A stretch of 58,197 bases of DNA, taken from Clostridiales bacterium DTU033. GTDB taxonomy: Bacteria; Bacillota; Clostridia; Oscillospirales; Acutalibacteraceae. Under the pieces are notes generated by a model. It saw only the letters and a list, made by a program, of their open reading frames with translations, had not been told where the DNA came from and searched no databases. The stretch covers positions 24,462 to 82,658 of the forward strand of contig LFTH01000055.1 of assembly GCA_001513365.1 (NCBI GenBank). The letters are read 5' to 3'. The position numbers were made by a program, and so were the translations under genes. This document shows, in pieces, positions 1 to 58,197 of this stretch. Within the stretch, counting starts at the first letter, position 1. Each line of letters opens with the position of its first letter.

Positions 1-561
1 ACCGCCGTAACCGTCCCGTATTTCGGGCAGGTTGAGTTCGGGCCGTGGTTTATCCCGTTCACCATCTTTGTGGTAGTCAGCATGAGCAACGCGGTGAATA
101 TCACCGACGGGATTGACGGGCTTTGCGGCACAGTCAGCTTTATTGCGGCGCTGTTTTTCGTGGTCGCGTCAAGTATTACCGCCTATTTCGGGCAGAGCCT
201 GCTTGCGGCAATCACAGCCGGTGCGATAGCCGGTTTTCTGGTGTGGAATTTTTATCCCGCGAAAGTCTTTATGGGGGATACCGGCGCGCTGTTTTTGGGC
301 GGAATTATCACCGCTTTCGCTTTTGGTATCAACCAGCCGTTTGTACTGGTTTTTGTGGGAATAATATATATAGCCGAAATCTTGTCGGTAGTGCTGCAGG
401 TGCTTTATTTCAAGGCCACCGGCGGCAGGCGGCTTTTCAAAATGAGCCCGCTGCACCACCATTTCGAGATGTCGGGGTGGAAAGAAACAAAAGTTGTCGC
501 GGTTTTTTCATTTGTAACCCTGTTGGGCTGCGTGCTGGCGGGTGTGTTTTTATTGTATTGA
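1..561 (+). CDS. mraY: Phospho-N-acetylmuramoyl-pentapeptide-transferase MraY, 3' part
   Basis: Integral membrane enzyme that moves phospho-MurNAc-pentapeptide from its UDP carrier to undecaprenyl phosphate, giving lipid I. The frame is open from base 1 and gives the last 186 residues of a protein usually about 320 aa long, so the N-terminal half lies outside the window. Family motifs seen are the NITDGIDGL loop, the FMGDTGALFLG segment and the SPLHHHFEMSGW motif near the C-terminus, with hydrophobic membrane segments between them. ftsW and murG follow on the same strand as in Firmicutes division clusters. In Bacillus-type clusters murD sits directly after mraY; here only 86 bp separate mraY from ftsW. 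The listed ORF starting at base 70 is an internal Met of this gene. Confidence 0.96.
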   Translation, partial: TAVTVPYFGQVEFGPWFIPFTIFVVVSMSNAVNITDGIDGLCGTVSFIAALFFVVASSITAYFGQSLLAAITAGAIAGFLVWNFYPAKVFMGDTGALFLGGIITAFAFGINQPFVLVFVGIIYIAEILSVVLQVLYFKATGGRRLFKMSPLHHHFEMSGWKETKVVAVFSFVTLLGCVLAGVFLLY

Positions 562-647
562 CATTTTCGGGATTGGCGGCTGCTGCGACAAAGAGGAAAA
601 CCGGGCTGTCCGCTTTTTTAAATACGATTGAAAGGCATTTGGGTTGA

Positions 648-1820
648 ATGGCGGCTTTAAGAGATTATGCAGTGAGCGAAACTTATCAAAAGACAAAAAA
701 TAAGCTGCGCCTTATTTCGGTTTCGCGCAGCTTTGACATGCCGTTTTTGATTATTCTGATGGTTATCCTTGTGCTGGGGCTGATAAGCCTTTTATCGGCC
801 AGCCATGCCTATTCGTATTACTGGAACAGGGGCGACAGCTATTTTTATATAAGAAGGCAGATTATATTTGCGTTGGCGGGCGTCGCGCTCATGCTGATAG
901 TATCGGCAATTGACTATCATATTCTTCACCATTTAGCGATACCGCTGATGATTGTATCATATATTATGCTTGTAATCGTGCTGTTTATCCCCTCTTCTTC
1001 GGGAGTACACAGGTGGATACGCCTGCCGGGATTGCAGTTCCAGCCTTCGGAAATCGCCAAATTCGCGCTGATTGTGCTGTTTGCGCATTTGATTTCGATT
1101 AACCATAAGAAAATGAAAAACTTTACGGCCGGGTATCTTCCGTTCATGGCAATTCTGGTGATTACCTGCGGCCTTGTGTTTGTCGAGCCCCATCTTTCCG
1201 GGGCTATCCTGCTGCTCGCAATCGGCGTGTCGATGATGTATATCGGCGGTACACGGATGATGTATCTCGTCCTGACCTTCATCGTCGGCGCCGCCGCGAT
1301 GTATTACATGATTTTTGTAAAAGGGTACGAGCAGGACAGGATAAACGTCTGGCTGGACCCGATTAAGGCGTTCGCCGCAAACAGCGACGAGGCGTGGCAG
1401 ATTGTCCAGTCCCTTTTTGCAATCGGCTCAGGCGGGCTGATGGGTCAGGGGCTGGGCAACTCGCGGCAAAAGCACCTGTTTTTGCCGGAGCCGCACAACG
1501 ACTTTATTTTTTCGGTTGTATGCGAGGAGCTCGGATTTGTCGGCGCGGTGCTGGTGATTGTTCTGTTCGCGCTGCTTGTGTGGAGGGGCATTACCATCGG
1601 TATGAAAGCTCCCGATAAGTTCGGCTCGATGCTGGCGATAGGTCTTACCATTCAGGTGGGCATTCAGGCGTTTATGAACATGGCGGTGGTAACAAACACA
1701 ATCCCGAATACCGGTATCAGCCTTCCCTTTTTCAGCTACGGCGGCACCTCGCTTGTTATGCTGCTCGCACAGATGGGGGTTGTGCTGTCGGTTTCAAGGC
1801 ATATCGGGGCCGCCGAATGA
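648..1820 (+). CDS. ftsW: FtsW/SpoVE-type peptidoglycan glycosyltransferase (SEDS family)
   Basis: A 390-aa polytopic SEDS protein, which polymerises lipid II together with a class B penicillin-binding protein at the septum, or at the spore cortex if it is the SpoVE type. Around ten hydrophobic segments start near residue 30. The conserved loop PEPHNDFIFSVVCEELG and the C-terminal NTGISLPFFSYGG stretch are diagnostic of FtsW/RodA/SpoVE. Position between mraY and murG favours FtsW/SpoVE over RodA; the two cannot be separated on sequence alone. The ATG follows a GAAAGG site by about 8 nt. The N-terminus has a charged cytosolic extension of roughly 28 residues before the first membrane helix. 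It is followed after 19 nt by murG. Confidence 0.94.
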   Translation: MAALRDYAVSETYQKTKNKLRLISVSRSFDMPFLIILMVILVLGLISLLSASHAYSYYWNRGDSYFYIRRQIIFALAGVALMLIVSAIDYHILHHLAIPLMIVSYIMLVIVLFIPSSSGVHRWIRLPGLQFQPSEIAKFALIVLFAHLISINHKKMKNFTAGYLPFMAILVITCGLVFVEPHLSGAILLLAIGVSMMYIGGTRMMYLVLTFIVGAAAMYYMIFVKGYEQDRINVWLDPIKAFAANSDEAWQIVQSLFAIGSGGLMGQGLGNSRQKHLFLPEPHNDFIFSVVCEELGFVGAVLVIVLFALLVWRGITIGMKAPDKFGSMLAIGLTIQVGIQAFMNMAVVTNTIPNTGISLPFFSYGGTSLVMLLAQMGVVLSVSRHIGAAE

Positions 1821-1839
1821 CGGCGCAGGGAGGGTCAGG

Positions 1840-2979
1840 ATGCGCGTATTGATTACAGGCGGCGGCACCGCAGGCCATATCAATCCGGCTTTGGCGATTG
1901 CCGCTAAAATAAAAAAGGAAAACCCCGACGCTGAAATCCTGTTTGTCGGGGCAAAGGGCAGGATGGAAACCCGGCTTGTGCCGCAGGCGGGATATCAAAT
2001 CAAGACAATCAATGTGCAAGGGTTCCAGCGCAGGATAACTGCGAAAAATATCGCCCGCAACGCCGCGGCGGCTTTTTGGGCGGTGGCGTCGGGAATTGAG
2101 TGCGCAAAGATTATAAAACAGTTTAAGCCCGACATCGCGATAGGCACCGGCGGCTATGTCAGCGGTCCGGTTTTGCGCAAGGCGGCAAAGCTCGGCATAC
2201 CGGTTTTGATACACGAGGCCAACGCCTACCCCGGCATGACTGTGCGCATGCTCGCGAAATACGCTGACGCGGTGCTGATTGCGGCGAAGGAAGCGCGCGG
2301 ATACCTTCCCGCGACCGCAAAGGTTATAGTTACGGGCAATCCGCTGCGGGCTGAGTTTTTGAATTTGCAGGATTATGAGACCGCCCGTAAAGAGCTCGGT
2401 CTCGACGAGCGGCCGGTGGTGCTTTCGTTAGGGGGGAGCCTTGGGGCGCGGCGGATAAACGAGGTTATGACCGAGGTTTTAATCAAAAGCCACAGGGAAG
2501 GCGGTATCCAGCACATACACGCGACCGGCAGCGCGGGGTACCGGGATGTCGTATCTCGGCTTAAAGCGCACGGCATTACCGGCAAGGACAAAAATATACA
2601 GGTGCATGAGTATATCAACGACATGGCGCGCTGCATGGCGGCGGCCGACCTTGTGATTTCCCGCTGCGGGGCGATGACTTTAAGCGAGCTCCCCGCGGCA
2701 GGCAAGCCATCGATTTTAATTCCCTCGCCCAACGTCGCCGAAAATCACCAGTACCACAACGCAATGGCTCTGGTAAACAAGGGGGCGGCCGTCTGCATCG
2801 AGGAGAAGAACCTGTCGGCGGACACCCTGTGGCGTGAAATAAAAAGGATTACGTCCTCCCCCGGTTTAATGCGGAGGATGGCTGAGAACGCGCGGCGGGA
2901 GGCGATTTACGACGCCGCCGACCGTATCTATGACGCAATCCTGATGACGCTGGCTGAACGGGGTATTAATCCGAAATAG
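1840..2979 (+). CDS. murG: UDP-GlcNAc:lipid I N-acetylglucosaminyltransferase MurG
   Basis: Peripheral membrane GT28 enzyme that adds GlcNAc to lipid I to make lipid II. The 379-aa product starts with the glycine-rich GGGTAGHINPAL motif. It carries the family's GTGGYVSGP and IHEANAYPG motifs in the N-domain and SLGGSLGARRIN and SRCGAMTLSEL in the UDP-GlcNAc-binding C-domain. I chose the ATG at 1840 rather than the ORF start at 1753 because MRVLITGG is the canonical N-terminus, a GGGAGGGTCAGG ribosome site sits just upstream, and the longer form would overlap ftsW. It is the last gene of this cluster: a hairpin follows and the next gene runs the other way, so the murB/ftsQ genes often found next are not here. 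Confidence 0.95.
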   Translation: MRVLITGGGTAGHINPALAIAAKIKKENPDAEILFVGAKGRMETRLVPQAGYQIKTINVQGFQRRITAKNIARNAAAAFWAVASGIECAKIIKQFKPDIAIGTGGYVSGPVLRKAAKLGIPVLIHEANAYPGMTVRMLAKYADAVLIAAKEARGYLPATAKVIVTGNPLRAEFLNLQDYETARKELGLDERPVVLSLGGSLGARRINEVMTEVLIKSHREGGIQHIHATGSAGYRDVVSRLKAHGITGKDKNIQVHEYINDMARCMAAADLVISRCGAMTLSELPAAGKPSILIPSPNVAENHQYHNAMALVNKGAAVCIEEKNLSADTLWREIKRITSSPGLMRRMAENARREAIYDAADRIYDAILMTLAERGINPK

Positions 2980-3014
2980 AATACAGACAAAACGGGTTGT
3001 GAAGATTGATAAAA

Positions 3015-3050
3015 GCCCGCCGGCAGTCATATACCGGCGGGCTGGGTTTA
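3015..3050. terminator. Bidirectional hairpin between murG and the GH4 gene
   Basis: A perfect 9-bp stem GCCCGCCGG/CCGGCGGGC closes a 10-nt loop in the gap between two convergent genes. On the minus strand it is followed by TTTTATC and on the plus strand by a weaker TGGGTTTA, so it best serves the leftward GH4 transcript but could end both. Confidence 0.7.
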
Positions 3051-3087
3051 TAAAGAGATAAATAGGGCGGTTGTTTTGCCGCGGAGT

Positions 3088-4395
3088 TTATTTAAACTCC
3101 GGCAGCCAGCCCTTGTGCGCTTCGATTAAGTCGTCGCACAGCGAGACGATGTCGTCAATTGACAGTTCGGAAGAGGTGTGGGGGTCGAGCATTGCGGCCA
3201 TATAGATGTATTCCTTTTTCAGGGTTTCGGCCGCCTTGATTGTCATTAGCTGCGTATTGATGTTGGTTCTGTTCAATGCCGCGCACTGCTCAGGTAGCTC
3301 ACCGACATAGCAGGGGTTAATCCCGTTGCGGTCCACCATGCACGGCACCTCGACGCAGGCGTTTTGCGGCAGGTTGGTTATAAGCCCGGTGTTCAGCACG
3401 TTGCCGTGAATGCGGTAGGGTACATCATTGAGGACGGCGTTGATGATGTAAGAGGCAAATTCGTGGCTCTTTTTATGCTGAATGAGGCTGTTATGAAGCA
3501 GGGACTCTCTCATCTTGTTCCATTCGCTAATCTGGCGCTCACAACGACGCGGATACTCGTCCAGCGGGATTTTGAACCTGTCAATCAGCTCAGGGTATTT
3601 GTCTTTGATGAAATAGGGCAGGTATTCGGCTGAGTGTTCGCTGGATTCGGTTACATAGTAGCCGAAACGCTTCATTATCTCAAGGCGGACAAGGTCCCTG
3701 CCCTCCTTGTTGTAGTCGGGCGAGGACGCGCGGCGCTTAATCTCAGGGTACAGGTCGTTTCCGCTAAGGTCCTCGATTTTAAGCAGCCACGCCTGATGGT
3801 TGATACCGGCGATTTCCCATCTGGTCTTGTCCACATACTCGTCCATACCGAGTGTTTTAAGCAGCACATTGGCGCACACCTGCACCGAATGGCACAGCCC
3901 CACTGTTTTAATATTCGTGAAACGCTGCATATATCCGGTGAGTGTTGCCATCGGGTTTGTGTAGTTCAATAATAAAGCGCGGGGAGAAAGCCGCTCGATG
4001 TCGTTGGCGTAGTCCATCATCACCGGTATGGTGCGGAGCGCGCGGAATATCCCGCCAATCCCGATGGTGTCCGCGATTGTCTGGCTAAGCCCGTATTTTT
4101 TCGGGACCTCAAAATCGATAACCGTGCTCGGCCTGTATCCGCCGACCTGAATTGCGTTTACAATAAAGTCGGCTCCGGTGAAGGCCTCGGTGCGGTCCAG
4201 GGTTTTTGTGATGTTCGCCCTTCCGTTTGCAGTTTTGTTTATGTTGCATAGGATTTGATAGGAATCGTCGAGGCGCTGGGGGTCTATATCGAACAGACAG
4301 ACATCAAAATCGCCAAGCTCCGGCGTGAGGATGCAGTCCCCGATTACGTTGCGGGCAAAGGTGGTGCTTCCCGCGCCTATAAAAGTAATTTTCAT
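3088..4395 (-). CDS. melA: Glycoside hydrolase family 4, alpha-galactosidase-like (MelA/LplD group)
   Basis: A 435-aa cytosolic GH4 enzyme; the family uses NAD+ and a divalent metal in a redox-assisted elimination mechanism. The N-terminal Rossmann signature (ITFIGAGS, residues 3-10), NYTNPM (144-149), the metal-binding Cys-His of GLCHSVQ (168-169) and GINH (197-200) are all visible. The CHSV form is typical of the alpha-galactosidase/alpha-galacturonidase branch; I cannot distinguish MelA from LplD substrates from sequence alone, so the symbol is tentative. The start has a good AAAGGGTGA site. It is divergent from an AraC regulator with a repeat-containing promoter region between them. No sugar transporter is adjacent. 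Confidence 0.88.
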   Translation of the reverse strand: MKITFIGAGSTTFARNVIGDCILTPELGDFDVCLFDIDPQRLDDSYQILCNINKTANGRANITKTLDRTEAFTGADFIVNAIQVGGYRPSTVIDFEVPKKYGLSQTIADTIGIGGIFRALRTIPVMMDYANDIERLSPRALLLNYTNPMATLTGYMQRFTNIKTVGLCHSVQVCANVLLKTLGMDEYVDKTRWEIAGINHQAWLLKIEDLSGNDLYPEIKRRASSPDYNKEGRDLVRLEIMKRFGYYVTESSEHSAEYLPYFIKDKYPELIDRFKIPLDEYPRRCERQISEWNKMRESLLHNSLIQHKKSHEFASYIINAVLNDVPYRIHGNVLNTGLITNLPQNACVEVPCMVDRNGINPCYVGELPEQCAALNRTNINTQLMTIKAAETLKKEYIYMAAMLDPHTSSELSIDDIVSLCDDLIEAHKGWLPEFK

Positions 4396-4442
4396 AAATA
4401 AATCACCCTTTTACAGAAAAAAATCACGATTTTTCAACTACC

Positions 4443-4471
4443 AGTATACAGCCGGCCGGAGCAAAACAAAA
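4443..4471 (-). promoter_or_regulatory. Predicted promoter of the GH4 gene
   Basis: Minus-strand -10 hexamer TATACT (4443-4448) with a 17-bp spacer to a poor -35 (TTTTGT, 4466-4471). A weak -35 beside an activator-like repeat fits an AraC-activated promoter; this is inference from hexamer matching. Confidence 0.5.
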
Positions 4472-4477
4472 GTGCAG

Positions 4478-4506
4478 AATGTTGCCAATACTATTGCTAA
4501 TGTTGC
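4478..4506. promoter_or_regulatory. Direct repeat AATGTTGC x2, candidate AraC-family operator
   Basis: AATGTTGC occurs at 4478-4485 and again at 4499-4506, exactly 21 bp apart (two helical turns) on the same face of the DNA. The proximal copy lies 7 bp upstream of the predicted GH4 -35, the position expected for an AraC-type activator. Both copies lie between the regulator gene and its likely target. Confidence 0.55.
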
Positions 4507-4550
4507 ATTTTGTATAACAATATGTTATTTTTATTAAAAGGGGCGGTGTT

Positions 4551-5417
4551 ATGTTCAAAAAAAACTCTGACGCCAGCCGGGAAATCAGTTATACGCCGGT
4601 AAGCGCCCCTCCCCCCGCGTGCACGTCCATCTATGTTCACCAGTGCGGCACAGAAAAGTGCGCGAAAGGCCATTCGTTCGGCCCGGCAATCAGGGAGCAT
4701 TACCTGATACATTGCGTCTTTTCCGGCAAGGGAAAATTCTTTGATGGAGAGCACACTTATTATCTGCGCAAAGGGCAGGGCTTTTTGATTGTGCCGAAAA
4801 TTGTTACCTTTTATCAGGCTGACATGGAACAGCCATGGGAGTACGGGTGGGTTGGTTTCAGCGGCTCGGACGCAGGCCATATCCTGCGCCAGTGCGGAAT
4901 CGGCAGGGAACGCCCGGTCTTTGATTTTTCGAAGGTTGAGGAAGTCAAAAGCTGTATCGAGAGGATTGTCGTGCAGCACGGCACCGGCGGCAACAGCTTT
5001 GAGACTACGTCGAGCGTTTTTTTGTTTTTTTCGTTAATCCAGAGCAATGACAGCCGAAAATTTTCGGGACTCGGCACTTTTGACCGCGCGGCCGATTATA
5101 TACACAAAAACTATTCCTACCCGCTGACAATTCCGGAGGTCGCCGGCTTTGCGGGTGTTACCCGCAGCCAGCTTTTCCGTATTTTCAAACAGACCCTTGG
5201 GGTCTCCCCTCAGGAGTATTTAATCAGGATACGGCTTCAGAACGCGGTGCGGCTGATGCGCACCACCGGGCTGTCGGTTACCGAAATCCTGTACTCGTGC
5301 GGGTTCAACGACCCCAGCCATTTTTCAAGGCAGTTTAAACTGCGGTACGGGGTTACCCCTTCGGAATACCTCAAAACTGTTCGGGAAAACGGGTTGTCCG
5401 CGCCGATTGGCGATTAA
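4551..5417 (+). CDS. AraC-family transcriptional regulator with cupin-like sensor domain
   Basis: A 288-aa protein with an N-terminal AraC-binding/cupin-type domain (about residues 20-160, with REHYLIHCVFSGKGKF and QPWEYGWVGFSG) and a C-terminal AraC DNA-binding domain with two helix-turn-helix units (about 180-280; PEVAGFAGVTRSQLFRIFKQ, then a signature around CGFNDPSHFSRQFK). This architecture is that of sugar-responsive activators such as MsmR/RafR. The ATG follows an AAAAGGGGCGG site. Divergent pairing with the GH4 alpha-galactosidase-like gene suggests it controls that gene in response to an alpha-galactoside or related sugar; the ligand is inferred, not shown. The N-terminal region is rich in Pro and Ser and unlike the rest. 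Confidence 0.88.
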   Translation: MFKKNSDASREISYTPVSAPPPACTSIYVHQCGTEKCAKGHSFGPAIREHYLIHCVFSGKGKFFDGEHTYYLRKGQGFLIVPKIVTFYQADMEQPWEYGWVGFSGSDAGHILRQCGIGRERPVFDFSKVEEVKSCIERIVVQHGTGGNSFETTSSVFLFFSLIQSNDSRKFSGLGTFDRAADYIHKNYSYPLTIPEVAGFAGVTRSQLFRIFKQTLGVSPQEYLIRIRLQNAVRLMRTTGLSVTEILYSCGFNDPSHFSRQFKLRYGVTPSEYLKTVRENGLSAPIGD

Positions 5418-5437
5418 TATGATTGCCGAAAGCATAA

Positions 5438-5454
5438 GCGGCCGCGCCGGCCGC
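5438..5454. terminator. GC-rich hairpin after the AraC gene (weak terminator candidate)
   Basis: A stem GCGGCC/GGCCGC with a 5-nt loop lies 21 bp after the AraC stop. No T-run follows, so termination is doubtful. The rest of the 229-bp gap holds only the promoter of the next gene. Confidence 0.3.
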
Positions 5455-5564
5455 GGCATTTGCATGTGTGCAGGCGATATGCCTTTGAAAAACGGACAAA
5501 CGGGGGCTTGCCTTTGTTATGGCCGATAAAAAAACGGTAACCTGACGCCGGCGCAACCTGCACC

Positions 5565-5593
5565 TTGTATTTAATAGCAGTTTCCAGTATAAT
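5565..5593 (+). promoter_or_regulatory. Predicted sigma-A promoter of the site-2 protease/scpAB run
   Basis: TTGTAT, 17-bp spacer, then a perfect TATAAT. The following gene starts 53 bp downstream and no other gene lies between. Confidence 0.65.
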
Positions 5594-5646
5594 ACTATTT
5601 ATGATGACAGCGGTATTAATACAATTTCGGACACAGGAGAATAATT

Positions 5647-6309
5647 ATGCTAGACTTGCTGTTTAATTGGAGAGCTTATTCCCCGCTTGACGTTGTTTTC
5701 ATCCTTTTATCGTATGCGATGATAATCCTGATTGCGCTGCCCGTGCACGAGCTTGCGCACGCCTTTGCCGCGGACCGGATGGGAGACCCGACCGCAAGGT
5801 GGAACGGGCGGCTTACTTTAAACCCACTTGCCCATCTCGATGTTGTCGGGACGTTGATGATACTGTTTTTCCGGTTTGGGTACGCAAAACCGGTTCCGGT
5901 AAACCCGCGCAATTTCAGAGAGTATAAAAAAGGCATGATTATAACCTCTGTTGCCGGCCCTCTTTCAAACTTGGCTCTGAGTCTGGCTTCGCTTGCAATC
6001 CTGAGGCTTTTGCTTTTTGTGCCTTCGCCCCCTCTTTTTTCACATCTGGCAACAATCCTGCTGTGGAACTTCGCTCAGGTCAATATATTTCTGGCAATCT
6101 TTAACCTCATGCCGGTGCCGCCGCTGGACGGGTACCGCATAATATCGAATTTTATCCCTCCCAGATGGGCATATTCTATTGAGCGGTATCAGCTTTTTAT
6201 AACCATCGGGTTTATTGTTCTGGTATTGGGCGGCAGGTTCGGCTATATAATTCAGTTTATAGCAAATCCGATTTTCAAGCTGTTTTTGTTTATAACCGGT
6301 TTGGGTTGA
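5647..6309 (+). CDS. Site-2 protease family (M50) membrane metalloprotease
   Basis: A 220-aa polytopic protein with the zinc-binding HELAH motif inside the first membrane segment (residues 34-38) and the second metal-ligand motif in NLMPVPPLDG, the arrangement of small M50 peptidases. No PDZ or CBS domain is present, which places it with the short bacterial group usually annotated only as 'site-2 protease family protein' and often found directly upstream of scpA in Firmicutes. Substrate unknown. The ATG follows an ACAGGAGA site, and a good promoter lies upstream. scpA begins 19 nt after its stop, so the three genes are probably cotranscribed. Confidence 0.9.
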   Translation: MLDLLFNWRAYSPLDVVFILLSYAMIILIALPVHELAHAFAADRMGDPTARWNGRLTLNPLAHLDVVGTLMILFFRFGYAKPVPVNPRNFREYKKGMIITSVAGPLSNLALSLASLAILRLLLFVPSPPLFSHLATILLWNFAQVNIFLAIFNLMPVPPLDGYRIISNFIPPRWAYSIERYQLFITIGFIVLVLGGRFGYIIQFIANPIFKLFLFITGLG

Positions 6310-6328
6310 GAATAAAACGGGAGAAGAT

Positions 6329-7075
6329 ATGGAAACAATATCCTTTAAAGTGCCGGGTTTTGAAGGCCCGCTCGACTTGCTGCTGCACCTTGTGCAGAAA
6401 AACAAGCTGAATATTATGGATATCCCGATTTCCGAGCTGCTTGAGCAGTATACCAAGGTGATTGAGGAGTGGAGAAGCCTCGATTTGGAGATAACCTCTG
6501 AGTTTCTGGAGATGGCGGCCCGCCTTGTATACATCAAGACCGTCATGCTTTTGCCTAAGCATGACGAAGCCGAGCAGTTAAGGCAGGAACTGAGCGGGGA
6601 GCTGATGGAATATCAGCTCTGTAAGGAGATGGCCGCAAAGCTTTTCGCGCTCAACGTAGGCGGGGATATTTTTGTCCGGTACCCGATGGAAATCGAGCCG
6701 GACCGCACGTACCGCCGCACCCATCCGGCGGATACCCTGCCTGACGCGTACCTTGCCGCCGCGGGCAGGGGAAGGCGCCGCCTGCCGCCGCCGGCAAAGG
6801 CGTTCAGCGGGATTGTGGCGCGGCAGATAGTGTCCGTCCCCTCAAAAATCATCTATGTGTTAAGGCGGCTGTATAAGCAGAATAAAGTCCAGTACCTGAA
6901 AATGTTTGAAAACTCAAAAAGCAGGTCCGAGCTTGTCGCTATTTTCCTTGCGCTGCTAGAGTTGATAAAATCCAGCAAAATACAGGTCAGGGGCGAAGGG
7001 AAAAACCAGTACGTGTGCCTCGCGCGGGCGGCAAAAAGGAGCAGGCAAGCCGGAGCCGCGCGCACCCAAAGCTGA
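6329..7075 (+). CDS. scpA: Segregation and condensation protein A
   Basis: The kleisin of the SMC-ScpAB condensin, which bridges the two SMC heads. The 248-aa product has the typical start (FKVPGFEGPLDLLLHLVQK), which binds the SMC neck, a central region that recruits ScpB, and a C-terminal winged helix (SRSELVAIFLALLELIKSS) that caps the SMC ATPase head. The linker around residues 145-160 (GRGRRRLPPPAK) is short and basic-rich. scpB follows after 17 nt, the usual arrangement. The ATG has a GGGAGAAG site. Confidence 0.94.
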   Translation: METISFKVPGFEGPLDLLLHLVQKNKLNIMDIPISELLEQYTKVIEEWRSLDLEITSEFLEMAARLVYIKTVMLLPKHDEAEQLRQELSGELMEYQLCKEMAAKLFALNVGGDIFVRYPMEIEPDRTYRRTHPADTLPDAYLAAAGRGRRRLPPPAKAFSGIVARQIVSVPSKIIYVLRRLYKQNKVQYLKMFENSKSRSELVAIFLALLELIKSSKIQVRGEGKNQYVCLARAAKRSRQAGAARTQS

Positions 7076-7092
7076 AAGGCGGATAATGTCAG

Positions 7093-7713
7093 ATGGAGAT
7101 AAAGCATTACCAGTCGATAATTGAAGCAGTGCTTTTTGCGAGCGGCGAGCCGGTCGAGCTGACAAGGCTTGCCGAGGCGATTGAGATTGATACCGATACC
7201 GCCGAGCGGCTGACCGAGGCTCTCATGCACGAGACCAACGCAAGGCCGGGCGGAATCAGGATTGTCCGGCTCGGCAGGTGCTATCAGATGTGTACCAGAT
7301 TGGAATACGCCTCGTATATACGGAAAGCGCTCGACATAAGGCGCAATATGCCGCTGTCGCAGGCGGCGATGGAAGTGCTCGCGATTATTGCCTATAACCA
7401 GCCGGTTACCAGAGCGTATATCGAACAGGTCAGGGGCGTGGACTGCGACGCGGTAATTCAGGGGCTTGTCGCCAAAAACCTTGTGGAGGAAAAAGGGCGC
7501 CTCGATTTGCCGGGCCGCCCGCTGATTTACGGCACCACCGCCGATTTTCTCCGGTGCTTCGGGCTTTCTTCGCTGGACGAGCTGCCGCCCATCCCGCAGC
7601 CGGGCGGGGAAGAAATGGGAGAAACAAGTATTGACGGGATAATCGAAAGCTCGTCTGCGGACGGGGCAGAGGAGAGCCCGGTTGAAACCGCTGTCGGCGC
7701 TGCGATGGAATGA
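7093..7713 (+). CDS. scpB: Segregation and condensation protein B
   Basis: A 206-aa protein of tandem winged-helix domains that dimerises and binds ScpA within the SMC condensin. Recognisable stretches are the N-terminal IIEAVLFASGEPV, the second-domain AAMEVLAIIAYNQPVTRAYIEQVRG, and LVEEKGRLDLPGRPLIYGTT, all characteristic of ScpB. The last 35 residues are acidic and low in complexity (SSADGAEESPVE) and probably disordered. It lies immediately downstream of scpA. Confidence 0.95.
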   Translation: MEIKHYQSIIEAVLFASGEPVELTRLAEAIEIDTDTAERLTEALMHETNARPGGIRIVRLGRCYQMCTRLEYASYIRKALDIRRNMPLSQAAMEVLAIIAYNQPVTRAYIEQVRGVDCDAVIQGLVAKNLVEEKGRLDLPGRPLIYGTTADFLRCFGLSSLDELPPIPQPGGEEMGETSIDGIIESSSADGAEESPVETAVGAAME

Positions 7714-7723
7714 GGTATGCCTG

Positions 7724-8347
7724 TTGCTGATATTGAAGATTATTCTTGGCGTTATCGCGGCTTTGCTGGCCCTTTTGCTGGTGCCTGTCCGTTTAAGCGC
7801 GGTCTTCGACGGGGATTTGAAAGTCAGCTTATACCTGCTGCTTTTTAAGCTCAGGCTGTACCCTGGTCCCGCGTTTTTTGAAAGAATGAGGCTCAAAGGA
7901 CAGCGAAAGCGAAAGGAGGAGCCGGAGCTTCCCCGCGCCGAAAAGGTGCTGAAGGAGGAAGGCGTCCGCGCGGTAATCGAATACTATCTGCAAATCGGCA
8001 GGCTGCTCAAAAGCGCCGCGGAAAGGCTTATGCGCGCAATCACCGTGGACAGGCTGTACCTTGACGTTCTGGTCGCCTCTGGCGACGCCGCGCAGACCGC
8101 GATTGACTACGGAAAAATCTGCGCGGTCGTCTATCCTATTCAGGCGCTGATTGAAAGCAAAATGCGGGTGCGCCGCCGGGCGATAAACATTTCCACCGAT
8201 TTTTTGCATGACAGCGGCGAGCTCAAAGCGGATATAAGACTTCATGCGGTCCCTATCAGGGTTTTATGGGCAATTCTGCTGTTTTTTATAGGCTATGCTG
8301 GAAATACTACTGACGATTCGCTTGAAAAGATTGCACAGCGACAGTGA
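7724..8347 (+). CDS. DUF2953-type membrane protein
   Basis: A 207-aa protein with one N-terminal membrane helix (LILKIILGVIAALLALLLVPV), a basic/acidic stretch (QRKRKEEPELPR) and a mixed C-terminal domain ending in a second hydrophobic segment. Family and position (after scpB and before ytfJ) match the DUF2953 protein found beside ytfJ in Firmicutes; its role is unknown, but the neighbourhood suggests sporulation. I chose TTG 7724, 10 nt after the scpB stop with GAGGT upstream; the ORF track starts at TTG 7682, which would overlap scpB by 32 nt. Confidence 0.75.
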   Translation: MLILKIILGVIAALLALLLVPVRLSAVFDGDLKVSLYLLLFKLRLYPGPAFFERMRLKGQRKRKEEPELPRAEKVLKEEGVRAVIEYYLQIGRLLKSAAERLMRAITVDRLYLDVLVASGDAAQTAIDYGKICAVVYPIQALIESKMRVRRRAINISTDFLHDSGELKADIRLHAVPIRVLWAILLFFIGYAGNTTDDSLEKIAQRQ

Positions 8348-8377
8348 GGAAATAAAACTAGAAAAGAGGTTGAGATT

Positions 8378-8821
8378 ATGGCAGAGAACAACTTACAGGG
8401 CATTTTAGGGGTTTCGATGGATAAAATCCGCGAGATGGTTGACGTAAATACCATTGTTGGGGAGGCAATCCATACTCCGGACGGCGTTACCCTGATACCC
8501 GTTTCAAGGGTGTCGTACGGGTTTGCGGCCGGCGGCTCCAATATCCCGTCAAAATCCCAGTCCGAACTGTTCGGAGGGGGCAGCGGCGCGGGTATTAACA
8601 TCACGCCGGTTGCCTTTATCGTTATTCATGAAGGAAACGTGCAGGTAATCCCGATTGTGTCAAAACCCGATTCAGGCGACAAGATTGTCAATCTGGTGCC
8701 CGAACTGTTTGACAAGATAACCGCGCTTTTCCGCAAGAAAAAGGATACCACCGAAAAGGTTGAATTCACCGGCGGGGACGACCCGTCAATAACGGTTACC
8801 GAAACCACCACAAAATCATAG
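8378..8821 (+). CDS. ytfJ: GerW/YtfJ sporulation protein
   Basis: A 147-aa protein of the YtfJ family (GerW in Bacillus subtilis, needed for a normal germination response to some germinants). Diagnostic features are the N-terminal MDKIREMVDVNTIVGEAI, the glycine-rich FGGGSGAGINITPVAFIV core and GNVQVIPI. The C-terminus carries a basic KKK stretch and then a Thr-rich tail. The ribosome site AAGAGGTTGAG is strong. It is one of three sporulation markers in the window. A hairpin lies 20 nt downstream and overlaps the start region of dacF. Confidence 0.92.
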   Translation: MAENNLQGILGVSMDKIREMVDVNTIVGEAIHTPDGVTLIPVSRVSYGFAAGGSNIPSKSQSELFGGGSGAGINITPVAFIVIHEGNVQVIPIVSKPDSGDKIVNLVPELFDKITALFRKKKDTTEKVEFTGGDDPSITVTETTTKS

Positions 8822-8841
8822 CGTTAGCATTTCAACACAAA

Positions 8842-8875
8842 CACCTGCATAGTTTTTAAAAGGCAGGTGGTTTTG
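8842..8875 (+). terminator. Hairpin with T-rich tail overlapping the dacF start region
   Basis: CACCTGC (8842-8848) pairs with GCAGGTG (8863-8869) over a 14-nt loop, followed by GTTTTGTTGTT. It looks like a terminator for ytfJ, yet its 3' arm contains both the AGGCAGG ribosome site and the first possible start of dacF. Confidence 0.5.
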
Positions 8876-10021
8876 TTGTTGAGAAAGAGTTTAATCCTTT
8901 TTATCTGTATCGCCGCAGTTATTTGCTCGCCGGGGCTGTGGAACGCCGCAGCGGGGATTGGCGCGCTGTCGTCTGCTTCCGCCGTCCTGTACGAGCCGGA
9001 CTCAAAGCGGGTGCTCCACGGGAAGGGCGCCGACTCTCCCCGCCCGATGGCGAGCACCACAAAGATTATGACCGCCCTTCTTGCAATCGAGCTGTCCCCG
9101 CTTGACAGGGTTATCACCGTTCCCGAACAGGCGGTGAGGGTAGAGGGCTCATCGCTCGGACTCAGCGGCGGCGACAGGATAACCATGCTGGATTTGGTTA
9201 CCGGCATGCTGCTTGAATCCGGCAACGATGCGGCCAATGCCGTCGCATTTGCGGTCGCGGGGAGCATTGAGGCTTTCGTGCGGCTTATGAACCGGCGGGC
9301 AAAGGAAATCGGGATGAAAAACACCTTTTTTGCAACCCCGTCCGGGCTGGATGAAGACGGGCACCGCTCCACCGCTTATGACATGGCGCTACTTGCGGCG
9401 GAGGCGATAAAAAACCCGGTCATCGCAAAGATTTGCGCCAGCAAATCCGCGCTGATTGTGTTCGGCGACCCTCCCAGAAAGGTGAGGGTAACCAACCACA
9501 ACAGGCTGCTTCATCTTTACCCGCACGCTGTCGGGATGAAGACGGGGTTTACAAAAAAATCCGGGCGCTGTCTTGTTTCGGCGGCCGAAAAAGACGGGGT
9601 AAGGCTGATTGCGGTTACCCTGAAGGCAGGCGACGACTGGAACGACCATATTAAGATGTACGAGTACGGGTTCTCGCTTGTCGAGTTGGTTGCCTTTCCG
9701 GCACAGGATTTGCCGGATTTGGACGTCGCGGGCGGGCGCGTCAATAAAGTTGCTCTCAAAATGGACGCCCCGCCATCCAAAGTGCTGCTCAAAGAGGAAA
9801 AAAGCAAGCTGCGCGCCGAGTTAAGCCTGCCCAAGTTTTTGATTGCGCCGGTGAAATCCGGCGAGACCGTCGGCAGCGTCAGATATTTCGCGGGGGACAG
9901 GGAAATCTGCAAGGCGGATATAAAGGCCGCCGCCGAAGTTACGGCAAGGCCGGTCGCGGGCTTTTTTGAGCGGGTTTTGCGGCGATTTGCAGAGTTTTTT
10001 CGCGCACTGGCAAGATTATGA
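8867..10021 (+). CDS. dacF: D-alanyl-D-alanine carboxypeptidase (PBP5/DacF type)
   Basis: A secreted low-molecular-mass penicillin-binding protein of the S11 family, which trims the terminal D-Ala from peptidoglycan stem peptides. It has an N-terminal signal/anchor helix (LILFICIAAVICS), then the catalytic SxxK tetrad in ASTTKIMTALLAIE, the SxN motif in ESGNDAANA and the KTG motif in GMKTGFTKKSGR. A beta-rich PBP5 C-terminal domain and a final amphipathic segment (FFERVLRRFAEFFRALARL) follow, suited to membrane attachment. The start is ambiguous: GTG 8867 opens the frame, but TTG 8873, 8876 or 8879 fit the AGGCAGG site better. The neighbouring ytfJ makes a sporulation-linked DacF/DacB role plausible; a vegetative role is not excluded. 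Confidence 0.9.
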   Translation: MVLLLRKSLILFICIAAVICSPGLWNAAAGIGALSSASAVLYEPDSKRVLHGKGADSPRPMASTTKIMTALLAIELSPLDRVITVPEQAVRVEGSSLGLSGGDRITMLDLVTGMLLESGNDAANAVAFAVAGSIEAFVRLMNRRAKEIGMKNTFFATPSGLDEDGHRSTAYDMALLAAEAIKNPVIAKICASKSALIVFGDPPRKVRVTNHNRLLHLYPHAVGMKTGFTKKSGRCLVSAAEKDGVRLIAVTLKAGDDWNDHIKMYEYGFSLVELVAFPAQDLPDLDVAGGRVNKVALKMDAPPSKVLLKEEKSKLRAELSLPKFLIAPVKSGETVGSVRYFAGDREICKADIKAAAEVTARPVAGFFERVLRRFAEFFRALARL

Positions 10022-10066
10022 CGGCGCGGTGTATCGGATTTTTCGACAAAGGAATGACGGGCTTTA

Positions 10067-10876
10067 ATGGCATATATAAGGCTTCAGAAACTGCTTTCCG
10101 AATGCGGTGTGGCTTCAAGGCGGAAAGCGGAGGAGATGATAATAGAGGGGAGAGTAAAGCTCAACGGGCGCACTGCCGGATTAGGCGACAAGGCGGACCC
10201 GAAAAGAGATATTGTAACGGTTGACGGGGAAAGAGTCCGGCCGCCGGAACGCTTTGTCTATATAATGCTCAACAAACCGCGCGGCTACGTAACCACCATG
10301 AAAGACGAGAAGGGCCGCAAATGCGTGGCGGATTTGGTATCGGACGCCGGAGCGCGGCTGTTTCCGGTCGGCAGGCTTGACCGCGATTCCGAGGGTCTTC
10401 TGATTTTGACCAACGACGGGGAGTTCGCGAATTCGGTCATCCACCCGTCAAAGCACGTTCCTAAAACCTACCGGGCAACCTTAAAGCCCCAGCCTACCGA
10501 CGAACAGCTTGAGCTGTTTCGGCAGGGAATGTACCTTGAAGGGGAAGACACCAAAACCGCGCCTGCGGAAATCCGCATAGTATCCGGTGAAAACACCGAC
10601 GGCACCCGCTCGGAGCGGGTGGTCGCCGAAGTGGTTTTGCACGAAGGCAGGAACAGGCAGATTAGAAGGATGTTTGAAAGCATGGATATAGAGGTGGCGC
10701 GGCTTCGCCGTATCGCAATCGGACAGGTCAGGCTCGGCGGACTCAAGCCCGGAAAATGGCGGGAGCTTGAGCCGGCCGAGGTGCGGTCGCTGCTCAAAGC
10801 CGCACAGCCGACGCGGCCAGGCACCGCCGGAATGCAGGGGGGACAGAGAGATGGCAGCCGTCCCTTCGGCCGTTAA
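10067..10876 (+). CDS. rluB: 23S rRNA pseudouridine synthase RluB-type
   Basis: A 269-aa RsuA/RluB/RluE/RluF-family pseudouridine synthase. It has an N-terminal S4 RNA-binding domain (RLQKLLSECGVASRRKAEEMI) and a catalytic domain with the active-site Asp in GRLDRDSEGLLILTNDGE. The RNRQIRRMFES motif near residue 195 is typical of the family. In Bacillus RluB modifies the peptidyl-transferase region of 23S rRNA, and rluB commonly lies downstream of scpAB and dacB-like genes as here. The last 25 residues are Gly/Pro-rich and beyond the conserved fold. No terminator-like hairpin is visible after it. Confidence 0.92.
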   Translation: MAYIRLQKLLSECGVASRRKAEEMIIEGRVKLNGRTAGLGDKADPKRDIVTVDGERVRPPERFVYIMLNKPRGYVTTMKDEKGRKCVADLVSDAGARLFPVGRLDRDSEGLLILTNDGEFANSVIHPSKHVPKTYRATLKPQPTDEQLELFRQGMYLEGEDTKTAPAEIRIVSGENTDGTRSERVVAEVVLHEGRNRQIRRMFESMDIEVARLRRIAIGQVRLGGLKPGKWRELEPAEVRSLLKAAQPTRPGTAGMQGGQRDGSRPFGR

Positions 10877-10918
10877 AAAGAGTATAAACCCCATAAAAAA
10901 GAATGAAATTGATTGCGT

Positions 10919-10984
10919 GGTAAATATTACCTCCTCGATTTCCGCCGTTCTGGAGAATAGGCCGGAAATTGAGTAATATTTACC
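10919..10984. promoter_or_regulatory. Inverted pair of GGTAAATATTAC motifs, candidate operator
   Basis: GGTAAATATTACC at 10919-10931 (itself nearly palindromic, GGTAA-N3-TTACC) and its inverse GTAATATTTACC at 10973-10984 form perfect 12-bp arms. The inner flanks (ATTTCCG and CGGAAAT) are also complementary, so the RNA could fold. A third partial copy, GGTAAATAT at 11013-11021, lies inside the promoter spacer downstream. No regulator is encoded next to it. Confidence 0.55.
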
Positions 10985-11002
10985 TTTTGTTTTTTAACAT
11001 TA

Positions 11003-11031
11003 TTGTTATTTAGGTAAATATAAGTTATAAT
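11003..11031 (+). promoter_or_regulatory. Predicted promoter of the biotin-dependent carboxyltransferase operon
   Basis: TTGTTA, 17-bp spacer, perfect TATAAT. The spacer contains a GGTAAATAT half-site that matches the upstream inverted repeat, so a protein bound there would compete with RNA polymerase. Confidence 0.65.
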
Positions 11032-11131
11032 AAATCTAATTTGCGCTTAGTAAAAGAAAGCTGTTAAACCAACCGCAGCTTGCTGTTTTGTAAAAGGTTT
11101 TGTGTCAAGCCATCGAATGGAGGAAACAGGA

Positions 11132-12442
11132 ATGAAACAGCAGAACCAGCAGAATTTGTCTGACGCCGCTTTTGCACAGGAAGGCTCTCAAGCTCGCGCT
11201 CGCCTTATGAGCCTGTTTGACGAGTCAACCTTTGTGGAAATAGACAGACTGGTCTGTTATCAGGATACCCCGGCCGGGGTCGTCGCCGGATACGGCACGG
11301 TCGAAGGCTGCCCGGTCTATGCCTTCGCGCAGGACCGCAGTGTCCGGCTTGGGGCGGTCGGCAAGGCCGAGGCGGATAAAATCCGCAAAATATATGAGCT
11401 TGCCGCCCAAAACGGCGCGCCCGTCGTCGGGATATTCGACAGCGACGGCGCGAAACTGGAGCAGGGAATTGACGCTTTGGATTCAATAGCCGAAATCCTC
11501 CTTGCCTCCAACAACATATCCGGAGTGGTGCCGCAGATAGCGGTTGTCGCCGGCGCCTGTGTAGGCTCGGCCTCTGTGGTCGCCGCGAACGCGGATATTG
11601 TCGTCGCCGTCAAAGGCACGGATTATTACCTGAATCCGGGCGACGGCAACGAGGCCGCGGATATTTTAGCCGAGAGTGCGGACGCCGCGGTAAAAAAAGC
11701 CCGCGCGCTTATTGCCCTACTGCCGTCAAACAACCTATCCCCGCCGCTGTCGTATGACTCCGAGGACGGCGCAATGCGGGAATGCAGCGGGGTTATCAAC
11801 GTAATCGAGGCGGTCGCTGACGCCGGCAGTCTGATTGTCCTCGGAGAAGGCGTCAATAAAACCGCTCTGGCGCGGGTAGACGGGGTTGTCTGCGGGCTTG
11901 TCGCGCTGTCCGAGACAAGGCTGTCCCAGGCCGAGGCGTCGAGGATTGCCCGCTTCGTCCGGCTGTGCGACGGGTTTTCAATTCCGGTCGTTACCTTTGT
12001 GGATTTTGAAGGGTTCGACAGCGTCAAGGGCGCGGCTCAGCTTTCGCATGCTTACGCCGAAGCCACTACTGTCAAAATTACCGTCGTCGCCGGCAAGGCT
12101 TACGGCGCGGCGTATATTGCGGTTGCGGGCAAACCCGCCGGCGCCGATGTGGTGCTCGCGTGGCCGTCCGCGGTTATACTGCCGCTGCCGCCTGAAGCCG
12201 CAATCCATATCTTCTGGCAGGAAAGGCTGAAAGAACTTGACAATCCGGTGGAAGGCCGCAAAAAGCTGGCGGAAGAATACGTCAAAACCGAAGGGAACGC
12301 CGTATCCGCCGCTCAAAAAGGCTATGTAACCGACGTGATACCGCAGGATGAGACAAAATCAAAACTGTCTGCGGTGTTGGATATGATGTCCGGCAAGCGG
12401 GTCTCCCGCCTGCCCAAGAAACATTCGAACATTCTTCTTTAA
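11132..12442 (+). CDS. Carboxyl transferase domain protein (divergent MmdA / transcarboxylase 12S-like subunit)
   Basis: A 436-aa crotonase-fold carboxyltransferase of the acyl-CoA carboxylase beta/MmdA/12S family. Matches include GVVAGYGTVEGCPVYAFAQD and NGAPVVGIFDSDGAKLEQGIDAL in the N-lobe, and GFSIPVVTFVDFEGF and AGKAYGAAYIA in the C-lobe. It is clearly shorter than typical MmdA (about 510 aa): the N-terminal extension is reduced and the middle compressed. The glycine pair of the N-lobe oxyanion site (GPCAGGAVY in classical members) reads GACVGSASV here, so the acyl-CoA site is altered. A biotin carrier and a 5S-like subunit follow at 29- and 30-nt gaps. GGAGG lies 8 nt before ATG 11132. 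By analogy it should transfer carboxyl between an acyl-CoA and carrier biotin; the acyl-CoA is not predictable. Confidence 0.82.
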   Translation: MKQQNQQNLSDAAFAQEGSQARARLMSLFDESTFVEIDRLVCYQDTPAGVVAGYGTVEGCPVYAFAQDRSVRLGAVGKAEADKIRKIYELAAQNGAPVVGIFDSDGAKLEQGIDALDSIAEILLASNNISGVVPQIAVVAGACVGSASVVAANADIVVAVKGTDYYLNPGDGNEAADILAESADAAVKKARALIALLPSNNLSPPLSYDSEDGAMRECSGVINVIEAVADAGSLIVLGEGVNKTALARVDGVVCGLVALSETRLSQAEASRIARFVRLCDGFSIPVVTFVDFEGFDSVKGAAQLSHAYAEATTVKITVVAGKAYGAAYIAVAGKPAGADVVLAWPSAVILPLPPEAAIHIFWQERLKELDNPVEGRKKLAEEYVKTEGNAVSAAQKGYVTDVIPQDETKSKLSAVLDMMSGKRVSRLPKKHSNILL

Positions 12443-12471
12443 TTCTGATGTGGAAAGGACTGGACTGATTT

Positions 12472-12864
12472 ATGAAAAGGTTCAACATCACAGTAAACGG
12501 ACGCGCTTACGATGTTTTAGTTGAAGAAATAGACGGGTATTCGGCTCCCGCCGCTCCCGTTCCCGCTCCCATGCCCGCGCCTGCTCCCATGCCCGCGGCA
12601 GCGCCGCAGCCGGCGCCGGCCGCCGCTTTGGATGTTGAGACAGAGAACACCGAGCCCATAAACGCCCCCATGCCCGGTACCATTGTGGATGTAATGGTAA
12701 AAGCCGGGGACAAGGTTGAAAAAGGGCAGGTTCTCCTGCTGTTGGAGGCCATGAAGATGGAGAACGAAATCATGGCCCCGCGCGACGCCGTTATCGCAGG
12801 CGTTCATGTCAGCAAGGGAGCGAGCGTCAATTCCGGCGAGCTGATGATAACCCTTGTTAAGTGA
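12472..12864 (+). CDS. Biotin carboxyl carrier protein (1.3S / OadA C-terminal type)
   Basis: A 130-aa biotinyl carrier protein. The N-terminus (FNITVNGRAYDVLVEE) is the short beta domain of 1.3S/OadC-type carriers. A flexible Ala-Pro-Met linker follows (about residues 25-50, repeated PAPMPAPAPMP), then a biotinyl domain with the modification motif EAMKMEN, whose Lys carries biotin. Length is close to the 123-aa 1.3S subunit of Propionibacterium transcarboxylase. Its place between 12S-like and 5S-like genes indicates it shuttles the carboxyl group between them. No biotin carboxylase gene is adjacent, which argues against a complete acyl-CoA carboxylase. Confidence 0.93.
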   Translation: MKRFNITVNGRAYDVLVEEIDGYSAPAAPVPAPMPAPAPMPAAAPQPAPAAALDVETENTEPINAPMPGTIVDVMVKAGDKVEKGQVLLLLEAMKMENEIMAPRDAVIAGVHVSKGASVNSGELMITLVK

Positions 12865-12894
12865 GTTTATCCCGTTAGAAAGGAATGAAAAGAT

Positions 12895-14295
12895 TTGGCC
12901 AGAGTAGGCATTACCGAAACCGTACTGCGCGACGCCCATCAATCCCTTGTCGCCACCCGCATGACAACGGAAGAGATGCTGCCGGTACTCGAATTGCTTG
13001 ACGACGTAGGGTATCATTCAGTCGAGTGCTGGGGCGGAGCGACGTTCGACGCCTGCCTTCGCTTTTTGGACGAGGACCCGTGGGAGCGCTTGCGCACCAT
13101 ACGCAAAAAAATGCCTAATACAAAGCTGCAGATGTTGTTTCGCGGCCAGAATATGCTGGGCTACCGCCACTATGCCGACGATGTCGTGGGATATTTTGTC
13201 GAGAAATCGGTCGCGAACGGCATTGACATTATCCGAATATTTGACGCGCTTAACGATATCCGCAATCTGGAAGCGTCAATAAAAGCCGCGAAAAAAGAGC
13301 CGGGCGCGCATATTCAGGCTGCGATTTCATATACCACCAGCCCGGTCCACGATATAGAGTATTTCGTAAAATATGCCAGGGAGCTTGAAAACCTCGGCGC
13401 CGATTCAATCTGTATCAAGGATATGGCGGGCCTGCTGGTGCCTTACAGGACATACGAGCTTGTCAAGGCGTTGAAAGATAATATCAAGGTCCCCATTCAG
13501 CTTCATTCCCACTTTACCGCCGGCATTGCGGACATGGTTATGCTCAAAGGCATTGAAGCCGGGGTGGACATAATCGACACCGCGCTGTCCCCGCTCGGCA
13601 TGGGCACTTCCCACCCGCCGACCGAGTCGATGGTGGCGGCTCTGGCGGACTCGCAGTACGACACAGGACTTGATTTGCTGAAGATTGACAGGGTGAGCCG
13701 CTACTTCTATTCCCTGCGCCAGAAATATATCGACAGCGGGCTGCTCAACCCCAAAATGCTTGAAGTTGACACTAAGGCGCTGATTTATCAGGTGCCCGGC
13801 GGCATGCTTTCAAATCTTGTCAGCCAGCTAAAGCAGGCGGGCAGGGAAGACATGCTCTCCGAGGTTTTGGAGGAAGTCCCCCGCGTGCGGAAAGACGCCG
13901 GCTACCCGCCTCTGGTAACGCCGACATCCCAGATAGTCGGAACTCAGGCGGTGCTGAACGTAATCAACGGCGAGCGCTACAAGATGGTTACCAAGGAATT
14001 CAAAGGCCTTATCAGGGGCGAATACGGCAGGACGCCCGCCGAAATAGAGCCTGAATTTGTAAAAAAAATCATCGGCGACGAGGAGCCGATTACCTGCCGG
14101 CCAGCCGATTTGCTTGAGCCTGAGCTCGACAGGCTGCGCAGCGAAATCAGCGAATGGTATGAGCAGGAAGAGGATATACTGACTTATGCCCAGTTCGGTC
14201 AGGTCGCGGTTAAGTTTTTTGAAAAGCGCAGGAACAAAAAATACGGTATCGACGGCAAACACCTTAATTTGGAAGAAAAAGTTCATCCTGTCTGA
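12895..14295 (+). CDS. Oxaloacetate decarboxylase alpha / transcarboxylase 5S-like carboxyltransferase
   Basis: A 466-aa HMGL-like TIM-barrel carboxyltransferase of the OadA/PycB/5S family, which moves carboxyl between biotin and pyruvate/oxaloacetate. Visible motifs are the N-terminal ITETVLRDAHQSLVATR (metal-binding Asp), ESVECWGGATFD, the lysine of CIKDMAGLL and the histidine pair in LHSHFTAG. The C-terminal domain (residues about 290-460) is the conserved PycB cap. It lacks the fused biotinyl domain of classical OadA because the carrier is encoded just upstream. TTG 12895 fits an AGAAAGGAATG site and the usual N-terminus. Neither a membrane beta subunit (OadB/MmdB) nor OadG is nearby, so a soluble transcarboxylase fits better than a sodium-pumping decarboxylase. 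Confidence 0.9.
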   Translation: MARVGITETVLRDAHQSLVATRMTTEEMLPVLELLDDVGYHSVECWGGATFDACLRFLDEDPWERLRTIRKKMPNTKLQMLFRGQNMLGYRHYADDVVGYFVEKSVANGIDIIRIFDALNDIRNLEASIKAAKKEPGAHIQAAISYTTSPVHDIEYFVKYARELENLGADSICIKDMAGLLVPYRTYELVKALKDNIKVPIQLHSHFTAGIADMVMLKGIEAGVDIIDTALSPLGMGTSHPPTESMVAALADSQYDTGLDLLKIDRVSRYFYSLRQKYIDSGLLNPKMLEVDTKALIYQVPGGMLSNLVSQLKQAGREDMLSEVLEEVPRVRKDAGYPPLVTPTSQIVGTQAVLNVINGERYKMVTKEFKGLIRGEYGRTPAEIEPEFVKKIIGDEEPITCRPADLLEPELDRLRSEISEWYEQEEDILTYAQFGQVAVKFFEKRRNKKYGIDGKHLNLEEKVHPV

Positions 14296-14326
14296 TACTT
14301 TCTATTTAATTATGTTTACAGAATTT

Positions 14327-14350
14327 GGCTGGTTTTTTAACCAGCCTTTT
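14327..14350 (+). terminator. Rho-independent terminator of the carboxyltransferase operon
   Basis: Perfect 8-bp stem GGCTGGTT/AACCAGCC with a TTTT loop, followed by TTTTC, 31 nt after the stop of the last operon gene. Confidence 0.85.
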
Positions 14351-14447
14351 CAAAACGCATTATCGCCGTAATTATATCTGCGTTCTGCCATGTTGACAGG
14401 ACGTCGGGGAAACTGGTAAAATAACCTAGGTTAAAGGGATGATCAGG

Positions 14448-15326
14448 TTGTTAAGAAGTATGACTGGTTACGGCCGTTTTCAGGAAACGGTCGACGGGAT
14501 GGACATCACTGTTGAAATAAGGGCGGTAAACCACCGGTATTACGAGTATTCTTCCCGAATCCCGCGCGCTTTCGGTTTTTTGGACGAACGGCTGAAACCA
14601 TACGTGCAGAAATTCATTTCGCGCGGCAAAGTCGATGTTTTTGTGTGGGTTGAGACGCTCGACGCGCCCGGCTGTGAGGTGTGCGTCAACCATTCCCTTG
14701 TCAAAAGCTATCTGAAAGCGGTTGACGAGCTGGCGGAAAGATACGGGCTAAAAAACGATTTGCCGGTCCATGAGCTCGCGCGGTTTCCGGACGTGCTGAC
14801 GGTGCAGAAGACGCCGGAGGACGAGGAAGCCGTCTGGCTTGCGGTTAAAACCGTCGCCGACAAAGCCCTTGCCCGGTTTGTGGAAATGCGGGAACAAGAG
14901 GGCAGAGCCCTTTGCGAGGATATATTAAACAGGGCGAACGCAATCCTTGAAGGGGTCGAAATCATTGAGAAAAGGTCTCCGGTAACCGTCAGGGAGCACA
15001 TGGAAAAGGTTAAGGCGCGAATGCGGGAACTGCTGTCGGACGCCGCTGTTGACGAGCAGAGGCTGCTCACCGAGGCCGCAATCTACGCGGATAAAATCTC
15101 GGTTGCCGAGGAGACGGTGAGAATCCGCAGCCATATAAAACAGCTTCGGTCAATCCTTGACAGCGCCGAGCCGGTCGGCCGGAAGTTGGATTTTCTGGTG
15201 CAGGAAATCAACCGCGAAGCCAACACAATCGGGGCAAAGTGCCAGGACATAGAGCTGGCGAGGATTGTAATTGATATAAAAGCCGGGATAGAGAAAATCA
15301 GGGAGCAAATTCAGAACATTGAATAA
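14448..15326 (+). CDS. yicC: YicC/YloC family endoribonuclease
   Basis: A 292-aa YicC-family protein (YloC in Bacillus), reported as an endoribonuclease family. The N-terminal SMTGYGRF, the EIRAVNHRYYEYSSRIPR stretch and the C-terminal DFLVQEINREANTIGAKCQD, followed by IVIDIKAGIEKIREQIQNIE, are diagnostic. I prefer TTG 14448 (giving MLRSMTGYG, with AAAGGG upstream at proper distance) to ATG 14439, which lies too close to the ribosome site. It opens the syntenic block yicC-remA-gmk-rpoZ-priA known from Bacillus. Confidence 0.92.
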   Translation: MLRSMTGYGRFQETVDGMDITVEIRAVNHRYYEYSSRIPRAFGFLDERLKPYVQKFISRGKVDVFVWVETLDAPGCEVCVNHSLVKSYLKAVDELAERYGLKNDLPVHELARFPDVLTVQKTPEDEEAVWLAVKTVADKALARFVEMREQEGRALCEDILNRANAILEGVEIIEKRSPVTVREHMEKVKARMRELLSDAAVDEQRLLTEAAIYADKISVAEETVRIRSHIKQLRSILDSAEPVGRKLDFLVQEINREANTIGAKCQDIELARIVIDIKAGIEKIREQIQNIE

Positions 15327-15419
15327 CAGACACAGCCGGTCTTTCAAAAAAGTTCAGTTGATTTTTTATGATAACCGCGCCTTTGCAGCACACTAATATG
15401 GAAAGGACCATGGTTTGAG

Positions 15420-15692
15420 ATGAAGCTTATCAACATCGGCTTTGGGAACATGGTTTCGGCAAACCGCCTTGTCGCGATTGTCAGTCCCGAATCCGCGCCC
15501 ATAAAGCGGATTATACAGGACGCAAAAGACAGGGGAGCGCTGATTGACGCCACTTACGGAAGACGTACCCGCGCGGTGCTGATTACCGACAGCGACCACA
15601 TCATCCTGTCCGCGGTACAGCCGGAAACGGTCGCCAACCGGATGAACGGGCAATACGAGGACGACGAAAGGGAAGAAAGCGATAATGAATAA
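15420..15692 (+). CDS. remA: Extracellular-matrix regulator RemA (DUF370)
   Basis: A 90-aa DUF370 protein. In Bacillus RemA is an oligomeric DNA-binding activator of biofilm matrix and osmoprotection genes. The family core [28 protein letters not shown] and [20 protein letters not shown] is present almost in full. The C-terminal tail is acidic ([11 protein letters not shown]). It overlaps the gmk start by 8 nt, which suggests translational coupling, and it keeps the ylzA-gmk-rpoZ order. In Clostridia its function is untested, and gene position rather than biofilm genes drives its conservation. Confidence 0.93.
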
Positions 15693-16296
15693 TCGCGGGA
15701 TGTTAATTATTCTGTCAGGCCCGTCCGGTTCGGGCAAGGGCACTATCGTCCGGCAGCTTTTGAAGCAGAGGGACGACACCGTTCTTTCTGTTTCGGTTAC
15801 AACACGTGCGCCGCGTACCGGGGAACGGGAGGGCGTGCATTATTATTTTAAAACAGAGCAGGAGTTTGAAAGACTGATTGAAAACGGCGAACTGCTTGAG
15901 TACGCCGAATACAACGGCGATTACTACGGCACCCCTGTGAAGCCTGTGGAAAAGTGTGTCAGGGAAGGCAAAAACGTGATTCTGGAAATCGAGGTGCAGG
16001 GCGCGGAAAAGGTGATGGATAAACGGGAGGACATCGTTTCAATCTTTATCACCGCCCCGTCGCTGACCGAGCTTGAGCGCAGGCTGCGCCGCAGGGGCAG
16101 CGAGACGGACGCATCGATTGAACAGCGGCTGAAAATCGCGCGCTGGGAGCTTACGAGGGCGTTCAGGTACGATTATGTGGTGCTGAATGATGAGGTCCCT
16201 TTGGCGGTCGAGCGCATACAGGCGATTATCAGCGCGGAATCCATGAGATTTGCCCGGATGGAGAACTTTATTCTGGAGGTCATCAATAATGCTTAA
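15685..16296 (+). CDS. gmk: Guanylate kinase
   Basis: A 203-aa cytosolic kinase, phosphorylating GMP to GDP with ATP; its inhibition by (p)ppGpp is known in Firmicutes. The P-loop [11 protein letters not shown] lies at residues 11-21, followed by [21 protein letters not shown] (GMP-binding), the [11 protein letters not shown] motif and a lid ending [15 protein letters not shown]. Full family length. Start overlaps remA and its end overlaps rpoZ by 8 nt, so the three are translated as a unit. Confidence 0.97.
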
Positions 16297-16477
16297 AGTT
16301 ATTAATCTTGAAAAATATGATATAAACAGATACGCGCTTGTGCTTGCGGTCGCAAAGCGCGCAAGGCAGATTGCGAACGAGGCCGAGCAAAAAAGCATTA
16401 TTCTGACCGAAAAGCCGGTCAGCCTTTCGATACTTGATTTTGAAAGCGGGGCATACAAAATCCACATCGGCAAATAG
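16289..16477 (+). CDS. rpoZ: RNA polymerase omega subunit
   Basis: A 62-aa omega subunit, which aids RNA polymerase assembly. The true start is ATG 16289 ([28 protein letters not shown]) behind a CTGGAGGTC site, not the ORF-track start at 16250. The YALVLAVAKRARQI helix and the following KPVSLSILDFESGAYKI match the conserved core. It begins inside the end of gmk, as in Bacillus. In Bacillus coaBC follows; here priA comes next. Confidence 0.93.
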   Translation: MLKVINLEKYDINRYALVLAVAKRARQIANEAEQKSIILTEKPVSLSILDFESGAYKIHIGK

Positions 16478-16509
16478 CCATATGGTCGTAAAGCAAAGGG
16501 GAGAAATAA

Positions 16510-18972
16510 ATGGTACTGCCCAAAATCGCCAAAATCGCCGTCGAGAAGGCAGCGTTTCATTTTGACAAGCTTTACGACTATTATATCCCCGACTCGCTCG
16601 GCAGTATTGAGCGCGGCTGCAGGGTGATTGTCCCTTTCGGGGGAGGGAACCGCAAAACTCAGGGCATAATTATGGATTTCGGGGAGACCCCGAACGTCGC
16701 CAAGCTCAAGCCGGTTTTTGCGGCGCTGGATAAACAGCCGCTTTTAAACGACGAACTGCTTGAGCTTGCGGTTTGGCTGAAAGAGAGGACTTTCTGCAGC
16801 GTTTTTGACGCGGTAAAAGCCATGCTGCCGACCGGACTTTACCTGCGCATTAAGCCGGTATATAAGGCTGCGGATACCCCCGCGTCGGTCCTTGAACAGC
16901 TGTCAAGGGAAGAGCGCGCCGTTTATTACTGCGTCGCCGATTATCCGAAAGGCATTGAGCGCGGCCGGCTGCTTTCAAAGCTGGGGTTTACCGAGGACAA
17001 CGATTTGCCCGACAGGCTGGTGCGGCTCGGCATACTTGAGCGCGCCGACGGCGCATTCCAGAAAATCGGAGACGCGACAATCCGGATGGTGAGACTTTCG
17101 GTCAGCGAGGAAGAATTGAGCGAGGTGGTATCCGTCCTGCGCTGCACCGAGAAACAAAAAAGGGTGCTTAAGCTACTGGTGGAAGTCGGCTGCGCCTCGG
17201 TAAAGGAAATCGGCTATTACTGTTCGGCCGGCCCGGCGGTGATAACCGCGCTTGAAAAGAAGGGGCTGGTCGAGTGTTACAACAGCGAGGTGCTGCGCAC
17301 CCCGTATTCATTTTACGGAACTCCAGAAATCAAATCCGCAAAGCTCAACCGCGAACAGCAGCAGGCGTTTGACGAGCTTTTGCAGTTGTATAAAAGCGGC
17401 AGGGCTTCCGCTTCCCTGTTATACGGGGTAACCGGCAGCGGCAAGACCGAGGTCTACATGAACCTGATTGACAGGGTAATAGCCGACGGCCGGCACGTTA
17501 TTGTGCTTGTGCCTGAGATTTCGCTCACTCCTCAAATGCTTTCGCTGTTTATCAAGAGGTACGGCAGCAGAGTTGCCGTCCAGCACAGCGGGCTTTCAAT
17601 CGGCGAGCGAATGGACGAGTGGAAGAGGATTAAAAGGGGAGAGGCGCTGATTACCGTCGGTACCCGCTCGGCGGTGTTTGCGCCGGCCGAAAACATCGGG
17701 CTTATCGTGATGGACGAGGAGCAGGAGCACACCTATAAATCCGAATCCTCCCCGCGGTACCACGCGCGGGACGTCGCGCGTTTCCGCTGCGCCAGGCACA
17801 ACGCGCTGCTGCTTCTGACTTCGGCGACCCCGTCGGTCGAGACCTATCAGGCCGCGATGAACGGGCGGTACTCGTTTCAGAAGCTGGCCAGACGATACGG
17901 CAGGGCTAAACTCCCCGAAGTTGAAATCGTGGACATGAGAGAACAGCTTGACATACACGGAGGGCTGGTCAGCGACCGCCTAAAACAGGAGATTGAAGAC
18001 ACTTTGGAGCAGGGCAGGCAGGCGATACTGCTGCTCAACCGCCGCGGCTACAACACCTTTGTATCCTGCCGCGGCTGCGGACATGTGATTACCTGCCCGA
18101 ACTGCAGTATCAGCCTGACCTACCACCGCGCGAACGACAGGTTCATGTGCCATTACTGCGGCTATTCCCAAAGCCCGCTCACCCTCTGTCCAGAATGCGG
18201 CTCAAATAAAATCCGGTATTCGGGACTGGGCACCCAAAGGGCCGAGCAAGAGTTGTCCGAGCTTTTCCCGAATGCGAGGATACTGAGGATGGACACCGAC
18301 GCCACCATGTCCAGGATTTCGTATGAGGAAAAGTTCGGCAAGTTTGCGAAAGGCGAATACGATATAATGGTCGGTACCCAGATGGTCGCAAAGGGGCTGG
18401 ATTTTCCGAACGTAACGCTGGTCGGGGTTTTGCTGGCTGACATGTCGCTGTACGCCGGGGATTTTAGAAGTTTTGAAACCACTTTCGCGCTGCTGACACA
18501 GGTGGTGGGGCGGGCGGGGCGCAGGGACGCGCCCGGCAAAGCCATCATACAGACATACACCCCCGAAAACCATGTCATAGAACTGGCGTCAAAGCAGGAT
18601 TATCAAGGCTTTTTTAAAATCGAAATCGCGGCCCGCAAAATGATGAAATATCCACCGTACACCGACTTGTGCATGTTCGGTTTTTTGGGCAAGGAAGAAT
18701 CCGAGGTAAAACAGGCCGCGATGAGGTTTTTAAAAATGCTGGAAAACGCGGTAACCGGCGAATACAAAGAGCTTCCGGTAATCGTTCTGGACCCGACCCC
18801 CGCCTCGGTGGCCAAAGTAGCGGGGAAATACAGGTATAAAATCATAATGAAGACGATTAACAACTCGCTGTTGAGAAAAATGACCGAACGGCTTTTGATT
18901 GATTTTTCGCGTTCGCCGGAAAACAAGTCGGTATCGGTTTTTGTGGATATAAACCCTGAATACATACTCTGA
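16510..18972 (+). CDS. priA: Primosomal replication restart helicase PriA
   Basis: An 820-aa superfamily 2 helicase that loads the replisome at stalled forks. It has an N-terminal 3'-OH-binding domain (KIAVEKAAFHFDKLYDYYIP), a winged-helix region, then helicase motifs: Walker A LYGVTGSGKTEVYM, motif II MDEEQEHTYKSE and motif III LTSATPSVETY. Eight cysteines in CRGCGHVITCPNC and CHYCGYSQSPLTLCPECG bind zinc. Motifs V/VI (VGTQMVAKGLDFPNVTLVGV and TQVVGRAGR) and the C-terminal domain follow. Length is normal. It follows rpoZ closely and is followed by def and fmt. Confidence 0.97.
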   Translation: MVLPKIAKIAVEKAAFHFDKLYDYYIPDSLGSIERGCRVIVPFGGGNRKTQGIIMDFGETPNVAKLKPVFAALDKQPLLNDELLELAVWLKERTFCSVFDAVKAMLPTGLYLRIKPVYKAADTPASVLEQLSREERAVYYCVADYPKGIERGRLLSKLGFTEDNDLPDRLVRLGILERADGAFQKIGDATIRMVRLSVSEEELSEVVSVLRCTEKQKRVLKLLVEVGCASVKEIGYYCSAGPAVITALEKKGLVECYNSEVLRTPYSFYGTPEIKSAKLNREQQQAFDELLQLYKSGRASASLLYGVTGSGKTEVYMNLIDRVIADGRHVIVLVPEISLTPQMLSLFIKRYGSRVAVQHSGLSIGERMDEWKRIKRGEALITVGTRSAVFAPAENIGLIVMDEEQEHTYKSESSPRYHARDVARFRCARHNALLLLTSATPSVETYQAAMNGRYSFQKLARRYGRAKLPEVEIVDMREQLDIHGGLVSDRLKQEIEDTLEQGRQAILLLNRRGYNTFVSCRGCGHVITCPNCSISLTYHRANDRFMCHYCGYSQSPLTLCPECGSNKIRYSGLGTQRAEQELSELFPNARILRMDTDATMSRISYEEKFGKFAKGEYDIMVGTQMVAKGLDFPNVTLVGVLLADMSLYAGDFRSFETTFALLTQVVGRAGRRDAPGKAIIQTYTPENHVIELASKQDYQGFFKIEIAARKMMKYPPYTDLCMFGFLGKEESEVKQAAMRFLKMLENAVTGEYKELPVIVLDPTPASVAKVAGKYRYKIIMKTINNSLLRKMTERLLIDFSRSPENKSVSVFVDINPEYIL

Positions 18973-19000
18973 CAAGCAGTATTTTTGAAAGGAAATTGAT

Positions 19001-19462
19001 ATGGCTATCAGGAAGATTTTAACCGAAAATGAGGATTTGCTGCACAAGAAAAGCAAGCCGGTTACCGAGTTTAACGAGCGGTTGTGGCAGCTGCTTGACG
19101 ATATGGCCGAAACATTAAAGCAGGCCGACGGTGTCGGGCTCGCCGCGCCTCAGGTCGGAGTCTTAAGGCGGGTGTTCATCATGGATTTGGGCGACGGGGT
19201 TGTGGAAGTGATAAACCCGGAATTCGTCGAAAAAAAGGGCAGGCAGGAAGATGTCGAGGGCTGCCTTTCCTGTCCGGGTGAATACGGGATTACCGTAAGG
19301 CCGGCTTATGTCAAAATCAAAGCGCAGGACCGCCACGGCAACGAGTTTTTCCTTGACGGGGAAGAGCTGAAGGCGCGCTGCATTTGCCATGAGTACGACC
19401 ATCTCGACGGGATTTTGTTCAAAAAGCACGTAATCCGAATGCTTGACGACCAGTCGGAATAA
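19001..19462 (+). CDS. def: Peptide deformylase
   Basis: A 153-aa metalloenzyme removing the N-formyl group from nascent proteins. All three family motifs are intact: GVGLAAPQVG, EGCLSCPGEYG (metal-binding Cys) and CHEYDHLDGILF (HExxH). The site GAAAGGAAATTGAT precedes the ATG. It stands between priA and fmt, the enzyme that adds the formyl group to Met-tRNA, as in most bacteria. Confidence 0.97.
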   Translation: MAIRKILTENEDLLHKKSKPVTEFNERLWQLLDDMAETLKQADGVGLAAPQVGVLRRVFIMDLGDGVVEVINPEFVEKKGRQEDVEGCLSCPGEYGITVRPAYVKIKAQDRHGNEFFLDGEELKARCICHEYDHLDGILFKKHVIRMLDDQSE

Positions 19463-19488
19463 TAGTCTGAAAGGTAGTGGATTGCCGG

Positions 19489-20418
19489 TTGAAAATCATA
19501 TTCATGGGCACCCCCCGGTTTGCGGTCCCGTGCCTTGAAAGGCTGATTATGGACGGGCACCAGATTGTACTGGTTGTAACCCAGCCCGACAGGCCCAAAG
19601 GGCGCGGCTATAAAACCGCGCCCTCTGCGATAAAGGAGGCCGCAGTAAAGCGCGGACTTCCGGTGTACCAGCCGGACACCTTAAAAAACAATCAGCAGGC
19701 GCGGGAAAAGCTGAAAAGCTGCGGCGCCGACGTGGCGGTGGTGGTCGCTTTCGGCCAAATCCTGCCGCCCGAAGTTTTGTCCATACCCCAATACGGCTGT
19801 ATAAACGTCCACGCCTCCCTGTTGCCGAAATACCGCGGCGCGGCGCCGATACAGTGGGCGATAATAAACGGGGAGACCGAGACCGGGGTTACCACAATGA
19901 TGATGGACGCCGGCCTTGACACCGGCGATATGCTGATTAAAAGAAAGGTGGAAATCCCCCCTGACATGACCGCGGGCGAGCTGCACGACATTCTGGCTTT
20001 AGAGGGCGCGGCCGCAATCTCCGATACTCTGACGCTGCTTGAGCAGGGGCGTTTGGAGCCGAAAAAGCAGGACGACGCCCTGTCCAGCTATGCGCCGATG
20101 ATAAACCGGGATTTAACCCTGATTGACTGGAGCAAGCCCGCCGCGGATATCCACAACCTTATCCGTGGGCTAAACCCGTTTCCCGGCGCGCGCACAAAAC
20201 TCGGCGGCAGGATTTTAAAGCTTTTCCGCTCTTCTTTGGCGGGAAATACCGACCGCGCCCCCGGCACGGTAATTTCAAATTCGCCGCTGACAATCGCCTG
20301 CGGCGGCGGAACCGCGCTTGAAATCATCGAGCTTCAGCTTGAAGGGGCAAAACGCATGACTTCGGAGATGTTTTTAATGGGGCACAGAATGGAAATCGGC
20401 AGAAAACTTCCTGATTAA
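19489..20418 (+). CDS. fmt: Methionyl-tRNA formyltransferase
   Basis: A 309-aa enzyme that formylates initiator Met-tRNA using 10-formyl-THF. The N-terminal IIFMGTPRFAVPCLERL and the catalytic INVHASLLPKYRGAAPIQWA with downstream DAGLDTGDML define the formyltransferase domain; an OB-fold C-terminal domain binds tRNA. I place the start at TTG 19489, giving the canonical MKIIFMGTP; the ORF start GTG 19477 overlaps the probable ribosome site. A TATAAT hexamer occurs 32 nt after its stop but lacks a clear -35. Confidence 0.95.
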   Translation: MKIIFMGTPRFAVPCLERLIMDGHQIVLVVTQPDRPKGRGYKTAPSAIKEAAVKRGLPVYQPDTLKNNQQAREKLKSCGADVAVVVAFGQILPPEVLSIPQYGCINVHASLLPKYRGAAPIQWAIINGETETGVTTMMMDAGLDTGDMLIKRKVEIPPDMTAGELHDILALEGAAAISDTLTLLEQGRLEPKKQDDALSSYAPMINRDLTLIDWSKPAADIHNLIRGLNPFPGARTKLGGRILKLFRSSLAGNTDRAPGTVISNSPLTIACGGGTALEIIELQLEGAKRMTSEMFLMGHRMEIGRKLPD

Positions 20419-20488
20419 AATCTGTTCAAACGGAATTAACATTTTTGGGTTATAATACTTATACAAATGATTGAAAGGAAGGTTTTAA

Positions 20489-21187
20489 ATGCCGTTTTTA
20501 TACTTTGATACGTGGTATCTGGTTTTGGTGGTCCCCGCGCTGATTATTTCGCTGTGGGCACAGATAAAAGTCAAATCCACATTTGAAAAATACAGCAAAA
20601 TCGGTGTAAGGAGCGGGATGACCGGTTACGAGGCCAGCATTGCAATCCAGAGAATGAGCGGGGTCTCCATCCCGGTCGAATCGGTGCCCGGCAACCTCAC
20701 CGACCATTTTGACCCGCGGACCAACGTGATACGGCTCTCCCAGTCGGTCGGACAGCGGAACTCTATTGCCGCGGTAGGTGTCGCGGCGCATGAGACCGGG
20801 CATGCCCTGCAGTACGCCGAGCGCTATCTCCCCATCCATATAAGGATGGCGATAATACCGGTAACCCGTTTTTCGTCAGGCTTAGCGCCATGGCTTTTCC
20901 TCGCGGGCATTATATTTAATTACAGCTTTCTTGCCTATATCGGGGTGTTTTTGTTCGGCTTTGCGGTTTTGTTCCAGCTTGTAACCCTTCCGGTCGAATT
21001 CAATGCGAGCGCCCGCGCGGTCCGCGCGCTTGAAGCTCAGGGGATTTTAACAAGCGATGAGCTTGAAGGCGCCAAAAAAGTATTGAGCGCCGCGGCTCTG
21101 ACTTATGTCGCCGCGCTGCTGGTTTCGCTGATGAGCTTTTTGCGCCTTTTGCTGATAGTGTCCGGGCGCGGGCGGAAAAACCGGTAA
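20489..21187 (+). CDS. YugP-type zinc metallopeptidase (membrane)
   Basis: A 232-aa membrane protein of the YugP/neutral zinc metallopeptidase family. It has an N-terminal membrane helix, the zinc motif AAHETGHALQYA (HExxH) near residue 100, and three further membrane segments, the last followed by a basic GRGRKNR tail. Substrate unknown. The gene sits between fmt and rsmB, which are directly adjacent in Bacillus; this insertion is common in Clostridia. Its stop overlaps the rsmB start codon by one base. The ATG has a GAAAGGAAGG site. Confidence 0.9.
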   Translation: MPFLYFDTWYLVLVVPALIISLWAQIKVKSTFEKYSKIGVRSGMTGYEASIAIQRMSGVSIPVESVPGNLTDHFDPRTNVIRLSQSVGQRNSIAAVGVAAHETGHALQYAERYLPIHIRMAIIPVTRFSSGLAPWLFLAGIIFNYSFLAYIGVFLFGFAVLFQLVTLPVEFNASARAVRALEAQGILTSDELEGAKKVLSAAALTYVAALLVSLMSFLRLLLIVSGRGRKNR

Positions 21188-22530
21188 TGCCGGCAGACGC
21201 GCGCCGACTGGCGGTTGAGGCGCTGCTGCGCGTCCACCGGGACTCCGGCTATTCCGGAGCCGTGCTCGACGGGGTTTTGAGCAGGTACGAAGACCGGCTG
21301 TCTTTGCGGGACCAGGCGCTGCTGTCCCGCCTGTATTACGGGGTGCTCGAAAGGCGGCTGACTTTGGATTATGTGATAAGCGAGCACTCCAGCGTAAAGC
21401 TGAAAAAAATCCATCCGGTGGCGCTGGAACTGCTGCGCATGGGCTGCTACCAGCTTATATTCATGGACAAAATCCCCGCTCCCGCCGCGGTTTACGAGTC
21501 GGTAAGGCTTGCAAAATCCATGGGGCAGGAGCGGGCTTCCGGTTTTATAAACGCGGTGCTGCGCTCAATCCAGCGAAACCGTGAAAACCTTTTTGACGGG
21601 CTGCCCGACAATCTGTTCGGGCTTTCGATACGCACGTCCTGCCCGGTCGAGCTTATCGAGCTGTGGGCGGAATGCTACGGCGTAAAAAACGCCGAAAAAC
21701 TCGCGGTCGGCTCAAACGCCGAGCCGCCCGCGACCGTCAGGGTAAATACGTTGAAGATGACCGCCGGCGATTTTGAAAAACTGCTTGAAAAAGAGGGTAT
21801 CGAGTATAAAAAACACCCGTATTTGAGCAGTTGTTACAATATTGAGAACATATACAGGCTTAAAAGGCTTGCAGAAATCCAAAAAAACTGCTATTATCAT
21901 CAGGATACAGCGTCTCAGCTTTGCTGCAAAGCTCTCGACCCGCGCCCGCGCGAGCGGATTGCCGACGTATGCGCGGCTCCCGGCGGCAAGGCGATAACCG
22001 CCGCGCAGCTTATGGAAAACAGCGGCGAGATACTGGCGTTCGATATCCACCCTTTTAAGCGGGACATGATTGAAGAAAGGGCGCGGCAGATGGGGGCGAC
22101 CATTATCAGAGCGACCGTCAGGGACGCGGCGTCCCCCTGTCCCGAACACCTTAAGGCTAGTTTTGACAGGGTGCTTTGCGACGTTCCCTGCTCCGGGTTC
22201 GGGACTATCCGCCGCCGGCCGGAGATAAAGTACAAACCAATCGAAAGCGTCGCGGAGCTTCCAAAGCTTCAATATGAAATACTCTGCAGCTCGTCCGAAA
22301 TGGTACGGCCGGGCGGGGTGCTGCAGTACTCCACCTGCACGCTGAACAAGGCGGAAAACGAGCAGGTGGCCGAAAAGTTTTTAAAGGAACATCCGGAATT
22401 TTCCCCGCGTACTCTGCCGCTTGACGAGTGCTTTTTGCAGATTAGCGCTAATCCTTCACATCAGATTACGCTGTTTCCGCATATCCACAACACCGACGGT
22501 TTTTATATGGCAAGTTTCATCAGGAAATAG
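21187..22530 (+). CDS. rsmB: 16S rRNA (cytosine-967 C5) methyltransferase RsmB
   Basis: A 447-aa SAM-dependent enzyme. It has an N-terminal NusB-like RNA-binding domain (residues 1-140, including MLRMGCYQLIFMDKIPAPAAV-type sequence) and a Rossmann methyltransferase domain with the SAM motif DVCAAPGGKAITAAQLM, the catalytic DVPCSGFGTIRRRPEIKY and STCTLNKAENE. Length is typical. It is tightly linked to the upstream peptidase and followed by rlmN after 19 nt. Confidence 0.95.
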   Translation: MPADARRLAVEALLRVHRDSGYSGAVLDGVLSRYEDRLSLRDQALLSRLYYGVLERRLTLDYVISEHSSVKLKKIHPVALELLRMGCYQLIFMDKIPAPAAVYESVRLAKSMGQERASGFINAVLRSIQRNRENLFDGLPDNLFGLSIRTSCPVELIELWAECYGVKNAEKLAVGSNAEPPATVRVNTLKMTAGDFEKLLEKEGIEYKKHPYLSSCYNIENIYRLKRLAEIQKNCYYHQDTASQLCCKALDPRPRERIADVCAAPGGKAITAAQLMENSGEILAFDIHPFKRDMIEERARQMGATIIRATVRDAASPCPEHLKASFDRVLCDVPCSGFGTIRRRPEIKYKPIESVAELPKLQYEILCSSSEMVRPGGVLQYSTCTLNKAENEQVAEKFLKEHPEFSPRTLPLDECFLQISANPSHQITLFPHIHNTDGFYMASFIRK

Positions 22531-22549
22531 TATAATAAGAGGTGGGTTT

Positions 22550-23590
22550 TTGGATTTAATCGACTGCAAATCCCTGACTATTGACCAGCTTCGGGACAAG
22601 CTGTCGGGTATCGGAGTTCCCGCCTACCGCGCGGAGCAAATCCGCTCATGGCTCGACCGCGGGACAGACGATTTTGACAGTATGACCGACCTGCCTTTGT
22701 CGCTTCGGGCGGAGTTGAAAAATATTTTCTGGATACCCGGCATAAATATTAAAAAAAGGCTTGTTTCTAAAACAGATTCTACTGTAAAATATCTTTATAC
22801 CCTGTATGACGGGGAAAATGTGGAGTCGGTGCTGATGAAGTACCGCCACGGCTGGTCGCAATGCCTGTCCACCCAGGCCGGGTGCAGAATGGGGTGCGCT
22901 TTTTGCGCGACAGGCGCCGGCGGCTATGCCCGTAACCTTCTGCCCGGCGAGATGCTGGCACAGATTGAAAAAGCGCAGGCGGACCACGGCGTGCGGGTTT
23001 CCTCGGTAGTTCTGATGGGAATGGGGGAACCGCTGGACAATTTCGACAATGTATTAAAGTTTCTACGGCTACTCGGAGAGCCCGGCGGCGTAAACATCGG
23101 AATGCGGCGTGTTACCCTGTCCACCTGCGAGATTGTGGATAAAATCTACCGGCTTATGGAACATAAACTCCAGCTCACCCTTTCGGTTTCGCTGCATGCG
23201 CCTAACAATCAAATCCGTTCGCGGCTTATGCCGATAAACAATAAATGGCCGGTCGAGCAGCTTTTGAAAGCGTGCCGCGATTACGGGGAGGCGACCGGCC
23301 GCAGGGTTTCGTTTGAATACGCGATGATTGACGGACTGAACGACACCGACGAGTGCGCAAGGGAGCTTGCAAAACGGATAAAAGGCATTCACTGCCATGT
23401 TAATCTAATCCCTCTGAATCAGATTTCGTACTCCGAAAACACACTGAGAAAAAGCGGCAGAGAACGGATATACCGGTTTTTATCCTTGCTGAAAACATTG
23501 GGGGTTAATGCGACGGTTAGAAGGACTTTGGGCGCTGACATCGACGCTTCCTGCGGCCAGCTGCGCCGCAGGTATCACCAAAGCCTTTGA
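22550..23590 (+). CDS. rlmN: Dual-specificity 23S rRNA/tRNA adenine-C2 methyltransferase RlmN
   Basis: A 346-aa radical SAM methylase that makes m2A2503 in 23S rRNA and m2A37 in some tRNAs. The CxxxCxxC cluster motif lies in GCRMGCAFCATG. An N-terminal winged helix precedes it, and the C-terminal NATVRRTLGADIDASCGQL carries the second catalytic Cys. TTG 22550 follows AGAGGTGGG and gives the family-like start MDLIDCKSL; the ORF track start at 22421 would run far into rsmB. The stop overlaps nothing; prpC follows after 20 nt. Confidence 0.95.
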   Translation: MDLIDCKSLTIDQLRDKLSGIGVPAYRAEQIRSWLDRGTDDFDSMTDLPLSLRAELKNIFWIPGINIKKRLVSKTDSTVKYLYTLYDGENVESVLMKYRHGWSQCLSTQAGCRMGCAFCATGAGGYARNLLPGEMLAQIEKAQADHGVRVSSVVLMGMGEPLDNFDNVLKFLRLLGEPGGVNIGMRRVTLSTCEIVDKIYRLMEHKLQLTLSVSLHAPNNQIRSRLMPINNKWPVEQLLKACRDYGEATGRRVSFEYAMIDGLNDTDECARELAKRIKGIHCHVNLIPLNQISYSENTLRKSGRERIYRFLSLLKTLGVNATVRRTLGADIDASCGQLRRRYHQSL

Positions 23591-23610
23591 GCCAGAAGGG
23601 GGGAGGCGCT

Positions 23611-24336
23611 TTGGAAGCATACGGAAAGACAGACGCTGGGCGTCTGCGGAACAGTAATCAGGACGCTTTTATATGCGCGCGCCTGTCTGAAAGTGCTTTG
23701 TTCTGCGCCGTGTGCGACGGCATGGGCGGAGTAAACGGCGGAAATGTGGCAAGCTCGATTGCAATCAAAGTGATTTCCGACCGCATAATGGACGTGTACC
23801 GGGACGGGCTTTCGTCCAACTCAATCCGCAACCTTTTTGAGACTGCGATTGCCGCCGCGAATATAGAGATTTACGACTCGGCAATGGCGGACGAGAATTT
23901 AAGGGGAATGGGCACCACCGTGGTCGCGACCCTTGTCGTGGGCAGGCGTTTGCACCTCGCCCATGTCGGGGACAGCCGCGCGTACCTTGTGGGCGACAGC
24001 GGAATGGTGCAGATTACCAAAGACCACTCGGTCGTTCAGGCGATGGTCGAAAAAGGGCAGCTTACCCAGAAAGAGGCCAAAAACCACCCCCGCAAGCATT
24101 TCATCACCCGCGCGCTCGGCGCCGAGGATACTGTGAAATGCGATTACTGCGAGCAGGAGCTCGATGAGGGCGACCGCGTACTAATCTGCACGGACGGTCT
24201 TACCAACATGATGGAGACCGATGAAATATACAGGATAATCCAGTCGGTTGACACTGAATCAGTGCCGGAACGGTTGATACACGAAGCCAACATGGTGGGC
24301 GGAAGCGACAATATCACTGTTGTCGTAATCGCCTAA
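23611..24336 (+). CDS. prpC: PP2C-type protein serine/threonine phosphatase
   Basis: A 241-aa metal-dependent (PPM) phosphatase that opposes the PASTA kinase encoded next. The PP2C motifs are in order: TDAGRLRNSNQDAF, FCAVCDGMGGVNGG (metal-binding Asp and Gly), GTTVVATLVVGRRL, HVGDSRAYLV, the TKDHSV segment, ICTDGLTNMM and GGSDNITVVV. TTG 23611 follows a GGGGGGAGG site at short distance; the longer ORF (23587) overlaps the rlmN stop. The gene pair prpC-prkC is conserved across Firmicutes. Confidence 0.94.
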   Translation: MEAYGKTDAGRLRNSNQDAFICARLSESALFCAVCDGMGGVNGGNVASSIAIKVISDRIMDVYRDGLSSNSIRNLFETAIAAANIEIYDSAMADENLRGMGTTVVATLVVGRRLHLAHVGDSRAYLVGDSGMVQITKDHSVVQAMVEKGQLTQKEAKNHPRKHFITRALGAEDTVKCDYCEQELDEGDRVLICTDGLTNMMETDEIYRIIQSVDTESVPERLIHEANMVGGSDNITVVVIA

Positions 24337-24358
24337 TTCAGCTCAGGAGTGATTTTGT

Positions 24359-26413
24359 ATGGATAAGTATCTTGGAAAGAGGCTTGACGGTCGATATGAA
24401 ATCCGTGAAATTATCGGGGTAGGCGGAATGGCCTATGTTTACAAGGCCTACGATACCATCGATGACAGAACGGTCGCGATTAAAATATTAAAGGATGAAT
24501 TCCTCGCGAACGAGGAGTTCACCCGCCGTTTCAAAAACGAATCAAAAGCGATTGCAATACTGTCCCATCCCAACATTGTCAAAGTGTACGACGTCAGCTT
24601 CGGGAATAGAATTCAGTACATTGTAATGGAGTATATCGACGGCATAACCCTTAAAGAGTATATCGAGCAGCAAAAGGATATACGCTGGAAAGAGGCAGTT
24701 CACTTTACCGTACAGATACTCCGCGCGCTTCAGCACGCCCACGACAAAGGGATAGTACACAGGGACATCAAGCCGCAGAACATCATGCTGCTGCCCGACG
24801 GCACCATCAAGGTTACGGATTTCGGTATTGCGCGGTTTGCCCGCAGTGACATACGGCTGACAAGCGCAGCCGAAAAGGCTATCGGCTCAGTGCATTACAT
24901 CAGCCCGGAGCAGGCGCGCGGCGAGATTACGGACGAAAAGGCGGACATTTATTCGGTCGGCGTGATGCTGTACGAAATGCTGACCGGCAAGCTGCCTTTT
25001 GAGGCTGACAACGCGGTTTCAATCGCGATAATGCAAATGCAGACCGAGCCAAAAAAAATCAGGGAAATCAACCCCGATATTCCCGACGGGCTTGAGGAAA
25101 TAACCATCAAGGCAATGCAGAAGGACCCCTCAAAACGCTACCAGTCGGCCGCGGAGATGCTCTACGACATTGACGAGTTCAAACGCAATCCCAGCATCCA
25201 TTTTGCCTACAAGTATTTTGTGGACGAGACCCCGACAAGGTTTGTGGACGCGATAACCAGAGTCAAGGGCGCCGAGCCGGAACAGCAAGGCGAAGCCGAA
25301 GCCGAACCGGACGAGCAGGAGGAAACCGGAAAGAAGTTCCCGGTGATTCCGGTGCTGGCAGGGGTCGCGGGCGCGTTCGTGGTCGCCGGCATTATATTCG
25401 CGGGCATTGTTTTCCTGCTTGAGATGTTCGGGGACAATAAGACAGAAGATGTTGTGGTACCAAACCTGATAGGCCGCGATTATACAGAGGTTATTAATGA
25501 CAGGGAAATCACCTCGAACTTCACAATCGACAGGAGACTGGTAGAGAACGATACAGTACCGAAAAACCAGATATACGACCAGGACCCAAAACCCCCGAAA
25601 TCGGTGAAACGCCACAGCAAGCTTATGCTCTACGTAAGCTCCGGACCGAAACTCATCGCAGTCCCTGCCGTATCCCAAAACGAGCATGTGGACGTGGTTA
25701 AAAAGCGGTTGGAAGACGCGGGGTTTGATGTGCAAATCACATACCAGACAAGCAACGACGTCGAAGAGAGTTTTGTAATTAAAATTGACCCGCCGTCCGG
25801 CGAAGAGCTCGTAAAGGGCAGCGTCATCACGGTATATGTCAGTTCGGGCGTCGAGCTTCCCGACCCCGAACCGGTCCCGTATGTGGTATCCACCAATATC
25901 GAATCCGCCAAAGCGATTATAAATCAGAACGGGTTCAATGTGGGCACCGTCGAATATGTCAACAGCGACGACTATCCGAAGGACATTGTAATCAGTCAGG
26001 ACCCGCCGAAGGACACCATGGCGACGCCCGGCACAAAGATTAACCTCGTGGTCGCGAGCGGGTACAGGGATTTCAAACTGCCGGTTGCTCTGCCGCGCAC
26101 AACTGCCGCGCTTGATATGTGCGTATATGTGGACGGCAAACATGTTCCGAAATTTGATGACAACAACTTTATTCCTCAAAATACCGTGGAACTGCTGTTG
26201 ACCACCCAGAAAGAGGAATACACCGTTTTAGTTAAGCTCAGAAAGCATAAAACCGCCGAATGGATTTCGTACAGGGAATACACTGTGAACTGCCTTGAGC
26301 AGCGGATTGTCAGTCAATTACAGCATGCTGAGGACAGCCGTTTTTATGAAGATATCGACATTACAACGACAACGACAACGACTACAACAACCACCGAGTT
26401 TTTTAACCCATGA
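24359..26413 (+). CDS. prkC: PASTA-domain serine/threonine protein kinase (PrkC/Stk)
   Basis: A 684-aa membrane kinase that senses muropeptides or lipid II. The cytosolic Hanks-type kinase domain has a Gly-rich loop at GVGGMAYVYK, VAIK (Lys42), HRDIKPQN (Asp136) and DFG (Asp154). An acidic Glu/Gln linker precedes one membrane helix (VAGAFVVAGIIFAGIVFLL). Three extracellular PASTA repeats follow, starting near VVVPNLIGRDYTEV, IAVPAVSQNEHVDVV and VPYVVSTNIESAKAI. A region of about 100 residues without PASTA similarity follows and ends in a run of 11 threonines. The partner phosphatase lies just upstream and rsgA, a known substrate of PrkC in Bacillus, just downstream. Confidence 0.95.
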   Translation: MDKYLGKRLDGRYEIREIIGVGGMAYVYKAYDTIDDRTVAIKILKDEFLANEEFTRRFKNESKAIAILSHPNIVKVYDVSFGNRIQYIVMEYIDGITLKEYIEQQKDIRWKEAVHFTVQILRALQHAHDKGIVHRDIKPQNIMLLPDGTIKVTDFGIARFARSDIRLTSAAEKAIGSVHYISPEQARGEITDEKADIYSVGVMLYEMLTGKLPFEADNAVSIAIMQMQTEPKKIREINPDIPDGLEEITIKAMQKDPSKRYQSAAEMLYDIDEFKRNPSIHFAYKYFVDETPTRFVDAITRVKGAEPEQQGEAEAEPDEQEETGKKFPVIPVLAGVAGAFVVAGIIFAGIVFLLEMFGDNKTEDVVVPNLIGRDYTEVINDREITSNFTIDRRLVENDTVPKNQIYDQDPKPPKSVKRHSKLMLYVSSGPKLIAVPAVSQNEHVDVVKKRLEDAGFDVQITYQTSNDVEESFVIKIDPPSGEELVKGSVITVYVSSGVELPDPEPVPYVVSTNIESAKAIINQNGFNVGTVEYVNSDDYPKDIVISQDPPKDTMATPGTKINLVVASGYRDFKLPVALPRTTAALDMCVYVDGKHVPKFDDNNFIPQNTVELLLTTQKEEYTVLVKLRKHKTAEWISYREYTVNCLEQRIVSQLQHAEDSRFYEDIDITTTTTTTTTTTEFFNP
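26363..26395 (+). repeat. ACN-codon tract encoding an 11-Thr tail in PrkC
   Basis: Eleven successive Thr codons, mostly ACA/ACG alternating (ACAACG units), four residues after an acidic patch and five residues from the C-terminus. The tract is extracellular by topology. It is long enough to slip during replication. Confidence 0.85.
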
Positions 26414-26434
26414 TATAATCGGGAAGGTACTTGC

Positions 26435-27319
26435 ATGGCGGATTTCTTGAAAGGCATTATACTAAAATGTGTTGGCGGCTTCTATTATGTGGAGGCCGCC
26501 GACGCGGTATATGAATGCAGAGCGCGCGGTATTTTCCGCAAAAGCGGGATTACCCCCGTTGCGGGGGATACCGCATATATCACCGTTTTGGACGATGAGA
26601 CCGGCTGGCTTGAGGAAATCGGCGAGCGCCGCAATTTCCTTGTCCGCCCGCCGGTGGCAAACCTTGATTTGCTGTTGGTGGTGGTCTCCATCACCGAGCC
26701 GGAGCCCAATCAGCTTTTGATGGACAAAACCATTGCGATAGCCGAGAAAAACGAGGTTGAGCCGGTTATTGTGATTACAAAGGCGGATTTGAAGGACACC
26801 CGGCAGCTTGCGGAAATCTACCGCAAATCTGGGTTTGAAGTGTTCGAGGTCTCATCAAAGACCGGACAGGGCATAGGGGAGCTGAAAAAACGGCTGACCG
26901 GGTTTTTGAGCGTTTTGAGCGGGAATTCGGGGGTCGGCAAGTCAAGCCTTTTAAACGCGCTCGAACCTTCATACGGGCTGGAAACGGGACAGATAAGCAA
27001 AAAGCTGGGGCGGGGCAGGCATACCACCAGAACCGCCGAGATTTTCAAGTTAAGCTGCGGCGCCCGGATTGCGGACACCCCCGGTTTTTCAACAATCGAC
27101 ATCGAAAGGGTGCAGCGGATATACAAGGACGAGCTTGCCGGCTGTTTCAGGGAATTTAAGGATTACCTCGGCGGGTGCAGATTTACAAGCTGCTCCCATA
27201 CCGTGGAGACGGGCTGCGCGGTGATTGACGCGGTGAACAGCGGAAAAATCGCGCCGCAGCGGTATGACAGCTACAAAGCGATATACGGAGAGGTCAAGGA
27301 TTTAAAAACGTGGGATTGA
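26435..27319 (+). CDS. rsgA: Ribosome small-subunit GTPase RsgA (CpgA)
   Basis: A 294-aa circularly permuted GTPase acting late in 30S maturation. An N-terminal OB fold (IILKCVGGFYYVEAADAVYECRARG) precedes the permuted G domain: G4 ITKADL, G1 SGNSGVGKSSLLNAL, G2 RHTTR, G3 DTPGFS. A C-terminal zinc motif (CRFTSCSHTVETGCAV) completes it. In Bacillus this protein is phosphorylated by PrkC, and here it follows prkC by 21 nt. thiN starts 10 nt downstream; rpe, normally between the two, is absent. Confidence 0.96.
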   Translation: MADFLKGIILKCVGGFYYVEAADAVYECRARGIFRKSGITPVAGDTAYITVLDDETGWLEEIGERRNFLVRPPVANLDLLLVVVSITEPEPNQLLMDKTIAIAEKNEVEPVIVITKADLKDTRQLAEIYRKSGFEVFEVSSKTGQGIGELKKRLTGFLSVLSGNSGVGKSSLLNALEPSYGLETGQISKKLGRGRHTTRTAEIFKLSCGARIADTPGFSTIDIERVQRIYKDELAGCFREFKDYLGGCRFTSCSHTVETGCAVIDAVNSGKIAPQRYDSYKAIYGEVKDLKTWD

Positions 27320-27329
27320 GGGGCATTTG

Positions 27330-27971
27330 ATGGATAACCCAAAAAACCGCAGGTGTATAATCTTTGCCGCCGCGCCGGTGTCCAACCCCGAACGGCTGAG
27401 CCGGTTCTTGAGGGACGGCGACTATTATATAGCGGCCGACAGGGGTTTGATGCTCGCAGACCGGCTCGGAATAAAGCCGGACTGCCTTGTCGCCGATTTT
27501 GACTCCCTTAAAACCGGCGAGGGCTTTGAGGCGCCGGTGCACAGGCTGCCAAAAAGAAAAGACGATACCGATACCATGGCCGCCGCAAGGCTGGGCCTTG
27601 GGCTTGGGTTTAAGGATTTTCTGCTGCTGGGAGCGAGCGGCGGGCGCCTTGACCACACCTTTGCCAATTTCTCGGTGATGCTGTACCTGTTAAAGAACGG
27701 GGCAAAGGCGGTTTTGGCAGACGAGCAGAATACGGCGCAGATGTTTCTCCCCGGCACCGCTTATATAGAGCCTGTCGCGGGGGCGTTTTTTTCGCTTTTG
27801 CCTTTCAGCGGTCCGGTTAGCGGGCTTACAATCCGCAACGCCTCGTACGAAATCAGGGATTACACATTGACTCCCGACTCCACTCTCGGCGTCAGCAACG
27901 AATTTGTCGGCAAAACTGTCGAAATATCCTTTAATCAGGGAATTTTATTGATTTTTATTTCAACAGACTGA
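27330..27971 (+). CDS. thiN: Thiamine pyrophosphokinase
   Basis: A 213-aa enzyme making thiamine diphosphate from thiamine and ATP. Characteristic motifs are YYIAADRGLMLADRLGIKPD, LVADFDSL, PKRKDDTDTMAAARL and GASGGRLDHTFANFSVM. The C-terminal thiamine-binding domain (SGLTIRNASYEIRDYTL then LGVSNEF) is complete. ATG 27330 follows GAGGGG; the ORF-track start (TTG 27327) is one codon earlier. No TPP riboswitch is seen, as expected for a salvage kinase inside a housekeeping operon. Confidence 0.93.
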   Translation: MDNPKNRRCIIFAAAPVSNPERLSRFLRDGDYYIAADRGLMLADRLGIKPDCLVADFDSLKTGEGFEAPVHRLPKRKDDTDTMAAARLGLGLGFKDFLLLGASGGRLDHTFANFSVMLYLLKNGAKAVLADEQNTAQMFLPGTAYIEPVAGAFFSLLPFSGPVSGLTIRNASYEIRDYTLTPDSTLGVSNEFVGKTVEISFNQGILLIFISTD

Positions 27972-28052
27972 CACCAGATACAGGAGTTCGGAATATGCTG
28001 TAATAGACACGGGTACCTGCCGGGTCAATACCTTTTGCAGGGCGGTGCGGAT

Positions 28053-28199
28053 ATGAGACGATGTAAAAACTGCGGCGGCTTGGTATTCGCCGCTTTCGGC
28101 GCGGGGCTGCTGCTCGCTACAATCTGCCCTGTGCAGCTTATACTGGTATTGGCCGCGGCAGCTCTTGTATTAACGGGGTTTTGCCTTGTCAGAAACTGA
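28053..28199 (+). CDS. Unrecognised 48-aa membrane protein with N-terminal CxxC
   Basis: A small ORF below the ORF-track cutoff, with a GCAGGGCGG site before its ATG. It starts MRRCKNCGG (a CxxC that could bind metal or form a disulfide) and continues as two hydrophobic segments, FAAFGAGLLLATICP and LILVLAAAALVLTGFCL, joined by a short PVQ turn, ending in a basic LVRN. It is probably a membrane hairpin. I do not recognise the family. It lies between thiN and spoVM on the same strand and 15 nt before spoVM, so a sporulation or envelope role is possible but is only inference. Confidence 0.7.
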   Translation: MRRCKNCGGLVFAAFGAGLLLATICPVQLILVLAAAALVLTGFCLVRN

Positions 28200-28214
28200 A
28201 TGGAGGAGTCGCGG

Positions 28215-28304
28215 ATGAAAATTGTTGTTGTAAAGAGCCCCAGATTGTTCGGCGGGATATTAAGAAAAATCTTCGGAATAAAAAAGAGAAGCTACATAGA
28301 TTAA
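28215..28304 (+). CDS. spoVM: Stage V sporulation protein M (SpoVM)
   Basis: A 29-aa amphipathic peptide. In Bacillus SpoVM (26 aa) recognises the convex outer forespore membrane and anchors SpoIVA, starting spore coat assembly. The sequence MKIVVVKSPRLFGGILRKI aligns residue for residue with the Bacillus pattern MKFYTIKLPKFLGGIVRAM, including the central Pro (position 9) and the Gly-Gly. The C-terminus is basic and ends RSYID. TGGAGGAG precedes the ATG. Position after thiN is the same as in Bacillus, where rpmB lies nearby; a strong terminator follows directly here. Confidence 0.93.
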   Translation: MKIVVVKSPRLFGGILRKIFGIKKRSYID

Positions 28305-28313
28305 CCATATTAA

Positions 28314-28345
28314 AACAGCCCGAAAATCAATCGGGCTGTTTTTTT
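28314..28345 (+). terminator. Rho-independent terminator after spoVM
   Basis: Perfect 10-bp stem AACAGCCCGA/TCGGGCTGTT, 7-nt loop, then a run of T. It closes the plus-strand block that starts with yicC. Confidence 0.9.
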
Positions 28346-28436
28346 GCGGCGGCTGGCCGGCAAATCCCGACTACGGGCGGGATTGTGGTTTTTGCCGGCT
28401 TGCCGCGCTCGGTATGGGTTTTGGTTTTAGGGCGGA

Positions 28437-28643
28437 TTACTCCAGCAAAGTTTTTATAACAGCGTAAATCAACACGGCCAGCAGTATTAAGACAATACTT
28501 CCGCTGCCGCCGCCGCTGTTGTTTTTGTTTCTCCTCGGCCCTCTGCCGGGAGAGCGCCTTTCAGCTTCTTTCATCGCCTGCAGGTAATGCGAGTACCCTT
28601 CATAGCCCTTTCCGTAAACTCCGTAATCTCCATCCCACGGCAT
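28437..28643 (-). CDS. Unrecognised 68-aa tail-anchored protein coupled to the WYL regulator
   Basis: The ATG shares one base with the stop codon of the upstream WYL regulator (TAATG), and GAGGTG lies 7 nt before it, so it is very likely translated by coupling. The product has a Tyr/Gly-rich N-terminus (WDGDYGVYGKGYEGYSHYL), a basic proline-containing stretch (RRSPGRGPRRNK), a Gly/Ser spacer and one C-terminal membrane helix (IVLILLAVLIYAVIKTLL), suggesting a tail-anchored topology. No family recognised. Coupling suggests it acts with or is controlled by the regulator. Confidence 0.7.
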   Translation of the reverse strand: MPWDGDYGVYGKGYEGYSHYLQAMKEAERRSPGRGPRRNKNNSGGGSGSIVLILLAVLIYAVIKTLLE

Positions 28644-29653
28644 TACAACACACCTCGATTGTACTTATTGGCAATTGCCGCCACATCCTGTCGGATGGCT
28701 TGGCGCAGGGAGGCGGGGGACAAAACCTCGACCAGCCTGCCGTACTGGATTGCCCACACCTGAATTCCCTTGTCTGAACCGGTTACCCGCACCTTTATAT
28801 GCCCGTCCTCTTCTCTTGACAGGACGGTTATATCCTTGCCGAACCAGTCCACAATGTCCCCTATCCGTTCTTCTTTAAGCCTGACTATCGCGGATACTTT
28901 TTTGCCGTCGTACATATTTACCGCGTGCTTTGAATACTCGGCCAAATTCAGCGATTTCTTCTTATGGTGCAGGTCTTTAAAAGGGGTTGCCTTTACATCC
29001 AAAATCTCTACGTCAGTAATCAAATCAATCCTGAAATTGGTTACCCGGTCGTGCTTGTCGTAATTGCCGATGAGGTAATACCGGCCGTTGCTGCATGCTA
29101 TCTGATACGGGTCAACCTCGTACTTATGCTCGCGCCTTGAATGAAGCTTTAAATCCAGCCCGTAGCAGTTGTAGACAAACCTGACCCTGCGCTGGGCAGA
29201 GATTGCCTCGTCGAGCAGCTCGATATTCAGGAAAACCTGCGGGTTGTCGGTGTGTATCCACCTGTCCGCCTGTAAAACGTGGGGGATACGGAGGCTTAAA
29301 TAGACTGTCGCAAGGCTTAAGAGCTTTTCGACCAGCTCCCGCGCGTAACTGCCGCAGATGTACCGGGAAGCAAGTACGCTGTCAATAAGCATCCGGATTT
29401 CCGAGTCGGTGAACAGCGGCTCGCGAAGATAATAGCCCACGTTATTTTCGTCATATGTTTCTATATCAATACCCGCGTCAATCAGGGCATTGATGTTCCG
29501 TCCGACGGTTTTGCGGTCGCAGGTCATTCCGTATTCCTTCTGCACTAATTCGGCAATTCTGCTCTGCGACAGCTTGTGGTTTGCGTCGGAATACCGTTTC
29601 AGTATTTCGTAGATATATAAAATCAAAACCTTCTTTGAGCCTTTATTATCCAT
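28643..29653 (-). CDS. HTH/WYL-domain transcriptional regulator
   Basis: A 336-aa regulator of the YafY/PafC-like group. The N-terminal winged helix (residues 5-65, with SQSRIAELVQKEYGMTCDRKT and NINALIDAG) is followed by a WYL domain around residues 140-230 (VDPYQIACSNGRYYLIGNYD, where the WYL triad reads YYL) and a C-terminal WCX-like extension (VSAIVRLKEERIGDIVDWFG). WYL proteins sense ligands or nucleic acids and often control stress or phage-defence genes. No defence or DNA-repair gene is adjacent; the only linked gene is the overlapping small membrane protein. A possible -10 (TATATT/TATTAT on the minus strand near 29680-29692) lacks a good -35. Confidence 0.88.
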   Translation of the reverse strand: MDNKGSKKVLILYIYEILKRYSDANHKLSQSRIAELVQKEYGMTCDRKTVGRNINALIDAGIDIETYDENNVGYYLREPLFTDSEIRMLIDSVLASRYICGSYARELVEKLLSLATVYLSLRIPHVLQADRWIHTDNPQVFLNIELLDEAISAQRRVRFVYNCYGLDLKLHSRREHKYEVDPYQIACSNGRYYLIGNYDKHDRVTNFRIDLITDVEILDVKATPFKDLHHKKKSLNLAEYSKHAVNMYDGKKVSAIVRLKEERIGDIVDWFGKDITVLSREEDGHIKVRVTGSDKGIQVWAIQYGRLVEVLSPASLRQAIRQDVAAIANKYNRGVL

Positions 29654-29782
29654 TTATGTCAACTCCCCGACTATTTTGACTATAATATACCATAAAAGCT
29701 GGGGCAAAAACAGCCCAACCTACAATTTTTTAATTTACGGCGCAAAAAGACCGCGCGGACGCTCCGGCTCTGCCGCGTCCAA

Positions 29783-29823
29783 AAAAAGAGCCTTTGCCCA
29801 CGAACGGGGCAATAGCTCTTTTT
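29783..29823 (-). terminator. Rho-independent terminator after mrdA
   Basis: Outer stem AAAAAGAGC/GCTCTTTTT with an inner TTGCCC/GGGGCAA stem, followed leftward by a T-run on the minus strand. It ends the mreBCD-mrdA transcript. The stem's own A/T ends also allow termination from the plus strand. Confidence 0.8.
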
Positions 29824-29886
29824 ACTGTCTACTAACTATTGACTTATTCAGTTTACTGGTGGTTATGATGTCGAAATAATATAGGG

Positions 29887-31932
29887 TTACGGCAGCAGCA
29901 CTCCTTCGGGGGTGGGGGATATGCCTTTGCCTTTGGAGGCGAAATAGGCGTCCAGAATTTTTTTCGCAAGGTCGGTCGCGGGGCGGGAGGTGCCGTTTTC
30001 GAGCACGACCGCGATTGCGACTTCCGGGTTCTCAACCGGGGCGTATGCAATGAAGGCTCCGTGGTCGGAGCGGGTCTCGATAACCTGCGCGGTACCGGTT
30101 TTCGCAGCCACGGTGTATTTGGCGGAGGCGAACTGCCGCGCGGTACCGGTTTTCGCCGCCTGCACCATTCCCTCGCGGACCACCTGTAAAGCCTCCTGTG
30201 AAAGGTTGAGCCTTGATACGACCTCCGGCTCAACCGCCTTTTCGGCGCCGTCATAACTGCGTATGCTCTTGACGATATGGGTTTTGTATCTCACCCCGTT
30301 GTTTGCCAAAGTCATGGCGTAGGTCGCAAGCTGGATTGGGGTGAACATGTTGTCCGACTGCCCGATGGCGGCCTGACAGGTGTCGGCGGGGTACCAGATT
30401 CCGCCGATTGATTTGCGGTAAGCCCTGCCTGCAAGTATTCCCTCGGACTCGCCGATTTCAATGCCGGTTTTCTGTCCAAGGCCGTATGCTCTCGAATACT
30501 CGTTCATTTTGTCAATCCCCAGCCGGCGGCCGAGGTCGTAGAAAAAGACGTTGCAGGATTTTGACAGCGCGTCCACCACCCTGACGTTGCCGTGGTAGCC
30601 TAGGCAGCCGAGGGTGAGGTCGGGGAAATATCGGTAGGAACGGTCGCAGTGGACGATTGCCGAGTTTTTATTAATAATCCCCTCGTTCAGGCCGGCAAGG
30701 GCGACTCCCGGTTTCATTGTGGAGCCGCACGGAAATGTCCCGTACAGGGCGCGGTTGAAAAGGGGCTTGTCCTTGTCCTTGACCAGTTTGCCGTAATCTG
30801 CGTTATAGGTGGACAAATCGAAATCCGGCCAGCTTGCGGATACCAGAACTCCGCCGGTTTTGACGTCCAGCAATACCACCGCGCCGCTGCGCACGTCCTG
30901 CCCGACCAGCTTTGAGGACTTCTGCTTTCGCAGTGCCTGTATGGCTTTGTCAAGCTCAATCTGGGCGGTGCGCTGCAGCGCATAGTCGAGGGTCAGCACC
31001 ACCGTGTTGCCGGGTACCGGGGATTTGGTCTCATTTTTCTCGACCACATTGCCGCTTGCGTCTTTAGTAACGGTGTTGATTCCGTTTATACCGCGAAGTT
31101 CGCTTTCAAGCGCCGCCTCAACCCCGCTCTTGCCCACGATGTCGCTCAGTTGGTAGCCCTTGTCCTTGAGCGCTTCAAATTCTTCGGCGTCGTAAATCGG
31201 GCCGACAGTGCCGATTAAATGGCAGCCCACGTTTTTGCTGACATATTCGCGCACCGGGGTTGTCTGGACATTGACGCCGGGATATGCCCCGATGTTTTCC
31301 AAAATCTTGTTGTAGACTTCTTCGGTAACGTCGCTTGAGAAGGTGAAAGGGTTTTTTATCGAAAACTGGCGGATTTCCATCTCATGCCGGACACCTGCGA
31401 TTAAACGCTGCTGCTTGGCGGGGTATCCGGAAAGACGGTATCTCTCGACAAGCGCGTTCATGCACTGTTCGGCTGTTGCGTAATCGGCTAGGTTAAGCAT
31501 GGATTTCAGGCTTTTGACGCTGTTTTCCTTGTCCTCGGCAAACTGGTACGGATTTATCGCCGATATCGGCAGGGTGTCGTTCCACTCGCAGCCGGCATCA
31601 GACAAAAGGTTGATTAGGGACAGGATGATGTCGTTCTGGCTTTGCTGTTGTTCTTCGCTGCTGCCTCTTGGGAAAAATGCGCTGTCAAAAATAATCGAAA
31701 AACTGGTGCGGTTGACAGCCATCGGAGTCAGGTACCGGTCGACTATCTCCCCGCGCGAAGCCCGAATGGGCACTTCGATATTCTCGCTCTTGCTTGCCAG
31801 CTCTGAGTATTTTTCCCCTTCCACAATCTGTAACTGAAACAGCCGTATTGAAAAAACGCCGAAAACAAGCACTATGAAGATAACCAGTGCGGATGAACGG
31901 CGTTTTACCAAAGACACACCATCGCGTTGCAT
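29887..31932 (-). CDS. mrdA: Penicillin-binding protein 2 (class B transpeptidase, elongasome)
   Basis: A 681-aa membrane-anchored DD-transpeptidase working with a RodA-type polymerase and MreBCD in side-wall growth. It has a short cytosolic N-terminus, one membrane helix (ALVIFIVLVFGVFSIRLFQL), a pedestal domain (about residues 50-330), then the transpeptidase domain with GSTMKPGVAL (SxxK), SKSCNVFFYDLG (SxN) and AAKTGTAQV (KTG). ATG 31932 follows an AAAGGAG site; the 772-aa ORF starts 91 codons upstream inside mreD and is not credible. An odd short duplication, AKTGTARQFASAKYTVAAKTGTAQ, repeats the KTG region; the second copy is the true motif. Confidence 0.93.
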   Translation of the reverse strand: MQRDGVSLVKRRSSALVIFIVLVFGVFSIRLFQLQIVEGEKYSELASKSENIEVPIRASRGEIVDRYLTPMAVNRTSFSIIFDSAFFPRGSSEEQQQSQNDIILSLINLLSDAGCEWNDTLPISAINPYQFAEDKENSVKSLKSMLNLADYATAEQCMNALVERYRLSGYPAKQQRLIAGVRHEMEIRQFSIKNPFTFSSDVTEEVYNKILENIGAYPGVNVQTTPVREYVSKNVGCHLIGTVGPIYDAEEFEALKDKGYQLSDIVGKSGVEAALESELRGINGINTVTKDASGNVVEKNETKSPVPGNTVVLTLDYALQRTAQIELDKAIQALRKQKSSKLVGQDVRSGAVVLLDVKTGGVLVSASWPDFDLSTYNADYGKLVKDKDKPLFNRALYGTFPCGSTMKPGVALAGLNEGIINKNSAIVHCDRSYRYFPDLTLGCLGYHGNVRVVDALSKSCNVFFYDLGRRLGIDKMNEYSRAYGLGQKTGIEIGESEGILAGRAYRKSIGGIWYPADTCQAAIGQSDNMFTPIQLATYAMTLANNGVRYKTHIVKSIRSYDGAEKAVEPEVVSRLNLSQEALQVVREGMVQAAKTGTARQFASAKYTVAAKTGTAQVIETRSDHGAFIAYAPVENPEVAIAVVLENGTSRPATDLAKKILDAYFASKGKGISPTPEGVLLP

Positions 31933-31958
31933 TTTAAACTCCTTTTGCCTAAAAAGGC

Positions 31959-32510
31959 TTACTCGATATTCCTCAGCCTTCTGGCCGCATGGTAAATCAG
32001 AAGGTACAAAAGGGGCGCAATCGCCAGCGAATACACAAAACCCGGAAGTGTGCACCATAACAGCACGCGCAGAGGCTGGTCGTTTTCGAGCATCAAATCG
32101 TAAATGAACCAATCTATAATCCCGTGGGTGAAAAGGGCGGCGGCCGCCATCAGCATTGAGGAAATCAGGTTGTTGCGGATTAAAAGCTGGGACATCAGCC
32201 CGCATGCGCAGCAGATGATAAGCAGCAGCAGCGCGTTAAACCCGAACAGCCTGTCCGAAAACAAATCCCAGAGGATACCGCCGGCAACCCCTGCGGACGC
32301 GCCGCCGACCGGCCCTTCGAACATCGCGATAAAAACGGCAATCGGAATAATCAGAACCGGGCGCGCGCTGCCTATTTCGGGCAAAAACCGGGGCAGCGAC
32401 TGGGCTATGGAGGCAATCAGCAGTATCAGGCCGTATGCGGTCCATTTGAGATAGCGTTTGCCGAGCTTGTTTATCAGACGGCTTGCGCCGAGCCGGTCTT
32501 TATCCTTCAA
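31959..32510 (-). CDS. mreD: Rod shape-determining protein MreD
   Basis: A 183-aa membrane protein with about five helices. Its order (mreB, mreC, mreD, then class B PBP) and the motifs GPVGGASAGVAGGILWDLFSDRLFGFNAL and HGIIDWFIYDLM match MreD. I take TTG 32510 (MKDKDRLG) with GGGAGGTG upstream; the ORF-track start at 32561 overlaps mreC. The N-terminal 25 residues are highly charged. Confidence 0.88.
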   Translation of the reverse strand: MKDKDRLGASRLINKLGKRYLKWTAYGLILLIASIAQSLPRFLPEIGSARPVLIIPIAVFIAMFEGPVGGASAGVAGGILWDLFSDRLFGFNALLLLIICCACGLMSQLLIRNNLISSMLMAAAALFTHGIIDWFIYDLMLENDQPLRVLLWCTLPGFVYSLAIAPLLYLLIYHAARRLRNIE

Positions 32511-32535
32511 AGCAGCACACCTCCCTGCGCCGGCG

Positions 32536-33369
32536 TTATTCGCTGAATTCGGTGATGACAAAGACGTTTGTCAAATCCCGGATATTGGCGAAAGGCTCGA
32601 TTACCGCGTACATCGTCAGCCCGTCGGATTCGGAGTTAACTTCTTTGACGGTACCTATTAAGAGATGCCGGGGATATACCTCGCCTTTTCCGGAGGTAAC
32701 CACATAATCCCCTTCGGCGACCCCGTTGTTTCTCGGCAGGTAGTTTAAGCGCAGCTTACCCTCTTTTGCGAGGGAAAGCGAGCCGCCCGTAACCCCGCCG
32801 CTGCCCACCCGGCTGACATAGGCGGGGACCTGAGTGGCGGGGTCGAGGATGGTCCGCACGTTCGCGAAGTTCATCCCGACTTCGTACACCACGCCGACAA
32901 GCCCTTCGGGTGTGATTACCGGCTGGTTTTTCTTTACCCCGCTGAGCAGACCCACGTTTATGGTGAAATTGCCGTATTTGTTGTTTGTGTCCACCGAGAT
33001 GACCCGGCAGTCGGCGAATTTGTAATCGGGGTTTTGCTCTTTAAGCTCAAGGTATTGGCGGTAATACTCGTTCATCCGGCGCAGCTCGTCAAGCTCGACC
33101 TGATTTTTGCGCAGCTGGTCGATTTCTTTTCTCAGCTTCTGATTTTCCTGCTGTAGCACGTTTGAGTCGGTGAAAATCCCTAAAAAATCGCTAAAGCCGT
33201 CTGAAACGGCGGCGCCTAATGACTGCAGGGGGGCGACAATTGCGCCTGCTATTGTTTCGGGTATGGTGGCGACGCCGCCGGTTGAGGCGGCGTATATCAT
33301 AATACCTATCAAAAACAGCGATACCGCGGCCAACGCCTTGAATGCGGCGCTTTTTATAAAGTTCTTCAC
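32536..33369 (-). CDS. mreC: Rod shape-determining protein MreC
   Basis: A 277-aa bitopic protein linking MreB to the periplasmic-face synthases. It has an N-terminal membrane helix (FKALAAVSLFLIGIMIYAAS), a coiled coil (NVLQQENQKLRKEIDQLRKNQ) and the beta-rich MreC domain with VTPEGLVGVVYEVG-like sequence and the RVGSGGVTGGSLSL turn. The start is GTG 33369, with GCAGGAGG upstream; the ORF-track start at 33384 lies on the ribosome site itself. Confidence 0.93.
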   Translation of the reverse strand: MKNFIKSAAFKALAAVSLFLIGIMIYAASTGGVATIPETIAGAIVAPLQSLGAAVSDGFSDFLGIFTDSNVLQQENQKLRKEIDQLRKNQVELDELRRMNEYYRQYLELKEQNPDYKFADCRVISVDTNNKYGNFTINVGLLSGVKKNQPVITPEGLVGVVYEVGMNFANVRTILDPATQVPAYVSRVGSGGVTGGSLSLAKEGKLRLNYLPRNNGVAEGDYVVTSGKGEVYPRHLLIGTVKEVNSESDGLTMYAVIEPFANIRDLTNVFVITEFSE

Positions 33370-33485
33370 GGCGTCCTCCTGCAATATGTCATTTATAAAT
33401 TCCTGCGCCCCGCACCCGCAGCCGGCGGAAGCGGGGCGCTCTGCTGCCAGTTGTTATTACTTCAGGTTCCGGCGTATGCCGATAG

Positions 33486-34496
33486 TCAGCGGGCGCGGCG
33501 GGTCCTGAAGTCGCTGACCATACCAAGGTCAAGGCATTTTCCGGTGCCAATTACCACGCAGTCCATCGGGTTTTCGGCGATATGCACCGGTATCCCGGTC
33601 TCGCGGCTGATAATCTGGTCCAAAGCCCTAAGCAGCGCGCCGCCGCCGGTCAGCATAATGCCGTTGTCAATGATGTCGGCCGCCAGTTCGGGCGGGGTGT
33701 TTTCAAGGGTGTACCGAATGGCGTTGACAATCGCGTTTACCGGGTCCGCGAGCGCCTCGCGGATTTCGGATGACGATACGGTGATGTTTTTGGGCAGCCC
33801 GTCGAGCTGGTTGCGTCCCTTGACTTCCATTTCCATTTCTTCGCCGCAGGGGAAGGCGGAGCCGAGATTGATTTTAATGTCTTCGGCGGTGCGCTCCCCA
33901 ATCAGGAGGTTGTATTTCTTCTTGATATAGGAGATGATTGCCTCGTCAAAGTCGTCGCCGGCGGTGCGCACCGAACACGAGGTAACGATGTCGCCAAGAG
34001 AGATTACCGCGACTTCCGAGGTCCCGCCGCCGATGTCAACCACCATGCAGCCGGCGGCCTCGTCAACTCGCAGTCCCGCGCCAATCGCGGCGGCCATCGG
34101 CTCGGCTATGGTTTCGACATATTTCGCGCCGGCGCTGCGGACGGCTTCGTCCACTGCGCGCCGCTCCACCTCGGTAACCCCGGAGGGAATGCAGACCACA
34201 ACGCGGGGACGGCAGAAATGCGCGCCGTTCATCGCCTTGTGGATAAAATGCTTCAGCATGTCGGAAGTGATGTCAAAATCGGCGATAACTCCGTCTTTTA
34301 AAGGCCGGACGGCCATGATGGAGCCGGGGGTACGGCCTATCATTTCCTTTGCTTCGGTGCCGACAGCCAGTACGGTGTCATTTTTTACGTCGACTGCGAC
34401 CACCGAAGGCTCGCGGATTACAATTCCCTTGCCTTTCACATAAACCAGCGTGTTGGCCGTGCCGAGGTCAATACCTATATCGCGGGTCAAAAACAT
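33486..34496 (-). CDS. mreB: Rod shape-determining actin homologue MreB
   Basis: A 336-aa bacterial actin forming membrane-bound filaments that guide the elongasome. Phosphate-1 ([20 protein letters not shown]), the phosphate-2 region ([19 protein letters not shown]) and adenosine-motif region ([17 protein letters not shown]) are intact. The hydrophobic N-terminus MFLTRDIG matches membrane-binding MreB of Gram-positives. The site GGAAAGGAAG precedes the ATG. It heads the mreBCD-mrdA transcript. Confidence 0.97.
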
Positions 34497-34596
34497 ACTT
34501 TAATCTTCCTTTCCTAATTTCCGGGGAGTTTAAACCAGAATTAAACAGGCGAGAGGGCCTGTGCCGGATTGCCCTGACAAAGCAATCTAATTAAAT

Positions 34597-34625
34597 ATTA
34601 TATACTGTCGGATACAAATTCACAA
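34597..34625 (-). promoter_or_regulatory. Predicted promoter of mreB-mreC-mreD-mrdA
   Basis: On the minus strand TTGTGA (34620-34625), a 17-bp spacer and a perfect TATAAT (34597-34602), about 100 nt before mreB and after the maf stop. Confidence 0.7.
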
Positions 34626-34686
34626 TACAAAATTATCAAAAAAGGGGGGATAAGCATTTTTTTCGGGGCGGCCGGGAAAGCCCCTC

Positions 34687-35244
34687 TCACGTTATCCGCT
34701 TTAAAAAGCGGCACAGCCGCCCGCCCGGAAGGCCCATCACGGTGTAATAATCCCCCTTTATGGATTTGACAAGGCGCATGCCAAGGCCCTGGATACCATA
34801 TCCGCCCGCCTTGTCCATGGGCTCCCCGGTGGAGATGTAGTCGGTTATCTCCCGCCGGCTCAGCGGGTAGAATTCCACCCTTGCGCAGTCGGTAAAGCCC
34901 CCGTCCACCTTGCCGCCGCAGACCCATACCGCGGTGTAGACTTTGTGGGTTCTGCCGCTTAAGAGCCTGAGCATTTCAAAAGCCTGCTTTTCATCGTTCG
35001 GCTTGCCTAATACCCTGCCGCCGATTGCGACCATGGTGTCCGCGCCGAGCACAATCCGGTTTGGGTTAAGCTTCGCAATTTCCTCGGCCTTTTTGCGGGC
35101 GACCGCGAGTACCGCCCTGTCAAGCGGAAGGGTGGGGTCTATGCCGGTTTCGTTTTCGGCGGGGATTGCCGTAAACGGGATTTGCATAAGCCTTAATATT
35201 TCGCCGCGGCGCGGGGAGGAGGATGCGAGAATAAGCTCGTCCAT
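34687..35244 (-). CDS. maf: Maf-type nucleoside triphosphate pyrophosphatase
   Basis: A 185-aa house-cleaning enzyme hydrolysing non-canonical nucleotides such as dTTP/UTP or m5UTP to monophosphates. The family motifs LASSSPRRGEILRL, VLGADTMVAIGGRVLGKP and EPMDKAGGYGIQGLG are all present. maf upstream of mreB is a classic Firmicutes arrangement. It follows the DUF4321 gene by 6 nt. Confidence 0.95.
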   Translation of the reverse strand: MDELILASSSPRRGEILRLMQIPFTAIPAENETGIDPTLPLDRAVLAVARKKAEEIAKLNPNRIVLGADTMVAIGGRVLGKPNDEKQAFEMLRLLSGRTHKVYTAVWVCGGKVDGGFTDCARVEFYPLSRREITDYISTGEPMDKAGGYGIQGLGMRLVKSIKGDYYTVMGLPGGRLCRFLKRIT

Positions 35245-35250
35245 TTGACA

Positions 35251-35502
35251 TCACCTGATTTTTTTATAAAGCAGCAGGGCCGCGGAGATAAATACGACCT
35301 GAAGCACGTTCACCTGCATGTGGAACGAAAAACTTATATTGATTACCGACAAATCAAGGTTGACGGTATCAAATCCGAGGCTGTCGCCCCATGTCAGCCA
35401 TTTCAGATAGCCGATATTCTGGGTCAAAGCGCCGATGAGCGCGGACAGCACCAGCGCCGAAAGCAAAAGGAAGACCAGCACCAGAGTGTTTTTTGTCCTC
35501 AT
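35251..35502 (-). CDS. DUF4321-type small membrane protein
   Basis: An 83-aa protein with an N-terminal membrane helix (TLVLVFLLLSALVLSALIGAL) and a second one at the C-terminus (MQVNVLQVVFISAALLLYKK), joined by a conserved-looking loop NIGYLKWLTWGDSLGF. Position directly before maf-mreB and pattern match the DUF4321 family of Clostridia; function unknown. Confidence 0.8.
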   Translation of the reverse strand: MRTKNTLVLVFLLLSALVLSALIGALTQNIGYLKWLTWGDSLGFDTVNLDLSVINISFSFHMQVNVLQVVFISAALLLYKKIR

Positions 35503-35523
35503 AAAAACCTGCCCTTTTACGTA

Positions 35524-35964
35524 TTATAGCCTGCCGGTGGAGCCGAACCCGCCCGCACCGCGGGAGGTGGGCGTAAGTTCTTCCACTTCTTCGGGTTCAA
35601 GCGGCAGCACGGGTGAGATGACAAGCTGGGCTATGCGTTCGCCCGGGTTGATTGTGTATTTCGTGTCGGAAAGGTTGACAAGGCCGACGCGGATTTCGCC
35701 GGTGTAGTCGCTGTCAATCACTCCGACGCCGTTTGAAAGCGCGATACCGTGTTTTACCGCAAGGCCGCTGCGGGCATACACCAGTCCGACCAGATTGCTG
35801 TCCGGCAGCCCGATTGCGATGCCGGTGGGGATTGTCGTCATGCCGCCGGGGGGAAGGGTTACGGGATGGTCGAGCAGAGCGTGAAGGTCCATCCCGGCGC
35901 TGCCGGGCGTGGCGCGCGCGGGTTTTTTTGCGCGGGGGTCAAGCCGCTTGATTAATAGCTTCAT
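35524..35964 (-). CDS. dut: dUTP diphosphatase
   Basis: A 146-aa trimeric dUTPase. The five motifs are visible: TPGSAGMDLHA, YARSGLAVKHG, GVIDSDYTGEI, GERIAQLVI and the flexible C-terminal RGAGGFGSTG that closes the active site. ATG 35964 is one codon inside the ORF-track start. It lies upstream of DUF4321-maf with a 21-nt gap, so they may share a transcript. Confidence 0.95.
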   Translation of the reverse strand: MKLLIKRLDPRAKKPARATPGSAGMDLHALLDHPVTLPPGGMTTIPTGIAIGLPDSNLVGLVYARSGLAVKHGIALSNGVGVIDSDYTGEIRVGLVNLSDTKYTINPGERIAQLVISPVLPLEPEEVEELTPTSRGAGGFGSTGRL

Positions 35965-36317
35965 CAAAAAACACGCCTTTCAGTAGGTTTTATCAATTCG
36001 TCCGGCAAATCCGGCGGCGGGTTGCCCGACAAAAAAGATTGACGCCGGAAAATCGACTGCAGCCCCCTGACCGGGTCGGGATTCAGACGGTTTTCCGCAA
36101 TTACAGCAAGAAACCGCGCACCGCAAAAAACACCGCGCCACCGCCCTGCAAGGGGCGGCGCCGGATTTAATGCGCGGGCTGAACCGCCTGTTTTAAGGCA
36201 GACTGCGCCCGCCCCGCAGCAGTCCGCCGCGGCGGGGGCATTTGCGCGGCCACGCAGGCGCGGATATATAAGGTTTTGATGAAAACTTGCCGGTTTGCTC
36301 CGGTTTTGCCGGCGCGT
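35965..36317. other. 353-bp gap between zapA and dut
   Basis: No convincing ORF, tRNA or known riboswitch is visible. Its middle holds the strong zapA terminator hairpin (36125-36162); the rest is GC-rich with several short self-complementary stretches. A dut promoter could not be identified with confidence. Confidence 0.6.
36125..36162 (-). terminator. Terminator hairpin after zapA
   Basis: GCGCC-A-CCGCCC pairs with GGGCGG-CGCC across a short TGCAAG loop, and on the minus strand the stem is followed by GGTG and a run of six T. It lies about 155 nt after the zapA stop. Confidence 0.6.
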
Positions 36318-36662
36318 TCATCTGAAGGATTTAAGCTCCTCGATTTCCCGCAGCAGTCTTTCGTTTTCCCGGCGGATTTCCTCAAGCTCGGCAAGCAGCC
36401 TTGAATTGTCGGTCAGATAGTCTTTAAGCTGGCTGCGGAGGTTGTCGGCGGTTGAGACCGCTTTCCTCGCCTCGTCGGCATAAGTCAGGGCTGAGAGAAC
36501 GGCTGCCATGGTGGTTGAAATCCGGTTGTTGCCCTCCATGACGTTCCTCATTGAACGGTCAAGCTCTTCGCCAAGCTCTTTCACATAGCTTTCCGGCTCG
36601 TCGGTCGAAATGATGTAGTCGGTATCGCATATTGTCAGTTTGACCCGGTTTTTGTATGCCAT
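36318..36662 (-). CDS. zapA: Cell division protein ZapA
   Basis: A 114-aa FtsZ-binding protein. The N-terminal beta strands KNRVKLTICDTDYIISTDEP and the following EELDRSMRNVMEGNNRISTTMAAVLSAL match ZapA. The C-terminal third is a coiled coil (LLAELEEIRRENERLLREIEEL) used for dimer/tetramer formation. A perfect inverted repeat overlaps its predicted -10 region. Confidence 0.9.
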   Translation of the reverse strand: MAYKNRVKLTICDTDYIISTDEPESYVKELGEELDRSMRNVMEGNNRISTTMAAVLSALTYADEARKAVSTADNLRSQLKDYLTDNSRLLAELEEIRRENERLLREIEELKSFR

Positions 36663-36677
36663 AACCCCGCTCCTCTC

Positions 36678-36700
36678 TAATATTGCTTGACAATATTATA
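36678..36700. promoter_or_regulatory. Perfect inverted repeat over the predicted zapA -10
   Basis: TAATATTG-CTTGA-CAATATTA (36678-36698), 8-bp arms and 5-bp centre. The minus-strand hexamer TATAAT (36695-36700) overlaps its outer arm; the best -35 at 17 bp is poor (TAGATT). An operator for a dimeric repressor is the simplest reading. Confidence 0.5.
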
Positions 36701-36772
36701 ACTCCAATAAACAAAAAAATCTACCGGTATAGGCCTTGACCTGCATAAATATCCGGGTTTTCAGCCCGCAAG

Positions 36773-39700
36773 TCAGAAAACCATCTGAATATTGCTCCCC
36801 CGCGGCGTTTTTCTGACTATAATCTGCTTGTCTATCCGCTCCCGAAGCTCGGCGACGTGGGAGATTATCCCGACCAGCCGGTTGGAGCCGGTCAGCTCGT
36901 TCAAGGTGTTGATTGCCGAGTCGAGACTGTGGGAATCCAATGTACCGAACCCCTCGTCAACGAACATGGTGTCGATTGACACTCCGCCCGCCCTGCGCTG
37001 AACGACATCCGACAACCCCAGCGCGAGGGACAGAGAGGCTTTGAAGCTCTCGCCGCCCGAAAGGGAACTGACCGGCCTTGGCTTGCCGGTGTAATGGTCG
37101 AACACGTCCAGTTCAAGCCCCTTGTCAATCAGATTGTCGGGGTCCCTTCTTTGCAGTTCGTACCTTCCGTCGGTCATTTTTGAAAACCGCTTATTGGCCT
37201 GTCGGAGTATGCTGTCAAAATAAGCCGCCTGTACATACATTTCAAGCTGGAGTTTTTTCTTGCCCTTAAGCTGCCCGTTTGCGGTCTCGGACAAAAGGCG
37301 AAAGGTCAGGATATCTTTTTCCATTTTGGCGGCGCGGGCAAGCTTTGAGCGCAGCTCGTTTAAAATGCGGGTGTTGGCGCCCACCCGTGCGCGAAGCTGC
37401 GCGCTCCTGTCCCGCAGCCGGGACAGGGTTTGATTGTTGTCCTCGATTTTGGCAAGGATTGATTCCGCGCTTTCGGCCTGCTGTGCGGTTTCCGCCTCCA
37501 GCCTTTTTATGTTTTCCTCCCATGCGCGGCATTTGGTTTTGAGTTCGTCCGCTCTCCGCCGTAACGCCGAAATCTGCTCCGGGGTGCGCAGGGAGTTTTT
37601 AAAGCTGTTTTCATCTTCAAATCCGGATTGTTTCAGCCTGTCTGAAAACGCCTGTTCGAGTGCTTTTGAGCGTTCCGCCGCCTCCTTTTCCGCCTGCGCC
37701 GCATTATTAAGCAGTCCGGCGGTGGTCTCAAGCTTCCGGGCGGCCTGTTCGCTGGCTTCCCTGGCGGCTTCGTATTCGTTTTCAAAAGCCTTTATGCTTT
37801 GTTCAAGCTGGTTTATCCTGTCGCTCGCCTGCTCAAAGGTGGGAATGTCTTCGGGAAGGGAAGAGGACAGCGTTTTTTCCTCTGCGATTGCAGCACTCAA
37901 ATCGGCGGCGGCCTGCGCTTTTGCCTGCTGCTGGTTTTCAAGCTCAAGCCGTGCGTTTTTTAGTTCCTGCCGCACTTTGGCCAGTTTTTCGGGCAGTTGC
38001 TTTTTTCTCTCGGCTTTGGCCTGCGCTATCTCAATCTTCCGGCTGGTTGCGTCTAGGCTCTCTTTTGTTTTTTCAAGCGCGCTGTTTAATGCGTCCCTGT
38101 CGGGGGAGAGACCTGCCGCAGCGCACCTGCGCTCAAGCTCGTCAAGCAGGGAGGCTGTCTGGCTGCGTTTTTTTTCAAGCTGCTGCGCCATTTGACGGCA
38201 CAGCCTGTCTTTTTCGTCCCGCTCGGCTTTCAGCCGTTCAAGCTCGGCCTCGGTCGGCGCGCCGTCAGGCAGTTCCGCGGGGCAGGGGTGGCTGGTCGAG
38301 CCGCAGACCGGGCAGGGCCGGCCATCCACAAGGCGGCTTGCCAATATTCCTGCCTGGGACGAGAGGAAATGCGCTTCGGCGCTGTCGAATTTCTCCTTAA
38401 TCTCAATGTACTGAGAATATAGCCGCCGATACTTCTCCTGCTCTGTTTCGACATCCTTTGACAGATTGTGTAGTTTTTCCGAAAGCGAGATAAGTTCCTC
38501 AGTTTCACTGATACTGCTTCGCAGTTCCCTTGCCTTTGCGGACAGCTGTTCGTATTCCGCCTCCGCCCCCTCAAGGCTTGCGAGTTCTTTTTCCAGCTCT
38601 TCCTGCTGATTTGACAGGGACTCGGCTTTGGCGGCGCTCTCTTTAATATTCTTTTCGGCGTCGGACAACAGTTTTTCCGCCTGTGTTACCGCCTTTTTGC
38701 AGGAAGCGACCAGTTGGTACTGCGGCAGCAGGCTTTGGATTTTAGTTTTCTGCTGCCGGCGTTTTTCTATTTCCGGCAGGGCTTGGGTTTTTAATTCGAG
38801 CTGTTCTTTTGCCTTGTCCGCCGCGGCCGCGTCCTGTTTGTGCTGTTCCTCAAGCTGTTCGGTTTCGGCTCTGGCTTCAAGGGCTTTCTGCCTTGCTTCG
38901 ACCAGCAGGGCATGGTCCGGGGCGAGTTCGAGGGCTTTTTCGGCGGTTTGGATTTCATTTTTTATATTGTCTATTTTACACCTGTCGCTTTCGATTTCGT
39001 CTTTCTTCTCTTTTTCGGCGTTGAGTTGTGCTTGCTTTTCCTCAATTCTTTTGGCCTCGCTGAGTTTTACCGCAAGCTCCCGCCCAAGCTTGTCGGCGGA
39101 TTCAAGCTCTTTGGCCAATGACTCCCATTCTTCCGCGTCCATATCTATCTGCCGTTTCAGTTTTTCGCAAATCTTCGGCACAGCCGCCACCCCGTTTGCC
39201 GAAAGGCTCTCAAGGGCTTCGGCAAGCTCGCTTTTACCGTCATCGGTGCCCTCGCCGGGGTCAATCATGCGGCAGCTGTCTGAAATAGCGGTTATGAGAG
39301 CGTTATACGCCTCCATCTGTTCGCGGGCTCTTGCCGCGAGCTCCTGCTGGATTTGCCTGAAAATGCCGGTGTCGAAAATCCGCCTGAAAATTTCCGCGCG
39401 GTCCCTGCTGTCGGCAAGCAGCAGCCGCAGAAATTCCCCCTGCGCGAGCATGCAAAGCTGTTTAAACTGCTGGTAGTTGATACGCAGCAGTTCCTCCACC
39501 GCTTTTGTAACTTCCCCGACCTTGGTTACCACCCTGCCGTCGGGATAGTACATCTCGGCGGACGACGGCTGACGGGTAACCCCCTCGCCCCGAAGCTTCG
39601 GGCGCTGGTATTCGGGGTTGCGGCGGACTTTGTATATTTTTCCTCGGTGCTCGAATTCAAGCTCTGCGAAGGTATCGGTCTGGGGCAGCGCAAAGTCGCT

Positions 39701-39901
39701 GCGCAGGCTGTCCCCGCCGCGCACGCTGCCGCTTGCCTCTCCGAACAGCGCGTAGGAAATGCCGTCGAAAATAGCGGTTTTACCGGCGCCGGTGTCCCCG
39801 GTAATCAGGAACAAACCGCGTCCGTTAAACCGGGTGAAATCTATCTCCTGCACGCCGGCGTATGGGCCGAACGCGCTCAGCGTCAGCTTAAGCGGCTTCA
39901 T
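36773..39901 (-). CDS. sbcC: Exonuclease subunit SbcC (Rad50-like ATPase)
   Basis: A 1042-aa SMC-like ATPase that with SbcD trims DNA ends and cuts hairpins. The N-terminal Walker A is GDTGAGKT (residues 35-42). Two long coiled coils rich in Glu, Lys, Ala and Gln flank a zinc hook CPVC at 530-533, almost exactly the midpoint. The C-terminal ABC signature SSLSGGESFKASLSL, the Walker B region TMFVDEGFGTLD and an H-loop (VGIISHVAEL) complete the head. It overlaps sbcD by 4 nt (ATGA). The coiled coil generates several long spurious antisense ORFs. Confidence 0.96.
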   Translation of the reverse strand: MKPLKLTLSAFGPYAGVQEIDFTRFNGRGLFLITGDTGAGKTAIFDGISYALFGEASGSVRGGDSLRSDFALPQTDTFAELEFEHRGKIYKVRRNPEYQRPKLRGEGVTRQPSSAEMYYPDGRVVTKVGEVTKAVEELLRINYQQFKQLCMLAQGEFLRLLLADSRDRAEIFRRIFDTGIFRQIQQELAARAREQMEAYNALITAISDSCRMIDPGEGTDDGKSELAEALESLSANGVAAVPKICEKLKRQIDMDAEEWESLAKELESADKLGRELAVKLSEAKRIEEKQAQLNAEKEKKDEIESDRCKIDNIKNEIQTAEKALELAPDHALLVEARQKALEARAETEQLEEQHKQDAAAADKAKEQLELKTQALPEIEKRRQQKTKIQSLLPQYQLVASCKKAVTQAEKLLSDAEKNIKESAAKAESLSNQQEELEKELASLEGAEAEYEQLSAKARELRSSISETEELISLSEKLHNLSKDVETEQEKYRRLYSQYIEIKEKFDSAEAHFLSSQAGILASRLVDGRPCPVCGSTSHPCPAELPDGAPTEAELERLKAERDEKDRLCRQMAQQLEKKRSQTASLLDELERRCAAAGLSPDRDALNSALEKTKESLDATSRKIEIAQAKAERKKQLPEKLAKVRQELKNARLELENQQQAKAQAAADLSAAIAEEKTLSSSLPEDIPTFEQASDRINQLEQSIKAFENEYEAAREASEQAARKLETTAGLLNNAAQAEKEAAERSKALEQAFSDRLKQSGFEDENSFKNSLRTPEQISALRRRADELKTKCRAWEENIKRLEAETAQQAESAESILAKIEDNNQTLSRLRDRSAQLRARVGANTRILNELRSKLARAAKMEKDILTFRLLSETANGQLKGKKKLQLEMYVQAAYFDSILRQANKRFSKMTDGRYELQRRDPDNLIDKGLELDVFDHYTGKPRPVSSLSGGESFKASLSLALGLSDVVQRRAGGVSIDTMFVDEGFGTLDSHSLDSAINTLNELTGSNRLVGIISHVAELRERIDKQIIVRKTPRGSNIQMVF

Positions 39902-41046
39902 TCGGGCACCGCCTCCTTTATACTTGCCAGTACCGCTTCTATAATCCCGCGCTGGTCGTTCTCAAGCCCTGTGCCGTGAATGTGTCTGTAAAAATCCTCG
40001 AACAGTTCAAGCTCGCTTTTCTGCGCGGTGGGGTCGAATTCGACATCCTCGTCAAGTTCGGTGCGCTGCTGCTCGATTTCGACGTGCAAAAGGTTCGGAT
40101 AGACCATCCGAAGCCGCGCGGCGGGGTCCAGCGCGTCCATATCGGTCAGCACCGCGTGTATATAGTCCTGACCGCCTTCGGGGTCATTCAGTCCTGCGGC
40201 TATCAGGTTTTCAAGGCTGCCCGATATCCTGCGTAAATCGCGCAACGGTTTAATCGGGATTAAATCAATCTTAACCTGCCCTTTTTCGCCGAGGGTTACA
40301 AGAGTAAAGCTCTTTGAGTGTTTAACCTCCGACAGGGAGTATTTGAGCGGGGAGCCGGCATAACGCACCGTTTCGCTCGAAATCTGCTGGGCTCTGTGCA
40401 GGTGCCCCAACGCGACATAGTCAAACCCGTCAAAGCATGACGCGTCCACGCGGTCGCTTCCGCCGACCGAATGGATTTCGGAATCGCAGGTTTCGGGCGC
40501 CAAATCCCCGTGGCTTACAAACTGGTGGGCGACAAGCACATTCCTGTCATTTTTATGTTCGGGAACGGGATAACCCCGCAGCGCCGCTTCGACAGCCTGG
40601 GCCGTGCTCGACACTTCCTGCCCCAAAACCGCCCGCACCATCGCGGGCTTGATAAACGGAAGCAGGTAAATATTCACCGGCCCGTATTCGTCTGTTAAGG
40701 TAACCTGCCGCAGAGTACCGCTGTAAACGCCGGATATATGTACCCCGCGCCCGGACATCAGCCGACTGCCGAATTCCAGCCGTTCGGGGGAATCGTGGTT
40801 CCCCGCGATTGCGATTACCGCAATGCCGTTGTCGCACAAGGCGTTCAGAAAATCATCCAGCGCGCTGACCGCCTCGGCCATGGGCACCGACCTGTCATAT
40901 ATGTCTCCCGCAATCAAAACCGCGTCAACTTTGTTTTCCATAGCGCAGTCCACAAGCTGGCTTAAGATAAAGCGCTGGTCTTCAAGCATCGGGGTTTCAA
41001 GCACCGATTTGCCAAGATGCAAATCCGCAATATGTAAAAAGCGCAT
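39898..41046 (-). CDS. sbcD: Exonuclease subunit SbcD (Mre11-like nuclease)
   Basis: A 382-aa metallophosphoesterase. Motifs in order: ADLHLGK, IAGDIYDRSVP, IAGNHDSPERL, VAHQFVSHGD and YVALGHLHRAQ, all needed for the two-metal site. A C-terminal capping domain follows (LRRISGSLENLIAAG). Good site GAAAGGAGC before the ATG. It is translationally coupled with sbcC. Confidence 0.95.
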   Translation of the reverse strand: MRFLHIADLHLGKSVLETPMLEDQRFILSQLVDCAMENKVDAVLIAGDIYDRSVPMAEAVSALDDFLNALCDNGIAVIAIAGNHDSPERLEFGSRLMSGRGVHISGVYSGTLRQVTLTDEYGPVNIYLLPFIKPAMVRAVLGQEVSSTAQAVEAALRGYPVPEHKNDRNVLVAHQFVSHGDLAPETCDSEIHSVGGSDRVDASCFDGFDYVALGHLHRAQQISSETVRYAGSPLKYSLSEVKHSKSFTLVTLGEKGQVKIDLIPIKPLRDLRRISGSLENLIAAGLNDPEGGQDYIHAVLTDMDALDPAARLRMVYPNLLHVEIEQQRTELDEDVEFDPTAQKSELELFEDFYRHIHGTGLENDQRGIIEAVLASIKEAVPE

Positions 41047-41143
41047 TAAAATGCTCCTTTCGATACCGGTCGAGCTTCATCTGGTTTATAGTATAACTTA
41101 AACCCGGCATAATTTCCATATTCAGATTATTTTTATCTATAAT

Positions 41144-41174
41144 AAAAGCGGGCGGATACGCAATCCGCCCCCGC
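41144..41174 (-). terminator. Terminator of the 66-aa gene
   Basis: GCGGGCGGAT/ATCCGCC(C)CCGC stem with a 5-nt loop and, on the minus strand, a following TTTTATTAT tail, starting 15 nt after the stop. Confidence 0.8.
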
Positions 41175-41188
41175 TCGCTTTTGCGCGC

Positions 41189-41389
41189 CTACTGCCCTGC
41201 CCCCAGACTGTCAACGTATGCCTGCATTTCCTGTTTTGACTTTATACCGTGGGTGCCGGAGATTATTTTTCTTTTCTGCTCGGTGGACAGGGAGGCGAAA
41301 TAGCTCATTGCCTTCGGGTTTTGGGCAAGCGCCATGCCAAACCCCAGCGGCAGTTCGCCCGAGAAAGATATATCATTCGGGTTGCCCAT
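41189..41389 (-). CDS. Small soluble protein, 66 aa, function unknown
   Basis: The likely start is ATG 41389 with GAAAGG at 9 nt, giving MGNPNDISFSGELPLGFGM; the ORF track begins 20 codons earlier without a good site. The sequence contains the phrases PLGFGMALAQNPKAMSYFASL and EQKRKIISGTHGIKSKQEM, a pattern I associate with short uncharacterised proteins of Clostridia; no named family comes to mind. It is predicted helical and has no membrane segment. It has its own terminator, supporting a monocistronic gene. Confidence 0.75.
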   Translation of the reverse strand: MGNPNDISFSGELPLGFGMALAQNPKAMSYFASLSTEQKRKIISGTHGIKSKQEMQAYVDSLGAGQ

Positions 41390-41482
41390 AGATTTCAGCC
41401 TTTCTTGTTGTTTTGTATTAGGGTTTTCATTTTTTTTAGAAATATACACAAACTTCTGTGAACTAATTTTAAATTTGTACCA

Positions 41483-41511
41483 TTTACAGTCCTGCCGTCT
41501 TATGCTATAAT
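41483..41511 (+). promoter_or_regulatory. Predicted promoter of desulfoferrodoxin
   Basis: TTTACA, 17-bp spacer, perfect TATAAT, about 43 bp before the start codon. Confidence 0.7.
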
Positions 41512-41553
41512 CAGACCATGAGCAAGAATTTTGTCGTAAGGAGGATTGTGGTC

Positions 41554-41940
41554 ATGTTGAAGGAGCAGAAGTTTTTTATATGCAACACCTGTGGGAATAT
41601 TGTCGGCATGGTGTTTGACTCCGGCGTGAATGTGGTGTGCTGCGGCGAGGAGATGGAGGAGCTTGTACCCAACACGGTCGAGGCTTCGGTGGAAAAGCAC
41701 CTGCCCGTGGTGGAAATTGAGGGCAACCTGGTCAAAGTGAATGTCGGCAGCGCCGACCATCCGATGATACCCGAACACTATATCGAATGGATTTACATAC
41801 AGACCGAAAAAGGCGGGCAGCGCAAGAACCTGTCGCCGGGAGAGGCCCCGAATGCGGTCTTTGCACTGGAAAACGACAAGGTCGTGGCGGCCTATGCTTA
41901 CTGCAACCTGCACGGGCTGTGGAAAACCGCAATAGAGTAA
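41554..41940 (+). CDS. dfx: Desulfoferrodoxin (superoxide reductase, two-iron class)
   Basis: A 128-aa protein reducing superoxide to peroxide without making oxygen, typical of anaerobes. The N-terminal desulforedoxin domain carries the Fe(Cys)4 ligands C10, C13, C29 and C30 (CNTCGN ... VVCCGEEM). The catalytic centre ligands follow: the His of EKHLP, HPMIPEHYIEW and CNLHGLW. ATG 41554 follows AAGGAGGAT; the ORF-track start (41518) is upstream of this site. Monocistronic, with its own promoter and terminator. No perR-like or rubredoxin gene is adjacent. Confidence 0.96.
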   Translation: MLKEQKFFICNTCGNIVGMVFDSGVNVVCCGEEMEELVPNTVEASVEKHLPVVEIEGNLVKVNVGSADHPMIPEHYIEWIYIQTEKGGQRKNLSPGEAPNAVFALENDKVVAAYAYCNLHGLWKTAIE

Positions 41941-42059
41941 TCCTGAGCAAAACTTAACTATCGGCGCAAATCACGGGCGAAAGAATCCGGGCGGGCAGAT
42001 ACTGGGTTTGCCCCTGCGACGGCTGCTTTTTGCCTGCCCATAACCCGATATCCACAGAC

Positions 42060-42096
42060 AAACCCCCTGTGTGTTTTCAAAACACACAGGGGGTTT
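42060..42096. terminator. 18-bp perfect palindrome between dfx and rhaM
   Basis: AAACCCCCTGTGTGTTTT and its exact complement around a single central base, between two convergent genes. The A/T-rich ends make it a plausible bidirectional terminator though it lies 120 nt after dfx. Confidence 0.75.
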
Positions 42097-42139
42097 GGTA
42101 TTACATACCGTATTGCGGCAGGCTGTGCCGGCGGAGTTC

Positions 42140-42457
42140 TCAGTCAAAGGAAAAAACCTGCTTTAGTTTGGGCTGGGCGCCGGTTTCGGGGTCCATCTCC
42201 ATAATCAGGATGTCGGACATATACCGGTTCCATTCCTCAACGACCGGGCTTTCCCTCTGCACCTTGGCGGCGTGCTCGACTCCGTACTTGCATTCGTAAT
42301 AGCCGAAAAGCTGGTTTCCCACGTTCCAGATGGTGTAGTTGCAAATCCCGGCTTCCCGAAGCACCTCTTTCATTTCCTGCGGCAGATTGTCGTGCCGGCG
42401 GATGTATTCCTCAAGGCTGCCTTCCTTAATGGTGGCCTTCCATGCGTATTTTTCCAT
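42140..42457 (-). CDS. rhaM: L-rhamnose mutarotase
   Basis: A 105-aa RhaM/YiiL-family protein interconverting the alpha and beta anomers of L-rhamnose. Family features are the N-terminal WKATIKEGSLEEYIRRHDNLPQEM (the His lies in the active site), NYTIWNVGNQLFGYYEC and the WNRYMSDIL tail. No other rhamnose gene (rhaA, rhaB, rhaD) or transporter is near, so it may serve a distant pathway or another 6-deoxysugar. It has a predicted promoter of its own with a TCAGG-N6-CCTGA palindrome near the transcription start. Confidence 0.88.
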   Translation of the reverse strand: MEKYAWKATIKEGSLEEYIRRHDNLPQEMKEVLREAGICNYTIWNVGNQLFGYYECKYGVEHAAKVQRESPVVEEWNRYMSDILIMEMDPETGAQPKLKQVFSFD

Positions 42458-42483
42458 TGTCCGTCCTCCAAAACGCAGTTTTT

Positions 42484-42499
42484 TCAGGTTGTATCCTGA
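42484..42499. promoter_or_regulatory. TCAGG-N6-CCTGA palindrome in the rhaM leader
   Basis: A 16-bp interrupted palindrome located 5-20 bp downstream (in the minus direction) of the predicted rhaM -10, a typical repressor position. Confidence 0.4.
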
Positions 42500-42503
42500 T
42501 TTA

Positions 42504-42531
42504 ATTTTACCAGCCGGGGAGTAATTTGCAA
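42504..42531 (-). promoter_or_regulatory. Predicted promoter of rhaM
   Basis: Minus-strand TTGCAA (42526-42531), 16-bp spacer, TAAAAT (42504-42509). Divergent from the metF promoter 34 bp away. Confidence 0.55.
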
Positions 42532-42564
42532 GGATATTTTTTTTAAAAAGCTTTATTTTCGCGT

Positions 42565-42593
42565 TTGCAATAATTAGAAATATAGTGTATTAT
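42565..42593 (+). promoter_or_regulatory. Predicted promoter of the metF-metH operon
   Basis: TTGCAA, 17-bp spacer, TATTAT, 36 bp before the metF ATG. The leader is too short for a SAM riboswitch or T-box, and none is seen. Confidence 0.6.
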
Positions 42594-42628
42594 AAGCAAA
42601 TAGCTTAATTGAAGTTGGGGTGGTGGAT

Positions 42629-43495
42629 ATGTCAATCGCAGAATTGTTCAAAACAAAAAATACGGTGTATTCCTTTGAGATATTCCCGCCTAAGAAAACA
42701 AGCTCGGTAGACACCATTTATTCAACGCTTGACCAACTAAAAGGTTTAAAACCCGATTTCATCAGCGTTACATACGGCGCCGGGGGCAGCGTCGCAAACT
42801 GCCTGACCTGCGAGATTGCGTCCATTGTAAAGAATAAATACGGTATCCGGCCACTGGCGCATTTGACATGCGTCAACAGCACACGGCAGGACGTAGCCGA
42901 GATTTTGCGCCAGTTGAAGGAAAGCGGGATACAAAACATCATGGCGCTCAGAGGGGATATAAACCCCGACATTCCGCGGAAAAACGATTTTAAGTATGCG
43001 AGCGACCTTGTAAAGTTCATCAAAGAGAACGGGGATTTTCACATTTCCGGCGCCTGCTACCCCGAAGGGCATGTTGAAAGCGCCGATTTGATTGAGGATA
43101 TCCACAACCTCAAAAAGAAGGTGGACGCCGGCGCGGAGCACCTTGTTACCCAGCTGTTTTTCGACAATTCCGCTTTTTATTCTTTTGTCGAGCGGGCCCG
43201 CATAGCCGGAATAAATGTGCCGATATCGGCCGGGATTATGCCGGTGTTGAATAAAAACCAGATTGAGAGGATGGTTTCGCTCACCGCCGCGAGCCTGCCG
43301 GCCAAATTTACCAGAATGATAAGCAAATACGAGCACCATCCCGAAGCCCTGCGGGACGCGGGGATTGCCTATGCCGTAGAGCAGATTGTGGACCTTGTTT
43401 CCAACGGCGTGCAGGGTATTCACCTTTATACCATGAACAACCCGTTTGTCGCGCGCAGGATTACCGAAAGCATTTCCTCAATAATCTCCATATAA
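42629..43495 (+). CDS. metF: 5,10-methylenetetrahydrofolate reductase
   Basis: A 288-aa TIM-barrel flavoprotein making 5-methyl-THF. Recognisable stretches are YSFEIFPPKKTSS (catalytic Glu), FISVTYGAGGS, LAHLTCVNSTR, IMALRGDIN and GAEHLVTQLFFDN. I take ATG 42629 (MSIAELF); the ORF-track start is three codons earlier. It heads an operon supplying the methyl donor for the MetH encoded downstream. Confidence 0.95.
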   Translation: MSIAELFKTKNTVYSFEIFPPKKTSSVDTIYSTLDQLKGLKPDFISVTYGAGGSVANCLTCEIASIVKNKYGIRPLAHLTCVNSTRQDVAEILRQLKESGIQNIMALRGDINPDIPRKNDFKYASDLVKFIKENGDFHISGACYPEGHVESADLIEDIHNLKKKVDAGAEHLVTQLFFDNSAFYSFVERARIAGINVPISAGIMPVLNKNQIERMVSLTAASLPAKFTRMISKYEHHPEALRDAGIAYAVEQIVDLVSNGVQGIHLYTMNNPFVARRITESISSIISI

Positions 43496-43513
43496 ACCGG
43501 CAGGGTGAATTTA

Positions 43514-44230
43514 ATGGACACAATAAGAAAGCTCTACATCCCCGATAATCCGCCCGCGGTTAAAGCGGAGGATGTTTTTCACTATTTAGGATATAAGTCG
43601 GGCATGCCCGACGAGGGGACTGTAGCGTTAATCAAAAGCTGTATTGAACAGCTTGAAAAAGCGATGAATCCCAAAAGCGTGTACGCCGCCTTTCCGTTAA
43701 AACGCGCCGGCGGCGGGATTGAGCTTGAAAACTGCCGACTTAGGCTGATTGGCTCCGATATTGCGGAGCATTTAAAGGACTGCGGTGCAGCGGTTTTGTT
43801 CGCGGCCACCCTTTCCCCGCAGGTTGACAGGCTGATTAGACAAACCCAGTCAAAGGATATTGCCGCGGGACTTATTATGGACAGCTGCGCCTCCGCCGCA
43901 ATCGAGCTGTTTTGCGATATTGTCGAGAAGGAAATCAAATCACAGTTTGAGGGGTGTTTTTTTACCACAAGGTACAGCCCCGGGTACGGGGACTTCCCTC
44001 TTGAGGTGCAGCACGATTTTTTGAGCGCGCTTGACGCTCAAAGGGCAATCGGGCTTTATGCCAACGACGCGTTTTTGCTGACGCCGATGAAGTCGGTTAC
44101 AGCCGTTATCGGGGTCGGGAATAAGCCGCCGCAGGGCTCAAAGACAGGCTGCGAGTTCTGCCGGATAAAAGACAACTGCTGGTTCAGGAAAAGGGGGCTT
44201 TACTGTGGAGTTTCAAAGTCTGCTGAATAA
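43514..44230 (+). CDS. Free-standing cobalamin-dependent methionine synthase activation-domain protein
   Basis: A 238-aa protein corresponding to the C-terminal reactivation domain of full-length MetH, which binds SAM to re-methylate oxidised cob(II)alamin. The SAM-binding signature TRYSPGYGDFPLEVQ is clear. A Cys cluster near the C-terminus (GCEFCRIKDNCWFRKRGLYC) is unusual compared with the E. coli domain and typical of free-standing clostridial versions. ATG 43514 follows AGGG at 8 nt. The gene overlaps the metH start by 26 nt, so coupling is likely. Confidence 0.88.
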   Translation: MDTIRKLYIPDNPPAVKAEDVFHYLGYKSGMPDEGTVALIKSCIEQLEKAMNPKSVYAAFPLKRAGGGIELENCRLRLIGSDIAEHLKDCGAAVLFAATLSPQVDRLIRQTQSKDIAAGLIMDSCASAAIELFCDIVEKEIKSQFEGCFFTTRYSPGYGDFPLEVQHDFLSALDAQRAIGLYANDAFLLTPMKSVTAVIGVGNKPPQGSKTGCEFCRIKDNCWFRKRGLYCGVSKSAE

Positions 44231-46583
44231 ACCGTTTGTGGTGCTTGACGGGGCAATGGGCACAATTCTCCAAAATCAAGGTTTGCCGGCGGGCGGTTTG
44301 CCTGAGCTTTTCAATATCTCCAATCCAAAAACAGTAACAGAAATCCACCGCGCTTATATCGGCAGCGGGGCAGACATCGTCTACACTAATACATTCGGCG
44401 CAAACCGCTACAAACTGCAAAGCAGCGGTTATACTGTCGAGGAAGTAATAGCCGCGGGTATTAGCGCGGCAAAACAGGCGGCGGATGGCACCGGCTGCCT
44501 TGTCGCGCTTGACATCGGCCCTATCGGCCAGCTCCTTGAGCCGGCGGGCAGCTTAAGGTTTGAGGAAGCGGTGGAAATTTTTGCCGAGCAGGTGCGCGCC
44601 GGGGTGAAATACGGCGCGGATTTAATCGTTGTTGAAACCCTGACCGATTTGGGAGAGGCGCGCGCGGCAGTGCTCGCCGCAAAGGAAAACAGCTCCCTTC
44701 CTGTAATCTGCACCATGACGTTTGAAAAAAGCAGGCGTACTTTCATGGGCTGTACGGTATCCGCAATGGCGCTGACACTTGAAGGAATGGGAGTAAACGC
44801 AATCGGGATAAACTGCTCGCTCGGCCCTGACGAGCTTAAACCGCTGGTCGAGGAACTCGCCGAATGGACCAGCCTGCCGATAGTTGTAAAGCCGAACGCC
44901 GGTCTGCCCGACCCGGTAACGGGCAAATACAGCATTTCGCCCGAAAGCTTTGCAAAACACATCGGAGAGCTTGTCCCGCTTGGGATTAAATTTGCAGGCG
45001 GGTGCTGCGGCACTACGCCGAGGACTATATCCGAAATCCGCAGGATTTTGGACTCGGCGCAGCCTGTGGACAGGGCGGCGCGGGTTGTGCCGGCGGTCTG
45101 CAGCGCGGTGAATACGGTTCCGATTGACCGGGTCAGGGTTATCGGCGAGCGGATAAATCCGACCGGCAAAAAGATGTTGAAAGAAGCAATCCTGCGGCAG
45201 GATATGGATTATATAATTGACGAGGCAATGGAACAGGTGGAGTCCGGCGCCGAGATTTTGGACGTCAACGTCGGCGTCCCCGGCATTGACGAAAAGCAGA
45301 TGATGGAAAAGGTCGTCAAGGCAATTCAAAGCATGGTGGACGCGCCTTTACAGATTGACTCGTCAGACCCAGCGGTGATTGAAGCGGGTTTGCGGGCTTT
45401 CCACGGCAAGGCGATTGTGAATTCGGTGAACGGGGACCGGGAGTCGCTTGACAGGATACTGCCGCTTGTGAAAAAGTACGGCGCGGCTGTTATCGGGCTG
45501 ACGCTGGACGAGAGGGGAATACCAAAAAACGCAGAACAGCGTTTTGAAATCGCGGGAAGGATACTGGAGAGGGCGCTCTGGTACGGTATTCCAAGGGAGA
45601 ACGTTTTTATCGACTGCCTCACCCTGACCGCGTCGGCCGAGCAGGACGCGGTTGCGGAGACTTTGAAAGCTCTCAGAATGTGCAAGGAAAAGCTCGGATT
45701 AAAAACAGTGCTGGGGGTTTCAAACGTTTCGTTCGGGTTGCCCTGCCGCCAGCTAATCAACCAGACTTTCCTGACTTTGGCGCTTGCGCACGGGCTGGAT
45801 TTGCCGATAGTCAATCCGAATGACCAGCATATCACAGACGCGCTCAGGGCATTCCGCCTGCTGTATAATTATGACAAGGGCGGTTTTGAGTTTATTAAGG
45901 CGGTGGAGGAAAAGGAAAAACAGGATAACGGGTTTTCGGCGCAGGCCGCCAATAACGGCTCAGCCGGCGGCGAGCTCGGACGCGCGGTCGAAAACGGGCT
46001 TAAAGCCGAGGCCGCGCAGCTTACCGAAAATCTGCTTGGAACGACTGACCCGATGGATATTATCGAGCTTTTCCTTATCCCCGCGTTGGACAGAACGGGA
46101 GCCGCGTTTGAAAAGGGCAGAATTTTCCTGCCGCAGTTAATCCAGTCGGCGTCCGCCGCGCAGGCCGCGTTTGAGGTAATCAAGCGCAGAATGAAAAAAA
46201 GCGGCGGCGCGGTCAGCCGCGGGAAGATTGTCCTTGCGACCGTCAAGGGGGACATTCACGACATCGGAAAGAATATCGTCAAGGTTATGCTTGAAAACTA
46301 CGGGTATGACGTGGTCGATTTGGGCAGGGACGTGGATTGCGGCGCGGTGCTTGACGCCGCGGTACGGCAGGACGCCGATATTGTCGGTTTGAGCGCGCTG
46401 ATGACCACCACGCTAAAGAGCATGGAGCAGACCATTGCCCTGCTCAGACAAAACAACTTGAGGGCAAAGGTGATGGTCGGCGGTGCGGTGCTGACCGAGG
46501 ATTACGCAAGGCAAATCGGCGCGGACTATTATGCGCGGGACGCCAAGGAAGCGGTGGATATCGCAAAAGAGATTATAAAATAA
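44205..46583 (+). CDS. metH: Cobalamin-dependent methionine synthase lacking the activation domain
   Basis: A 792-aa enzyme transferring methyl from 5-methyl-THF to homocysteine through cobalamin. Homocysteine domain: FVVLDGAMGTILQ at the start, GINCSLGP, and FAGGCCGTTPRT zinc ligands near residue 270. Pterin-binding domain: VRVIGERINPTGKK and LDVNVGVPG. Cap and B12 domains: the cobalamin motif GDIHDIGKNIV with His as lower ligand. The usual 300-residue activation domain is missing and encoded separately upstream. GTG start. A linker around residues 575-600 is rich in Ala, Gly and Asn. Confidence 0.95.
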   Translation: MEFQSLLNKPFVVLDGAMGTILQNQGLPAGGLPELFNISNPKTVTEIHRAYIGSGADIVYTNTFGANRYKLQSSGYTVEEVIAAGISAAKQAADGTGCLVALDIGPIGQLLEPAGSLRFEEAVEIFAEQVRAGVKYGADLIVVETLTDLGEARAAVLAAKENSSLPVICTMTFEKSRRTFMGCTVSAMALTLEGMGVNAIGINCSLGPDELKPLVEELAEWTSLPIVVKPNAGLPDPVTGKYSISPESFAKHIGELVPLGIKFAGGCCGTTPRTISEIRRILDSAQPVDRAARVVPAVCSAVNTVPIDRVRVIGERINPTGKKMLKEAILRQDMDYIIDEAMEQVESGAEILDVNVGVPGIDEKQMMEKVVKAIQSMVDAPLQIDSSDPAVIEAGLRAFHGKAIVNSVNGDRESLDRILPLVKKYGAAVIGLTLDERGIPKNAEQRFEIAGRILERALWYGIPRENVFIDCLTLTASAEQDAVAETLKALRMCKEKLGLKTVLGVSNVSFGLPCRQLINQTFLTLALAHGLDLPIVNPNDQHITDALRAFRLLYNYDKGGFEFIKAVEEKEKQDNGFSAQAANNGSAGGELGRAVENGLKAEAAQLTENLLGTTDPMDIIELFLIPALDRTGAAFEKGRIFLPQLIQSASAAQAAFEVIKRRMKKSGGAVSRGKIVLATVKGDIHDIGKNIVKVMLENYGYDVVDLGRDVDCGAVLDAAVRQDADIVGLSALMTTTLKSMEQTIALLRQNNLRAKVMVGGAVLTEDYARQIGADYYARDAKEAVDIAKEIIK

Positions 46584-46589
46584 AAACAG

Positions 46590-46624
46590 CGGCGGACGGC
46601 GCAAATGCCATCTGCCGTTTTTTT
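46590..46624 (+). terminator. Rho-independent terminator of the met operon
   Basis: CGGCGGACGGC pairs with GCCATCTGCCG (one mismatch, one wobble) over a 6-nt loop, followed by seven T, directly after the metH stop. Confidence 0.75.
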
Positions 46625-46678
46625 AGGCAATCTTTTATGATAGGCGTTTGAAGTCAGGATTTAAGCGCAGGTGAAAGA

Positions 46679-46707
46679 TTGTAAACGGGGCGGTTTTGGT
46701 TTATTAT
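46679..46707 (+). promoter_or_regulatory. Predicted promoter of the radical SAM/DUF2344 pair
   Basis: TTGTAA, 17-bp spacer, TATTAT, 46 bp before the gene. Confidence 0.5.
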
Positions 46708-46752
46708 ATTATAACCGGATTGGTATAAATACTGAAAAAAAGGAAATCAGGT

Positions 46753-48588
46753 ATGAGTTATCGTCTTGAAGATTTGTTCAGGCTGGTGCAAAAGCCGGGC
46801 AGGTACACCGGCGGAGAAGTGAACAGCGTAGTAAAAGACAAAGGAAAAGTGAATATACGTTTTGCGTTTTGTTTTCCCGATTTGTATGAAGTAGGCATGT
46901 CCCACCTCGGAATGAAAATCCTGTACGGGCTGTATAACCGCGAGCCGGATATCTGGTGCGAGCGGGTCTTTATGCCGGACACCGACATGGAACGGCTAAT
47001 GCGGGAAAACGGGATTAAGCTGTTCGGCATCGAAAGCCGCGAGCCGATTGACAGGTTTGATATTATAGGCTTTACCCTGCAGTACGAGCTTAGCTACACT
47101 GCCGTTTTGAATATGCTGGATTTGGCCGGGCTGCCGCTGTATTCACGCGAGCGGGACAGCTCATACCCGCTTGTGATTGCGGGCGGGCCGTGCGTTTCCA
47201 ACCCTGAGCCAATCGCGGACTTTTTCGATTTGTTTGTGCTGGGGGAAGGGGAAGACGCGAGCCTTGAGCTTTTCGAGCTTTACCGCAAGCATAAGGCCGG
47301 CGGGTACGACAAGGAGGAATTCCTGCGCGACGCCGCGAGGATTGAGGGGGTGTACGTGCCGTCCTTTTACAACGTCAGCTACAAGGACGACGGAACAATA
47401 GCGTCAATAACCCCCAAAAACGGCGCGCCTGCGAAAGTCAGAAAGCGGATTGTGGAGGATTTGGACAGCGCGTATTATCCCGACAGGTTTGTGGTGCCTT
47501 TTATCGACATTGTCCACGACCGCGCGATGAGCGAGGTTTTCCGAGGGTGTATCCGCGGGTGTAGGTTCTGTCAGGCGGGGTTTATATACCGGCCGGTAAG
47601 GGAAAAATCCCCCGGCGTTATAGACGCGCAGAGCCGCGCGCTTTGTGAAAATACTGGGTACGAGGAGTTTTCGCTGTCCTCGCTGTCCACCAGCGACTAT
47701 TCAAGGATTGAGGAGCTTTTGGAAAAACTGCTCGGCTGGGCGGAGGAACGGCAGACCAATATTTCCCTGCCCTCGCTGCGGGTGGACGGGTTTTCGGAAG
47801 AGCTCGCCGCAAGGCTGAATATCCTGCGCCGCAGCGGGCTTACCTTTGCCCCCGAAGCCGGCACGCAGCGCCTGCGCGACGCGATAAACAAGAACCTGTC
47901 CGAGGACGAAATCCTCAAAACCGCGCAGAAGGCGTTTTCCGCCGGCTGGACTTCGGTAAAGCTGTATTTTATGATTGGGCTGCCGACCGAAACCCTAGAG
48001 GACGTCGGCGGGATTGCGGATTTAAGCCAGAAAATAGTGGATTGCTTTTATAAAAACCCCGACAGGCCAAAGGGCAAGGGGGTCAACGTGTCGGTCAGCG
48101 TCGCCTGTTTTGTGCCAAAGCCGTTTACCCCGTTTCAGTGGGAGCCGCAGGACACTATGACAGAGCTTGAGGAAAAGCAAAGGCACCTGCGGGACTTAAT
48201 CAAAACCAGAAAAATCACGCTGCGCTGCCACGACCCGGCGACCAGCTCTCTGGAAGGGGTACTGGCGCGCGGGGACCGCAGGCTCTGCGCGATTTTGGAG
48301 GAAGTGTTCAGGCGCGGCGGCAGGCGGGACGCGTGGAGCGAGCATTTCAGCCTGCAGACATGGCTTGACGCGATGAAGGACCTCGGCGTTGACCCGGGGT
48401 TTTACGCCAACCGCCGCCGCGGCTACGATGAAATTCTGCCGTGGGACCACCTTGACTACGGCGTAACCAAAAAGTATCTGATAAGGGAAAACCAGCTAGC
48501 CCACCAAAGCCGCACAACCCCGAACTGCCGCATATCCTGTTCGGGCTGCGGCGCCGCCGTGTGGGGGAAAGGGGTCTGCACAGAATGA
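46753..48588 (+). CDS. B12-binding-like radical SAM protein, TIGR03960 type
   Basis: A 611-aa radical SAM protein. The N-terminal region resembles a cobalamin-binding/Rossmann domain (FCFPDLYEVGMSHLGMKILY; GGPCVSNPEPIADFFDLFVLGEGE). The central radical SAM domain has the cluster motif FRGCIRGCRFCQAGF, and the C-terminus ends in Cys-rich CRISCSGCGAAVWGKGVC. The downstream gene encodes the DUF2344 partner, which in some organisms is fused. This pair commonly precedes rng (RNase G) and rplU in Clostridia, hinting at an RNA-related role; the reaction is unknown to me. Good AGGAAATCAGG site. Confidence 0.9.
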   Translation: MSYRLEDLFRLVQKPGRYTGGEVNSVVKDKGKVNIRFAFCFPDLYEVGMSHLGMKILYGLYNREPDIWCERVFMPDTDMERLMRENGIKLFGIESREPIDRFDIIGFTLQYELSYTAVLNMLDLAGLPLYSRERDSSYPLVIAGGPCVSNPEPIADFFDLFVLGEGEDASLELFELYRKHKAGGYDKEEFLRDAARIEGVYVPSFYNVSYKDDGTIASITPKNGAPAKVRKRIVEDLDSAYYPDRFVVPFIDIVHDRAMSEVFRGCIRGCRFCQAGFIYRPVREKSPGVIDAQSRALCENTGYEEFSLSSLSTSDYSRIEELLEKLLGWAEERQTNISLPSLRVDGFSEELAARLNILRRSGLTFAPEAGTQRLRDAINKNLSEDEILKTAQKAFSAGWTSVKLYFMIGLPTETLEDVGGIADLSQKIVDCFYKNPDRPKGKGVNVSVSVACFVPKPFTPFQWEPQDTMTELEEKQRHLRDLIKTRKITLRCHDPATSSLEGVLARGDRRLCAILEEVFRRGGRRDAWSEHFSLQTWLDAMKDLGVDPGFYANRRRGYDEILPWDHLDYGVTKKYLIRENQLAHQSRTTPNCRISCSGCGAAVWGKGVCTE

Positions 48589-49256
48589 GGGCGGTCAGGA
48601 TAAGGTTTAAAAAGATTGAGAATGCGAAGTACATCTCCCACCTTGATTTGACGCGCACCATGGCAAGGGCTGTAAGGCGTGCGGGAATACCCTTATGGTA
48701 CACCGAGGGGTTTAACCGCCACCCTTATATAACCTTTGCTTCCCCGCTTTCGCTGGGGTTTGAAAGCCTTTGCGAGAGCATGGATATCCGCCTTGTTGAG
48801 GATATGCCGATGGACGAGCTTGTCCGCCGGCTCAACAGCGTTTTGCCGGCGGGGCTTGAGGTGATAAAAGCCGGCGAGCCGGTGATGAAGCCAAAGGAAA
48901 TCGCCTTTGCCGCGTACCGGATTGCCTTTCAAAACAGCGGTTTTGCGGATTTTAAGGAGAACATAAGGGAGTTTTTGTCCCGGCAAAGCATTGAAGCCCT
49001 GAAGAAAACCAAAAAAGGGGATTTGAAAAACGTTGATTTAAAGCCCGCGCTCAAAAATGCGGCTGTCAGGGTTGACGACCGCTCGGTTGTCATTGAGGTC
49101 GTACTGCCGTGCGGAGGTAAAGACACAATCAGCCCGAATCTTTTATGCTCGGCGATAAACGATTTTCTCAATGAAAAAAGCGGGACCGAGCAAAAGCTGT
49201 TCTGCAATATAGTGCGGGTCAACCTGCTAAACGGCGAAGGCGTCCCGTTCAAATAG
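48585..49256 (+). CDS. DUF2344 / TIGR03936 radical SAM-associated protein
   Basis: A 223-aa protein. The start RAVRIRFKKIENAKYISHLDLTRTM and the following YTEGFNRHPYITFASPLSLGFES are the hallmark of DUF2344. It overlaps the radical SAM gene by 4 nt (ATGA), behind GGGGAAAGGGG. The ORF-track start (48561) lies inside the upstream gene. Presumed partner of the radical SAM protein. The rng gene that often follows is absent; a convergent dapB follows instead. Confidence 0.88.
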   Translation: MRAVRIRFKKIENAKYISHLDLTRTMARAVRRAGIPLWYTEGFNRHPYITFASPLSLGFESLCESMDIRLVEDMPMDELVRRLNSVLPAGLEVIKAGEPVMKPKEIAFAAYRIAFQNSGFADFKENIREFLSRQSIEALKKTKKGDLKNVDLKPALKNAAVRVDDRSVVIEVVLPCGGKDTISPNLLCSAINDFLNEKSGTEQKLFCNIVRVNLLNGEGVPFK

Positions 49257-49298
49257 ATTTTCGTTAGACATTAGATGTCGGACGAACGGAAAAGGCAA

Positions 49299-49330
49299 CA
49301 AAAAAGCCGGGGCGTTTGCAGCCTCGGCTT
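49299..49330. terminator. Bidirectional terminator between DUF2344 gene and dapB
   Basis: AAGCCGGGGC pairs with GCCTCGGCTT (central mismatch) over a short loop; T-runs flank both sides, strongest leftward (TTTTTTG). Confidence 0.75.
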
Positions 49331-49341
49331 CATTTTGTTAT

Positions 49342-50100
49342 TTACGCCTGCCGGACTAAATCCTTCATGTTGTAAAGTCCGGGCTTGCAGGTAGTAAGGA
49401 AAAGGGCTGCGTTTATCGCGCCGACCGCGAAAATCTCCTTGGACAGCGCGGTGTGGGAAATGGTGATTACCTCGTCGTGCCCTGCGAAAATTACTTCGTG
49501 TTCCCCGACGATGGTCCCGCCGCGGATTGAGGAAATCCCGATTTCGGCTTTTGCCCGCTTTTTCCTGACGCTGTGGCGGTCGAACACATATTGCGGCTGA
49601 TATTCAAGCCCTTCGGACACGGCGTCGGCGAGCATCAGCGCGGTGCCGGACGGGGCGTCGATTTTCTGGTTGTGGTGCTTTTCAAGTATCTCGATGTCAA
49701 ATTCGCCGCCGAGCACCGCCGCGGCTTTTTTGACAAGCTCGGTTAAAAGACTAATGCCGATTGACATATTGCCGCTGTAAAAAATCGGCAGCAGCTTTGA
49801 AAGCTTATTGATTTCCTCGACTTGCTCGTCAAACAGGCCGGTGGTCGCAATCACCGTCGGCAGCTTGTGCTGGTACGCGCAGGACAATACGCCGTCAAGC
49901 GCGCTGGGGTGCGAAAAGTCGATAATCACGTCCGCTTCAACCTGACAGTTTGACGGGTTCGCGTAAACGGGGAAGTCAGCGTGCCTTTCGGTGTTAATGT
50001 CAAACCCCGCGACAATTCTGCAGTCCGCGCGGTTGGCGACGCAGCCGGTGATGACGCGGCCCATTTTCCCGTTGCAGCCGCTCAGTATTATTCTGACCAT
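49342..50100 (-). CDS. dapB: 4-hydroxy-tetrahydrodipicolinate reductase
   Basis: A 252-aa NAD(P)H enzyme of the diaminopimelate/lysine pathway. ILSGCNGKMGR (nucleotide binding), VIIDFSHPSALDGVL, ATTGLFDEQ and the catalytic HHNQKIDAPSGTAL motif are present. The start is ATG 50100 with GAAGGGACG upstream; the longer ORF overlaps dapA. Last gene of the riboswitch-controlled asd-dapA-dapB operon. Confidence 0.96.
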   Translation of the reverse strand: MVRIILSGCNGKMGRVITGCVANRADCRIVAGFDINTERHADFPVYANPSNCQVEADVIIDFSHPSALDGVLSCAYQHKLPTVIATTGLFDEQVEEINKLSKLLPIFYSGNMSIGISLLTELVKKAAAVLGGEFDIEILEKHHNQKIDAPSGTALMLADAVSEGLEYQPQYVFDRHSVRKKRAKAEIGISSIRGGTIVGEHEVIFAGHDEVITISHTALSKEIFAVGAINAALFLTTCKPGLYNMKDLVRQA

Positions 50101-50131
50101 ATTAAAACGTCCCTTCTGCAGCCTGACTTTT

Positions 50132-51025
50132 TCAGGCAATCAGTCCGTGGCGGCGCAGAACGTCCGCCAATGCTTTACGGCCATTTTCGTCCATCTGATA
50201 AAGCGGCATACGGCACGGGCCGACGTTCATACCCATCATGTTCATCGCCTCTTTGACCGGAATGGGGTTGACGTCCGAAAACAGGGCGTTGATTAAATCA
50301 AGCAGTTCAAGCTGAAGCGCGCAGCTGCCCCTGATGTCCCCGTCAAACCAGCGGCGGGTTATGTCGCCTGTTTTCTTTGGCAGAACGTTTGCAACCACCG
50401 AGATTACCCCTTTGCCGCCCAAAGACAGGATAGGAACTATCTGGTCGTCGTTACCCGAATAAAGGTCGATGTTATCGCCGCACAGCGCCGCGGTCTTCAC
50501 CATCGACGAGACGTTGCTGTTCGCTTCTTTAATCCCGACTATGTACGGGTTTTTCGCAAGTTCGGCGTAGGTTTCGGGCTTGATGTCCAGCGCGGTGCGG
50601 GAGGGCACGTTATACAGGATTACCGGCATTTTAACCTCGTTCGCGACCATGTTATAATGCGCGATAAGCCCGCGCTGCGAGGTCTTGTTGTAATACGGGG
50701 TAACAAGCAGCAGCGCGTCCGAGCCGAGCTCTTTTGCCTTTAAAGACAGGTCAACACAGTAGCTTGTGTCGTTTGAGCCGGTCCCCGCGATTACCGGCAC
50801 CCTGCCTCTTGCCTGTTCGATTGCGGCCTTAATCACCGCGATATGCTCGTCGTCGTCCAAAGTCGAAGCTTCGCCGGTTGTGCCGCAGGCGATGATTGCT
50901 TCAATTCCGTTTTCAATCTGCCATTCCACCAGTTCGCGGAATTTTTCAAAATTCACGCTGCCGTCCCGGTTCATCGGTGTAACGATTGCCACGCCGGTAC
51001 CTGTGAAAACAGTAGTCTTACTCAT
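50132..51025 (-). CDS. dapA: 4-hydroxy-tetrahydrodipicolinate synthase
   Basis: A 297-aa TIM-barrel aldolase condensing aspartate semialdehyde with pyruvate. ACGTTGEASTL, YNVPSRTALDI (catalytic Tyr) and VGIKEANSN (Schiff-base Lys) are intact. Its product feeds both cell-wall mDAP and spore dipicolinate. It sits 33 nt downstream of asd. Confidence 0.97.
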   Translation of the reverse strand: MSKTTVFTGTGVAIVTPMNRDGSVNFEKFRELVEWQIENGIEAIIACGTTGEASTLDDDEHIAVIKAAIEQARGRVPVIAGTGSNDTSYCVDLSLKAKELGSDALLLVTPYYNKTSQRGLIAHYNMVANEVKMPVILYNVPSRTALDIKPETYAELAKNPYIVGIKEANSNVSSMVKTAALCGDNIDLYSGNDDQIVPILSLGGKGVISVVANVLPKKTGDITRRWFDGDIRGSCALQLELLDLINALFSDVNPIPVKEAMNMMGMNVGPCRMPLYQMDENGRKALADVLRRHGLIA

Positions 51026-51058
51026 AATAACCCCCGTCCTTTACAAAATATTTGCGGT

Positions 51059-52135
51059 TTAGTCCATATAACCTTCTGCGCATAAAAGCTCGGCGAGCAA
51101 TACCGCGCCGCCGGCGGCTCCGCGGAGGGTGTTGTGCGAAAGCCCGACAAATTTGTAGTCGTACTGGGTGTCTTCGCGCAGGCGGCCGAGCGATATAGTC
51201 ATTCCGCATTCAAGGTCCCTGCAGCGGGCGGTCTGCGGCATGTCATCCTCGTGGTAATACTTTAAAAACTGTTTGGGCGCGCTCGGCAGATTAAGCTGCT
51301 GGGGACGGCCCTTAAAATTATTCCAGACCTCGATTATCTCTTCTTTTGTCGGCTTTTTCTCAAAGCTGCAGTAAACCGCGGCGAGATGTCCGTCCGACAC
51401 CGGAACGCGGATACACTGGGCGGTGAAGACCGGGGTTTTTGCCGGGACGATGACCCCGTTTTCAATCTTTCCCCAGATTTTAAGCGGTTCCTGCTCGGAT
51501 TTTTCTTCCTCCCCGCCGATATAGGGGATAACGTTGTCTATCATTTCCGGCCAGCTTTCAAAGGTCTTGCCGGCGCCGGAGATAGCCTGATAGGTGCAGA
51601 CCAGCACTTTTTCAATTCCCCACGGCGACAGCGGGTAGAGGGCGGGAACGTAGCTTTGCAGCGAACAGTTGGATTTTACCGCAACAAAGCCCTTTTTTGT
51701 GCCCAGTCTTGCGCGCTGGTACGGAATGACGTTTAGGTGGTCGCTGTTGAGCTCAGGGATAATCATCGGCACGTCGGGGGTTGAGCGGTGCGCGCTGTTG
51801 TTTGATACCACCGGGCATTCCGCGCGGGCGTAGGCTTCCTCAAGCTCTCTTATCTTATCTTTGGGCATGTCGACCGCGCAGAACACGAAATCCGCCTGCT
51901 TTGCGACTTCCTCAACCTTGGAGGCGTCCAGCACGACAAGGTCTTTCATTGACTGTGGGACAGGGCTGTCCATAACCCAGCGGCCTCTCACAGCCTGCTC
52001 GTAAGTTTTTCCGGCCGAGCGCGGGCTTGCGGCGAGAACTGTAACATTAAACCACGGATGGTTTTCCAAAAGGGAGGCAAAGCGCTGGCCCACTATGCCG
52101 GTACAGCCTATAATTCCCACATTCCATTTTTTCAT
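51059..52135 (-). CDS. asd: Aspartate-semialdehyde dehydrogenase
   Basis: A 358-aa NADP-dependent enzyme reducing aspartyl phosphate. The start VGIIGCTGIVGQRFASLL is the cofactor site; VKSNCSLQSYVPAL contains the catalytic Cys and ISGAGKTFESWPEM is conserved. The longer EELNSDH/IIPELNSDHL form and overall length place it with the archaeal/fungal-type Asd found in many Clostridia rather than the E. coli type. First gene behind the lysine riboswitch, with AGAAAGGACATC before the ATG. Confidence 0.95.
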   Translation of the reverse strand: MKKWNVGIIGCTGIVGQRFASLLENHPWFNVTVLAASPRSAGKTYEQAVRGRWVMDSPVPQSMKDLVVLDASKVEEVAKQADFVFCAVDMPKDKIRELEEAYARAECPVVSNNSAHRSTPDVPMIIPELNSDHLNVIPYQRARLGTKKGFVAVKSNCSLQSYVPALYPLSPWGIEKVLVCTYQAISGAGKTFESWPEMIDNVIPYIGGEEEKSEQEPLKIWGKIENGVIVPAKTPVFTAQCIRVPVSDGHLAAVYCSFEKKPTKEEIIEVWNNFKGRPQQLNLPSAPKQFLKYYHEDDMPQTARCRDLECGMTISLGRLREDTQYDYKFVGLSHNTLRGAAGGAVLLAELLCAEGYMD

Positions 52136-52169
52136 TATAAGATGTCCTTTCTTCTGAGAAGTTTTAAAA

Positions 52170-52251
52170 ATGCAGTATTATAGGCTGAGGTCGTTTTGGA
52201 AATAAAAAAACCGGTTGAAAACCGGCTGCCATCCACCTATAATAGATGCAT
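52170..52251 (-). repeat. Long-range inverted repeat enclosing the L-box terminator
   Basis: ATGCAGTATTATAGG (52170-52184) and CCTATAATAGATGCAT (52236-52251) are complementary apart from the G/GA offset near the outer end and lie symmetrically on both sides of the intrinsic terminator. The arms would form a 14-15 bp helix in the leader RNA. Confidence 0.7.
52204..52225 (-). terminator. Expression-platform terminator of the lysine riboswitch
   Basis: Minus-strand CCGGTT-TTC-AACCGG hairpin followed by seven T, 66 nt after the aptamer and 69 nt before asd. Lysine binding is expected to favour it. Confidence 0.85.
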
Positions 52252-52290
52252 TGACGCATGAATAAAACTCTTGTGGTATTTTCCATGCGC

Positions 52291-52458
52291 GAATAGCTCT
52301 CCATCATAATGCTATGATGACAACCTCACGATTATTCATCGTAAAGCCAGGCAAGACGCTCTCCGGGAACGCCAAACCTTCGGCGCCGATGCCTTTCCTT
52401 TGCGTTCACAGACCCGGTATCTCCCGCAAAATACTCTTCATCAGGCGCGCCTCTATTC
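52291..52458 (-). ncRNA. Lysine riboswitch aptamer (L-box)
   Basis: On the minus strand P1 pairs GAATAG with CTATTC at the two ends. The conserved pieces occur in order: ATAGAGGCGC, GAAGAGTA, GGAAAGG, CGCCGAAGG, GAGGTTGTCA and, after the CATCATAGCATTATGATG hairpin, GGAGAGCTAT. These are the signature sequences of the lysine-binding L-box. It controls the asd-dapA-dapB operon by transcription termination. Confidence 0.96.
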
Positions 52459-52467
52459 CGTAAAACT

Positions 52468-52496
52468 ATTGTAACACCGCCGGCGGCTGTTGTCAA
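52468..52496 (-). promoter_or_regulatory. Predicted promoter of the lysine operon
   Basis: Minus-strand perfect TTGACA (52491-52496), 17-bp spacer, TACAAT (52468-52473), ending 10 nt before the aptamer. The spacer contains the 10-bp palindrome CCGCCGGCGG. Confidence 0.8.
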
Positions 52497-52590
52497 TCAC
52501 TGTTTGTGCCAAAGTCAGAGTCAAATCACAGCAGATTTGTGAAACAGTCATAGCAGGGACAAATCTGGGTTTTAGACGATGGCCGCCCGC

Positions 52591-52617
52591 TTGACTTTTT
52601 GCGGCAGGGTGTATAAT
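52591..52617 (+). promoter_or_regulatory. Possible promoter of queA-tgt
   Basis: TTGACT and TATAAT with a short 15-bp spacer, 29 bp before queA. Good hexamers but non-optimal spacing. Confidence 0.5.
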
Positions 52618-52645
52618 AAGAACAAGAAAATACGGTGTATTTGTT

Positions 52646-54828
<2,183 letters not shown>

Positions 54829-54833
54829 AACGC

Positions 54834-54862
54834 TTGCTAAAATAAGGAAAAGCCTATATAAT
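54834..54862 (+). promoter_or_regulatory. Predicted promoter of yajC
   Basis: TTGCTA, 17-bp spacer, perfect TATAAT, 7 bp after the tgt stop. Confidence 0.65.
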
Positions 54863-54891
54863 AAAAAGGATTTTTCAGGGAGGTGCTTTTA

Positions 54892-55272
54892 TTGGTTTTG
54901 TTGAAATCTTTGCTTGCGGCGACCACCGCCGCCGCCGATACGCCACAGCAGGGGAGTACGGCCGCGCTGCTTTTACAGCTTGCTCCTTTTTTGCTTTTAA
55001 TCCCGCTTATGTATTTTCTGATGATTCGCCCGCAGAAGAAAAAGCAGAAAGAAGAGCAGAAAATGCGCGAAAGCCTGCGGGTCGGGGACGAGGTTACCAC
55101 CATCGGCGGCGTAACCGGCATAGTTATCAGCGTCAAGGACGATTCGTTTGTAATCGAAACCGGGGCGGCGCGCACCAAGTTGACATTTAAAAAGTGGGCG
55201 CTTCAGACCATCCACACAGTCCACGATGACGACGATTTGGATGACGATTTCGACGACGACGATGATATTTAA
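54892..55272 (+). CDS. yajC: Preprotein translocase subunit YajC
   Basis: A 126-aa single-pass membrane protein associated with SecDF/YidC. After a signal-like start comes the membrane helix LAPFLLLIPLMYFLMIRPQKKKQKE, whose IRPQKKK end is diagnostic. A cytosolic domain with GDEVTTIGGVTGIV follows. The last 16 residues are nearly all Asp (DDDDLDDDFDDDDD), far more acidic than usual. TTG 54892 follows GGGAGG at 8 nt. secD/secF are not adjacent in the window. Confidence 0.92.
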   Translation: MVLLKSLLAATTAAADTPQQGSTAALLLQLAPFLLLIPLMYFLMIRPQKKKQKEEQKMRESLRVGDEVTTIGGVTGIVISVKDDSFVIETGAARTKLTFKKWALQTIHTVHDDDDLDDDFDDDDDI

Positions 55273-55388
55273 TCAGGGATGAAATTACCGTTCTTCCAGC
55301 CTTAGGAGTACTATTCTGACCTTTTTAGGAATATGCTGTACTGTCAAGGCTTTGCCGGCTGTCCGGCAGTTTACGGGAGGGACGGGTT

Positions 55389-55787
55389 TTGAAGACAGGT
55401 AGGGAAGAATCGGCTTTGTCAAAATGGCTGCGGCCGGTTTTAATCGGGGCGACGGCAGGGGTGCTCTGTTGCATTGCGGTGCTGCTATTGTTTGCGCTGC
55501 TGATGGCTGCGCGCGACATCCCGCAGCCCGCTGTTACGCCCATGGCGGTTATCGCGGCTGCGGTGGGCTCCTTTTTCGGGGGCTTTGTCAGCGCGCGCGC
55601 GGCGGGCAGTCGCGGCCTTGTTTTCGGCGCGGCGACCGGCGCGCTGATTTTCCTGCTTATCGTGATTGCCGGTTTTTCATTTTTGCATGACATACGCGGA
55701 TGGTATGCGCTTATAAAGCTGCCGGTGGTGGTGATAAGCTCCACATTAGGCGGCATTTACGGGGTGAATTTCCGCCGCCGAAAGTAG
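55389..55787 (+). CDS. TIGR04086-type membrane protein
   Basis: A 132-aa protein with four hydrophobic segments (for example AGVLCCIAVLLLFALLM and GALIFLLIVIAGFSFLH) and a basic NFRRRK end. Size, topology and position between yajC and the SCIFF genes match the TIGR04086 family of Clostridia; function unknown. TTG start with GGGAGGG upstream. A small perfect hairpin (TGCCGG-CTGT-CCGGCA, 55353-55368) precedes the ribosome site. Confidence 0.82.
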   Translation: MKTGREESALSKWLRPVLIGATAGVLCCIAVLLLFALLMAARDIPQPAVTPMAVIAAAVGSFFGGFVSARAAGSRGLVFGAATGALIFLLIVIAGFSFLHDIRGWYALIKLPVVVISSTLGGIYGVNFRRRK

Positions 55788-55851
55788 GCGGGAATGCCGG
55801 CCGGCAGGAAAACCGGGGTGCGCTGTTTTGTCGAAAAAGGTTGAAAAAAGG

Positions 55852-55880
55852 TTGAAAAACAGGCGGCGGTGTGCTAGAAT
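55852..55880 (+). promoter_or_regulatory. Predicted promoter of scfA
   Basis: TTGAAA, 17-bp spacer, TAGAAT, 49 bp before scfA. A second TTGAAAAA copy lies 11 bp upstream. Confidence 0.6.
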
Positions 55881-55929
55881 AACTAAAACGGTTTTTTGAA
55901 TACCGGTGAAGTCAATTGGGGGAAATACA

Positions 55930-56067
55930 ATGAAACATATAAAGACAATCAACAAGCAGAATCTTAAGAAAACCGCGGCAAAAGGCGGCTGCGGAGAGTG
56001 TCAGGCTTCCTGCCAGTCAGCCTGTAAGACTTCCTGTACCGTAGCCAATCAGAAATGCGAAAGGTGA
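55930..56067 (+). CDS. scfA: SCIFF ribosomal peptide precursor (six cysteines in forty-five residues)
   Basis: A 45-aa precursor below the ORF-track cutoff. Leader MKHIKTINKQNLKKTAAKGG is followed by a Cys-rich core with Cys at 21, 24, 28, 32, 36 and 43, exactly the SCIFF pattern. Thr37 stands five residues after Cys32; in the characterised Clostridium thermocellum peptide a thioether joins Cys32 to Thr37, and both residues are conserved here. The maturase gene follows. GGGGGAAAT precedes the ATG. The family is nearly universal in Clostridia but its biological role is not settled. Confidence 0.97.
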   Translation: MKHIKTINKQNLKKTAAKGGCGECQASCQSACKTSCTVANQKCER

Positions 56068-56123
56068 TATAAGCGGAATTTGCCGCACGGCGAATAATAC
56101 TGCTTTTTAATTTTTGCGGCTGG

Positions 56124-56154
56124 CAGGGCGGATGGTCATCCGCCCTGTTTATTT
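56124..56154 (+). terminator. Hairpin attenuator between scfA and scfB
   Basis: Perfect 10-bp stem CAGGGCGGAT/ATCCGCCCTG with a 4-nt loop, followed by TTTATTT, in the 123-nt gap. It would let the peptide be made in excess of the enzyme. Confidence 0.8.
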
Positions 56155-56190
56155 AAGGAATTAAGACAAGACAGGGGAAAAGAAACCGAG

Positions 56191-57555
56191 ATGATACATC
56201 GGTACCAAAACAACGGATATAACATAGTGCTTGACGTCAACAGCGGCGCCGTCCATCTGGTGGACAGCCTTGTTTACGAAATGCTCGGAATGCTGGGCGA
56301 GCAGGCGGAAAGCCTCGGTGAAACCTGCCCCGCAGAGATAGCCGCCGAGTTATCGGAAAGATACAGCGCGCAGGCGGTTGACGATGGGTACGGCGAGATT
56401 TACCGGCTGTACTGCGACGGTCTGCTTTACAGCACCGACGATTACGAGGGGATTGCCGAAAAAACGATTATTTCGCCTTTTAAGGCAATCTGCCTGCATG
56501 TATCACACGACTGCAATCTGAGGTGCGGGTACTGCTTTGCCGGGCAGGGCGGGTACGGCAGCGAGAAGAAGCTGATGAGCGAGGAAGTGGCGCTCGCGGC
56601 GGTCGATTTTCTTATCGAAAACTCCGGCAGCCGGCGCAATCTTGAGATAGATTTTTTCGGCGGGGAGCCGCTTTTGAACTTCGAGGCAATCAAAAAAACA
56701 GTGGAATACGGGCGCGGCCTTGAAAGAAAACACGACAAGGTTTTCCGCTTTACCACGACTACCAACGGGGTACTGTTAAACGACGAGATTGCGGATTTTT
56801 TGAACAGGGAAATGCACAACGTTGTGCTGTCGCTGGACGGGCGCAGAGAGGTCAACGACAGAGTGCGTCCGGATTTGGGTGGCGGCGGAAGCTATGACAG
56901 GATAGTCCCGAAATACCAGCATTTTGCCCGGATACGCGGGGACGGGGATTATTATGTCAGGGGCACTTACACAAAAAACAACCTCGATTTTGCCGAGGAT
57001 GTGATGCATATGTATGAGCTTGGTTTTGACCAGATTTCGGTCGAGCCGGTAATCAGCGACCCCGGCCTTCCCTTTTCGATTACAGAGGAGGACTTGCCGA
57101 GGATTTTTGACGAGTACGACAGGCTGGCAAGGACCGTGATTGAACTCAAAAGGAAGGGCAGAGGGTTTAACTTCTTTCATTTCATGATTGATTTGGAGCA
57201 GGGGCCGTGCGTGATTAAAAGGCTCCGCGGCTGCGGCTGCGGCAACGAATACGCGGCGGTAGACCCCGACGGCAATCTTTACCCCTGCCATCAGTTTGTG
57301 GGCAGGGAGGAATGGAAGATGGGGAACGTGCTCACAGGCGGATATGACAGGGGCATAAAACAGCGGTTTGCGAAATCCACCGTTTACGATAAAGCCGAAT
57401 GCCGCAAATGCTGGGCGAAATTCTACTGCTCCGGCGGCTGCAGCGCCAACAATTTTCAGTATGAGGGAGATATACTAAAACCCCATTCCCTGTCGTGCAG
57501 TATTGAAAAAAAGCGGCTTGAATGCGCGATAATGATTAAGGCGGCTTTGTCTTAG
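56191..57555 (+). CDS. scfB: Thioether cross-link-forming SCIFF peptide maturase (radical SAM/SPASM)
   Basis: A 454-aa radical SAM enzyme that installs a Cys-to-Thr thioether in ScfA. Residues 1-95 form a RiPP recognition-like domain (YNIVLDVNSGAVHLVDSLVYEM) that binds the leader. The radical SAM cluster motif is SHDCNLRCGYCFAG, followed by FFGGEPLLNF and TTTNGVLL. The C-terminal SPASM-type domain contributes many Cys: GCGCGNE, YPCHQFVG, CRKCWAKFYCSGGCSANN and a final LSCS, binding two auxiliary clusters. Full family length; no defects seen. Confidence 0.97.
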   Translation: MIHRYQNNGYNIVLDVNSGAVHLVDSLVYEMLGMLGEQAESLGETCPAEIAAELSERYSAQAVDDGYGEIYRLYCDGLLYSTDDYEGIAEKTIISPFKAICLHVSHDCNLRCGYCFAGQGGYGSEKKLMSEEVALAAVDFLIENSGSRRNLEIDFFGGEPLLNFEAIKKTVEYGRGLERKHDKVFRFTTTTNGVLLNDEIADFLNREMHNVVLSLDGRREVNDRVRPDLGGGGSYDRIVPKYQHFARIRGDGDYYVRGTYTKNNLDFAEDVMHMYELGFDQISVEPVISDPGLPFSITEEDLPRIFDEYDRLARTVIELKRKGRGFNFFHFMIDLEQGPCVIKRLRGCGCGNEYAAVDPDGNLYPCHQFVGREEWKMGNVLTGGYDRGIKQRFAKSTVYDKAECRKCWAKFYCSGGCSANNFQYEGDILKPHSLSCSIEKKRLECAIMIKAALS

Positions 57556-57596
57556 CGGGTTAAGCCGTTCTAATCCGCGGCGCTTTCGCATATTTT

Positions 57597-57628
57597 GGTA
57601 GCACAGGGAGGGTATGCCCTGTTCTACC
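57597..57628 (+). other. Stem-loop upstream of the SpoIIM-like gene
   Basis: GGTAG-C-ACAGGG pairs with CCCTGT-T-CTACC across AGGGTATG. No T-run follows; it ends 7 nt before the GCGGAGG ribosome site, so it is more likely a leader structure than a terminator. Confidence 0.45.
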
Positions 57629-57646
57629 CTCATGCGGAGGTGCTGT

Positions 57647-58197
57647 ATGGGCAAAAAAGGGACAAACCACCGCCGTTTTTCATCTGCAGCCAAAACAGCG
57701 GCGTCGTGGGCGGCATTTTTGGCTGAAAACCGCTTTTTTATTTTGTTTTCGTTTGTGTTTTTGGCCGGCGCCGCGTTGGGAGTGGTGGTATACGCGTTCT
57801 CCGGTCAGGCTGTCGCGGAGGAGCTTGGCATCATATTGAGCATCAAGGGGGCTGTCCGCGGGTTTAAAGGCTGCGTGTCGGCGTTGTTTTCTTCGTGTTT
57901 TCCCTCGTTTTTACTGCTTGCCCTGCTGTTTTTGTGCGGATTGTCGGCGTGCGGTGCGCCGCTTGCGGCAGCGGTGCCGCTGTTTTTCGGGATGGGGCTC
58001 GGCCTTACCGAGGGGTATTACGGCTCGCTGGGGATAAAGGGTTTTTTGATTTTAGCCCTGCTTGTGGTCCCGCATTATCTGATTGCGGCCGCCGCGCTGC
58101 TGTTCGGGGCGATGGAATCGCTGCGGCTGTCGGTTTTAATCAGCCGTCAGCTTCTGCCAGGCGGGATGATGGGCGGTTTATGGCAGGATTTTAAACT
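57647..58197 (+). CDS. SpoIIM-like membrane protein, 3' end outside the window
   Basis: An ORF open to the last base and so absent from the ORF track. ATG 57647 follows GCGGAGG at 6 nt. The 183 residues seen have a basic N-terminus, a membrane helix near residue 27 (RFFILFSFVFLAGAALGVVVYAF), then several more helices with CFPSFLLLALLFLCG, FFGMGLGLTEGYYGSLGIKGFLILALLVVPHYLI and an MESLRLSVLI segment. This order and the glycine-rich loop before the VVPHYLI helix resemble SpoIIM, which works with SpoIID/SpoIIP in engulfment. The family call is by pattern and tentative. Confidence 0.65.
   Translation, partial: MGKKGTNHRRFSSAAKTAASWAAFLAENRFFILFSFVFLAGAALGVVVYAFSGQAVAEELGIILSIKGAVRGFKGCVSALFSSCFPSFLLLALLFLCGLSACGAPLAAAVPLFFGMGLGLTEGYYGSLGIKGFLILALLVVPHYLIAAAALLFGAMESLRLSVLISRQLLPGGMMGGLWQDFK

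Follow-up and report, generated by a model that had tools for sequence, protein, structure and literature searches.

Two linked questions are raised by the gene pair near the end of this 58,197-nucleotide stretch (hereafter, the window): which residues of its small, cysteine-rich product are joined by the enzyme encoded next to it, and what the product does for the cell. An earlier note had read the pair as a complete SCIFF locus, with a 45-residue peptide carrying six cysteines and a radical SAM/SPASM maturase, and this part of the reading stands. The peptide, ScfA (MKHIKTINKQNLKKTAAKGGCGECQASCQSACKTSCTVANQKCER), has cysteines at positions 21, 24, 28, 32, 36 and 43 and threonines at 34 and 37; its match to TIGR03973 reaches 85.8 bits (cut-off 50), and that to the Pfam SCIFF profile PF13165 88.1 bits (cut-off 27). 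Two further features expected of a SCIFF precursor are present, namely, six cysteines in about 45 residues and a maturase gene within about 500 bases, with scfB starting 123 bases past the scfA stop codon. The maturase, ScfB, matches TIGR03974 with 693.9 bits (cut-off 425) over residues 2–452, and chance is excluded as the source of these family matches. Each gene is present in one copy in the source assembly, which is fragmented and 77% complete (1.48 Mb), the window being part of an 83.8-kb contig. The genes, their conserved residues, the regulatory layout and the gene order (Table 1) are directly observed.

Table 1. Features of the scfA/scfB locus and its flanks (window coordinates)
Feature	Coordinates	Strand	Basis or detail
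yajC, preprotein translocase subunit	54883..55272	+	TIGR00739, 79.4 bits (cut-off 44.2)
TIGR04086/DUF3792 small membrane protein	55389..55787	+	73.7 bits (cut-off 30)
scfA promoter-like site, sigma-70-type	55852..55880	+	TTGAAA, 17 nt, TAGAAT; TG before the -10
scfA, SCIFF precursor, 45 aa	55930..56067	+	TIGR03973 and PF13165 profile matches
Terminator-like hairpin and T-rich tail	56123..56157	+	stem-loop 56123-56148, tail TTATTTAAG
scfB, radical SAM/SPASM SCIFF maturase, 454 aa	56191..57555	+	TIGR03974, CteB alignment
SpoIIM-like membrane protein, to window end	57614..58197	+	TIGR02831, 24.9-25.1 bits (cut-off 100.2)

ScfA shares with the characterized members of its family (TIGR03973, PF13165), CteA of Clostridium thermocellum and Tte1186a of Caldanaerobacter, the length of 45 residues, the six cysteines, the leader pattern MKHIK...KGG and the core CGECQ.SCQSACKTSCTVANQ.CE, and differs from them by leader-residue substitutions of the usual kind only; 12 of 21 leader residues are identical to those of the CteA 1–21 peptide bound in PDB 5WGG. 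The core CGECQ[AT]SCQSACKTSC is nearly invariant across Clostridia. ScfB, in turn, aligns over its full length with CteB (PDB 5WGG, E 7.9e-163). Its radical SAM motif CX3CX2C (Cys108/112/115) is invariant across 123 homologues, as are Cys340, 348, 366, 404, 407, 413 and 417 of the SPASM region, with Cys436 found in 122 and a gap in the remaining one; the SPASM domain PF13186 is matched with 24.4 bits (cut-off 21.5). Residues 1–95 resemble the N-terminal part of CteB (5WGG) in sequence, which points to an RRE leader-recognition domain. By full-length homology, the CX3CX2C motif, the SPASM cysteines and its place adjoining scfA, window ScfB is the counterpart of CteB (TIGR03974; PDB 5WGG, 5WHY), from which it appears to show no difference touching the known active site. 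Two families of related radical SAM/SPASM ranthipeptide maturases were rejected as assignments, given that ScfB passes TIGR03974 but reaches 555.2 bits against not_ScfB (NF040492; own cut-off 855) and 274.9 bits against PapB (NF047865; own cut-off 340).

SCIFF systems are widespread and occur in most Clostridia. Within the order, ScfA was found in 237 of 297 genomes, so that it is dispensable to the group, about one-fifth of whose members lack it. Thus, the locus is an ordinary example of a known family and, alone, adds little; what it offers comes from comparison with its relatives.

The regulatory layout is one such comparison. The promoter-like site upstream of scfA matches 10 of 12 positions, and its last base lies 50 bases before the start codon; position 55852, given by the earlier note as the beginning of the locus, is not a gene start; it opens the -35 hexamer. 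Between scfA and scfB, a hairpin reading GCAGGGCGGATGGTCATCCGCCCTGT-TTATTTAAG resembles a terminator, and none of 200 shuffles of the spacer folds as well as the spacer itself (z = -4.25). This hairpin was found by folding and by our own scan of the spacers; the terminator scan, at its settings, did not report it. Across related loci, 65 of 120 have a promoter-like site with at least 10 of 12 matches immediately before scfA, against 4.9 expected from shuffles, and terminator-like hairpins occupy 89 of 109 scfA–scfB spacers, against 0.4 expected; these are counts from mechanical scans with simple shuffles, and the excess is very large. The two elements are conserved in position and differ in sequence. 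We infer that scfA has a transcript of its own, with scfB reached by read-through. The conserved layout fits an abundant precursor made alongside a limited enzyme, and it predicts peptide in far excess over enzyme. A search of the window for structured RNAs returned only a lysine riboswitch, elsewhere than the SCIFF locus (RF00168, 114.1 bits, 52286-52463, within the region 49342-52463 on the minus strand); the open reading frames downstream of it resemble asd, dapA and dapB and make up a lysine-pathway operon of the ordinary kind.

Taken as a whole, the locus very probably makes a SCIFF ranthipeptide by the scfA/scfB scheme. Under this scheme, scfA would be driven by its own promoter, and the hairpin past it would end most transcripts, leaving ScfA in excess over ScfB. 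The N-terminal recognition domain of ScfB would then bind the ScfA leader (residues 1–20), and cleavage of SAM by the enzyme would generate a 5'-deoxyadenosyl radical that abstracts a hydrogen from a threonine side chain of ScfA, whereupon the sulfur of Cys32, held near a SPASM cluster, would close the thioether with a loss of 2 Da. We infer this chemistry for the window peptide from the characterized relatives and, more weakly, its export, leader removal and cellular role; no dedicated gene for export or leader removal is visible next to the locus.

The flanking genes had been taken as a clue to that role. Upstream, yajC and the TIGR04086 gene are as previously described, both passing their family cut-offs. 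Downstream, the resemblance to SpoIIM is weak: the window open reading frame, whose start codon is either 57614 or 57647, scores 24.9 bits against TIGR02831, and the SpoIIM-like proteins of six relatives, which cover nearly the whole profile, score 37-68 bits. With all of these below the cut-off of 100.2, assignment as SpoIIM was rejected. The best match to this profile in the whole genome is 25.1 bits; the gene is, at best, a divergent SpoIIM homologue, and it is a flanking gene outside the RiPP system. The contig runs 1146 bases past the window end, with undetermined bases followed by a membrane-protein open reading frame that looks DUF624-like by eye (L032 2650-3777; contig 82650-83777); in most contigs of the same genus, too, such a frame comes after the SpoIIM-like gene.

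Recurrence of the flanking genes in related genomes, which the earlier note had proposed as a check, was indeed found. Upstream of Thr37 loci with enough DNA (n = 95), TIGR04086 occurs in at least 69, yajC in at least 63 and tgt in at least 33; downstream (n = 91), at least 35 have the SpoIIM-like gene, 17 proC, 13 xerD and 7 secDF, all of these being lower bounds from a rough caller of open reading frames, with proC, xerD, secDF and the decarboxylase mentioned below named by eye. Directly 3' of scfB, the SpoIIM-like gene is present in 8/8 same-genus contigs that are long enough; beyond the genus of the window, the class-level neighbour of scfB is secDF, proC or another gene. Among the Gly37/Ser37 loci, yajC, TIGR04086 and the SpoIIM-like gene are each absent (0/12), and an ornithine/lysine-decarboxylase-like gene lies near 6/12. 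The recurring flanks (yajC/TIGR04086, spoIIM-xerD) are conserved core-gene order and not evidence of a role in sporulation. Among the papers searched, none linked SCIFF to the yajC/secD order.

Could the peptide nevertheless have a sporulation or developmental role, as its SpoIIM-like neighbour was held to suggest? The constancy of this neighbour within the genus and its recurrence near 35/91 Thr37 loci speak for such a role, as does the presence of spoIVA in the source genome (719.5 bits). Calling the cellular role unresolved, the earlier note had overlooked a 2020 knock-out study, in which disruption of the C. beijerinckii SCIFF lowered sporulation transcripts and raised agr, whereas no link to sporulation was made for the C. 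ljungdahlii SCIFF (both as reviewed in PMC8102284). Against the role stand the change of neighbours elsewhere in the class, the absence of SpoIIM-like genes from the Gly37/Ser37 loci and the distribution of ScfA itself. Across 297 genomes of the order, spoIVA and scfA show no positive association (Fisher p 0.32, in the opposite direction; a coarse test, the genomes being related and incomplete): ScfA is found in 14 of the 15 genomes without spoIVA and in 223 of the 282 with it, and is thus missing from 59. The presence of ScfA does not track sporulation genes, and the hint of a function from the neighbours is weak; we consider a sporulation role indicated by the neighbour improbable, although a regulatory effect on sporulation is possible. 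Still less probable, and to our minds barely credible, is a secreted, bacteriocin-like antimicrobial: a small cysteine-rich RiPP with a radical SAM maturase does recall the sactibiotics, but the core is near-identical across the whole class, the genes next to the locus include none for immunity, a dedicated transporter or a leader peptidase, and its surroundings are core genes for the translocase and for tRNA modification. Most likely, the product is not a bacteriocin but a conserved peptide that serves Clostridia in signalling or housekeeping.

The site of the cross-link is the other question. The family had been said to form a Cys32-Thr37 thioether, and that is indeed the bond mapped for Tte1186a and CteA in vitro; on heterologous co-expression, however, CteA carried the bond between Cys32 and the gamma carbon of Thr34 (Hudson 2019; both results reviewed in PMC8326336, PMC8172795). 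The window peptide has both threonines and, alone, cannot decide which of them is the acceptor. We therefore turn to its relatives, collected at the class level with a search pattern that leaves positions 32, 34, 35 and 37 free (codons transcribed by hand). Among the matches listed, position 34 is threonine in 150/150 peptides, and the same is true of 135/135 local loci, whereas at position 37 the 150 divide into 117 with Thr, 31 with Gly and one each with Ser and Ala. Thus, the pair described as conserved is present here, but its second member is replaced in 33/150 of the matches listed. All 31 of the Gly37 peptides among these matches keep Cys32, and they come from about a dozen families, some of which also have Thr37. 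Given that glycine has no side-chain carbon, residue 37 cannot supply the carbon in these peptides; with Thr34 invariant and Gly at position 37 in about one-fifth, Thr37 is not the family-wide acceptor.

The invariance of Thr34 favours this residue, without proof, as the general SCIFF acceptor, although its conservation might instead serve recognition by the enzyme. As for the window peptide, Cys32-Thr37 could be its physiological bond, in line with the in vitro mapping, with the presence of both residues and with the retention of Thr37 in its clade; in view of the co-expression result and of the Cys32-keeping peptides that have Gly37, we regard this as rather unlikely and lean, with some reserve, towards Thr34 as the likelier acceptor of the two threonines. 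The pair should be stated as Cys32 with Thr34 or Thr37. Natural peptides can separate the two reported positions: those with Gly37, which have Cys32 and Thr34, and those with Ser32, which lack the donor.

The Ser32 peptides belong to one lineage within the window's own family. They were found in 13 genomes from eight genera of this family and, in the class scan, in G104, and read CQSASKTSC[S/A][V/I]ANQ, with Cys32 changed to Ser and position 37 Ser or Ala; among the peptides compared, Ser32 was never seen together with Thr37 or Gly37. The loci are L033, L041 and L169-L179 (and G104), which span at least eight genera of this family. In their ScfB partners, both the radical SAM triad and the SPASM cysteines are intact. 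At ScfB residue 350, two past the SPASM-region Cys348, 13/13 partners of Ser32 peptides have Val and 13/13 partners of Gly37 peptides have Ser, whereas most partners of Thr37 peptides have Cys, Ala or Ser. A quick tree of ScfB places the sequences from Ser32 and Gly37 loci with Lachnospiraceae, apart from the window's clade; because shared residues partly reflect shared ancestry, the co-variation of residue 350 with peptide type is suggestive only. The ScfB proteins of the Gly37 loci (L038, L043, L044, L045, L047, L056, L064, L066, L067, L069, L073, L180, L181) form one clade near Lachnospiraceae, and these loci do not lie beside yajC; they seem to represent a second SCIFF lineage within Oscillospirales, either relocated or acquired by transfer. 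Tandem scfA-like cores about 130 bases apart, both with Gly37, occur at G529:C84:13965-14147 and G653:C161:6888-7073.

Our partial literature search returned no description of a Ser32 SCIFF. A more far-reaching reading, to which we give slightly less than an even chance, is that Thr34 is the universal acceptor and that the Ser32 lineage lost the donor but retained an intact maturase, in which the constant Val350, close to an auxiliary-cluster cysteine, is the matching change. The window locus itself is ordinary, and it is the Ser32 lineage that is the interesting lead: if this reading is true, the SCIFF of that lineage would be bonded differently or not at all, and the lineage would offer a natural test of the purpose of the cross-link.
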